Of a DNA stretch of 39,984 nt, positions 1 to 39,984 are shown one piece after another (the first letter of the stretch is position 1; every line of letters starts with the position of its first letter). The notes under the pieces were generated by a model, which was not told the DNA's origin, did not search any database, and saw only the letters and a program-made list of their open reading frames with translations. The DNA comes from Bacteroidota bacterium (GTDB taxonomy: Bacteria; Bacteroidota; Bacteroidia; Palsa-965), in assembly GCA_013298545.1 (NCBI GenBank), contig JAAFIA010000009.1:1-39984 (forward strand), written 5' to 3'. Both the position numbers and the translations under genes were made by a program.

Positions 1-1
1 G

Positions 2-91
2 AGTTACAAAGTTGGTGAATTGGTGAGTGATTTTCAGACCCGCATTTCCCGCGCAGACTTGAGACATGAAAATTTACTTTTGCCAGCATAA
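2..91 (+). CDS. Possible C-terminal end of a gene entering from the left edge
   Basis: Reading from base 2 gives 29 residues without a stop and then TAA at 89-91; the last residues read ENLLLPA. The composition (mixed charged and hydrophobic residues, no low complexity) is compatible with the tail of a real protein. It would converge with the PorE-like gene that ends at 200, leaving an ordinary gap of about 108 nt. The other two plus frames stop within the first 30 bases. The piece is too short to assign a family, and a 29-codon open frame can occur by chance, so this is only a candidate. Confidence 0.3.
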   Translation, partial: SYKVGELVSDFQTRISRADLRHENLLLPA

Positions 92-199
92 CTGACTAGC
101 GCTATTCTGCGCCATCTCGCATCTAAAAACAAGTGAAGCGAATTACCTGTTTACGCAACTAGTTTCAATTGCTCCGTTGCGATTGGGTTTCCGAGCGAC

Positions 200-2233
200 C
201 TAAATTTCCGTAATAAAAAATTCGGTACGGCGGTTTTTGGCGCGGCCAGCTTCTGTGGCATTGTCGGCAACGGGTTTGGTTTCGCCATAGCCTTTTGCTC
301 CGCTAATTTGATTGCGTGAAACACCAAATTTTTCGGTCAATGCTTCGAAAACAGCATACGCGCGCTCATTCGAGAGGTTCAAGTTTTGGTTATCGTCGCC
401 TTGGTTGTCGGTGTGTCCGCGAATCTCGATTTTGATGCCAGGATTGGCTTTCAGGTATTCTGCAAACGATTCTAAAACCACCATTGACTCCGGCTGAATC
501 ACTGCCGATCCGGTTGCAAAATTGATGTTGTTCAGTGTGTAAGCTTCGCCAACTTTTGTTGGTTTCACTTCCATTTCGGGAACAGGCGTTGTGGTGGCAG
601 CAAATTCTTGTTTCCCACTCACAAGTTGCGATGAGAATGCAGCACCGTCTTTCTTTACGGTAATCAGATAATCATCTTTTTTCGACACTTTGAGCGCGGC
701 TACATAACCACCACTTGCAGTATCGACCACAGCCGTTGTTTTTTCCTTGGTCGTGATGTTTTTAATTTCAACGCTTACCGGACCCGTTACAGGTGTGCCT
801 TCGGCTGTTTTCATTTCGCCTTTGACGATGGCAACTTTTTCTGGACGTGCTTCGGCATACAATTCAAACTGATAAACGTCGTACATCCCAACTTGCCCGG
901 GTAAACTAGCATTTGAGCAGAAGAAGGCCGTTTGTGCATCGGTACTGACAAACAAACCTAAATCATCGCCTTCGGTATTGATTGGAATGCCAATGTTTAC
1001 AGGCTCTTTCCAATTGTTTTTTTCATCTTTCCGAGCAAAGAAAATATCGAACCCGCCAATGCCTGGATGACCGGTGGAGCTGAAATACAAGGTTTCGCTA
1101 TCGGAATGGATGAATGGCGATTTTTCGTCGCCAGCGGTGTTGATGGTTGGGCCTAAATTTTCGGGTACGCCCCATTCGCCATTTGCATTTTTACGGGTAA
1201 GCCAAATGTCAATACCACCTTGTCCACCAGGACGGTTGCTGGCAAAGTATAAAATTTTACCATCGGCAGAAATCGTGGGTTGCGAATCCCAATAAATCGG
1301 GTCGTTTACTTTTTCACCAAGGGGACGAATTTCTTTCCATTCGCCATCTATAAAATCGGACGTATAAATATCGGTGTTTGCGCCATTCATCCCGTCTTTG
1401 GTGATGGTGTAGTACAAATGCTTATTATCAATAGTAAGTGTTGGTCCGCCTTCATTCGCATTTTTGTTGAACGGATCGGTCATCATGGTACCGCCATCAA
1501 ACTGTCCATTTTGCTGACGTGTGCTCATGGTAAAAACTTCCACCACTTTATCAGTGCTCCAAACCTGATCGCGTTTGTTGTACGGCATGGTACGGATGTA
1601 AAACGCAAGCGTATTGTCGGGCGTAATGATGGCGAGGTATTCATCGCGCTGTGTAGAAATATTAGGAACGGGTTTTGGATTAAACTGGCGTGGATGTGCT
1701 TTTACGTCAACGTAAAATTTTGCCCAACGTAACATTTCTTTGGCTTGACCCGAATTGAACTCATAATCTTTGCCGTATTTCTTATTGTCGTCGTCGTCAA
1801 ACTTGATGTATTTTTCGAGGTAAGGAATACACTCGGCATATTTATCAGTGAGGTAGTATTGTTTGCCAATCCACCAATACGGCTCTGCCGAAATTTGTGG
1901 GCAGGCTTCAACGGCGGCTTTCAAATATTTTAGTGCGGCAGGATAATCGTCGGGATGATCGTCTGCTTTTGCTTTGCGCATGAGCATGATGCCCATTTCA
2001 AGATTCGCTTCGGCGTATGTTGGTTCTTCTTGAATGGCTTCTTGTAAGAATCCCATGCGTTCGTTGAAATCGTATTTCTTTTTGTCTTTGGCTTTTTCAA
2101 ACAGTTTCTCTGCGTTTTTATTATCGACGGGGGCGCAGCCGGAAGCAGCCGTTTTCTCGTCATCATCTTGCGCCATAGCGGGAATGGCGAGTAAGAGTGC
2201 TGCACAGAGGAGCAATCGGTTGAATGGAATCAT
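200..2233 (-). CDS. TPR-PD40-OmpA envelope protein, PorE-like
   Basis: 677 residues. The start at 2233 is chosen because it places a clean signal peptide (MIPFNRLLLCAALLLAIPAMA) at the N-terminus; a reading frame starting 19 codons upstream would bury it. Order of domains: TPR-like helices about residues 40-175, a PD40/WD40-type beta-propeller about 195-470 with repeated DNxLxF/YF and DIW/DIF signatures, a carboxypeptidase-regulatory-like beta domain about 480-555, and an OmpA C-terminal domain 561-677. The OmpA domain keeps GHTD (D609) and LSNER (R624), the Asp/Arg pair spaced by 15 that binds diaminopimelate in peptidoglycan. This TPR-propeller-CRD-OmpA order is that of PorE, which links the type IX secretion system to peptidoglycan in Porphyromonas. 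PorE is a lipoprotein; here no lipobox is visible, so it may be a paralogue. It lies 75 nt downstream of the AsmA gene on the same strand. Confidence 0.8.
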   Translation of the reverse strand: MIPFNRLLLCAALLLAIPAMAQDDDEKTAASGCAPVDNKNAEKLFEKAKDKKKYDFNERMGFLQEAIQEEPTYAEANLEMGIMLMRKAKADDHPDDYPAALKYLKAAVEACPQISAEPYWWIGKQYYLTDKYAECIPYLEKYIKFDDDDNKKYGKDYEFNSGQAKEMLRWAKFYVDVKAHPRQFNPKPVPNISTQRDEYLAIITPDNTLAFYIRTMPYNKRDQVWSTDKVVEVFTMSTRQQNGQFDGGTMMTDPFNKNANEGGPTLTIDNKHLYYTITKDGMNGANTDIYTSDFIDGEWKEIRPLGEKVNDPIYWDSQPTISADGKILYFASNRPGGQGGIDIWLTRKNANGEWGVPENLGPTINTAGDEKSPFIHSDSETLYFSSTGHPGIGGFDIFFARKDEKNNWKEPVNIGIPINTEGDDLGLFVSTDAQTAFFCSNASLPGQVGMYDVYQFELYAEARPEKVAIVKGEMKTAEGTPVTGPVSVEIKNITTKEKTTAVVDTASGGYVAALKVSKKDDYLITVKKDGAAFSSQLVSGKQEFAATTTPVPEMEVKPTKVGEAYTLNNINFATGSAVIQPESMVVLESFAEYLKANPGIKIEIRGHTDNQGDDNQNLNLSNERAYAVFEALTEKFGVSRNQISGAKGYGETKPVADNATEAGRAKNRRTEFFITEI

Positions 2234-2308
2234 GGGAGCAATGCTTCGAGGTAAAAATACGGGCATGAACTTCGTAGTAACGAAAATCATGCCCGAAATC
2301 GTATGTTG

Positions 2309-5134
2309 TTATTTTAAAAGTGCGTCGGCTTCGGCGCGGGCTTTGTCCATGCTGGCTTTGTGTGCTGCATCGGCATTGCGTTTGGCTGTGGCGTTGGCCT
2401 CTGCCGATTTTTTGCGGGCAAGATCGGCTGCTGCTTTATTAGCTGCTTTTTTCAGTGGATTCACTTCTTGTTTTTTCTCTAAAATATCAGCTTGCTTATC
2501 GGCTTCTGTTTTAATATTATCAGCTGCTTGATAGGCTGCATTCTTTGCAGCATCTGCATTTCGTTGTGCATCGGCAAGGAGTTTATCGGCTTTTTTACGT
2601 GCTTCTTCTTTGCCTTTATCTACTACATTGTTGACAATGGCTTTAGCTGTGTCTTTAAGCGTTTGCTTGATGTCGTTGACCATATCGCCAGCGGCTTCCT
2701 TCAAGTTTGCCTTTACTGTTGGCTGCGTAACTGTTCCGCCAAACAAGGCTTTTACGTTTACCATATCGCCCAATTTTACGGGAATGCCTTTGGCCGATGC
2801 GCTCGACATCCAACCGTTCAAAGCCGCATTGGCGGGACCAAATTCGGTACGCGGAATGGCAATGTCTAAAGTATAATCAATGGTTTGATCGAGGCCCGTT
2901 GAGCCTTGCATTTTGCCCATTGTTTTACCCATCTTCATGTCAAATGGATCAACTGTAACACGTCCATTTTCGATGCGGTAACCAACGTTCAGATCGTTGA
3001 GGGTTGTCTTTTTAAATTTATTCATCTTCAACGCTTCGTCCAATTTTTTCAAGGGTTCAAACGCTTCGATTTCAACCGTTTTTGTGCGCAACACACCACG
3101 GCCCGTAATTGAACTCAACACAGGCATCATGGCTTGATCGAGGTTGCTCACATAATTCAGCGTTGTTGAAAAACGTCCTTTGGTATGTTTGCCAACAGGT
3201 GCAAGTTTATCAATGGTATTGAATGTTTTTACGGTTTGCTGAATATCGAAATCGACAATCTCAAGATTGAAATTGACTTTCGGAACGAGTGGTGTCAACG
3301 TGTTGTAAGAACCTGTTACCGTCATGTTTCCGCCCATTGTATTCATTTTCAAATTATCAAGATTCACAGTTGAATTGCGAATGGTAACACCACCAGCCAC
3401 ATTGGTCATCGAAATATCATCGTAAATCAATTTGGCAAAGGTTGAATTCATCACAAAATCGAGGTTGGCAGGAACTTCGATGATGGTCATGGCAGACGAA
3501 TCAGAAGCCGCAGTGCTTGTTGTTTCCTCTTCGCCAGCAAACGCATTCAAATCCATATTGGTCGATGCGAGGTTGAATTTTCCGGTGAGCAAGGAATCTT
3601 TGAAAATGTACTGCAAGAAATTTTCGATACGGCCATCAGCACGTACATCATTTTTGCCAAGCATAGCATCGAACTTTGTCAACTCTACAAACTGCGGCGA
3701 AAATTTCATGCTCATGCTGTTGATTTTCGTATCGTCCATGCCTTTGGTTTTGTAAAGCATGTTGGTTACGTCAACGGTTCCGTTGCATTGGAATTGTTCG
3801 TATTTCTCTTGTTCAATAGACGACATGCGGCCTTTCATTTTAATATCGGCAGCTACATTACCATTGAGTTCGTCGCCTTGTTCGAGCGGAATAAATTCGC
3901 GGAGGGTAGCCAAATTCATTTTTCCTTTCACCCAACCATCGAGGTTTGCATCTGATACCGGTGTAGTAACATGCAAAGCTGCATCAACCGGATTTCCACC
4001 AAAGTCAATGTGAAATTTATTGACATCAATTTTCATATCGTTTGTAACGCCAGAAGCATCGTCAATTTTGCAGTCGATGTTAATCGCGCTTACTGTTTTC
4101 GGAACAGATGGATATTTGAATGTACCGTCGTTGATTTGGAAATTTAAGCCATAGCCGGGCATTTTGTTTTGTTTTTCGGAGTACAATCCTTTTGCGTAAC
4201 CATCGAACGCTAATTTTCCGGTTGCTTTTACGTCGGCAAAATCTTTCGTGTAAGCACCAGGAATGAGGGATAAGAAGCTTTTGAAATCGGCTTGAAGGGC
4301 TTTAAATTTCAGATCCATATCCATATCATTGCCGGGCATGGCAAAGAAACCATCGAAGTGTAAACCGAGGTCATTGAGTTTCAATTCATTTTCTTTAAAC
4401 ACAAATTTCATTTTCGCCATATCCATATCGAGATCGGCTTTGAGGTCTGTTTTTGTTTTGAGCAAATACGGTACGCCATCATATTCCACGGTAAAACGTT
4501 CGATGCTTGTAGCCGTTTCCATGAGGAAATTGTTCTCGGTAAAATCGCCTTTTAACGTATGGTTCATGTTATCTAAAACCGTGCGTACGGGCAAGGTAGC
4601 ATCGTCATAAACAATATAACCTTCTTTGATTTCGAGCGATTTCAGCGAAAGCTTGAATTTGGTTGGTTCTTCGGCAGTAACCGGTTTTGGCGTTTCGGGA
4701 GCGGGTTTGGTAATGTCCCAATTGGCTTTACCATCTTTGAGAACTTTGGCAAGCAAACGAGGTTTTTCGAGGTAGATGGAATTGATTTGATACGCATCGC
4801 CCTTGATGACACTCATGATGTTGAGATCGAGTTTGAGAAGTTTGATGTTGGCGAGTGTGTCTTTGGCAAACAGATCTTTCCCAACAATTTTCACATCGGC
4901 AATCGAAAACCGAAAATCGGGGAAACTACTCAAAAGCGACAAATCAAAATCGCCAAACGAAACAGTTGCATTGAGGTTATCGTTTGCTTGCTGTTTCGCC
5001 ATAGCAATGATTTTGTCTTTAAACAGAAAAGGCAAAACAATTGCTGCAATGATTAGCAATAAAAAAGTGATTCCTGTCCATTTCAACAGGCGGCGTAAAA
5101 GGCTCTTTTTCTTAGGAGCAGTAGTTTCGGTCAT
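2309..5134 (-). CDS. AsmA family protein with alanine-rich coiled-coil tail
   Basis: 941 residues. A basic N-terminus (KKKSLLRRLLKW) precedes one membrane segment at about 20-38; the rest would lie in the periplasm. Residues 40-140 resemble the AsmA N-terminal region (LNATVSFGDFDLSLLSSFPD, then IYLEKPRLLAKVLKDGKANW), and the long middle consists of beta-strand-rich repeats typical of AsmA/TamB-like proteins, which are thought to form hydrophobic grooves that move phospholipid between the membranes. Residues about 819-941 differ sharply: a lysine/alanine/aspartate-rich helix with almost no hydrophobic strand pattern, probably a coiled coil. A TAnnTTTG promoter box lies 19 nt before the ATG. 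The PorE-like gene follows on the same strand and may be co-transcribed. Family membership is clear; lipid transport is inferred from the family. Confidence 0.85.
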   Translation of the reverse strand: MTETTAPKKKSLLRRLLKWTGITFLLLIIAAIVLPFLFKDKIIAMAKQQANDNLNATVSFGDFDLSLLSSFPDFRFSIADVKIVGKDLFAKDTLANIKLLKLDLNIMSVIKGDAYQINSIYLEKPRLLAKVLKDGKANWDITKPAPETPKPVTAEEPTKFKLSLKSLEIKEGYIVYDDATLPVRTVLDNMNHTLKGDFTENNFLMETATSIERFTVEYDGVPYLLKTKTDLKADLDMDMAKMKFVFKENELKLNDLGLHFDGFFAMPGNDMDMDLKFKALQADFKSFLSLIPGAYTKDFADVKATGKLAFDGYAKGLYSEKQNKMPGYGLNFQINDGTFKYPSVPKTVSAINIDCKIDDASGVTNDMKIDVNKFHIDFGGNPVDAALHVTTPVSDANLDGWVKGKMNLATLREFIPLEQGDELNGNVAADIKMKGRMSSIEQEKYEQFQCNGTVDVTNMLYKTKGMDDTKINSMSMKFSPQFVELTKFDAMLGKNDVRADGRIENFLQYIFKDSLLTGKFNLASTNMDLNAFAGEEETTSTAASDSSAMTIIEVPANLDFVMNSTFAKLIYDDISMTNVAGGVTIRNSTVNLDNLKMNTMGGNMTVTGSYNTLTPLVPKVNFNLEIVDFDIQQTVKTFNTIDKLAPVGKHTKGRFSTTLNYVSNLDQAMMPVLSSITGRGVLRTKTVEIEAFEPLKKLDEALKMNKFKKTTLNDLNVGYRIENGRVTVDPFDMKMGKTMGKMQGSTGLDQTIDYTLDIAIPRTEFGPANAALNGWMSSASAKGIPVKLGDMVNVKALFGGTVTQPTVKANLKEAAGDMVNDIKQTLKDTAKAIVNNVVDKGKEEARKKADKLLADAQRNADAAKNAAYQAADNIKTEADKQADILEKKQEVNPLKKAANKAAADLARKKSAEANATAKRNADAAHKASMDKARAEADALLK

Positions 5135-5153
5135 AGGAATTGAAAATATCTTT

Positions 5154-5161
5154 CAAAGATA
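5154..5161 (-). promoter_or_regulatory. -7 promoter box of the AsmA gene
   Basis: On the minus strand the sequence is TATCTTTG, an exact match to the Bacteroidota -7 consensus TAnnTTTG, 19 nt before the ATG at 5134. No TTTG is found at the -33 position; the nearest is TTCG 21 nt upstream. Confidence 0.5.
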
Positions 5162-5348
5162 CATAAACAGACGATTTGCGGTCGAAAAACTAAATCTTGA
5201 ATTAACAAAAATTGGAAGCTTTTTTTCACACCTAATTGAACTGAGGCAATAGCAACTGACTAATTCCCTTATTCTTGTCTGTTTTGGGTAAAAACTTAGA
5301 AACTGTTTAAATTTTATCCTTTGATTTTGTATTGCATTTGAGAGCAGA

Positions 5349-6032
5349 TCAACTCAAAAACAACATCATAAAAAACGCCGTCAGACTGGGAAGCAAGCCG
5401 TTTCTTCGCGCAATATCAATGGCTTCCACTTTATTATGTGCTTGTAACTTTTCGTAGATGTGCTCGATGTGTTTGCGAACGGTTTTCGGCGAGATAAACA
5501 GTTTGTCGGCAATTTGTTGGTATGTATCGCCGGAAGATAGTTTGTCTAAAATTTCGAGTTCGCGCTTGGTCAATTCAAAATCATTTTTCTCGGGCAAGGC
5601 TTCGGTACGTTGCCCACGCACGAGCAAGAGGGTTTTGGCGGCAATTTGTGGCGACATGGGTGCTCCGCCTTCGAGTGCTTCTTGAATGGCTGACAATAAT
5701 TTTGATGGTCGTGCATCTTTGAGCAAATAACCATTGGCTCCGGCAAGAATGGCTTGAAAAATATGGTCGCCATCGTCGAAAACCGTCAACATGACAATTT
5801 TAATTTTAGGCTGATTGAGGCGGATTCGTCGTGTTGCCGCTATGCCATCCATCACGGGCATGTGAATGTCCATCAAAATTAAATCCGGCTGATGTTCCTT
5901 TGCCATTTCAAGGGCCTCTTGCCCATTCGATGCAACAAAAACAAGTTCGACTTCATCAAAGCCACTCAAATTTTCGCAAATGGATTTTTGCAAATGCAAA
6001 TGATCTTCAACCAGTCCGATTCTAATTTTCAT
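5349..6032 (-). CDS. NarL/LuxR-family response regulator
   Basis: 227 residues. The receiver domain (about 1-120) has the acidic pair E9/D10, the phosphoacceptor D55 in LILMDIHMPVMDG, T83 and K105, all as expected for an active receiver. The C-terminal LuxR-type helix-turn-helix (about 153-215) reads ELTKRELEILDKLSSGDTY, then IADKLFISPKTVRKHIEHIY. It therefore should bind DNA when phosphorylated. The gene lies 60 nt downstream of the propeller sensor kinase, its evident partner. A separate TAnnTTTG box in that 60-nt gap, 4 nt before the ATG, suggests it can also be transcribed alone. The hydrophobic last residues (LTAFFMMLFLS) are unusual for the family but the reading frame is unbroken. Confidence 0.93.
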   Translation of the reverse strand: MKIRIGLVEDHLHLQKSICENLSGFDEVELVFVASNGQEALEMAKEHQPDLILMDIHMPVMDGIAATRRIRLNQPKIKIVMLTVFDDGDHIFQAILAGANGYLLKDARPSKLLSAIQEALEGGAPMSPQIAAKTLLLVRGQRTEALPEKNDFELTKRELEILDKLSSGDTYQQIADKLFISPKTVRKHIEHIYEKLQAHNKVEAIDIARRNGLLPSLTAFFMMLFLS

Positions 6033-6036
6033 ACAG

Positions 6037-6044
6037 CAAAAGTA
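6037..6044 (-). promoter_or_regulatory. -7 promoter box of the response regulator, 4 nt from ATG
   Basis: TACTTTTG on the minus strand matches TAnnTTTG exactly and lies 4 nt before the ATG at 6032. Transcription from it would start at or very near the ATG. No good -33 element was seen. A perfect 10-bp palindrome, GTCAATTGAC (6071-6080), lies upstream and could be an operator. Confidence 0.45.
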
Positions 6045-6092
6045 TTGAGCGAAACAGGATTTAACTATACGTCAATTGACGGATTTTGTATG

Positions 6093-9000
6093 CTATTCCT
6101 TATTTAATATTAAGATTAACACCGTGCCTTTTCCCACTTGTGATTTTAGCTCAAAGGCAATTCCAGAGCGGGCAGCGCGTTGGCGCATATTTTTCAATCC
6201 GTAATGACCTACTTTATCGTGTTCTGTATCGAATCCTTTACCGTTGTCTGACAATTGAAAACGAATGTGGTTCGGTTCTTCAGCAATAAGCAGCATCAAT
6301 TGCGTGGCTTGTGCATGTTTAAACGCATTGGAAATTCCTTCTTGCAAAATGCGAAACACTTCGATGGAACGTGCGGGGGGCAACAACTGATCTTGACCTG
6401 TTCTTTCGCTACGCACTTCAATGTCTTCGTTATTTTCGGCGAGTAATTGCAGATGTTCTTGCAAGCGCGCAAGCATTTCGCTGAGTTTAATGGATTCGCT
6501 ATTGATGGCCCAAATGGATTCGCGCAGTTGCTGCATGGTGAGGCGAGAGTATTCGCTGAGATCGTTGACTTTTTTCCGCGCGGGATTCAAATCGCCTTCT
6601 TTTTCTAATCGAAAAGCGACGTGATCGAGTGATGAGATGATGTAGGTAAGTTGTGCGCCAACATTGTCGTGCAAATCGCGGGAGATGCGTTCTTTTTCTT
6701 CTTGAATTTTGTTTGCGATTTCGAGTGCGCGTAAGCGTTGGCGCAGGCGGCGTTGTGCGAAATAACGAATTGCAACAGCCAAAACGAGTACACTGAGTAA
6801 CACAACAGAAATTAAAAACCAAGTTGTGGCCCAAAACGGTGTTTGAATATGCACCGGAATTTCTAAAATGGCCTTGCTCCACGCATCTTTGTTGATGCGG
6901 AAACGCACCCGAAATCGATAATCGCCGTAAGGGAGATTGGTGTAGGTAGCAACCCGATTTCCGTTCCTATTTTCGCGCCATTCGGCATCAAAACCAACCA
7001 ATTGATAGGCATATTGAATTTTATCTTGCAAGCGAAAATCGACTGCTGTAAATTCAAACGAAAGGTTGCGTTCTTGATGTGTTAACGCATTTAGTTTTTG
7101 TGGCGACGAAGGAATAAAATTGATCGCGACTGCTTTCAGAATTGGTTTTGAAAAAAAATTCCGTTGGTTGAGTTGTTGTGGGTGAAAAGACATCAAACCA
7201 TCTGCCGAACCGAAATAAATGCGGCCTTCTGCATCTTGTGCATGGGTGCGAATAACAAATTCGTTTGACGATAAACCATCGCGAACGGTGTAATTTGAAA
7301 ATGTTTTTTGTGTTGGATCGAAGCAAACAATTCCTTCATTGGTACTCATCCAAATTTTACCAGATTGATCTTTTTCAAGCGCGTAAACCGTATTGTTGGG
7401 CAACCCTTGAAAGGTGGAATAATTGGTAAACGTTTCTGTTTTTAGGTCGAGTAAATCGAAACCACTTCCCATGGTTGCAATCCAGATGCGCGCATCGGCA
7501 TCGAGGCAAATATCATTGATTAAATTATAGCTCAATGAATTGACTTCGTTTGGTTTATTCTTATACAGCTTGGTTTCGCGCGTTTCGGGTATTACGCGTA
7601 AAAGTCCAACATTGCTTGCAATCCAAGCCACACCAGAAGAAGTAAAACGAATAGCCGAAAAATAACGTTGCGCAACAAGTGGTTCTTTCCCTGCGGGTTG
7701 GTTATAATCTTCGATGCGGTTCTCGGAACGGACATAACGGTACAAGCCTCCAATACAGCAAAACCAAACCGATTCATCAGGACCATTTTGAATATCCATG
7801 ACTTGTTTGCCTTCGAGCAAATTGGTCCCTGCAATTTCTAGGCGTTTTCTTGCAAGCGTATCAATGACCACAAGTCCTTCGTTGCGAGCACCTAGCCACA
7901 ATGTACCATGCTTATCCATACACGCGCTGGTGTATTTTTTGCCCTGCGGAATCAATTGCCACCATTGCGGAACACGTTTATTTTTAGGAAATAAAAAAGC
8001 GGCATCGGATGTACCTGCTAAAAAATAATTCGCAAAACTATAAGTCATCCAAACAGGTCCATTCGACAAACCGTCTGAACTTGTCGAAAGTTGCAGGTGA
8101 AAATCATTTTGCAAAGGATCGAAAACAGAAACGCCCCCGCCCACAGTTCCCACCCAAATCAAACCATCTGCCGATTCGTATAACGATTCGATTTGGTTGG
8201 CTGCTAGCGAAAACGCATTGTTTTTATCATTTTTGATGTGATGCTGTTGTTGCTCAAGAGTACCCGGAGAACGAATCACCACAAGACTTGTAAGTGTTCC
8301 AATCCACACATCGCCGCGCGCATCTACGAGCATAGCTGTTGGCAATGATTCCAATGTAAAAATTGTTGTTGGGGGAGTTGATTTTTTCCAGTGTACCAAT
8401 TTTACCGATAAACTGTCGATGATAAAAAAAGTGTTTTGCTTTGAGTCAATCGCTGTAATGATAGATTTTGAGTTTTGCCGATTGTACAGAAATCGGTTTT
8501 GCGGCGCGTTACGTTCTTCAACACGAATCGTTTTTTTATCGATGTAAACCTGCTGCGAATCATCGGCAGAACAATAGAGAAAGCCGAGAAATTCGCTTTC
8601 TTTATTTTTTAAACGAATAAAGATTTTGCTATTGGGTTTGCTTTCCTTCAAACAAACAGTTGCTGTTTCAGGACTAGTATAAACGATCTCGCCATTTTTA
8701 AAAATATGCAAAAAGCTAATTTGGTTGTGATCTAATACACGTTCTTTTTTTGAGGTATAGTAACGAAAAAAATGACGTTCCTGTTTATCAAAAAAGCATA
8801 ATCCATTGCGTGTTGCGACCCAGATACGACCATAGTTGTCTTCGGCCAATTTAAGCACATAATTATCCGAAAGCGATGTGGTATCCATCCGGTTGTGCCG
8901 ATATATGGTAAAATTATAGCCGTCGTAAACATTCAATCCATCTTGCGTACCCATCCAGATTAAGCCTTCGCTGTCGCGCAAAACAGTTGTTACGGTATTC

Positions 9001-9098
9001 TGCGAAAGACCGTCGCGCTGATTCAGATGAGAAAACCGGAAAGGTTGTGCAACCAAGCCAAGCGGAAAAAGCAATAAACAGGCAAGTATGCGAAGCAT
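6093..9098 (-). CDS. Two-component sensor kinase with Reg_prop propeller and Y_Y_Y domain
   Basis: 1001 residues. The start at 9098 gives the signal peptide MLRILACLLLFPLGLVA; an upstream in-frame ATG would add 33 residues and spoil it. The periplasmic part begins with the hallmark GLSQNTVTTVLRDSEGLIW and continues with about 14 Reg_prop repeats (IWMGT, IWVAT, VWIGT, IWMST), followed by a Y_Y_Y domain near 650-750 (YQLVGFDAEW, YTNLPYGDYRFRV). One membrane segment lies at about 757-778. The cytoplasmic part is a HisKA_3 domain with phosphorylated H810 (SRDLHDNVGAQL) and a HATPase domain with N-box N924 and DNGKGFD near 955. Such propeller sensors usually bind oligosaccharides or other extracellular ligands. 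Unlike many in this phylum it is not fused to its regulator, which is encoded next. Confidence 0.93.
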   Translation of the reverse strand: MLRILACLLLFPLGLVAQPFRFSHLNQRDGLSQNTVTTVLRDSEGLIWMGTQDGLNVYDGYNFTIYRHNRMDTTSLSDNYVLKLAEDNYGRIWVATRNGLCFFDKQERHFFRYYTSKKERVLDHNQISFLHIFKNGEIVYTSPETATVCLKESKPNSKIFIRLKNKESEFLGFLYCSADDSQQVYIDKKTIRVEERNAPQNRFLYNRQNSKSIITAIDSKQNTFFIIDSLSVKLVHWKKSTPPTTIFTLESLPTAMLVDARGDVWIGTLTSLVVIRSPGTLEQQQHHIKNDKNNAFSLAANQIESLYESADGLIWVGTVGGGVSVFDPLQNDFHLQLSTSSDGLSNGPVWMTYSFANYFLAGTSDAAFLFPKNKRVPQWWQLIPQGKKYTSACMDKHGTLWLGARNEGLVVIDTLARKRLEIAGTNLLEGKQVMDIQNGPDESVWFCCIGGLYRYVRSENRIEDYNQPAGKEPLVAQRYFSAIRFTSSGVAWIASNVGLLRVIPETRETKLYKNKPNEVNSLSYNLINDICLDADARIWIATMGSGFDLLDLKTETFTNYSTFQGLPNNTVYALEKDQSGKIWMSTNEGIVCFDPTQKTFSNYTVRDGLSSNEFVIRTHAQDAEGRIYFGSADGLMSFHPQQLNQRNFFSKPILKAVAINFIPSSPQKLNALTHQERNLSFEFTAVDFRLQDKIQYAYQLVGFDAEWRENRNGNRVATYTNLPYGDYRFRVRFRINKDAWSKAILEIPVHIQTPFWATTWFLISVVLLSVLVLAVAIRYFAQRRLRQRLRALEIANKIQEEKERISRDLHDNVGAQLTYIISSLDHVAFRLEKEGDLNPARKKVNDLSEYSRLTMQQLRESIWAINSESIKLSEMLARLQEHLQLLAENNEDIEVRSERTGQDQLLPPARSIEVFRILQEGISNAFKHAQATQLMLLIAEEPNHIRFQLSDNGKGFDTEHDKVGHYGLKNMRQRAARSGIAFELKSQVGKGTVLILILNKE

Positions 9099-9103
9099 AT
9101 TTT

Positions 9104-9111
9104 CAAATATA
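9104..9111 (-). promoter_or_regulatory. -7 promoter box of the sensor kinase, 5 nt from ATG
   Basis: TATATTTG on the minus strand, an exact TAnnTTTG, 5 nt before the ATG at 9098. A TTTG lies 15 nt further upstream, slightly closer than usual. It is in the 113-nt divergent gap shared with the outer-membrane protein gene at 9212; no exact box was found for the latter (the nearest is AACATTTG). Confidence 0.45.
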
Positions 9112-9211
9112 AATGTTTCCTTCAAACAAACAGGCATTTGAAAAATGGGGCATTTGTCGTATTTCAGGAATTGATTCAAAGCAGAACATTTGTACAAGCA
9201 ATTGATCCGCT

Positions 9212-10177
9212 ATGAAGAAAACAACTCTCTTATCCGTCCTGCTCGTAGCCTTTTTGATGGGCCTGAGCCAACACGCTACGGCACAGAACGACGTACAGTA
9301 TAAAGTTACGCGCGATGATCCAAACGATATTTGCAACCTTTGGGTGTATCTCGATCCCTTTCAGATGGATTTTCCATTCCAAAATTTCGATGGTGCGTCG
9401 TTCAATTTAGGTGTTCAAGCCATTGGTTTTGTAGGCAATCGGTTTGGTTTTGATTATGCTACCCGTGTAGGTTTGCTGACGTTTGGCAAACTTGGTAATA
9501 AAGATGCGAAAGGCAATTTACAGATCGAAGCGGGCGGCATGTTTGTCTTGGGAAATCGTACACGTATGAAACAAAAAACAAAAGTTGTACTCGACCAAAC
9601 AGAAACAACGAATAACAACGGTGATCGGGTAACGACAACTAAGTTCATCATGATCCCAGCAAAACAAGCCATTCGTGTATTTGCTCGAGGAGGATTATAT
9701 ATTAAAAGGAATCCTTATGTACATAGACTTGAAGAAACAGGTGCAAAATATGAAGGCAACTTAACAGCAACTGGTCTGTATCTTGGATTGGGTCGTATGG
9801 CGATTTCGAACGTTTACATCAACACCAATACAGACGGTAAAGCACTTCGTTCGGGAGCATGGCGTTTGTATGCCGATGCAATCATCTGTCCTGTCAGAAA
9901 ACTTGAGATTTTCCCGGGCACAAGTCCAATTCCGACCGATTATAAATTTATTGGCGGTCCAATCGGGTTTCGTATTGGAATCTGGGGAATGGGCGTAGAA
10001 AGCCGCGACATTCAAAAGCGCAAAGCATTTTCTGCAGGTGTTGAAGTTGGTGTTCGTCCGGGCGATGGTTTGTATGGTGCGGGGTCAATTATGTTCCCTA
10101 TCGTTCGTAGAAAATCTGCTGCTCTTGGTTACAAAGCACCAGCGCCAGATCCATCACAACAAACCGAAAAAGAATAA
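9212..10177 (+). CDS. Secreted outer-membrane-type protein, family not recognised
   Basis: 321 residues with a signal peptide (LLSVLLVAFLMGLSQHATA, mature protein starting QNDVQYK). The mature part alternates polar and aromatic/glycine strands (FNLGVQAIGFVGNRFGFDY, RIGIWGMGVESRD, AGVEVGVRPG), as in outer-membrane beta-barrels of this phylum, but no named family is recognised. The C-terminus (APAPDPSQQTEKE) is polar and probably disordered. The next gene starts 2 nt after its stop, so the two are surely co-transcribed; the partner is a PD40-OmpA protein, suggesting that this barrel is anchored to peptidoglycan through it. The gene diverges from the sensor kinase. Confidence 0.8.
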   Translation: MKKTTLLSVLLVAFLMGLSQHATAQNDVQYKVTRDDPNDICNLWVYLDPFQMDFPFQNFDGASFNLGVQAIGFVGNRFGFDYATRVGLLTFGKLGNKDAKGNLQIEAGGMFVLGNRTRMKQKTKVVLDQTETTNNNGDRVTTTKFIMIPAKQAIRVFARGGLYIKRNPYVHRLEETGAKYEGNLTATGLYLGLGRMAISNVYINTNTDGKALRSGAWRLYADAIICPVRKLEIFPGTSPIPTDYKFIGGPIGFRIGIWGMGVESRDIQKRKAFSAGVEVGVRPGDGLYGAGSIMFPIVRRKSAALGYKAPAPDPSQQTEKE

Positions 10178-10179
10178 CG

Positions 10180-11706
10180 ATGAAACGGATTGCCGTACTT
10201 GCTTGTCTTTTCTTTATTGCGGTAGCTTTTCGCACCGATCAGGGAATTGAAAAAATTTTCTTGAGTGATGCGGTGAATACGAGTTATAAAGAATTGGCAC
10301 CGCGTATTTCGCCCGACGGAAAGAAATTGTTTTTCATCCGCGAAGCACATCCCGAAAACAGCAGCTATCCCGAACCCGAATCACAAGACATTTGGATGGC
10401 CAAGCGCGACGATTCGGGTAATTGGACTACGGCGAGGCATTTGAATAAACCGTTTAATCAAAACAAATACAACTCCATTGTTGGCTTCAGTGCCGATGGC
10501 AATACGCGCTACATCAAAGGGTATTATGTAAAAGGAGAATATGAAAAAGATGGATTCTCGGTTTGTCGCTTGACAGCGAAAGGTTGGTCGGCACCAGAAG
10601 GTATTCGTGTAAAAAATTATTCGAATATGTTGCATGAGAAAACCTACGTTTCGAACTACATGCACAGCGATAACAATATCTTGTTGATGTCCTTCATGGG
10701 CAAGAAAAAAAGCAACAACGATATTTATGTGAGTCTGCGTAATGGTGAAAACTCCTTTACAGAACCCGAAAAATTACCTTTTTGTAGCGATGCATCAAGC
10801 GAAGGTTCGCCGTTTTTAGCCTCTGACGGAGTAACCTTGTATTTTTCATCTGACCGTGCTGGCGGATATGGCGATGCCGATATTTGGATGGTGCGCAGAA
10901 CAGACGATACGTGGAAAAACTGGACTGTGCCTGTAAACATGGGATCTGAGATTAACTCCAACGATTGGGACGCTTATTATTCTATTCCGGCATCAGGAGA
11001 ATTGGCCTACATGGTTAGTTGGCGCGATGGCGGTATGAGTGATATTGCAACCATCAAACTCAAACCGGAAGTGCAACCCAAACCGGTTGTGTTGATTACC
11101 GGAAAAGTCATCAATAAAAAAACGGGCGTACCTATTGGAACAGAAATCCTTTGTCAATTATTACCCGAAGGCACAAAGGTTTCATCAGCAAACAGCAATG
11201 AAGAAACGGGCGAGTATCAAATCATTTTACCTTTTGGAAAGCAATATGGATTCAATGCAACAGCGGCTGGTTATTATCCTGTTAGCGAAAACATGGATTT
11301 GACCAACTTAAAAGTGTATCAGGAAATTAAAAAAGATTTGTACCTCGTTCCTGTAGAAGAAGGTCAGGTTGTGCGGTTGAACAATATCTTTTTTGAATTT
11401 GGAAAAGCGGAATTAAAAGCCGAGTCGTTTCCTGAATTGGATCGTGTGGTCGAACTGATGCAAAAGAACACAACCATGCGTATTGAAATTGGCGGCCATA
11501 CCGATCATGTGGGAACAGACGAAGCGAATGCCAAACTTTCTGATGAACGCGCCAATGCAGTACGGACGTATTTGATTTCAAAAGGAATCGCTGGCGAACG
11601 CATTACGGCCAAAGGGTATGGCGAATCGAAACCGCTAGCAACGAATGATACGGAAGAGGGAAAAGCAATTAACCGACGGGTGGAGTTTTTGATTGTGGGG
11701 AAGTAA
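10180..11706 (+). CDS. PD40 propeller-OmpA peptidoglycan-binding protein
   Basis: 508 residues with an N-terminal signal peptide (VLACLFFIAVAFRT). PD40-type propeller repeats run about 35-300 (ELAPRISPDGKKLFFI, LASDGVTLYFSSDRAGGYG, DADIWMV), then a carboxypeptidase-regulatory-like beta domain about 304-390, then an OmpA domain 397-508. D442 (GHTD) and R457 (LSDER) are the peptidoglycan-binding pair. It lacks the TPR part present in the PorE-like protein at 200-2233, so the two are related but not interchangeable. It is translated 2 nt after the upstream barrel-like gene. Likely role: attaching an outer-membrane complex to the cell wall; which complex is unknown. Confidence 0.85.
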   Translation: MKRIAVLACLFFIAVAFRTDQGIEKIFLSDAVNTSYKELAPRISPDGKKLFFIREAHPENSSYPEPESQDIWMAKRDDSGNWTTARHLNKPFNQNKYNSIVGFSADGNTRYIKGYYVKGEYEKDGFSVCRLTAKGWSAPEGIRVKNYSNMLHEKTYVSNYMHSDNNILLMSFMGKKKSNNDIYVSLRNGENSFTEPEKLPFCSDASSEGSPFLASDGVTLYFSSDRAGGYGDADIWMVRRTDDTWKNWTVPVNMGSEINSNDWDAYYSIPASGELAYMVSWRDGGMSDIATIKLKPEVQPKPVVLITGKVINKKTGVPIGTEILCQLLPEGTKVSSANSNEETGEYQIILPFGKQYGFNATAAGYYPVSENMDLTNLKVYQEIKKDLYLVPVEEGQVVRLNNIFFEFGKAELKAESFPELDRVVELMQKNTTMRIEIGGHTDHVGTDEANAKLSDERANAVRTYLISKGIAGERITAKGYGESKPLATNDTEEGKAINRRVEFLIVGK

Positions 11707-11716
11707 AATTAAAACG

Positions 11717-11743
11717 TTGCTATGTTACAAAATTGTATTTTTG
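11717..11743 (+). promoter_or_regulatory. Promoter of the nucleotidyltransferase/small-protein pair
   Basis: TTG (11717-11719), 16 nt, then TATTTTTG (11736-11743), an exact TAnnTTTG. The box ends 3 nt before the ATG at 11747, so the transcript would be leaderless or nearly so. It begins just after the stop of the PD40-OmpA gene and separates the pair from that operon. Confidence 0.55.
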
Positions 11744-11746
11744 ATA

Positions 11747-12226
11747 ATGTTAAAATTTGATGGAAAAGGGCATTTAAAACCTTATGAACCCATACCATGT
11801 AATATTTTCGAATTCAAGAGAATATTTGTAGATATGTTTGAATCGCAAACACGAAATCAAAACTATCAAAATTATATACGCTATTCTAGCGACTTAAAAA
11901 AGCTCTTAGGCACACAGAAGTTGCATCAATGGATAAATGGTTCATTTGTAACAAAAAAGAAAAATCCCAAAGATGTTGATCTGGTTACATTTATCCCTTA
12001 TCAACTCATTCAAGAATTAGGTATCAAATTAAATCCTTTTAAAGGAATACAGAGTTGGTCAACATATAGTGTCGATGCCTATATAATTGTAGTGCATCCA
12101 CAGGAAAGTGAATTATTTCGATTTACCGAGTTTGACTGTAAAGAATGGCTCTACTTATTTACACATGGTAAGCGCAATAGAAAGGGGGAAAAACAACAAA
12201 AAGGATTTATAGAAATTTTTTATTAA
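11747..12226 (+). CDS. Nucleotidyltransferase-fold protein, DUF6932-like
   Basis: 159 residues. The start at 11747 avoids overlap with the upstream gene and follows a promoter box. The core reads INGSFVTKKKNPKDVDLV: G65-S66, then D76 and D78, with a third carboxylate D110 in SVDAYIIVV. This is the GS...DxD...D pattern of the DNA polymerase-beta nucleotidyltransferase superfamily with all metal ligands present, so it may be active. The N-terminus (LKFDGKGHLKPYEP) and the GSFVT..KPxDVD stretch resemble DUF6932. Members of this superfamily include toxins that add nucleotides to tRNA or to proteins. It is followed after 10 nt by a small helical protein. Both genes are visibly richer in A and T than their neighbours, suggesting acquisition. 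Substrate unknown; family call by eye. Confidence 0.65.
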   Translation: MLKFDGKGHLKPYEPIPCNIFEFKRIFVDMFESQTRNQNYQNYIRYSSDLKKLLGTQKLHQWINGSFVTKKKNPKDVDLVTFIPYQLIQELGIKLNPFKGIQSWSTYSVDAYIIVVHPQESELFRFTEFDCKEWLYLFTHGKRNRKGEKQQKGFIEIFY

Positions 12227-12231
12227 ATTTG
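12224..12231 (+). promoter_or_regulatory. Possible second -7 box, before the small partner gene
   Basis: TAAATTTG overlaps the TAA of the nucleotidyltransferase gene and ends 5 nt before the ATG at 12237. It is an exact TAnnTTTG, but the area is AT-rich and no TTG lies at -33, so it may be fortuitous. Confidence 0.3.
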
Positions 12232-12236
12232 TTATT

Positions 12237-12542
12237 ATGCAAGAATCTAAAAAACATCAGCTACATGATCTGATTGAAAAAATAGATCGTGTAGATCAGC
12301 TGATTAAGTTTCATTCATCGAATCCTTCTTCATTCATGTCAGAACAATACGAATCGAAGAAAGAGAAACTATTGAGCTATTTAATTGATGAATTGGTTGA
12401 TTCAAAAATTCGTTCCCCACATAGTTTCCGATTAATTTTCATGGCATTGCTCAAATACTACCCCGAGATTAGCGATGAAAATAGTAATTTGCGTAAAACA
12501 AATAGTTCGCTTAATGATTTAGAAGCAGTTTTAATTGCTTAG
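12237..12542 (+). CDS. Small helical protein paired with the nucleotidyltransferase
   Basis: 101 residues, no signal peptide and no membrane segment. It appears to be nearly all alpha-helix (HQLHDLIEKIDRVDQLIKFH, then EQYESKKEKLLSYLIDELV) with charged residues spaced as in amphipathic helices. No family is recognised. Its only visible context is the preceding nucleotidyltransferase-fold gene, 10 nt upstream on the same strand; the subtilase gene converges 8 nt after its stop. By size, composition and position it could be an antitoxin or accessory subunit, but nothing in the sequence proves this. Confidence 0.7.
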   Translation: MQESKKHQLHDLIEKIDRVDQLIKFHSSNPSSFMSEQYESKKEKLLSYLIDELVDSKIRSPHSFRLIFMALLKYYPEISDENSNLRKTNSSLNDLEAVLIA

Positions 12543-12550
12543 TATTTAAA

Positions 12551-14278
12551 TTACTCCACCACCACGCGCTGCCCGCCCGACACCTTGCCCTCCGATTCCA
12601 CGCGCAGCACATACACGCCCCCGCTCAATCCCGTTACATTCAATTTCTGCGTGTTGATTCCGCCGTTGGAGGCATGACGTATGCGCATCACTTCCTGCCC
12701 CAAGACATCGTACAAAACCAAATCTACCTGCGTAACGCCCGGTGCTTCGAATGTAATGCTCAACCAATGATTTGTTGGATTTGGAAATACGTTTTGCAAG
12801 CTCAACACATTGGCTTGATTTAAAGCTTCGTTGACTACGAGCGTGGTGCAATTGTACGTTTGTACTTGTTGCAAAGCGCCATTCAAATTCAAACGTCCAC
12901 CTGTTGCGCATTGTGCACTGAGCGCCGCAAGTGTATCAACGCCAGCAAGTAAATACTGGCGCATGGTTAACGCAACTGCTGCCGGATTGGTTTTATAATC
13001 TGTAATCAATTGCGGACATGCTGCTGCATACATCAGCGCAATAGCTCCAGCTACATGCGGTGTCGCCATCGAAGTACCCGAAATGATTGCATATCCATTA
13101 TTCGGATAAGTCGAATTGATGGATGTTCCGGGCGCACCCAAATCAATGGTTGTAATTCCATAACCAGCACTTGTAGTTTTCACATCATTGCGTGTGGTAT
13201 TGGTTACCGCAATCATGTAATTACTAGCGCAGGCGGTAGGAATATCGCCTTGCTGATCGATGTTCCAATTTTGATTGGCGGTTGCTGCTGCGCTCAAAAT
13301 ACCTTGCGCTCCAAGCGAATCGTACATGGCGCACCAAATTGGATAATTTGCGGGTTGGCCCAAATCAACGCCGAAAGAAGCATTGGTAGAAACTACAAAA
13401 GCTCCTTGCGCACCATTGGTTTGGTTGTATGTGCGACGAGCATCCAAAGCATACGTGTATGCAATAATCACCGTAGCTTCGTCGCCGGATGATCCTTGAA
13501 TGGGCATAACTTGCAGGCCCCAATTTACGCCCACAACACCAAGCGAATTGTTGCCACGTGCCCCAACAGTTCCACTCACATGCGTTCCATGACTATTCGA
13601 TCCGATGGCCGCATTGTTGTTGTAGGCATTCCAACCATTGCGGTCGTCGATATAGCCGTTATTGTCATCATCAATGTTATTCGTTGGGTCATCGGCCCAA
13701 TTTTTCCAGAAGTTCAAATCTTGGTGTGCAAGCGAAAAACCGCCATCAACAACTGCAACAACAATGGTATCGCCTAAGGATGTAAGACCGCCTGTGGTGA
13801 TGTCCCAAGCTTCGGGAGCATCAATATCGGCATCGGGTGTTCCGCCATTTTGGCCCGTATTGTCAAGATCCCACATGGTTGAAAAATTGGCATCGTTTGG
13901 TACGGTAACCCGTTCGGAAACAAGGTGGTTGCATTGCGCCAATTTTACGCCGGGCAATTGACGTAGATTTTTTAAAGCTAGTTCGCTATCGAGTTGTGGA
14001 TTGATGGAGAATTTCCACACATGCATACTTTTTGCAAGCATTGTTTTGCTCCATACCGGAAAGCCACGTTCGCCAAGTAAAATGGCGATATTATCAGCAT
14101 CCTCGTTGTTTTCGAGCATCACGAGCAATTCGCCTGGAATAACTGTTCCGGCTTTGTAATCGACAACTGGAATGGATTTGAATTCGCCGCGCCATTTCGC
14201 GATAGTATTGATGGGGGCTTGTGCCCAAATGGTTGCCGGAAGGAGTATGCAAGCGAGTGAAGTAAAAAATCTGGTCAT
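12551..14278 (-). CDS. Secreted S8 subtilisin-like protease with T9SS sorting domain
   Basis: 575 residues: a signal peptide (FTSLACILLPATIWAQ), a propeptide-like region about 35-125 (PGELLVMLENNEDAD, LRQLPGVKLAQCNH), the catalytic domain about 130-470, and a C-terminal T9SS sorting domain about 497-575 (VFPNPTNHWLSITF, LYDVLGQEV, LSGGVYVLRVE). The triad is D178 in VAVVDGGF, H230 in SHGTHVSGT and S403 in GTSMATPHVAG. The Asp is followed by Gly-Gly instead of the usual Thr/Ser-Gly. The sorting domain means export through the outer membrane by the type IX system and release or attachment at the cell surface. It diverges from the helicase gene at 14402. Confidence 0.95.
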   Translation of the reverse strand: MTRFFTSLACILLPATIWAQAPINTIAKWRGEFKSIPVVDYKAGTVIPGELLVMLENNEDADNIAILLGERGFPVWSKTMLAKSMHVWKFSINPQLDSELALKNLRQLPGVKLAQCNHLVSERVTVPNDANFSTMWDLDNTGQNGGTPDADIDAPEAWDITTGGLTSLGDTIVVAVVDGGFSLAHQDLNFWKNWADDPTNNIDDDNNGYIDDRNGWNAYNNNAAIGSNSHGTHVSGTVGARGNNSLGVVGVNWGLQVMPIQGSSGDEATVIIAYTYALDARRTYNQTNGAQGAFVVSTNASFGVDLGQPANYPIWCAMYDSLGAQGILSAAATANQNWNIDQQGDIPTACASNYMIAVTNTTRNDVKTTSAGYGITTIDLGAPGTSINSTYPNNGYAIISGTSMATPHVAGAIALMYAAACPQLITDYKTNPAAVALTMRQYLLAGVDTLAALSAQCATGGRLNLNGALQQVQTYNCTTLVVNEALNQANVLSLQNVFPNPTNHWLSITFEAPGVTQVDLVLYDVLGQEVMRIRHASNGGINTQKLNVTGLSGGVYVLRVESEGKVSGGQRVVVE

Positions 14279-14401
14279 GAGCGTAGTATATGATTATACA
14301 ATGATAAGCAATTCAAGGTTAAAAAACGCATTTCATTTCCTGTGAAAATCAGGTACATTTATCGGCTCAAACGACATTCACCGACCAGCAAGTATTCGAC
14401 T

Positions 14402-17400
14402 ATGAGTTTTCGCGTTTATAAATCTTCTGCGGGTTCGGGAAAAACATTTACACTTGTTAAAGAATACCTGAAACTGGCGTTGTCTGATGAGGCGAATCCG
14501 CCGCAACGTTACCGACAAATTTTAGCTGTAACGTTTACGAATAAAGCGGCAACCGAAATGAAGGAGCGTATGCTTCGCGCGTTGGAGGAATTGGCTGAAC
14601 CGAAGAAAGGAAAACCAGATGTTTTAGCGGCCTTGCTGATTGAGGAATTACAGATTGATCCTTTTGTTTTGGCCGATCGGGCGAAGCTTGTGTTGCGGGC
14701 CATTTTGCATCATTATACAGATTTTGCGATTGGGACAATTGATAGTTTTGTGCATCGGATTGTGCGGGCATTTGCGTTTGATTTGCATCTGCCCATGAAT
14801 TTTGAAGTGGAGACAGATGCGGATAAGTTGTTGCGGCATGCCGTTGATTTATTGATTTCGCGTATAGGTACAGATGAGCAATTGACGGATGCGTTGATTC
14901 AGTTTGCCGAATCGCGGACGGATGAGGATCGGAGTTGGCAAATTGAGCAGGAATTATTGGCGCAAGCACGGCAATTGCTCGACGAAACAGGTTCGGCACA
15001 AGCAGATCGGTTGCGGCATTTGAACATTGCCGATTTCATGAAGTTTCGCGACACGCTGAAAAAAACATCGAGCGATTTTCTAAAAAAACTAGAAGTGTTG
15101 GGCCAAACAGGGCTTGATGCCATCAACGCAGCGGGGCTTGGTGATGATGTATTTTATTATGGTGCACAGGGTGTTCGCAATTGGTTTTCGAAGATTGCAG
15201 AAAGCAACGACAAAGTTTTTGCAGAACCCAACACGCGCGTTTTGGCTGCTTTTCATCAAGATAAATGGTATGGTGGAAAAGCAAGTGCAGCAGATAAAAT
15301 GGCGATTGATGGGTTGAAACCGTTGCTCACAAGTTTATGGGAAAAACTACAAACACTTCGCGAAACAGAATATGGGCGTTTTGTGGTGCATCGGTTGCTA
15401 TTGCGCAATATTTATGCGCTTGCGGTGTTGAATGAGTTAGAAAAACAATTGTTTGCATTTCGGACGGAAGAAAATGTCTTGCACATTTCGGAATTCAACC
15501 GCATCATTTCGCAAATTGTTTTCAATGAGCCGGTGCCGTTTATTTACGAACGACTGGGCGAAAAATACAGTCATTATTTAATTGATGAATTTCAAGATAC
15601 TTCGGTTTTGCAATGGCAAAATTTATTGCCGCTGTTAGAAAATGCGTTGGCTTCTGAAAATTTCACGATGCTTGTGGGTGATGGCAAACAGGCAATTTAT
15701 CGCTGGCGTGGTGGCGAAGTGGAACAGTTTGCGCGTTTGCCCGAAATTGCGGGAGCAGAAAAAAATGAATTGCTCTTTGATCGGCAAGAAAGTCTGAAAC
15801 GCAATTATGAGCCACGTCGCTTGAATCGTAACTTCAGAAGTAAAACCGAAATTATTGATTTCAACAATCGTTTTTTTCGTGAATTATCAAATTTACTCGA
15901 TGCGCAATACCGTTCCATTTACGATGAACTGGAGCAAGAATCGAACCCGCAAAACACAGGCGGTTTTGTACAAATCGAACTCAATGAATCGCCGCGCGAA
16001 ACAGTAAAAGAGGAATACGTGCGCATGACGATTGCGCGTGTACAAAGCCTTGTTGCGGAGGGTTTCCGACAAAGTGATATTGCGATCTTAACACGTACCA
16101 ACAAAGAAGGTAGTTTGCTGGCGCAAGGATTGATTGACGCAGGCTTGTCGGTCATTTCGTCGGAGTCGTTATTGCTCAAACAATCGCCTTGTGTGCAATT
16201 GGTTTTGGCCACTTTGCGGTGGATCGATCATACATACGATGCGGTTGCGCGCGCACAAATCATTCAAGGCTTGGTGGCGTTGAAAAAAATCTCAGGTGCA
16301 TTTGAAACGAACTTGCAGCAATGTACAGCACATGAATATGGTTTGCCTGGATTTTTGCGCGATTGTGGCATTCGTTTCAACACACAGGTTTTAGCGCGCA
16401 TGACCTTGTACCAGCGTTGCGAGTCGATTTTACAACGTTTTCAATTGGATCGTGCGGCTGATCCGTACTTGGTCTTTTTTCTGGACGAGGTTTTGGCGTT
16501 TTCGTCGGGCCGCAATCATGGGCCAGACGATTTTCTAAATTGGTGGCAAGATCGTGCAGGAAAAGCTTCGGTGGTTATTCCTGATGGCATGAATGCGGTG
16601 CGGGTGATGACGATACATAAATCGAAAGGCTTGGAGTTTCCGGTGGTGATTTTACCGTTTGCCGATTGGGACATCAGTACAGGTCGGAAACAACTTTGGG
16701 TAGAATTGCAAGATGAATCGTTGCCGCATTTGCCAACAGGCATTGTGAATGTTTCGGAAATTTTGCTGCACACGGAATATGCATCGCATTACTTGGATGA
16801 AAAAAACAAATCGTTGTTGGATCATTTGAATGTGTTGTATGTGGCGTTGACACGGGCTGAACGGCGTTTGTACATCATGACCAAACCTTCTGCAAAAGCG
16901 GAAGGCGCAGCCAATCTGAGCGATTGGTTTGCGCGTGGGGCAAAAGCGTTGGGAATGATTTTTGAAAATAACATGGCTTCGTTTGGGCTTGCGGGTGTTG
17001 TTGAATTGCATACCAAACATGCGTTGCCGTTTGTTTCTTCGGAGCATTCGGGAAGTACAGATTGGACGGAGCGTTTGAGCATTCGTTCGCATGCGGCAGA
17101 TATTTGGGCAACAGATGAAAAAGGGACTTCGCGCGATCGGGGGAAATTGATTCATGCGATTTTGGCGCGGGTGCGTGTGGCGGATGATTTGGAACGTGCG
17201 GTGGCAGCGGCGGTGAGCGAGGGTTGGGTCGATAAGCACGAGGCATTTTTGATTGAGGTGCATTTGAAAAATTTATTGCAAGTGCCAGAGGTGGCGGCAT
17301 TTTTTCAGGAGGCGGATGAAATACGAACGGAGGCTGAAATTTTGTTGCCGGACGGGGGGCGGCGGCGGCCAGATCGGGTGGTGCGGCGGGGGGAGCGTAC

Positions 17401-17551
17401 GCTATTGATTGATTTCAAAACGGGACGCGAAGCCGCAAGCCATCACCGCCAATTGAAAAAGTATGCGCAACTTTTGCACGAAATGGGCTATTCTAAAATC
17501 GAAAAATGGTTAATTTATACCGAAGAAATGCGCGTGGAAGCGGTAGAATGA
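14402..17551 (+). CDS. AddA-like UvrD/Rep helicase with PD-(D/E)XK nuclease
   Basis: 1049 residues. The start at 14402 puts the Walker A motif SSAGSGKTFTL near the N-terminus (K14), as in the family. Further helicase motifs: VTFTNKAATEMKERM (Ia), YLIDEFQDTS (II, about 395), VGDGKQAIYRWRGGE (III), LNRNFRSKTEIIDF (IV), VMTIHKSKGLEFPVV (V), YVALTRAERRLY (VI). The C-terminus has a RecB-type nuclease with RPDRVV near 990 and IDFKTGRE near 1004. The protein should unwind and degrade double-strand ends to start recombinational repair, working with an AddB-like partner. That partner is not in the window; the neighbours are yajQ (30 nt downstream) and a divergent protease. Confidence 0.93.
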   Translation: MSFRVYKSSAGSGKTFTLVKEYLKLALSDEANPPQRYRQILAVTFTNKAATEMKERMLRALEELAEPKKGKPDVLAALLIEELQIDPFVLADRAKLVLRAILHHYTDFAIGTIDSFVHRIVRAFAFDLHLPMNFEVETDADKLLRHAVDLLISRIGTDEQLTDALIQFAESRTDEDRSWQIEQELLAQARQLLDETGSAQADRLRHLNIADFMKFRDTLKKTSSDFLKKLEVLGQTGLDAINAAGLGDDVFYYGAQGVRNWFSKIAESNDKVFAEPNTRVLAAFHQDKWYGGKASAADKMAIDGLKPLLTSLWEKLQTLRETEYGRFVVHRLLLRNIYALAVLNELEKQLFAFRTEENVLHISEFNRIISQIVFNEPVPFIYERLGEKYSHYLIDEFQDTSVLQWQNLLPLLENALASENFTMLVGDGKQAIYRWRGGEVEQFARLPEIAGAEKNELLFDRQESLKRNYEPRRLNRNFRSKTEIIDFNNRFFRELSNLLDAQYRSIYDELEQESNPQNTGGFVQIELNESPRETVKEEYVRMTIARVQSLVAEGFRQSDIAILTRTNKEGSLLAQGLIDAGLSVISSESLLLKQSPCVQLVLATLRWIDHTYDAVARAQIIQGLVALKKISGAFETNLQQCTAHEYGLPGFLRDCGIRFNTQVLARMTLYQRCESILQRFQLDRAADPYLVFFLDEVLAFSSGRNHGPDDFLNWWQDRAGKASVVIPDGMNAVRVMTIHKSKGLEFPVVILPFADWDISTGRKQLWVELQDESLPHLPTGIVNVSEILLHTEYASHYLDEKNKSLLDHLNVLYVALTRAERRLYIMTKPSAKAEGAANLSDWFARGAKALGMIFENNMASFGLAGVVELHTKHALPFVSSEHSGSTDWTERLSIRSHAADIWATDEKGTSRDRGKLIHAILARVRVADDLERAVAAAVSEGWVDKHEAFLIEVHLKNLLQVPEVAAFFQEADEIRTEAEILLPDGGRRRPDRVVRRGERTLLIDFKTGREAASHHRQLKKYAQLLHEMGYSKIEKWLIYTEEMRVEAVE

Positions 17552-17581
17552 GCAATTTTGTAATCAGAAAAAAATAAACAC

Positions 17582-18073
17582 ATGGCAAGTTTTGATATCG
17601 TGAGCAAAATTGATGCTCAGACACTGGATAACGCAATCAACAGTGCGCGGAAAGAAATTTTTGGTCGCTTTGATTTTAAAGGAACAAAAAGCACCATTGA
17701 TTTGGACAAGAAAAATTATGCCTTGACCATTGTTACGGAAGACGAAATGCGTTTGGATTCGATCATCGACATCATTCGTACGCGTATGATGAAACAAAAT
17801 CTTGATCCGCGTTGCATTGATGAAGGGAAAGAGCATTACGCGTCGGGCAATATGGTGCGCAAGGATGTAAAAGTGCGTCAAGGAATTGATAAAGACACGG
17901 CACGGGAATTGATTAAAGCCATTAAAGATTCGAAGCTGAAAGTAACGGCGCAAGTGATGGATGATCAAGTGCGTGTAACGGCCAAAAAAATTGATGATTT
18001 GCAAGCGGTAATTGCATTGGTGCGTCGAGGCGAGTTTGATTTGCCTTTTCAGTTTACAAATATGAAAGCATAA
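17582..18073 (+). CDS. YajQ family nucleotide-binding protein
   Basis: 163 residues, the usual length. The N-terminus ASFDIVSKIDAQTLDNAINS and the later GRFDFKGTKSTIDLD, DDQVRVTAKKIDDLQAVIAL and the end RRGEFDLPFQFTN are characteristic of YajQ/UPF0234. These are cytoplasmic proteins with two ferredoxin-like folds that bind nucleotides or RNA; some bind cyclic di-GMP and act as effectors. Which ligand applies here cannot be told. It lies 30 nt after the helicase gene and 25 nt before the secreted protein gene at 18099, so it may belong to one transcript. Confidence 0.95.
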   Translation: MASFDIVSKIDAQTLDNAINSARKEIFGRFDFKGTKSTIDLDKKNYALTIVTEDEMRLDSIIDIIRTRMMKQNLDPRCIDEGKEHYASGNMVRKDVKVRQGIDKDTARELIKAIKDSKLKVTAQVMDDQVRVTAKKIDDLQAVIALVRRGEFDLPFQFTNMKA

Positions 18074-18098
18074 ACAGATAATTCTTCGTAATTTCGGG

Positions 18099-19367
18099 AT
18101 GATGAAACGTATTTTAATTGTTGCTTTTTTCGTGATGCTTCCTTTTCTGGGACGGGCGGCGCATTTGTTGATTCCGATGGATGAGATGCAGAAAAATCAT
18201 TTGAAGGCGTATGGTATTGCGTATTGGGTGATTAATCAAGGTGTGGAAGCGCAATGGTTGTTGAATTATCGGTACGGTAGTTTTTTGTTTCCGTATGATA
18301 AGTCGATTGAGAATGAATGCGTCATTCGTGGCGTAAGTTTTGAAACAATTCCCGATGCGCGTGCGACGGCGATTCTTGAAGAAATTTCAAGTCCAGAAGT
18401 AAACATGGATGCCGTGAAATTGGAGAAAGCACCAAAAATTGCGGTCTATTCGCCCAAAAACAAGCAGCCTTGGGACGATGCAGTAACCTTGGTGTTGACG
18501 TATGCCGAAATTCCTTACGAAGTGGTTTACGATGAAGAAGTGTTGCAAGGAAAATTATTGCTTTACGATTGGTTGCATTTGCACCATGAAGATTTTACGG
18601 GGCAATATGGTCGTTTTTGGGCGCAGTTTTCGCAAGCAGCGTGGTACAAAGAAGATGTAGCCTCGAACGAAGCGATGGCGCAGAAATTGGGCTTCAATAA
18701 AGTTTCGGAAATGAAATTGGCCGTTGCGAAAAAGAATAAGGAATTTGTTGTGGGTGGTGGCTTTTTGTTTGCCATGTGTTCGGCAACAGATTCGTATGAT
18801 ATTGCGCTGGCGGCTGAGGGAACGGATATTTGCGAAAATATGTTTGACGGCGATCCTGATGATCCTGATATGAATAGCAAATTGGATTATACACGTTGTT
18901 TTGCGTTTCAGGATTTTACGCTCATCAGCAATCCGCGCGAGTACGAGTTTTCCAATATCGACACGTATTTTACGCGGCAATCGCGCGGGGTAACGGAACA
19001 GAACGATTATTTTTCCTTGTTTGAATTTTCGGCCAAATGGGATCCGGTTCCAACAATGTTGTGTCAGGATCACGAAAATTTAATCAAAGGATTTTGGGGC
19101 CAAACAACAGGATTTGATAAATCGAAAATCAAGCCCGGCACATTGATTATGGGCGAAAACAAAGCGATCAATGAGGCGCGCTACATTCATGGCGATATGG
19201 GCAAAGGCATGTGGACATTTTACTCGGGCCACGATCCCGAAGATTATCAGCATCGTGTGGAGGAACCACCAACGGATTTGAGTTTGTATCCCAATTCGGC
19301 GGGTTATCGGTTGATTTTGAATAATATTTTGTTTCCTGCGGCGAAGAAGAAGAAGCAGAAGACGTAG
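18099..19367 (+). CDS. Secreted Bacteroidota protein usually labelled 'asparagine synthetase B'
   Basis: 422 residues with a signal peptide (MKRILIVAFFVMLPFLGRAA). The mature N-terminus LLIPMDEMQKNHLKAYGIAY and the stretches KLEKAPKIAVYSPKNKQPWD and YDWLHLHHEDFTGQYGRFW are highly recognisable for a conserved Bacteroidota family that databases often name asparagine synthetase B. However, neither the N-terminal catalytic Cys of a class II glutaminase nor the SGGxDS ATP motif of asparagine synthetases is present, and the protein is exported. The name is therefore probably wrong. The fold around KIAVYSP...DDAVTLVLTYAEIPY suggests a class I amidotransferase-like (ThuA-like) sandwich. A one-mismatch promoter box TAATTTCG (18089-18096) sits 2 nt before the ATG. 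A second ATG follows immediately at 18102. Confidence 0.85.
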   Translation: MMKRILIVAFFVMLPFLGRAAHLLIPMDEMQKNHLKAYGIAYWVINQGVEAQWLLNYRYGSFLFPYDKSIENECVIRGVSFETIPDARATAILEEISSPEVNMDAVKLEKAPKIAVYSPKNKQPWDDAVTLVLTYAEIPYEVVYDEEVLQGKLLLYDWLHLHHEDFTGQYGRFWAQFSQAAWYKEDVASNEAMAQKLGFNKVSEMKLAVAKKNKEFVVGGGFLFAMCSATDSYDIALAAEGTDICENMFDGDPDDPDMNSKLDYTRCFAFQDFTLISNPREYEFSNIDTYFTRQSRGVTEQNDYFSLFEFSAKWDPVPTMLCQDHENLIKGFWGQTTGFDKSKIKPGTLIMGENKAINEARYIHGDMGKGMWTFYSGHDPEDYQHRVEEPPTDLSLYPNSAGYRLILNNILFPAAKKKKQKT

Positions 19368-19400
19368 GGGGGATTATTCGGAGAAGCATGTTTTCTCTTT

Positions 19401-19712
19401 TTACATGGAATATAGCGTTTCCAAAAATGTCCCATAAATTCCAATGTCTATTCGTTCGTTTTTATTGGATAAAATAGCAAGGCCAAACATTTTTGTTTCC
19501 TCATCGAAGTATATTTTATAACCTTTCCCATCTTCCGATTCTTCTAAAACAGTCCAGTATTCGTTAACCCGCATCGAGTCATTTACATCGGTATATTTCT
19601 GTTTAATTGGTTCAATTAAGCACTTTTTTAAATCAAGTCCAGACACATTCTTAAGGTCTCGTTCGACTTGCAATTCACAAATTATTATCGCTTTTATTTC
19701 GGCTGAGGTCAT
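19401..19712 (-). CDS. Small soluble protein of unknown family
   Basis: 103 residues, no signal peptide or membrane segment. An N-terminal helical part (EIKAIIICELQVERDLKNVS) is followed by predicted beta strands (EYWTVLEESEDGKGYKIYF, KMFGLAILSNKNERIDIGIY). No family is recognised. It is AT-rich compared with its neighbours, converges with the secreted protein gene (34 nt) and diverges from the DUF4197 gene. The alpha-then-antiparallel-beta layout and single-gene setting would fit an immunity-type or SnoaL/NTF2-like small protein, but this is a guess. Confidence 0.6.
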   Translation of the reverse strand: MTSAEIKAIIICELQVERDLKNVSGLDLKKCLIEPIKQKYTDVNDSMRVNEYWTVLEESEDGKGYKIYFDEETKMFGLAILSNKNERIDIGIYGTFLETLYSM

Positions 19713-19799
19713 TTCGTTTGTGTTTCATCTTAGCATTGTCTATAAGTTTATGGCTTTTCAGTATGCGAAGAATAGCATACAATAATAAACACATTTCCA

Positions 19800-19825
19800 A
19801 CTTTGGCAAAGTCTTTGTAAGTTTG
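19800..19825 (+). promoter_or_regulatory. Promoter and operator-like palindrome of the DUF4197 gene
   Basis: TAAGTTTG at 19818-19825 is an exact TAnnTTTG box, 29 nt before the ATG. Directly upstream is the inverted repeat ACTTTG-G-CAAAGT (19800-19812), placed where a regulator could block polymerase. The TTTG inside it is only 12 nt from the box, too near to be a standard -33 element. Confidence 0.4.
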
Positions 19826-19854
19826 CTCATAGCTTTACCAAACAAGCACTACTC

Positions 19855-20595
19855 ATGAAAAAGTTAATTCCACTGGCAATTTCTGCCGCGCTGCTGTTAT
19901 CGGCCTGTGCCGAGCTTACCAAAGCCGCAAAAGATTTAGATAAACAATTAGGCACAACTACCGGAGGCGGTTTATCAAGTGCTGAAATCATCAATGGCCT
20001 CAAAGAAGCCTTAACCGTTGGCGCAAATAAATCGGCATCAGCAGCTTCGCAACAAGATGGCTTTTTCAAAAATGCACGTTTGTTTATCCCTTTTCCACCA
20101 GCTGCTGTAAAAGCCAAAGAATGGGCCTTGAAATTTGGCTTGAAAAATCAAGTAGATAAATTTGAAGAAACACTTAACCGCGCTGCCGAAGAATCATCTA
20201 AAAAAGCCGCTCCAATTTTTGTCAATGCCATCAAAAGCATGACCATTGGCGATGGCCTCAACATCCTACGCGGTACAGATACGGCTGCAACCAATTATCT
20301 GCGCACCAAAACAACAGGCGATTTGACTACCACCTTCCGTCCTGTTGTGCACGATGCTACCGAGAAAGTACAACTCACCAAATACTGGTCGCCAATTGCC
20401 AACGGCTACAATAAGGTACCTGGCGTTACACCCGTAAACCCTGATCTGGATGGTTATGTAACCGATCGCGCCATCCGTGGTTTGTTCTTGCTCATTGGCG
20501 ATGAAGAAGCTAAAATTCGTAAAGACCCTGTTGCACGTACTTCGGAATTACTGAAAAAAGTATTCGGATCGAAAGAAAATCCGCACAACAAATAA
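19855..20595 (+). CDS. DUF4197 lipoprotein
   Basis: 246 residues. The lipobox LLSAC places the lipidated cysteine at residue 18. The mature protein shows the DUF4197 pattern: GGGLSSAEIINGLKEALTVG, the short helix with IPFPP, KSMTIGDGLNILRGTDTAAT, FRPVV and the end TDRAIRGLFLLIGDEEAKIR. The family is helical, periplasmic or outer-membrane bound, common in Bacteroidota and Proteobacteria, and has no established function. The gene is a single transcription unit with its own promoter box and a strong terminator 16 nt after the stop. Confidence 0.92.
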   Translation: MKKLIPLAISAALLLSACAELTKAAKDLDKQLGTTTGGGLSSAEIINGLKEALTVGANKSASAASQQDGFFKNARLFIPFPPAAVKAKEWALKFGLKNQVDKFEETLNRAAEESSKKAAPIFVNAIKSMTIGDGLNILRGTDTAATNYLRTKTTGDLTTTFRPVVHDATEKVQLTKYWSPIANGYNKVPGVTPVNPDLDGYVTDRAIRGLFLLIGDEEAKIRKDPVARTSELLKKVFGSKENPHNK

Positions 20596-20611
20596 ATTTA
20601 CCGCATACACC

Positions 20612-20648
20612 AAAAAGCCCTGAATCGTACTGATTCAGGGCTTTTTTT
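20612..20648. terminator. Bidirectional intrinsic terminator
   Basis: A 15-bp stem AAAAAGCCCTGAATC / GATTCAGGGCTTTTT around a 5-nt loop, with a T run on the plus side and an A run on the other side. It lies between the converging DUF4197 and universal stress protein genes and can serve both. Confidence 0.9.
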
Positions 20649-20664
20649 ATTGGCTTGTTTCGGC

Positions 20665-21570
20665 TCAATAAAAACTATACGCGCCACCGAGTGTAACCGA
20701 TTCGAGTTTTCCCTCGCGCGGGCGAACGCTCATTACGGGGATGCGCGAGTGATTGACAATTTGTTTCGCGAGTGGTCCAATAAACACACCCGTCATTTCC
20801 GACTCGTGATCGGTCATGATGATAATTAAGTCGGCATCATTTTCTTCGGCAAATTTCAGCGTGGCTTGGGCAATATTTTTGACGGTTAAGGTTTGGCGGC
20901 TAAAACGCAAACCCGATTTTTCGACAAGGTGTTGCACACGTTCCAGTTGTAATTGCAATTTGGCATTGTCTGCTTCTGTTTCACCTTGCTCAAGCAGACC
21001 GAGAATATGAATTTTGGATGCGTACAAATTACCGAGCATCAAAGCCATCGAAACTTTTTCGAGTGAGTGTGCGGTGCGGTCAATTGGTAACACGATATTG
21101 GTAAACCCTAGTTTTTTGGCGTGTGTCTGCACGGTAATAACTGGGCAAGGCGAAATCGAAACAACTTTGTGCGCATTGCTTCCGAGAAAGAGTTCGGCAA
21201 AGCCATTAGAACCATGCGTTCCCATGACAATCAAATCGGTTTTCTCTTCGCGGGCAGTTTGTACAATTTCTTCTGCAACACGACCATCGGCACATTTCGT
21301 TTGCACATTTACGCCAAATTCGGTGCGCGCATATTCCGACGTTTCGCGCAGTTTATCTTCGATGATTAGATTGATTTGTTCCATTTTCTCAATCCGCGAA
21401 GCGGGTTCTTGAAAATCGAAGAAGTAGGTGTTGAGTGGACGAATGTGAATCATCAATAATTCAGCCTTATTGAGGCGCGCTAAAAATCCAGCATGTTCTA
21501 ATGCGAGTAATCCTGTTTCGGAAAAGTCGATTGGAACAAGAATTTTTTTGATGTCGTAATGCGTTTCCAT
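20665..21570 (-). CDS. Tandem-domain universal stress protein
   Basis: 301 residues with two Usp domains (about 1-150 and 155-295). The first starts KKILVPIDFSETGLLALEHA and has the full ATP-binding loop GTHGSNGFAELFLGS, matching G-2x-G-9x-G-S. The second starts TNIVLPIDRTAHSLEKVSMA but its loop (MTDHESEMTGVFIGPLA) has lost the glycines, so only the first domain should bind ATP. Such proteins are cytoplasmic and help cells survive stress or growth arrest. It has its own promoter and shares a terminator with DUF4197; the second Usp gene lies upstream, separated by another terminator. Confidence 0.93.
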   Translation of the reverse strand: METHYDIKKILVPIDFSETGLLALEHAGFLARLNKAELLMIHIRPLNTYFFDFQEPASRIEKMEQINLIIEDKLRETSEYARTEFGVNVQTKCADGRVAEEIVQTAREEKTDLIVMGTHGSNGFAELFLGSNAHKVVSISPCPVITVQTHAKKLGFTNIVLPIDRTAHSLEKVSMALMLGNLYASKIHILGLLEQGETEADNAKLQLQLERVQHLVEKSGLRFSRQTLTVKNIAQATLKFAEENDADLIIIMTDHESEMTGVFIGPLAKQIVNHSRIPVMSVRPREGKLESVTLGGAYSFY

Positions 21571-21595
21571 GTGGCGGTGTTTTTGATATACGATT

Positions 21596-21626
21596 CAAAT
21601 GTACATGATTGGGACTTGCCAAACAA
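21596..21626 (-). promoter_or_regulatory. Promoter of the first universal stress protein gene
   Basis: On the minus strand, TTG(TTTG) followed after 16-20 nt by TACATTTG (21596-21603), an exact TAnnTTTG; the leader to the ATG at 21570 would be about 20 nt. Confidence 0.6.
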
Positions 21627-21643
21627 TGACTTGTATCAGCAAC

Positions 21644-21678
21644 AAAAAAAACCCGATTGGGTTGAGCAATCGGGTTTT
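21644..21678 (-). terminator. Intrinsic terminator of the second Usp gene
   Basis: On the minus strand AAAACCCGATT, a 9-nt loop, then AATCGGGTTTT continuing as eight T. It starts about 20 nt after the stop of the Usp gene at 21699-22589 and separates the two Usp genes into distinct transcripts. Confidence 0.88.
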
Positions 21679-21698
21679 CAGATAAAATACAGTTTATT

Positions 21699-22589
21699 TT
21701 AGTAAGGACGGAAATCCGTCAGTTCATCGTTTTTAGGCGAAGGAATGATACTCAATACGGGAATATCGGATTTGTTGATGATTTCTTGCGCTGCAGATCC
21801 GATAAAGAGATCGGTAACATCTGTTTCTTGCTGTGTCATAATCATGAGCAAATCGCCTTCTACTTTATTGGCGTAATCAACGATGATTTGCCCGAGCGAT
21901 TCTTCGCCTTTAATGCCTTTGATAATTTCGGCAGTAGAGCGAACACCAGTTTTTTCCATGAATGCTTTCACTTGCGAAAGCTGGCGGGTAAGACGATTAA
22001 CGATAAACTCGTCGGTACTAAACAAGACCGAAACAATGCGTACATCGGCATTGTACAACTTCGCAAATTCAACGGCTTTATTTACTTTTTCGCGGGTTTC
22101 GGTTGTCAAATCGAGTGGGAGAACGATATTTTTTAAACCAGAACGGTGATGTTTTCCTTTGATGGTAATGACCGGAACATGCGATTCGCGCACAACACGT
22201 AAGGCATTTGACCCGATGAATCGACGGCGAAGGCCACCAATATCGCGGCCATTTGTACCCATAACGATGAATTGTGCATCAATCATTTCGGCAACTTCGG
22301 CAACCTTTTCGTAAACCGATCCGTGTGCAATCACTTTATCGCAACTAACACCATGCTCTTGCTCCATTTTACCAATCAACTCGGTCATTTTAGCATCTAC
22401 CTCAGAACGCACATCATCGTTTTGTTGAGAAGAAAGAATGCGACCAAGAAAGCCTGAACTTTCAAGTACATATAACATCGTAACCGATGCATTAATCATT
22501 TTGGCAAGGTTTGCGGCTTGCTCAAGGGCAATCATAGACTGATCTCCGAAATCAACGGGAACAACAATTCGATTTTGCTTTTGGCTCAT
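21699..22589 (-). CDS. Second tandem-domain universal stress protein
   Basis: 296 residues. The start at 22589 (MSQKQNRIVVPVDFG) begins right at the first beta strand of a Usp domain and follows a good promoter; an ATG 30 codons upstream lies inside the promoter and is rejected. Domain 1 (about 1-150) has GTNGRDIGGLRRRFIGSN, with two more residues than the usual 9 before the final glycine; domain 2 (about 155-285, KNIVLPLDLTTETREKVNKA) has a degenerate loop (MTQQETDVTDLFIGSAA). ATP binding is thus probable only in domain 1. It is a paralogue of the neighbouring Usp with the same orientation but its own promoter and terminator. Confidence 0.92.
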   Translation of the reverse strand: MSQKQNRIVVPVDFGDQSMIALEQAANLAKMINASVTMLYVLESSGFLGRILSSQQNDDVRSEVDAKMTELIGKMEQEHGVSCDKVIAHGSVYEKVAEVAEMIDAQFIVMGTNGRDIGGLRRRFIGSNALRVVRESHVPVITIKGKHHRSGLKNIVLPLDLTTETREKVNKAVEFAKLYNADVRIVSVLFSTDEFIVNRLTRQLSQVKAFMEKTGVRSTAEIIKGIKGEESLGQIIVDYANKVEGDLLMIMTQQETDVTDLFIGSAAQEIINKSDIPVLSIIPSPKNDELTDFRPY

Positions 22590-22649
22590 ACGGCGTGTGG
22601 CTTGGTAGAATAAATTCCGATGTATTTGACCGGAAATTTTAAACAGGCA

Positions 22650-22680
22650 CAAAAGTAGCATATTCGCCCAATATGGCAAA
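22650..22680 (-). promoter_or_regulatory. Consensus Bacteroidota promoter of the second Usp gene
   Basis: TTTG (22677-22680), exactly 19 nt, then TACTTTTG (22650-22657) on the minus strand. Both boxes and the spacing fit the published consensus. The leader to the ATG at 22589 would be about 55 nt. Confidence 0.72.
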
Positions 22681-22842
22681 ATGCAAAAACGCGTAATGAG
22701 GTGTTTTTTAGCTTTTTCGCATGATTTTTCTTTTTAATGCGATTACATACACTGTTTAAATCATGCGCCAAAGAATGCTGTTCTTCGCTTGAGTAAGGCC
22801 AAAAATTTGCATCTTGCAGGTTTAACCAAAGACACATAAATT

Positions 22843-23718
22843 ATGTCGCTTCCCATCGCCGAATCTGAACTGATTCTAAACGCCGATCAGAGTATTTTTC
22901 ACTTGCACCTTAAGCCGGAACAATTAGCCTCAAAAATCATTGTGGTTGGAGACCAAGGTCGAGTAGAAAGTGTTTCAGCGCATTTTCAATCCATCGAACA
23001 CCGCGTGAGTAATCGCGAATTTGTTAGTCATACTGGCATGTTTAACGGACATCGGTTCACGGTGCTTTCTACCGGAATTGGGACAGACAATATTGATATT
23101 GTTTTAAACGAGTTGGATTCGTTGGTAAATATTGATTTAAAAACACGGATGATTCGTGAAGACCGCAAACAGCTCGATATTGTTCGGATTGGGACTTCGG
23201 GTGCTTTGCAAGAAGATATTCCGGTCGATAGTTTTGTTGCGTCTTCGCACGGCATGGGTTTCGATGGTTTGCTGAATTATTATGCTGGTCTTGATCTCTG
23301 CGACGAACCTGCCATTGCAGAAGCATTTATGAAACATGCCAATTGGAGCAAAGGACTTCCTTATCCATACGTGGTCAAAGCCAATGCCGAACTTTTGCAA
23401 TCCTTAGCCTTTGATCTTACGCAGGGCATTACGGCTACTGCGCCCGGATTTTATGGGCCGCAAGGAAGACGTTTACGCCTCGCTCCTGCCCTGCCCGATT
23501 TAAACGAAAAACTAACCGAGTTCCGCTTCGAATCGCTTCGCGTTACCAATTTTGAAATGGAAACATCGGCGCTTTATGGCTTGGGGCATTTGCTTGGCCA
23601 CCGCACCGCTACCGTATGCGCAATCATTGCCAACCGTGTCATTCGGCAATACAGCAAGGACTATAAAAAAACGGTAAACGAACTCATTCGTCTCGTTCTT
23701 GAACGTATGGCTGTTTAA
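22843..23718 (+). CDS. Nucleoside phosphorylase, uridine phosphorylase-like
   Basis: 291 residues, cytoplasmic. The NP-I family signature is STGIGTDNIDIVLNELDSL (near residues 76-94); the phosphate-binding region reads VVGDQGRVESVSAHF, the strand-turn RIGTSGAL follows, and the nucleoside-binding NFEMETSALYGLGHLLGHRT carries the FEMET motif of uridine phosphorylases. The enzyme should cleave a nucleoside with phosphate to free base and ribose-1-phosphate in salvage. Preference for uridine is inferred from similarity in the FEMET region and not certain. It stands alone on the plus strand, divergent from the Usp gene, with the SirB1-like gene 76 nt downstream. Confidence 0.88.
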   Translation: MSLPIAESELILNADQSIFHLHLKPEQLASKIIVVGDQGRVESVSAHFQSIEHRVSNREFVSHTGMFNGHRFTVLSTGIGTDNIDIVLNELDSLVNIDLKTRMIREDRKQLDIVRIGTSGALQEDIPVDSFVASSHGMGFDGLLNYYAGLDLCDEPAIAEAFMKHANWSKGLPYPYVVKANAELLQSLAFDLTQGITATAPGFYGPQGRRLRLAPALPDLNEKLTEFRFESLRVTNFEMETSALYGLGHLLGHRTATVCAIIANRVIRQYSKDYKKTVNELIRLVLERMAV

Positions 23719-23758
23719 AACTCGTTTTAGAGGTCAAACAAATTGCAGCGTTAATCGT

Positions 23759-23766
23759 TATATTTG
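23759..23766 (+). promoter_or_regulatory. -7 promoter box of the SirB1-like gene
   Basis: TATATTTG, an exact TAnnTTTG, 28 nt before the ATG at 23795. No convincing -33 element. Confidence 0.4.
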
Positions 23767-23794
23767 TTATGCGGCAATTCTACTCCATCCGCTC

Positions 23795-24661
23795 ATGGAA
23801 AAAGGCCAATTAAATGCACTCATTAGTTTGCTCGACGACCCCGATGAGGAAGTCTATAAGCAAATCCGGCAAAAAATTCTTTCGCTCGGAAGTATGGCTA
23901 TTCCTGCACTTGAAAATGCTTGGGAAAATTCGTTTGATGCAGCGATTCAACAACGCATCGAAAGTTTAATTCATACCATTCAATACGAACGCAATTCGCG
24001 CGAGCTAAAAATATGGTCGCATCCGGATCATCAAGATTTGCTCGAAGGTGCATTGATCGTTGCCCGTTATCAATATCCAGACCTCGACGAAGCACGTATT
24101 CGCAGACACATGGAGCAAATCAAGCAAGATATCTGGCTTGAATTGAACAACGGCCTTACACCACTCGAAAAAGTAAAAGTCATCAACCATATTTTATTTG
24201 ATGTCCATAATTTTTCGGGCAACACAACCAATTACACCGCGCCACAAAATTCCTACATCAACAACGTGCTCGAAACGAAAAAAGGAAATCCGATTTCGTT
24301 GTCGATCATTTATGCGGTTATCGCGCAAGACTTACGCATCCCGATCTACGGAGTGAATTTGCCCGATCATTTTATTTTAGCTTATGTTGATGCGCCTGCG
24401 GGCGAACATGGGCCAGATCTCGATCCTGAGCATGTGTTGTTTTACATCAATCCGTTTAGTCGTGGCTGGGCCGTTAGCCGTAAAGAAATTGATGCGTTCA
24501 TCAAGCAAAAACAACTCGAACGGCGCGAAGAATATTATTCGCCTTGCTCCAACCTCGACATCATTCGGCGCTTGATCAACAATTTGATTGCGAGCTACGA
24601 AAAATTGGGCTATCCGATCAAGGTAAAAGAATTGCTTCAACTCAAAGCGGCACTCGATTAA
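23795..24661 (+). CDS. SirB1 / Transglut_core2 family protein
   Basis: 288 residues. The start at 23795 (MEKGQLNALISLLDD) is preferred because the frame upstream overlaps the phosphorylase gene and reads as non-coding. An N-terminal HEAT-like helical part (about 1-65) precedes the transglutaminase-like domain (about 70-240) with the typical KKGNPISLSIIY (163-173) and GVNLPDHFIL (186-195), followed by INPFSRGWAVS. The family keeps the transglutaminase fold but usually not a working Cys-His-Asp triad; no candidate nucleophile cysteine is seen in the GNPISLS segment. Biochemical role unknown. It lies 86 nt before the formiminotransferase gene. Confidence 0.88.
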   Translation: MEKGQLNALISLLDDPDEEVYKQIRQKILSLGSMAIPALENAWENSFDAAIQQRIESLIHTIQYERNSRELKIWSHPDHQDLLEGALIVARYQYPDLDEARIRRHMEQIKQDIWLELNNGLTPLEKVKVINHILFDVHNFSGNTTNYTAPQNSYINNVLETKKGNPISLSIIYAVIAQDLRIPIYGVNLPDHFILAYVDAPAGEHGPDLDPEHVLFYINPFSRGWAVSRKEIDAFIKQKQLERREEYYSPCSNLDIIRRLINNLIASYEKLGYPIKVKELLQLKAALD

Positions 24662-24747
24662 ATTCACATCATTTTTTTCAATTTCCAGCTTTTAGGCGTT
24701 CTACTTCGTGCAGATTCTGCTTAGTTTCGCAGATCTACTTTTTTGCT

Positions 24748-26424
24748 ATGAAACGTCTGATCGAATGTGTGCCGAACTTTAGTGAAGGCCACGACCTCCA
24801 AATCATCAAACAAATAACCGATTGCATCGAAGCTGTTGAAGGTGTTCGCTTGCTCAATGTCGATCCGGGAAAGGCTACTAACCGCACAGTTGTTACATTT
24901 GTTGGCGAGCCGGAGCAAGTTATTGAAGCTGCTTTTCGCGCTATACAAAAGGCGGGAGAACTGATTGACATGAGTAAACATACGGGCGAGCATCCGCGTA
25001 TGGGTGCAACCGATGTGTGTCCGCTGATTCCGATTTCTGGTGTGAGTATGGAAGAAACGGCAGCTTATGCGCAAACATTAGCCAAACGTGTTGGCGAAAC
25101 GTTACACATTCCGGTTTACCTCTACGAATCGGCACAAAGCAACAAATCGCGAAGCAATCTTTCTGTCATTCGTGCTGGCGAATACGAAGGTTTTTTCAAA
25201 AAAATAAAACTGCCCGAATGGAAACCCGATTTTGGTCCGGCAGAAATGGATGTGCGTCGTGGTGCTACCGTTATTGGAGCGCGCGACTTTCTGGTTGCTT
25301 ATAACATCAATCTCAATACTACCTCAACGCGCCGCGCCAATGCCATCGCGTTTGATGTACGCGAGGCTGGGCGCACGGAAAAAGATGCCAAAGGAAATCC
25401 AATAAAAGATGCAGCCGGAAATCCAATTGTTATTTCAGGCTCTTTAAAATCGGTCAAAGCCATTGGTTGGTATATCGAAGAATATGGTGTGGCGCAAATC
25501 TCGATGAACTTAACCAACATCAGCATCACACCTGTTCATGTAGCATTTGATGAAGTTTGCCGTCGTGCGGAGGCGCGTGGCTTGCGTGTAACGGGATCGG
25601 AATTGGTTGGTTTGGTTCCCCTTCAAGCCTTGCTCGATGCGGGAAAATATTTTTTGCGCAAACAACAACGTTCCATTGGTGTTTCGGAATCGGAACTGAT
25701 AAAAATTGCGGTAAAATCGTTAGGGCTAGACGAGCTTGGGCCATTTAAACCAGAAGAACGCATCATTGAATATTTATTGCGCGATGCCTCGGCTTCGCGT
25801 TTGGTTTCGATGTCGTTGACGCGTTTTGCGGATGAAACGGCGAGTGAGAGTCCTGCACCCGGCGGTGGTTCCATTTCGGCTTATATGGGTGTGTTGGGTG
25901 CGTCGTTGGCTACGATGGTTGCGAATTTATCGTCGCATAAGCGTGGCTGGGATGCGCGGTGGGAAGAATTTTCGGATTGGGCGGAGCAAGGCGAAACGTT
26001 GAAAAATGAATTGTTACGGCTTGTGGATGAGGATACACGTGCGTTTAATCTGATTATGGATGCGTTTGGCTTAGCCAAATCGACAGAAGAAGAAAAGGCG
26101 ATTCGTACTCAAGCGATTCAGGATGCGACGAAGTATGCCACGGAAGTTCCACTTCGAGTTATGGAGGCGGCTATGGCGAGTTTTCCGGTTATTCGTGCGA
26201 TGGCGGAGCAGGGCAATCCGAATTCTGTTTCAGATGCGGGTGTTGGTGCGTTGGCGGCGCGGTCGGCGGTTATGGGTGCATTTTTGAATGTTAAAATCAA
26301 TGCTTCTGGACTGAGCGATAAAACGCTGGCTGCTGATTATGTAACGCGTGGTGCAAAAATTCAAGCGGAAGCACAGGTAGAAGAAGCCGCTATTTTAGCG
26401 ATTGTAAATGGAAAAATTGGTTAA
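24748..26424 (+). CDS. ftcD: Bifunctional glutamate formiminotransferase / formiminotetrahydrofolate cyclodeaminase
   Basis: 558 residues. The start at 24748 gives the family N-terminus MKRLIECVPNFSEG. Residues 1-330 are the formiminotransferase: HTGEHPRMGATDVCPLIP contains H82, equivalent to the catalytic histidine of the mammalian enzyme. Residues about 345-558 are the cyclodeaminase (ETASESPAPGGGSISAYM). The protein moves the formimino group from formiminoglutamate to tetrahydrofolate and then releases ammonia to give methenyl-THF, linking histidine breakdown to one-carbon metabolism. The two activities are fused as in animals. A short tandem duplication (DAKGNPIK then DAAGNPIV, 25384-25431) lies in a surface loop. 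No other hut genes are in the window. A terminator follows 17 nt after the stop. Confidence 0.95.
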   Translation: MKRLIECVPNFSEGHDLQIIKQITDCIEAVEGVRLLNVDPGKATNRTVVTFVGEPEQVIEAAFRAIQKAGELIDMSKHTGEHPRMGATDVCPLIPISGVSMEETAAYAQTLAKRVGETLHIPVYLYESAQSNKSRSNLSVIRAGEYEGFFKKIKLPEWKPDFGPAEMDVRRGATVIGARDFLVAYNINLNTTSTRRANAIAFDVREAGRTEKDAKGNPIKDAAGNPIVISGSLKSVKAIGWYIEEYGVAQISMNLTNISITPVHVAFDEVCRRAEARGLRVTGSELVGLVPLQALLDAGKYFLRKQQRSIGVSESELIKIAVKSLGLDELGPFKPEERIIEYLLRDASASRLVSMSLTRFADETASESPAPGGGSISAYMGVLGASLATMVANLSSHKRGWDARWEEFSDWAEQGETLKNELLRLVDEDTRAFNLIMDAFGLAKSTEEEKAIRTQAIQDATKYATEVPLRVMEAAMASFPVIRAMAEQGNPNSVSDAGVGALAARSAVMGAFLNVKINASGLSDKTLAADYVTRGAKIQAEAQVEEAAILAIVNGKIG

Positions 26425-26440
26425 TTCCAGTTTAGCGCAT

Positions 26441-26474
26441 AAAAAAAAGGAACGATAAATCGTTCCTTTTTTTT
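26441..26474. terminator. Bidirectional intrinsic terminator
   Basis: A-run, GGAACGA / TCGTTCC stem with a 4-nt loop, T-run of eight. It lies between the converging ftcD and small lipoprotein genes. Confidence 0.9.
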
Positions 26475-26492
26475 ATTTGTTGCTTTGAAGAA

Positions 26493-26744
26493 TTACTTCT
26501 TCATTTTAGCCATTGAATCAGCCATTTTCACTGAATCCGCAGCTTTAGCAGCAGCGTTAGCAGCGTTTGTGCTGTCCATAGACATAGCATTCTTTACAGA
26601 ATCGTTGTAAGCTTGCATTTTGTTAGCTGCGTTGATTGAGTCCTGACGGAGTGAATCAGCAAGTTTTTTGAGCGCCTCAGCGTTACCGCAAGAAGCGAGA
26701 GCTGCCATACCTACGATTGCAGCAAAGGCGAATACCTTTTTCAT
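26493..26744 (-). CDS. Small ADS-repeat lipoprotein (Lpp-like design)
   Basis: 83 residues. The lipobox ALASC puts the lipidated cysteine at residue 19, leaving about 65 mature residues that look like one continuous helix rich in Ala, Asp, Ser, Lys and Asn with repeated ADS triplets (KKLADSLRQDS, AADSVKMADSMAKMKK). The chain ends in two lysines. No family is recognised. A paralogue of 117 residues lies 148 nt upstream in the same orientation. Size, lipid anchor, all-helical body and terminal lysine recall Braun's lipoprotein of enterobacteria, but there is no sequence homology evident. It has its own promoter and shares a terminator with ftcD. The gene is cleanly coding on the minus strand, with a biased codon choice (GCA/GCT, TCA/TCC). 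Confidence 0.82.
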   Translation of the reverse strand: MKKVFAFAAIVGMAALASCGNAEALKKLADSLRQDSINAANKMQAYNDSVKNAMSMDSTNAANAAAKAADSVKMADSMAKMKK

Positions 26745-26776
26745 TTTAGTTTTTGGTTGTTTTGGTTTTGTGGGCG

Positions 26777-26808
26777 CAAAGGTATAGTATTATTTCTGAC
26801 TTATGCAA
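26777..26808 (-). promoter_or_regulatory. Promoter of the 83-residue lipoprotein gene
   Basis: On the minus strand TTG (26806-26808), 21 nt, TACCTTTG (26777-26784), then a leader of about 30 nt before the ATG at 26744 that is rich in A and C with no Shine-Dalgarno. Confidence 0.6.
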
Positions 26809-26841
26809 TAATTATTCATTTTTTTCAACAAGTTAATTAAC

Positions 26842-26869
26842 AAAAAAGGAGGCCAAGGCCTCCTTTTTT
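26842..26869 (-). terminator. Intrinsic terminator of the 117-residue lipoprotein gene
   Basis: A perfectly symmetric hairpin, AAAAAAGGAGGCC then AA then GGCCTCCTTTTTT, starting about 23 nt after the stop at 26893. It isolates this gene from the next lipoprotein promoter. Confidence 0.88.
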
Positions 26870-26892
26870 GTTTTTGCTATATCAAATATAGC

Positions 26893-27246
26893 TTATTTGT
26901 TTGCACCAGGGCGGCCTTTACCGTTTCCACCAGGAACGATTTTTGGAGCAGCAGGAGCTTTTGGTTTGCTAGAACCACCAGAAGGCTTCTTAACTTTTGC
27001 AAGTGAATCAGCCATACGGATTGAGTCCGCTTTCATTTTAGCAGCGTTTTCGATAGCAGCGATTGAATCTGCCATACGAGTTGAGTCAGCTTTCGCTTTT
27101 TCCATTGCAGCATTAGCAATAGCAGCGAGTGAATCAGCATTAGCAGTAGAATCAGCTTTCAATTTAGCGATAGCTTCTGCGCTAGGACCGCAAGCCACGA
27201 GCGATGTCATAGCAGCGATAGCAACGAAAGAAAAGATTTTTTTCAT
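26893..27246 (-). CDS. ADS-repeat lipoprotein, paralogue of the 83-residue one
   Basis: 117 residues from the start at 27246 (MKKIFSFVAIAAMTSLVACG); an upstream in-frame ATG lies beyond the promoter. The lipidated cysteine is residue 19. The mature part has three ADS-6-ADS units (ADSTANADSLAAI, ADSTRMADSIAAI, ADSIRMADSLAKV), then a Pro/Gly/Lys-rich tail (KKPSGGSSKPKAPAAPKIV) ending in Lys. Helix plus basic flexible tail suggests a periplasmic spacer that could touch peptidoglycan or another polyanion; this is inference. The gene clearly arose from the same ancestor as the 83-residue gene (shared MKK lipobox leader and RMADSLAK/KMADSMAK block). Confidence 0.82.
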   Translation of the reverse strand: MKKIFSFVAIAAMTSLVACGPSAEAIAKLKADSTANADSLAAIANAAMEKAKADSTRMADSIAAIENAAKMKADSIRMADSLAKVKKPSGGSSKPKAPAAPKIVPGGNGKGRPGANK

Positions 27247-27276
27247 TTTGTTTTTTTGAGTTTGGTTAACCGGCGG

Positions 27277-27306
27277 CAAAAGTAAACAAGTTTTTGATAA
27301 CACAAA
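27277..27306 (-). promoter_or_regulatory. Promoter of the 117-residue lipoprotein gene
   Basis: TTTG (27303-27306), 18 nt, TACTTTTG (27277-27284) on the minus strand: both consensus boxes with good spacing, 30 nt before the ATG. Confidence 0.68.
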
Positions 27307-27389
27307 AATTTTATGTGTTTTGTCGAACTAATCTTTTTTTGCACGAGTTTTGCATTCAGAAACTACAAAACCAAAAAAACAATAATTCG

Positions 27390-28070
27390 ATGAAAAAGCA
27401 ACTTTTTGCTGTTTCGGCTGTCGCGATGATCGCTGGCGCCCTCACATTCACTTCTTGCAAACAAGAAGATGTAACACCTCCAACGTTGACCATCACAGGT
27501 GGTAATGCAATCACGCATACGCTCAACGCTACATTCACAAACCCAACTGCTACTGCAACTGACGACGAAGATGGAGACATCTCTGCAAACGTTACGGTAT
27601 CTGGTGGTCCAGTTAACGCTAACGCTACTGGTACATATACATTAACTTACAGCGTTTCTGATGCTGCTGGTAACTCAGCTTCTCAAGATGTTGTAGTAAC
27701 TGTTGAAAACGTTGCTTCAGTTCTTGCTCAAACATACAGCAACACCAACACTCCTGCAAACGCAGCAGTTGACACTTGCCAAACTTCTGGTAACTTCAAC
27801 TACAATGCAACTGTAACTGCTTCTACTTCTACAAACGGTGCTTTCGTTATCAACAACTTCGGTGGTTTCGGAACAACTGTGAACGTAAACGCTAGCTTGA
27901 GCGGTACTACAATCACCGTTCCTGGTAGCCAAACTGTTGGTGGTAACTCATCAATCGTAACAGCTAGCGGAAGCATCCTTACTTCTGCTCCACTTCATTG
28001 GGTTATCGGTTACACATGGACTGATGGTCAGTTGACCGAAGTTTGCGGTTCTGATTACCGTGGAAACTAA
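27390..28070 (+). CDS. Lipoprotein with one DUF5011 Ig-like domain
   Basis: 226 residues. The lipobox TFTSC gives the lipidated cysteine at 23, followed by KQED, similar to the lysine-plus-acidic signal that sends lipoproteins to the cell surface in Bacteroidota. Residues about 28-110 form one Ig-like DUF5011 domain (TATDDEDGDISANVTVSGG, GTYTLTYSVSDAAGNSASQD). The second half (about 115-226) is a Thr/Ser/Asn/Gly-rich beta region without a recognised family. The codons are strongly biased (mainly AAC, GCT, ACT, GTT, GGT), unlike most neighbours, which suggests high expression. It has a strong terminator right after the stop and diverges from the ADS-repeat lipoprotein gene. Confidence 0.88.
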   Translation: MKKQLFAVSAVAMIAGALTFTSCKQEDVTPPTLTITGGNAITHTLNATFTNPTATATDDEDGDISANVTVSGGPVNANATGTYTLTYSVSDAAGNSASQDVVVTVENVASVLAQTYSNTNTPANAAVDTCQTSGNFNYNATVTASTSTNGAFVINNFGGFGTTVNVNASLSGTTITVPGSQTVGGNSSIVTASGSILTSAPLHWVIGYTWTDGQLTEVCGSDYRGN

Positions 28071-28086
28071 TTCCTGAATCTTTTTA

Positions 28087-28129
28087 GAAAATCCCCTCAA
28101 GGCAATGTCTTGAGGGGATTTTCTTTTTT
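28087..28129 (+). terminator. Intrinsic terminator of the DUF5011 lipoprotein gene
   Basis: 15-bp stem GAAAATCCCCTCAAG / CTTGAGGGGATTTTC with a 7-nt loop, followed by six T. Confidence 0.92.
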
Positions 28130-28154
28130 GCGACACATTTCCCATCTTCGCAGC

Positions 28155-28490
28155 ATGAGCAAGAAAAACCGCGACGGTATCATGTATTCCACCAATCCTG
28201 ATTTTAAACCCGACGGGGATGAAACAGGTGAGAACGAAACGCTTTCGCCCAATCAACAAAAACTTCGTATTTTTTTAGATCGTTTAGGAGGAGGAAAAAT
28301 GGTGAGTCGTATTTCCGGTTTTATCGGCACTACCTATGACTTGAATGATCTTGGCAAAACACTCAAACAAAAATGCGGTGTTGGTGGCACGTGTAAAGAT
28401 GGCGAAATCATGATTCAAGGTGATCATCGTGATAAATTGTTGAATTTACTCACGGGCATGGGGTATCAAGCCAAAAAAGCAGGCGGATGA
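28155..28490 (+). CDS. SUI1/YciH family translation factor
   Basis: 111 residues. The start at 28155 (MSKKNRDGIMYSTNPDF) avoids translation through the preceding terminator. The SUI1 core is about 30-105: KLRIFLDRLGGGKMVSRISG, LGKTLKQKCGVGGTCKDGEI, MIQGDHRDKLLNLLTGMGY, including the CGVGGT loop. This is the bacterial homologue of eukaryotic eIF1, which helps check start-codon pairing; its role in bacteria is not settled. Its last four bases overlap the start of the CoA transferase gene (ATGA), so the two are translationally coupled. Confidence 0.95.
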   Translation: MSKKNRDGIMYSTNPDFKPDGDETGENETLSPNQQKLRIFLDRLGGGKMVSRISGFIGTTYDLNDLGKTLKQKCGVGGTCKDGEIMIQGDHRDKLLNLLTGMGYQAKKAGG

Positions 28491-29569
28491 GTCGGGCATT
28501 TTCGGGTATTTTTAAGGGATTGAAGGTGGTTGAACTGGCCCAGGTTCTTGCTGGGCCTTCGGTTGGAATGTTCTTTGCCGAATTAGGGGCGCATGTGCTC
28601 AAAATCGAAAATCCGGCAACGGGCGACATGACACGGCATTGGAAGCATGTTGCCGAATTGGACAACCATCCGGTATCGGCTTATTTTGCTTCCGTCAACT
28701 GGGGCAAGACATTTTTAAAACTCGATTTAACTGTTCCTGAAAGTTTTCAACGCTTGTTGGATGAATTAAAAGATGCGGATATTTTGCTGGTCAATTTTAA
28801 GCCTGGTGATTCCGAAAAATTTGCCTTGCGTTATTCCGATCTGAAAGAAAAATTTCCACAATTAATTTACGGCAGTATTATTGGTTTTGAGGCCAATAAC
28901 CCAAGAACGGCATTCGACCTCATTCTTCAGGCCGAGAGCGGATTTATGCAGATGAATGGTACAGACCAATCTGGGCCGCTCAAAATGCCTGTTGCATTGA
29001 TTGATGTCATTGCAGCGCATCATTTAAAAGAAGCCATTTTACTTGCTTTGATTCAACGCCAAACGAGTGGGAAAGGGTGTGCGGTGGAAGTATCGCTGTT
29101 AGATGCTGCTGTGGCATCGCTTGTCAACCAAGCTGCAAATTATTTGATGGTGGGTCAAATTCCCAGTCTTCAAGGTTCATTGCATCCCAATATCGCGCCC
29201 TATGGCGAAATTTTTTCGTGTGCGGATGAAGGCCAAATTGTCATTGCGGCCGCCACGAATCATCAATTTTTGAATTTATGTCGCCTTTTGAATCAAGAAG
29301 CGTGGGCAACAGATCCCTTATTTCTTGACAATCAACAACGAGTAAAAAATAGAATTTTGCTTCAAAAACAACTAATTCCACTCTTTTTAGCAGAAAAATC
29401 AGAAGAAATCTGCGCTAAATTGAACAAAAATGGAGTTCCGGCAGGTTGCATACGAACGCTCGATCAGGTTTTAATGGAGGCGGAAAATCGGGATATGTTG
29501 TTTCATGGGCTAATCGAAGGGAAACAAGTGCACATTGTTCGCTCGTTTATTGCGCAAACAGTTTCCTGA
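28487..29569 (+). CDS. CaiB/BaiF family (type III) CoA transferase
   Basis: 360 residues, slightly short for the family. The N-terminus GLKVVELAQVLAGPSVGMFF and AELGAHVLKIENPATGD match the family; the catalytic aspartate that forms the acyl anhydride is probably D173 in PVALIDVIAAHHLKEAILLA, and SLLDAAVASLVNQAANYLM follows. The enzyme should move CoA between organic acids in the cytoplasm; the acids cannot be told from the sequence. The ATG overlaps the SUI1 stop. The stop is 93 nt before the DUF6089 gene. Confidence 0.92.
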   Translation: MSRAFSGIFKGLKVVELAQVLAGPSVGMFFAELGAHVLKIENPATGDMTRHWKHVAELDNHPVSAYFASVNWGKTFLKLDLTVPESFQRLLDELKDADILLVNFKPGDSEKFALRYSDLKEKFPQLIYGSIIGFEANNPRTAFDLILQAESGFMQMNGTDQSGPLKMPVALIDVIAAHHLKEAILLALIQRQTSGKGCAVEVSLLDAAVASLVNQAANYLMVGQIPSLQGSLHPNIAPYGEIFSCADEGQIVIAAATNHQFLNLCRLLNQEAWATDPLFLDNQQRVKNRILLQKQLIPLFLAEKSEEICAKLNKNGVPAGCIRTLDQVLMEAENRDMLFHGLIEGKQVHIVRSFIAQTVS

Positions 29570-29619
29570 GATTTAATAACTTTTTAATCTTCGGTAGCGT
29601 AAAAAGATAGTTTTTTACT

Positions 29620-29627
29620 TATTTTTG
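29620..29627 (+). promoter_or_regulatory. -7 promoter box of the DUF6089 gene
   Basis: TATTTTTG, an exact TAnnTTTG, 35 nt before the ATG at 29663. No clear -33 element. Confidence 0.45.
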
Positions 29628-29662
29628 CTTCTAACACTTTTTCCAAACCTGAATCCCATATT

Positions 29663-30592
29663 ATGCACAAGAGATTTTTACTTCTCCTTTTGCTTTTCAT
29701 TCCCCTTCTTGCAGATGCACAACGTCGCGGTCGTTACCGTTGGGAAGTTGGTCTTGATTTGGGTGCGGCCAATATCCTTGGCGATTTGGGTGGTGCCAAC
29801 CAGATTGGTACCAATGGCTTTAAAGATCTTGAAGTTATTCTTACTCGTCCTTCTTTGGGTGTGCATGCCCGTTACCGGAAAGCACGCTACTTTGGGTATA
29901 AAATGAATTTTCTTTATGGTAAAGTTAGCGGCGACGATAAATTGACACAAGAACGCTTTCGCAACAACCGCAACATCCATTTCAAATCCAATATTTTTGA
30001 ACTTTCTACGCAATTAGAATTTTATTTTACGAAGGAACGTCCAGGCCATTTGTATAAATATAAAAGCATCAAAGGCTGGAAACACATTGACATGCAAGTT
30101 TATCTGTTCATTGGTGCAGGGGCATTTTGGTACAATCCTAAGGCGCAATTTCAAGGTCAATGGTATGCATTACAGCCAATGGGAACGGAAGGTCAAGGAA
30201 TTGTTGGAAATAAAAAGCGCTATTCACGTGTGAGTGTTGCCATTCCAATTGGTATAGGCTTCAAATACGCACTCGATCGCCGTTGGAGTATTGGTTTGGA
30301 GTACGGAATTCGTAAAACATTTACCGATTATATCGACGATGTTAGTACGACTTATTACGATCGTGACGAAATTTTCAATGCTAACGGTGGAACTGCGGGC
30401 GGGACTGCTGCCTATGCAGCCTATTATTTTGCGGACCCTTCACTTGGATTAATTCCAACGGTTGACGGAGTTTCTCCGACTGGTGTTGGCATGCAACGCG
30501 GCGACTCATCCGATAACGACGCTTATATGCTTGTGGAATTATCAATCAATTATAAAATTGCCCGCATTCGCAAAACCAAGTCGAAGTTCTAA
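29663..30592 (+). CDS. DUF6089 outer-membrane beta-barrel, PorG-like
   Basis: 309 residues with a signal peptide (RFLLLLLLFIPLLADAQ). The mature N-terminus RYRWEVGLDLGAANILGDLG and the stretches PSLGVHARYRKARYFGYKMN, FKSNIFELSTQLEFYF and WSIGLEYGIRKTFTDYIDDV are typical of DUF6089, whose members include the T9SS accessory barrel PorG. In many Bacteroidota the porG gene lies beside uppS and bamA; here the neighbours are a CoA transferase and a GNAT, so this may be a paralogue. The GNAT gene starts 1 nt after its stop. Confidence 0.82.
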   Translation: MHKRFLLLLLLFIPLLADAQRRGRYRWEVGLDLGAANILGDLGGANQIGTNGFKDLEVILTRPSLGVHARYRKARYFGYKMNFLYGKVSGDDKLTQERFRNNRNIHFKSNIFELSTQLEFYFTKERPGHLYKYKSIKGWKHIDMQVYLFIGAGAFWYNPKAQFQGQWYALQPMGTEGQGIVGNKKRYSRVSVAIPIGIGFKYALDRRWSIGLEYGIRKTFTDYIDDVSTTYYDRDEIFNANGGTAGGTAAYAAYYFADPSLGLIPTVDGVSPTGVGMQRGDSSDNDAYMLVELSINYKIARIRKTKSKF

Positions 30593-30593
30593 G

Positions 30594-31037
30594 ATGGGCG
30601 TTACTCGCGTTACAGAACCGACTACTCCACAGGAATTTGAACGTTATTACCAATTACGCTGGGACGTCTTGCGTAGGCCTTGGAACCAACCCATTGGTTC
30701 GGAGCGTGACGAAAACGAAGCGACTTCCATTCATGCCATGATTTGTGAAGGAGATGAGTGTCTGGCCGTTGGTCGATTACAATTCAATTCACCTACAGAA
30801 GCGCAAGTTCGTTTCATGGGTGTTCGGCAAGATCAGAACGGGCGTGGATTTGGCCGCGAAATCATGCAATACTTAGAGCAAAAAGCCAATGAGCATGGTC
30901 GCCATCATATCGTCTTGCAAGCGCGTGAAAACGCCGTTGTTTTCTACGAACGATTAGGCTATACTATTACCGAGAAAACATTTCTGCTCTGGGGCGAAAT
31001 TCAGCATTATAAGATGGAAAAATTGCTTTATCCTTAA
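30594..31037 (+). CDS. GNAT-family N-acetyltransferase
   Basis: 147 residues. The start at 30594 lies 1 nt after the DUF6089 stop; the frame extends upstream into that gene but there reads as non-coding. The acetyl-CoA loop is QNGRGFG (81-87) in VRFMGVRQDQNGRGFGREIM, and ARENAVVFYERLGY is the typical C-terminal motif. The N-terminus (FERYYQLRWDVLRRPWNQP) recalls the ElaA-like subgroup. Substrate unknown. It is the last gene of the plus-strand group and converges with the membrane protein gene. Confidence 0.9.
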   Translation: MGVTRVTEPTTPQEFERYYQLRWDVLRRPWNQPIGSERDENEATSIHAMICEGDECLAVGRLQFNSPTEAQVRFMGVRQDQNGRGFGREIMQYLEQKANEHGRHHIVLQARENAVVFYERLGYTITEKTFLLWGEIQHYKMEKLLYP

Positions 31038-31071
31038 CGTAAAGCAGTAGCAACCGCTAGAATCGCGTAGT

Positions 31072-31647
31072 TTATTCGTCTTCTTTACTCTCTTTCCGTG
31101 TAGTATTTCGCTCACAGTATTTTTTAAAGAGGTGGATCAATGCTTTTTTCTCGGCAGCATCTAACTGATAGCCCATTTGCAATTCTTTGTCTTCAAAATC
31201 ATAGGCTACCGAATTGCAATCGGTATTCCACGTATTTCCACCCATACTTTTGAGCCATTTAGGTGAATTATCTTCTGCAACGCGAAAATTTTTCACGCGT
31301 TCGGCTGCATAGACATGCACAAATCCACGTCCTGCCGTATCGCGTTTGTATAAAAATTTTCCGTTTTTAATCTGAATCAACTCGCGCCCAAAACGTCGCC
31401 ACATCCATGCGCGGCCAATCAAGTACGCGAAGTATAACCAGAATCCGATCCAGACCAAATACATGGTTTTTGTTTTCCCAGCTTCTTGTTGAAAGAAATA
31501 ATAGATCATCACCGAGCCACAAATGGTCCATAAAATAAACCAGAACAATTGGGTGTTGCTTTGCGAGGGTTTTTCCATTGCCATAACCACCACACTCACT
31601 TCATTCTCCGATCTGACAACCGAAATACGTTTGCTGAGAAATTCCAT
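31072..31647 (-). CDS. Membrane protein with two transmembrane segments, unknown family
   Basis: 191 residues. Two hydrophobic segments at about 33-52 (QLFWFILWTICGSVMIYYFF) and 61-80, then a soluble C-terminal domain (about 85-175) with strands (LIQIKNGKFLYKRDTAGRGF, AAERVKNFRVAED) that could be PH-like, and a charged tail. The gene starts 2 nt after the NDH-2 stop, so the two are co-transcribed; a link to the respiratory membrane is possible but unproven. Starts at internal methionines 22 or 24 cannot be excluded. Confidence 0.75.
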   Translation of the reverse strand: MEFLSKRISVVRSENEVSVVVMAMEKPSQSNTQLFWFILWTICGSVMIYYFFQQEAGKTKTMYLVWIGFWLYFAYLIGRAWMWRRFGRELIQIKNGKFLYKRDTAGRGFVHVYAAERVKNFRVAEDNSPKWLKSMGGNTWNTDCNSVAYDFEDKELQMGYQLDAAEKKALIHLFKKYCERNTTRKESKEDE

Positions 31648-31649
31648 AC

Positions 31650-32936
31650 TTACGAATTTTTACGTGGCAAGAACGGGCGAATAATCACACGCAAACCACG
31701 ATCATAATTAATATAATTGACCAACCAATTGAAAAACACAACAACACGGTTGCGGAAACCCACCAAGGCAATGAGGTGAATAAACATCCACACAAACCAC
31801 GCAAAAATACCTTGTGTTTTCATGAACGATGCTTCCACAACAGCTCTATTTCGGCCAACGGTAGCCATCGAACCTTTGTCTTTGTATTGAAAGGGTTTCC
31901 AACCCTCGCGTGTTGTTGCCGAGCGTTTTAAATTTTTTCCAAGATTGGTTGCCATCTGAATCGCAACTTGTGCCACTTGCGGATGAGCTTGTGGTGTTGC
32001 ATCGGTTTCCATGGCCGCAACATCGCCCAAGGAAAATATATTTGTTGTATCAACTACTTGATTGAAGGCATCGACTCGGATTCTTCCTCCTCGCGTTTTG
32101 GCTGAGTCAGGAATACCTTGAATACGAACGCCAACAACACCAGCCGCCCAAATCAGTGTAGCGGCACGAAATTCTTCCGTCGAATCGGTGGTTACTTCAA
32201 GTCCATCGTAATCGGTAACACGCATGTTTAACCAAACATGCACATCCAATTCTTCGAGAAATTTCTTTGCTGCCAACGACGCTTTTTCTTCAAAACTTCC
32301 CAAGACACGCTCGCCCGAATCGATCAAATGAATTTGCATACGGCGAAAATCCAACTCAGGATAATCATTTGGCAAAACATGTTTTTTCAATTCGCCAAGC
32401 GCACCTGCAAGTTCAACGCCTGTTGGACCACCACCAACAATCACCAAATTCATCAACGCTTCGCGTTCTTTTAAATCGGGTGTATTGATGGCTTTTTCAA
32501 AATTTTGAAGGATGCAACTCCGCAAATCGAGGGCTTCCGAGATCGACTTCATGGGCATGCTATTGGCCATCAACCGCTCCATTCCAAAATAGCTCGTCGT
32601 AGATCCTGTTGCTATGACTAAATAGTCGTATTCAATTTCGCCAATACTTGTTTTGATGATATTTTTAGTTGGAATAATTTCTTGGGCCTCGGCTAGACGA
32701 AAGTGAAAATGTTTTACTCCTTTAAATAATTTCCGCAACGGAAAAACAATGGAATCAGGCTCCATGCCTGCTGTTGCAACTTGATACAAAAGCGGTTGGA
32801 AGGTGTGGAAATTATTTTTGTCAATCATCACCACTTGAAACCGGTTGCGCACTTGTTTCGCCAGTTCAATACCTGCAAAACCGCCCCCTACAATAACCAG
32901 ACGTGGTAAATTAACTTGTGGAAGATCGATAAACAT
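31650..32936 (-). CDS. ndh: Type II NADH:quinone oxidoreductase (NDH-2)
   Basis: 428 residues from the start at 32936, which follows a promoter box by 6 nt. Two dinucleotide folds: FAD binding GGGFAG (17-22) and NADH binding GGGPTG (168-173); LVIATGS (106-112) and IFSLGDVA (300-307) are the usual flavoprotein motifs, and AQVAIQ matches the AQxAxQ quinone-site motif of NDH-2. The C-terminus (FAWFVWMFIHLIALVGF, then the basic end VIIRPFLPRK) is the membrane-binding part. It oxidises NADH and reduces menaquinone without pumping protons. It heads a two-gene unit with the small membrane protein. Confidence 0.95.
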   Translation of the reverse strand: MFIDLPQVNLPRLVIVGGGFAGIELAKQVRNRFQVVMIDKNNFHTFQPLLYQVATAGMEPDSIVFPLRKLFKGVKHFHFRLAEAQEIIPTKNIIKTSIGEIEYDYLVIATGSTTSYFGMERLMANSMPMKSISEALDLRSCILQNFEKAINTPDLKEREALMNLVIVGGGPTGVELAGALGELKKHVLPNDYPELDFRRMQIHLIDSGERVLGSFEEKASLAAKKFLEELDVHVWLNMRVTDYDGLEVTTDSTEEFRAATLIWAAGVVGVRIQGIPDSAKTRGGRIRVDAFNQVVDTTNIFSLGDVAAMETDATPQAHPQVAQVAIQMATNLGKNLKRSATTREGWKPFQYKDKGSMATVGRNRAVVEASFMKTQGIFAWFVWMFIHLIALVGFRNRVVVFFNWLVNYINYDRGLRVIIRPFLPRKNS

Positions 32937-32942
32937 AGGGCA

Positions 32943-32950
32943 CAAAGATA
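32943..32950 (-). promoter_or_regulatory. -7 promoter box of ndh, 6 nt from ATG
   Basis: TATCTTTG on the minus strand, an exact TAnnTTTG, ending 6 nt before the ATG at 32936; the transcript would be leaderless or have a leader of one or two bases. Confidence 0.45.
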
Positions 32951-32999
32951 GCAAGTTATTCAGCTTGCTTGATGCATTGTGGGGTGCTTGGTTAGCTCA

Positions 33000-33620
33000 T
33001 TATTTGTAAAACTGATCCTCTTTCCATTTAGCAGGATTTTTTAGGATGTAATTCGATATGTTAAGATAAGATTCTTCGCTACGAATAATATTCTCATAAT
33101 AATTGCGTTGCCATACTACACAACCGATTTCCATCGAATTTAATTGTTTTGTTACAGCGGATTTATATCCGCGCACAATTGCGCCGATCGTATTTGATGG
33201 GCTTCGGAATTGAGATGGAGGGGTATGGGGCGAATGCAATTCGCCCTTACTGGTATTGTTGAGTGGGATTGTGTCGCCTTTACTGGTATTACTGAGTGGG
33301 ATTATGTCGCCTTTACTGGTATTACTGAGTGGGATTGTGTCGTCTGTGGGGGATAGTTTGATGATGCCGTGCAAGTGATTAGGCATGATCACAAATTCGC
33401 CCAACTCTACATTAGGACGCAATTCTGGTGTTTTCAACCATTCCTTGTAAGCGACTTGTCCAAAGACATTTAATATCATTTGGCCATCAACTATACTCCC
33501 GAACAAATGTTTACGGTTGTAACAACAGATTGTAATGAAATACAAACCTGCTTGGCTGTAATCATAACCTTTCAATCGGATAGATCTGCGATGGTGAATC
33601 AATGGATTGTATTGGCTCAT
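33000..33620 (-). CDS. REP-associated tyrosine transposase (RAYT) with internal repeats
   Basis: 206 residues from the start at 33620 (MSQYNPLIHHRRSIRLKGYD); the longer frame would run into the GT87 gene. The HUH motif is MPNHLHGII with H82 and H84; YFITICCYNRKHLFG (27-41) and VVWQRNYYENIIRSEESYLN are typical of the Y1 transposase family linked to REP elements. Candidate catalytic tyrosines are Y152 and Y174/Y175. Residues 94-126 are three copies of an 11-residue unit (DTIPLSNTSKG and variants), and next to them the DNA holds a REP-like palindrome. Both lie in the loop between the HUH motif and the C-terminal helices and keep the frame open. RAYTs are usually single-copy and domesticated; no insertion-sequence ends are seen here. 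Confidence 0.9.
   Translation of the reverse strand: MSQYNPLIHHRRSIRLKGYDYSQAGLYFITICCYNRKHLFGSIVDGQMILNVFGQVAYKEWLKTPELRPNVELGEFVIMPNHLHGIIKLSPTDDTIPLSNTSKGDIIPLSNTSKGDTIPLNNTSKGELHSPHTPPSQFRSPSNTIGAIVRGYKSAVTKQLNSMEIGCVVWQRNYYENIIRSEESYLNISNYILKNPAKWKEDQFYK
33228..33246. repeat. REP-like palindrome inside the transposase gene
   Basis: GGGCGAAT-GCA-ATTCGCCC: perfect 8-bp arms around a 3-nt centre. It is translated in the transposase as part of KGELHSP. The form resembles REP palindromes on which RAYT proteins act. Confidence 0.8.
33241..33339. repeat. Three tandem 33-nt repeats inside the transposase gene
   Basis: Three head-to-tail 33-nt units, each beginning TCGCC(C/T)TTACTGGTATT, differing at a few positions; the first shares its first bases with the right arm of the REP-like palindrome. 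They encode the three 11-residue units and do not shift the frame. Confidence 0.9.
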
Positions 33621-33673
33621 TTTACACGATAATATTTGTTGATGTTCTATTGATTGGGAACACTTTTCTATTT

Positions 33674-35311
33674 CTACTTCCCCCGCCCCCGCGCAGGCAT
33701 ACGCACCACACGCAAGGCATAAAACCCAGGCCCGCGCATCCAATCCGATAAATAATATATTGTCAATTCGTCCTTTTCATATCCTGCATAAGCACCTGCT
33801 ATTTGCTCTTTCGGAAAAGAAAAAACACGTCCATTGACCCGTATTTCGTGCCGCGTAAAATGAATTGGAAGTGTATCAGTAGAAAGCATTGATGTGTAAT
33901 ACGTCTGTATCGTTTCGCCTTTTACATCCCGCGCTTGTGTATGCAACATGACTGTTCCTAATTTCAAATCGGGCGACACATCCATTGCTCCATTCAACAA
34001 CGGCTGTGCATTTGAAACCCATTTACCAGGCTGCGATTTTACCACATGGAGCGAAGTAAAAAACGTAATCACGATAACGAACAGTCCCATGATCCAAGCT
34101 GGGCGCGGGAAAATACGATTTGTATGAAGCGTCAACACAAAAAACAAAAACAAGAGTGCGTATAACCGCGGAAATGCCCAAAGCAAAGGAGCTGTTGTGA
34201 GTAAATGAACCGGAATAGAACATGCAAAAACCACAAGCACCAACTGCATCACATTCCAACGTGTAAAAGCACCTCGACTAATGATAGCCGGAAAAATAAC
34301 CATCAAGAAAATAAGTGAATATGTACTGCCGTAACCTGTCAACAACAAAGCCGCTAGAACAGTAATGACCAATTTGTCTAAATGCGTATGTTGATTGATC
34401 AGATGCGTGATGAGTAAAAACACAACCATACCACGCATAAACGCATAAATAACAAGGTATGCCGACGACGAATCGAATGGTGCGTCGCTGTTCAGCAAAT
34501 CATCTGGAATGAAGATATTTTTAAGCAAAACTTGCAAGCTCTGATAACTATGCGCGTACGGATCGTTGATGGCGCCATCGCCGATACGCATTAAAACTTC
34601 GGTGAGGTAATACTTCCAAATTTCAGGTGCAATAAATAACATCGTCAAACCACAAAAAGCAAGTACTGAGGCCACAAGCCAAGCGGCTGTTTTAAAATCG
34701 CGGCGCAATAAAATATAGATCAATACAAATGCTGGAAATATTTTCAGCACAATACCCGGCATCCAAAAGAAAATGGCCTTCCAATACTGTTCACGCTCGT
34801 AGGCCATCCAACCTTCGGCTAATAAAAAAAACAACAGCAAATAGGTTTGCCCTTGATCGATATTGCTTTTGATTGGAAAGAAGAAAACAAGAACGGCAAG
34901 CAATACCCAACGAAACGATATGCGGTAAAAACGAAACAAGCGAAACAAACTCCAAAGAAATAAAGCCGATGTACTTAAATTCCAAATCAGTTTCGCCAGT
35001 GCCGGTTCAAAAATCACGAATGGTGTATATATCAATGCCGTTGCGGGTGGAATGGGTGTATAGTTTAAAAACACCTGCTTCTCCCCCGCCCCTTCTATGC
35101 GCGCATTGAAGGTGAACGGATCGTAAATACTTAAATCAAATGTGCCTTGTGTGAGAAATTTTGAACCATACCAATAATTCCCAAAATCGCCAAGCGGTTT
35201 AAATTGCGCTTGCAGACATAGCAACAAAATTAACACACCCGCAAAGGTTGTTACCTGCCACGGTTTTCGGAAATAAGGATCGAAAAAACGAATTGCTGCC
35301 GAAAAATTCAT
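33674..35311 (-). CDS. GT87-like (DUF2029) membrane glycosyltransferase
   Basis: 545 residues with about ten membrane segments (for example VTTFAGVLILLLCLQAQF, WVLLAVLVFFFPI, LVITVLAALLLTGYG). The region FKPLGDFGNYWYGSKFLTQG with GDFGNYW near the first loop, and FLNYTPIPPATALIYTPFVI, match the GT87 family, in which an acidic residue after the first membrane segment is catalytic and the donor is a polyprenyl-phosphate sugar. The last 110 residues are an additional soluble domain (GTVMLHTQARDVKGE onward). The gene follows aroQ by 24 nt and is the last enzyme gene of the operon; the RAYT gene starts 53 nt after it. The sugar and acceptor are unknown. Confidence 0.82.
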   Translation of the reverse strand: MNFSAAIRFFDPYFRKPWQVTTFAGVLILLLCLQAQFKPLGDFGNYWYGSKFLTQGTFDLSIYDPFTFNARIEGAGEKQVFLNYTPIPPATALIYTPFVIFEPALAKLIWNLSTSALFLWSLFRLFRFYRISFRWVLLAVLVFFFPIKSNIDQGQTYLLLFFLLAEGWMAYEREQYWKAIFFWMPGIVLKIFPAFVLIYILLRRDFKTAAWLVASVLAFCGLTMLFIAPEIWKYYLTEVLMRIGDGAINDPYAHSYQSLQVLLKNIFIPDDLLNSDAPFDSSSAYLVIYAFMRGMVVFLLITHLINQHTHLDKLVITVLAALLLTGYGSTYSLIFLMVIFPAIISRGAFTRWNVMQLVLVVFACSIPVHLLTTAPLLWAFPRLYALLFLFFVLTLHTNRIFPRPAWIMGLFVIVITFFTSLHVVKSQPGKWVSNAQPLLNGAMDVSPDLKLGTVMLHTQARDVKGETIQTYYTSMLSTDTLPIHFTRHEIRVNGRVFSFPKEQIAGAYAGYEKDELTIYYLSDWMRGPGFYALRVVRMPARGRGK

Positions 35312-35335
35312 CCGTGTGCTTAGTTCGGTAACAGC

Positions 35336-35761
35336 TTATCCAGCTGTGATTAAAAAACTTTCCAAGGCAAGGCGATAGCCCGATAAGCCAAAGCCACCAA
35401 TACTTCCGCGGCAATGCGGCGCAACAAACGACACATGCCTAAAATCTTCCCGTGCAAAAATATTGCTGATGTGCACTTCAATAACAGGCGTATTGATTGC
35501 TGCGACAGCATCGCCAAGCGCTACTGAAGTATGCGTGTATCCACCCGGATTGAAAATAATACCATCGTGCGAAAAACCTGTTTGGTGTAATTTATTGATT
35601 AACTCGCCTTCCACATTGCTTTGAAAATACTCTAAATTGATTTGTGGGAACTGTGTGGTGAGTTCCTGCATAAACGATTCGAACGACTGGTGGCCATACA
35701 CATCTGTTTCGCGTGTTCCAAGCAAATTCAGATTCGGGCCGTTGAGAATTAAAATACGCAT
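35336..35761 (-). CDS. aroQ: Type II 3-dehydroquinate dehydratase
   Basis: 141 residues, the normal length. Start at 35761 (MRILILNGPNLNLLG). All active-site residues of the type II enzyme are present: N10, R17, Y22 (the general base), N71 in NPGGYTHTS, E95 and H97 in EVHISN, R104 and R108 in REDFRH. It converts 3-dehydroquinate to 3-dehydroshikimate in the shikimate pathway, as a cytoplasmic dodecamer. The start is 7 nt after the DUF1800 stop, so translation is coupled within the minus-strand operon. Confidence 0.97.
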   Translation of the reverse strand: MRILILNGPNLNLLGTRETDVYGHQSFESFMQELTTQFPQINLEYFQSNVEGELINKLHQTGFSHDGIIFNPGGYTHTSVALGDAVAAINTPVIEVHISNIFAREDFRHVSFVAPHCRGSIGGFGLSGYRLALESFLITAG

Positions 35762-35768
35762 AGCATGA

Positions 35769-37151
35769 TTAGGCCAGTTGATATTCTGGCAATGAAAGGT
35801 ATTGAACAATATTGAGTTTCAGTGTACTGCCGGCAAAAGGTGTTAATCCTTTTTGAACAGCAGCATCGGGCATGGTTCGGAGTATAAACTGCATCGCGGT
35901 TTCACCATCCCATGTTTTGGGAATGGCTTGTTCAAAAGCGTTCCAATTCGGTGTGCATTGCAATTTGCGTTTGGATTTCTTTTCCGCAGTTGCAAAATCT
36001 TCTGGCGCATCGTCTTTTTCTTCCGACTCAATTTCACCATCATTCACCACAGCCGCGCCTAGGTGCATCCGCACGAGTAAGGTAGAATTATCAATCCAAT
36101 TCTTTCCACCTGGCCAACCCGCAACATTGGGTGGATAAAACAAGACTTGTCCCAAAACCCGTTGCAGAAAAAGAAGCGATTGGTCATTCGTAAATGTTGG
36201 ACGAAAGAGTTTTTGCAAACCAGCGATCAATTCTACTGGCGATTTAATCAAATTGCCTTTATTTTTTGTTTCATAAAACCAATCGGCGGTGAGCATTTTT
36301 TTCACCCATTGCCCGATGTTGTAATCCGATTCAAATAAGGTATTTGCCAATTCATCCAGATGCTTGGCATCCGGTTCGTCGTTTACAAAAAAGCGATATA
36401 ATTTACGGCTCAGAAAAACTGCAGTGCGTTTATCTTTCAGTACGAGGTTGATGATGTCTTCGCCACCTAAATTCCCTGTTACACCAAAGAATGTTTTTTC
36501 GCCCTCATCGTGTTGATTTGCACGAAACAAATAATTTCCGGTGTCGCGATCAAAAGCCCATCCGGTAAAAGCTCGTGCAGCGTTTTTTACATCAGCTTCG
36601 GTATAATTTCCACGACCAATCGTAAACAATTCTAACAATTCCCGCGCAAAATTTTCGTTGGGTTTGGCTTTTTTATTTTGTTGGTTATTGAGAAACAACA
36701 ACATGGCCGGACTTTTCGCAACAGCGAGCAATAGCGTTTTAAAATTGCCCAAGGCAAATTCGCGGTGAATGTTGTTTAATGTTTCTAGATATAACGGATG
36801 ATCGACACGACATGCAAAATGGTTGTGCCAAAACAAGGTCATTTTCTCCCGCAGCGCAGCAGGATCGGCATGCAATCGATTCATCCAAGCCAAATTCAAC
36901 ACGTGTTGTTGTTCTTTCAGCTGCTTGCGCAATATCCGTTTGGCATCGTCATCCATATCTTTCAGCGCTTGTGCCTGAACTTCCAGAACAACAGCATTGA
37001 GCGGACGAAACGCTTCGGCATCGCTAAACATCTTCTCTACTTGTGTTGCAATTGGCAAGCTTGTCCATTTCGAAAATTCGGAAGGATGCAAGCCAAATCC
37101 GGCACGGCTGTGCAAATGAAGCGTATCGTTTTCTAATTTGGAGAGCAACAT
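35769..37151 (-). CDS. DUF1800 family protein
   Basis: 460 residues. Characteristic DUF1800 motifs: HLHSRAGFGLHPSEF near the N-terminus, LREKMTLFWHNHFACRVDH (about 100-118), KPNENFARELLELFTIGRGN and AARAFTGWAFDRDTGNY. No signal peptide is visible, as is common in the family. A charged insert (EIESEEKDDAPEDFATAEKK) interrupts the C-terminal part. DUF1800 genes generally sit next to a DUF1501 gene; none is present here. The function is unknown. The gene starts 3 nt after the lipoprotein stop and ends 7 nt before aroQ. Confidence 0.92.
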   Translation of the reverse strand: MLLSKLENDTLHLHSRAGFGLHPSEFSKWTSLPIATQVEKMFSDAEAFRPLNAVVLEVQAQALKDMDDDAKRILRKQLKEQQHVLNLAWMNRLHADPAALREKMTLFWHNHFACRVDHPLYLETLNNIHREFALGNFKTLLLAVAKSPAMLLFLNNQQNKKAKPNENFARELLELFTIGRGNYTEADVKNAARAFTGWAFDRDTGNYLFRANQHDEGEKTFFGVTGNLGGEDIINLVLKDKRTAVFLSRKLYRFFVNDEPDAKHLDELANTLFESDYNIGQWVKKMLTADWFYETKNKGNLIKSPVELIAGLQKLFRPTFTNDQSLLFLQRVLGQVLFYPPNVAGWPGGKNWIDNSTLLVRMHLGAAVVNDGEIESEEKDDAPEDFATAEKKSKRKLQCTPNWNAFEQAIPKTWDGETAMQFILRTMPDAAVQKGLTPFAGSTLKLNIVQYLSLPEYQLA

Positions 37152-37154
37152 GAC

Positions 37155-37871
37155 TTAGTTCTTAAGTTGAATCGGTTCCATTACAAACTGCACAATTTTT
37201 CCGCTCTCCTTTTCCAAATAGAACGTGTATTTAAAATTTGCAGCACCATTCTTTGCTTCAAAAACCACACCCAAAACTGGAACTGGATTATCACCCGCTA
37301 ACTGATCGTACATAAATCCAGTCAGAAAATGGGAAAACGTAGAACCATTTGCCGCAAATGTAGAGTCGGTGTAATGCGCAATGTACTCGATATTGGCATC
37401 AGAGATATAATTCGTCGAGGTCAATTCGCGCATCATGTTTTCGTTTGACTCTTTGGTGGCTAGCATAAATTTTTCCGCGCGAGCAACCAATTCAAAAGCA
37501 CGAATTAAATCTGGTGTAGTATAATACTTTTCGCTTTTTACACCATCATCATCAATCCGAATCGTAACCCGATCGTAACCATTCATTTCTTTTTGCGAAA
37601 GGTCTTTGATAACTGTATAAGCCGTTGCAGAAATGACAGCTTCCCTTGAATACGAAGTATCTACTTTACTCAAATTCGACAATTCGATATCGAGACTTTT
37701 GTACGATCCTTCCGAAGTTGATGCTTTGGCTGATTTCTGAACATGAACATCACTCGCTCCAAATAGTTTTCCCGCTTTTTGAGCAGCCATCCGTTCTTTT
37801 TCCATGAATCCGCATGACGCGAAAAGCAGAACAGCAGAAAGCATAGTACATGTGAATAGATTTTTTTTCAT
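37155..37871 (-). CDS. Lipoprotein of unknown family
   Basis: 238 residues from 37871. The lipobox LLFASC puts the lipidated cysteine at residue 20. The mature part begins with a basic helix (MEKERMAAQKAGKLFGASDV), then mixed alpha/beta (VTIRIDDDGVKSEKYYTTPD, FKYTFYLEKESGKIVQFVME). No named family is recognised. The gene starts 17 nt after the DUF6913 stop and is 3 nt before DUF1800, so it belongs to the same operon; the context (hypothetical, DUF1800, aroQ) gives no clear hint of its role. Confidence 0.85.
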   Translation of the reverse strand: MKKNLFTCTMLSAVLLFASCGFMEKERMAAQKAGKLFGASDVHVQKSAKASTSEGSYKSLDIELSNLSKVDTSYSREAVISATAYTVIKDLSQKEMNGYDRVTIRIDDDGVKSEKYYTTPDLIRAFELVARAEKFMLATKESNENMMRELTSTNYISDANIEYIAHYTDSTFAANGSTFSHFLTGFMYDQLAGDNPVPVLGVVFEAKNGAANFKYTFYLEKESGKIVQFVMEPIQLKN

Positions 37872-37888
37872 ACGGTTTAAGAGCAAAA

Positions 37889-38434
37889 TCAACGGTTTAT
37901 TTTTTGGAAATAGGTATCGACTTGACGTAAAAAGTATTTCAAGCCTTTTTCTTTCGGGCAGTCGAGGAGCAAATCATGCACATGATCGTCATCTTCCACA
38001 AACTGCCCAATTTTAAATCCTGCTTTGGCATGTGCGGCGATGTAATGCAACGAAAAATTAGCGTTCAAATTGAGATCAATCAAGACATCACGTTCTTCGT
38101 CGATGAATGCCTGCACGGTTGTATCGGTTGGTTTGCCAATCCAATTGGTCATTTTTTTTCCAAAGAAATCGAAATCTGTTTTGGAATAACTAAACTGCGG
38201 CAATTCTTTGGTTGTAAAGAAACCAATAGCATGAACACGTTTTTTCATTTCGCGCAAATAAGTAACATACTTGCGCAACAAATCAAAATCTTCTGGTGTG
38301 GTGTACTCAAAAAGAATTCCTACTGTTTTGGCATCTTCCAGATTGATGAATTTTTTTTGGCGCGAATTGTTTGCTAACTCCTGCCGAAGTTGCGAACGTC
38401 CAATTCGATTTTTGAGTTGATCTAAAAGTCCCAC
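37889..38434 (-). CDS. DUF6913 family protein, GTG start
   Basis: 181 residues. The start codon is GTG at 38434: the codon three places upstream in frame is TAG, and the next ATG would remove the conserved beginning, so GTG is the only reasonable start. The stretches KTVGILFEYTTPEDFDLLRK, VHAIGFFTTKELPQFSYSKT and DVLIDLNLNANFSLHYIAAH are typical of DUF6913, a Bacteroidota family of cytoplasmic proteins without known function. It is the first gene of the operon that continues with the lipoprotein, DUF1800, aroQ and GT87. No TAnnTTTG box was found upstream; the palindrome cluster lies there. Confidence 0.85.
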   Translation of the reverse strand: MGLLDQLKNRIGRSQLRQELANNSRQKKFINLEDAKTVGILFEYTTPEDFDLLRKYVTYLREMKKRVHAIGFFTTKELPQFSYSKTDFDFFGKKMTNWIGKPTDTTVQAFIDEERDVLIDLNLNANFSLHYIAAHAKAGFKIGQFVEDDDHVHDLLLDCPKEKGLKYFLRQVDTYFQKINR

Positions 38435-38471
38435 GTTGTTCTATTTGTGCTATTCTTTATCATTTAACATT

Positions 38472-38641
38472 GACTATATTTTAAAACAGTTATAGTCTCG
38501 TGCGGTGGACGTCCACGAAAAGTGCGAACTGGCTTTTGAAAATGAGCTAACAGGTTACTATCGTCAGGCTCATTTTCATTGCCAGTTGGTTTTCGTGGTG
38601 TCTTTTCTTTGTTACTTTCTTTGGACAAGCAAAGAAAGTAA
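38472..38641. repeat. Cluster of nested inverted repeats in the gene-free gap before ligA
   Basis: The 306-nt gap 38435-38740 holds no convincing gene. It contains, in order: GACTATA / TATAGTC (38472-38497); the perfect 12-bp palindrome GTGGACGTCCAC (38505-38516); a long imperfect inverted repeat whose arms (38513-38547 and 38568-38598) share CCACGAAAA, AACTGGC and GAAAATGAGC with 20 nt between; and TTACTTTCTTTG / CAAAGAAAGTAA (38612-38641, 6-nt spacer). The whole could fold as a series of hairpins in DNA or RNA and looks like a REP/MITE-type element rather than a simple terminator. Confidence 0.8.
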
Positions 38642-38740
38642 TGATAAACTTCCATTTCAACAGAATGGTTAAAGCCCTCCGCAGGAGAAAAACAATCGTG
38701 TTGAACAAATCGAACTCGCATTTTGAAATAAGTCTATTTT

Positions 38741-39984
<1,244 letters not shown>

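Follow-up and report, generated by a model that had tools for sequence, protein, structure and literature searches.

A REP-type hairpin in frame within the variable loop of a RAYT transposase gene from a Bacteroidota bacterium

The RAYT gene and the elements in its loop

The window, by which we mean the whole stretch of 39,984 nt that was analyzed, harbors a RAYT gene (Table 1). RAYTs are thought to spread REPs and are mostly single genes. The gene product has an HUH motif (PNHLH, residues 80-84), a catalytic tyrosine in the motif WQRNYYENIIR and the fold of Y1 transposases, and is a RAYT. The score against Pfam Y1_Tnp was 23.3 bits (cut-off 23), while the score against NCBIfam NF047646 was 66.4 bits and thus below the cut-off of 80. 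The only solved structure matched by sequence was TnpAREP of E. coli (4er8, E 1.8e-6), which was also the best match by fold. Two more Y1 transposase genes are present in the window genome (G000:C77:42284-42571, L016, and G000:C21:7124-7324, L017); both are of another type and lack a long loop.

Table 1. Features of the RAYT locus, with positions in the window.
Feature	Position	Strand	Remarks
RAYT gene (TnpAREP-like HUH/Tyr transposase)	33003..33620	minus	206 aa; stop at 33000-33002
Variable loop, residues 94-139	33204..33341	minus	AlphaFold pLDDT <50; between strand E82-89 and helix H141-162
REP-type palindrome GGGCGAATGCAATTCGCCC	33228..33246	minus	arms of 8 bp, spacer of 3 nt; encodes (K)GELHSP
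GTAA at the hairpin foot	33247..33250	minus	TTAC on the plus strand; variant of the GTAG/GTGG REP foot
33-nt tandem repeat, 3.1 copies	33241..33342	minus	codes (G)D(T/I)IPL(S/N)NTSK

The AlphaFold model, which was built on an alignment of only 11 sequences, was mostly confident for the core of the protein (mean pLDDT 66.6). By alignment-based bounds, the loop between PNHLH and the helix IGAIVRGYK has 60 aa. The stretch with pLDDT below 50 nearly coincides with the interval that was flagged in an earlier note on this DNA, and the model suggests that the variable loop is probably disordered. The view expressed there that a flexible loop tolerates the inserted elements agrees with these low pLDDT values and with the tolerance of RAYTs in general for loop hairpins.

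Within the loop, the arms GGGCGAAT (33228-33235) and ATTCGCCC (33239-33246) flank the trinucleotide GCA. The earlier note had described a perfect palindrome; this is correct for the arms, which pair perfectly over 8 bp, but the 19-mer as a whole is imperfect due to its center. The sequence places this palindrome of the REP type, in frame, after the HUH motif and before the catalytic helices, and the open reading frame is uninterrupted through the palindrome and the repeat array. On the coding strand, the loop consists of three 33-nt units followed by GTAA-GGGCGAAT-TGC-ATTCGCCC. In the predicted fold of the single-stranded DNA, the centroid structure was this stem alone (-8.9 kcal/mol). The whole stretch of 136 nt folded with a z-score of -2.5, and 2 of 200 shuffled sequences folded equally well.

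We applied the rule for the stem of GTAG REPs as worded in the available text of PMC6006769, namely a stem of 7-20 nt, a loop of 2-5 nt and G or C at three or more of the first four stem bases. The hairpin of the window, with its 8-bp stem GGGCGAAT and its loop of 3 nt, has all of these traits. The tetranucleotide GT[AG]G, which the rule for GTAG REPs places at the 5' foot, is replaced by GTAA.

The exact 19-mer was present nowhere else in the window genome, and it was still a single copy when the arms were allowed any spacer of 2-4 nt. With up to three mismatches, 36 sites were found, compared to 6 for the reversed pattern. Apart from the window copy, two of these sites had two mismatches and all others three. 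Around the two closer sites, a foot of the GTAG type and a complete stem were both missing, and these sites were treated as chance matches. A search for REPs in the flanks of the RAYT gene revealed one hairpin of unrelated sequence, and the gene is therefore not REP-flanked as a REPtron would be.

The 33-nt array (score 176) was by far the strongest among 7 tandem arrays in the window, and a separate repeat search also found 3 copies at a spacing of 33 nt. In-frame repeats of this length inside the transposase gene had been noted before, and they do keep the frame. Read on the coding strand, the junction between units is GTARGGCGA, which combines the REP foot with the beginning of the left arm. 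Because of this junction, the simplest origin of the array, which we regard as a local expansion, would be that DNA with the REP was duplicated and later decayed, leaving aside the order of events. Direct arrays of the whole palindrome, with spacings of 33, 34 and 49 nt, were observed in MAGs of Saprospiraceae, Flavobacteriaceae and Chitinophagales (L035, L132, L104); the first of these spacings equals the period in the window.

Hairpins in other RAYT genes and REPs in other genomes

A protein search for RAYTs in the same phylum gave a match in 180 of 392 genomes, and genes were fetched from the matches listed. The set of 157 genes comprised the best-scoring among the matches listed, the window gene and 9 loci from a scan for the palindrome whose alignment spanned both halves. 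We excluded 15 fragments that had been aligned, and the loop bounds were taken from alignment columns. Removal of the window gene and the 9 genes fetched via the palindrome resulted in a set of 147 genes collected by protein similarity alone.

Loop length varied from 6 to 226 aa among the 157 RAYTs. Stems of at least 8 bp were strongly concentrated in the loops, with 152 in 23.2 kb of loop sequence, 13 in 42.4 kb of the N-terminal part and 8 in 32.3 kb of the C-terminal part. When the codons of the loops were shuffled, only 2.25 hairpins were expected. Within the RAYT gene, hairpins of this kind are thus preferentially located in the loop. A loop hairpin of at least 8 bp was present in 110 of the 147 genes, and its palindrome was usually different from that of the window. 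The loop hairpins comprised 76 distinct 8-nt arms, 9 of which occurred in more than one codon phase. Since the arm sequences differ this widely, the loop hairpin is not a conserved peptide. The same loop in all relatives, which the earlier note had named as an outcome against its own reading, is not what we found.

These data also bear on whether the loop is simply a conserved stretch of protein that happens to be encoded by palindromic DNA. The peptide GELHSP is indeed common within the clade of the window gene. Different RAYTs, however, have different peptides in this place and still have palindromic DNA, most exact copies of the 19-mer lie outside of long reading frames (see below), and the loop is predicted to be disordered. 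We consider a coincidence extremely improbable and, in view of the codon shuffling and the different codon phases, judged it as refuted.

When a loose detection of the REP foot was applied to the 147 genes, without a null model, 47 had a palindrome with a foot on both sides, 22 had a single foot, 27 had a hairpin without recognized foot and 37 had no hairpin. In the other 14 genes, by the same loose detection without null, a REPIN-like pair of hairpins was seen, with the first foot at the 5' side and the last foot at the 3' side.

Tandem repeats were found in the loops of 34 of the 157 genes, compared to 8 genes for the N-terminal part and 4 for the C-terminal part, and the period was a multiple of 3 in 48 of 51 loop repeat rows. 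In several cases the repeat units contain REP arms (27 nt in L085 and L072, 51 nt in L060). In two genes with very long loops, the loop consists of in-frame repeats, with a 15-nt unit occurring 32 times in L276 and a 24-nt unit occurring 20 times in L249.

In-frame REPs were also observed at other places of RAYT genes. The gene L041 has a second insert in its N-terminal part (L041:368-386, TVGANCIRPNDK...), which is read in a different phase than the loop copy. L060 has a shorter remnant (GTNGIRP) at the same place, and the related genes L085, L047 and L040 lack this insert. In L171, L183 and L269 the REP follows alphaC and precedes the WQRNYY strand (...TGELQFAP..., QGEKSFAPTIWQ), which is another tolerated site; the main loops of L171 and L183 have no hairpin.

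An exact scan of a collection of 84,980 genomes for the 19-mer revealed at least 120 loci with at least 130 copies. Among the 130 copies listed, 91 were followed by CTAC, corresponding to GTAG right before the hairpin on the other strand and thus to the usual REP foot, and 9 were followed by TTAC as in the window. Of these listed copies, 10 were located in RAYT genes, 5 in other open reading frames of at least 150 aa and 115 elsewhere. The hosts among the listed matches included Capnocytophaga, Pinibacter, Mucilaginibacter, Parabacteroides, Microcystis, Crenothrix and Clostridia. The 19-mer is therefore the core of a dispersed REP in Bacteroidota and other phyla. In the Chitinophagales MAG-82 (L056, L077, L081, L108, L129, L139, L143), the palindrome is part of a longer common repeat, ctactcctcgtatt-REP-ctactgcggggtat, which seems to be a composite element of greater size in this one genome.

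Copies that are many, dispersed and mainly extragenic are thus found for this 19-mer in other genomes, whereas the window genome has a single one. For this reason, we call the element of the window a REP-type hairpin and not a REP of the window genome. A search of the genome for more copies had been proposed in the earlier note, where their lack was to count against the REP reading. Formally this is the outcome; because this 19-mer occurs as a dispersed REP in other genomes, the lack of a second copy is not fatal to that reading.

Relation of the loop hairpin to REPs outside the gene

Loop hairpins and hairpins in the flanks of the same gene had an 8-mer of the stem arm in common in 34 of the 72 genes that had hairpins in both places. 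In 2000 permutations of the flanks, which ignore relatedness and include some flanks with a neighboring RAYT gene, the mean was 5.2 and the highest value 14. We also followed two hairpin classes over the 392 genomes. Class 1 (GGGCGAAT..ATTCGCCC) was present in 26 genomes and class 2 (GAGACGTTGC..GCAACGTCTC) in 14. Copies of class 1 beyond the loop were found in 4 of 5 genomes with a carrier RAYT and in 21 of 387 others (Fisher p 6e-5), and copies of class 2 in 2 of 3 carrier genomes and in 11 of 389 others (Fisher p 0.003), carrier status being judged from the fetched RAYTs only. The carriers without an extra copy were the window genome for class 1 and G024 for class 2.

The match to the flanking hairpins, together with the strict position and the high frequency of the loop hairpin in the unselected genes, would be expected if the internal REP was a built-in substrate or switch that is kept by selection. 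A transferred RAYT would then always bring a hairpin that it recognizes, and/or the protein would curb its own expression by binding to its gene or mRNA. That the window genome and G024 have no copy of the respective class outside the loop fits with such a role. Changes in the stems gave a divided result. Among 58 gene pairs, 52 had a hairpin; 8 of these could not be aligned, the pair with the window gene among them, and 44 were counted, with G-T taken as a pair. Where both bases of a stem pair had changed, pairing was kept in 20 of 23 cases, but 68 one-sided changes broke pairs in the same 44 gene pairs, indicating that the stems also decay. The double changes could also stem from replacement by another REP. 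Furthermore, a quarter of the unselected genes (37 of 147) do without such a hairpin, and preferential insertion near the own gene combined with tolerance would give the same pattern. We consider it a tentative possibility, and not our favored one, that in RAYT genes of this group the cognate REP is a working part of the gene, as a substrate or a self-control hairpin in the coding sequence. Selection, or copying from sister REPs, would then preserve its palindrome, and the REP would be carried along at horizontal transfer. If so, transposase and target would be inseparable, and the window gene, with the only copy of its genome, would be the minimal form.

Origin of the hairpin in the window gene

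By tree path, the nearest kin of the window gene were RAYTs of Confluentibacter lentus, a Cytophagales bacterium, and Chitinophagaceae and Chitinophagales bacteria, with identities reaching 73% across 152 core columns. The palindrome of the window gene recurs, read in an identical phase (RGELHSP compared to KGELHSP in the window), in kin RAYTs at 51-66% identity, a uniformity that is exaggerated, since these genes (L040, L041, L047, L049, L055, L060, L072, L085, L141) were fetched because they hold the palindrome. Among relatives that were not selected in this way, the loop of L171 is without the palindrome, and the loop of L146, a gene from the tree region of these kin, starts with GGGCGTAT/ATACGCCC instead, which is a paired change. 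No starred branch of the tree groups the window gene with its kin, and branch support was weak. No empty site could be shown in relatives, because the neighboring glycosyltransferase-like gene had only matches of 29-36% there and the NADH dehydrogenase-like neighbor was not located beside those matches.

The earlier note had proposed that the element may have inserted into, or expanded within, its own transposase gene; in the stronger form of this proposal, a REP would have newly inserted in this host and then expanded. The RAYTs of the host family (L019, L020, L021) have no loop hairpin, which speaks for a fresh insertion, but they are distant from the window gene and not its close kin. The window genome contains no REP that could have served as source, and the palindrome is found, with its phase unchanged, in kin of other orders. 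Insertion in this host was thus not borne out, and we regard it as improbable. Because of the palindrome and phase shared with kin of other orders, the palindrome was probably inherited with the gene. The gene itself probably arrived by horizontal transfer, judging only from the distant hosts of its relatives.

Taken together, we favor the view, to which we assign a probability of about 85%, that the loop which connects the HUH half of this RAYT with the helix/tyrosine half contains a REP-type hairpin in frame, and that the hairpin came with the gene. The RAYT would act on a GTAG-type foot and hairpin in single-stranded DNA and copy or paste REPs. In-frame copies in the disordered loop would survive since the function of the protein is kept. 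The REP probably entered the loop before the window lineage split from its kin, and it would have come along with a gene whose nearest relatives sit in other Bacteroidota orders; the 33-nt units may then represent local tandem duplicates of REP-bearing DNA that have partially decayed. As the REP has no other copy in the window genome, the RAYT is an orphan there, and its REPs may never have spread after arrival or may have been lost. Besides the biased choice of kin, the weak placement in the tree and the missing empty site mentioned above, the following speaks against this explanation: the foot GTAA is neither GTAG nor GTGG, and there is no sign that the window RAYT moves REPs in this host, since neither a flanking REP nor a second genomic copy is present.

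A hairpin of the own REP type in three quarters of the sampled genes provides a compact handle on self-control versus keeping the target linked. To this the window adds an orphan case, with one hairpin inside the gene and none elsewhere in the genome, and it illustrates how a loop is lengthened through repeats that keep the frame.

The element most similar to the one described here is found in TnpAREP subclass 2.4 of Quentin et al. 2018 (PMC6006769), for which the available text describes REPs inserted within the gene and to which it assigns RAYT group 4 of Bertels et al. 2017. Like this subclass, the window RAYT has a variable insertion between beta3 and alphaC that holds an in-frame REP. For the signatures given there (NH[IFV]H, WQ and YIxNNP), the window protein reads NHLH, WQ and YILKNP, with two differing letters in a letter-by-letter comparison. 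In the kin RAYTs at 51-66% identity, the motifs are NHIH, NHMH or NHFH and, in most cases, YIINNP. The window further differs from subclass 2.4, as described in that text, by a palindrome that is the only copy in its genome, by the lack of a flanking REP and by the foot GTAA.

GTAG REPs were also found inside genes, where they form in-frame inserts that add amino acids (Di Nocera et al. 2013, PMC3733652). The window element resembles them, as far as described in the available text, in its stem-loop with a GTAG-type foot and in the added amino acids. The genes which harbor those inserts are others, many of them for DNA repair, whereas here it is the RAYT itself. The Rickettsia palindromic elements cited in the same paper are likewise palindromic repeats tolerated in frame inside proteins; according to the available text of PMC3733652 no RAYT gene is involved, and the comparison with the window is one of descriptions. 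Both parts of this finding are already in print as a class property in the available text of PMC6006769, so that the window is a good new example and not a new phenomenon. To that description our analysis adds counts with controls, the match between loop and flank hairpins, the frame-keeping repeats, the orphan state and further in-frame sites.
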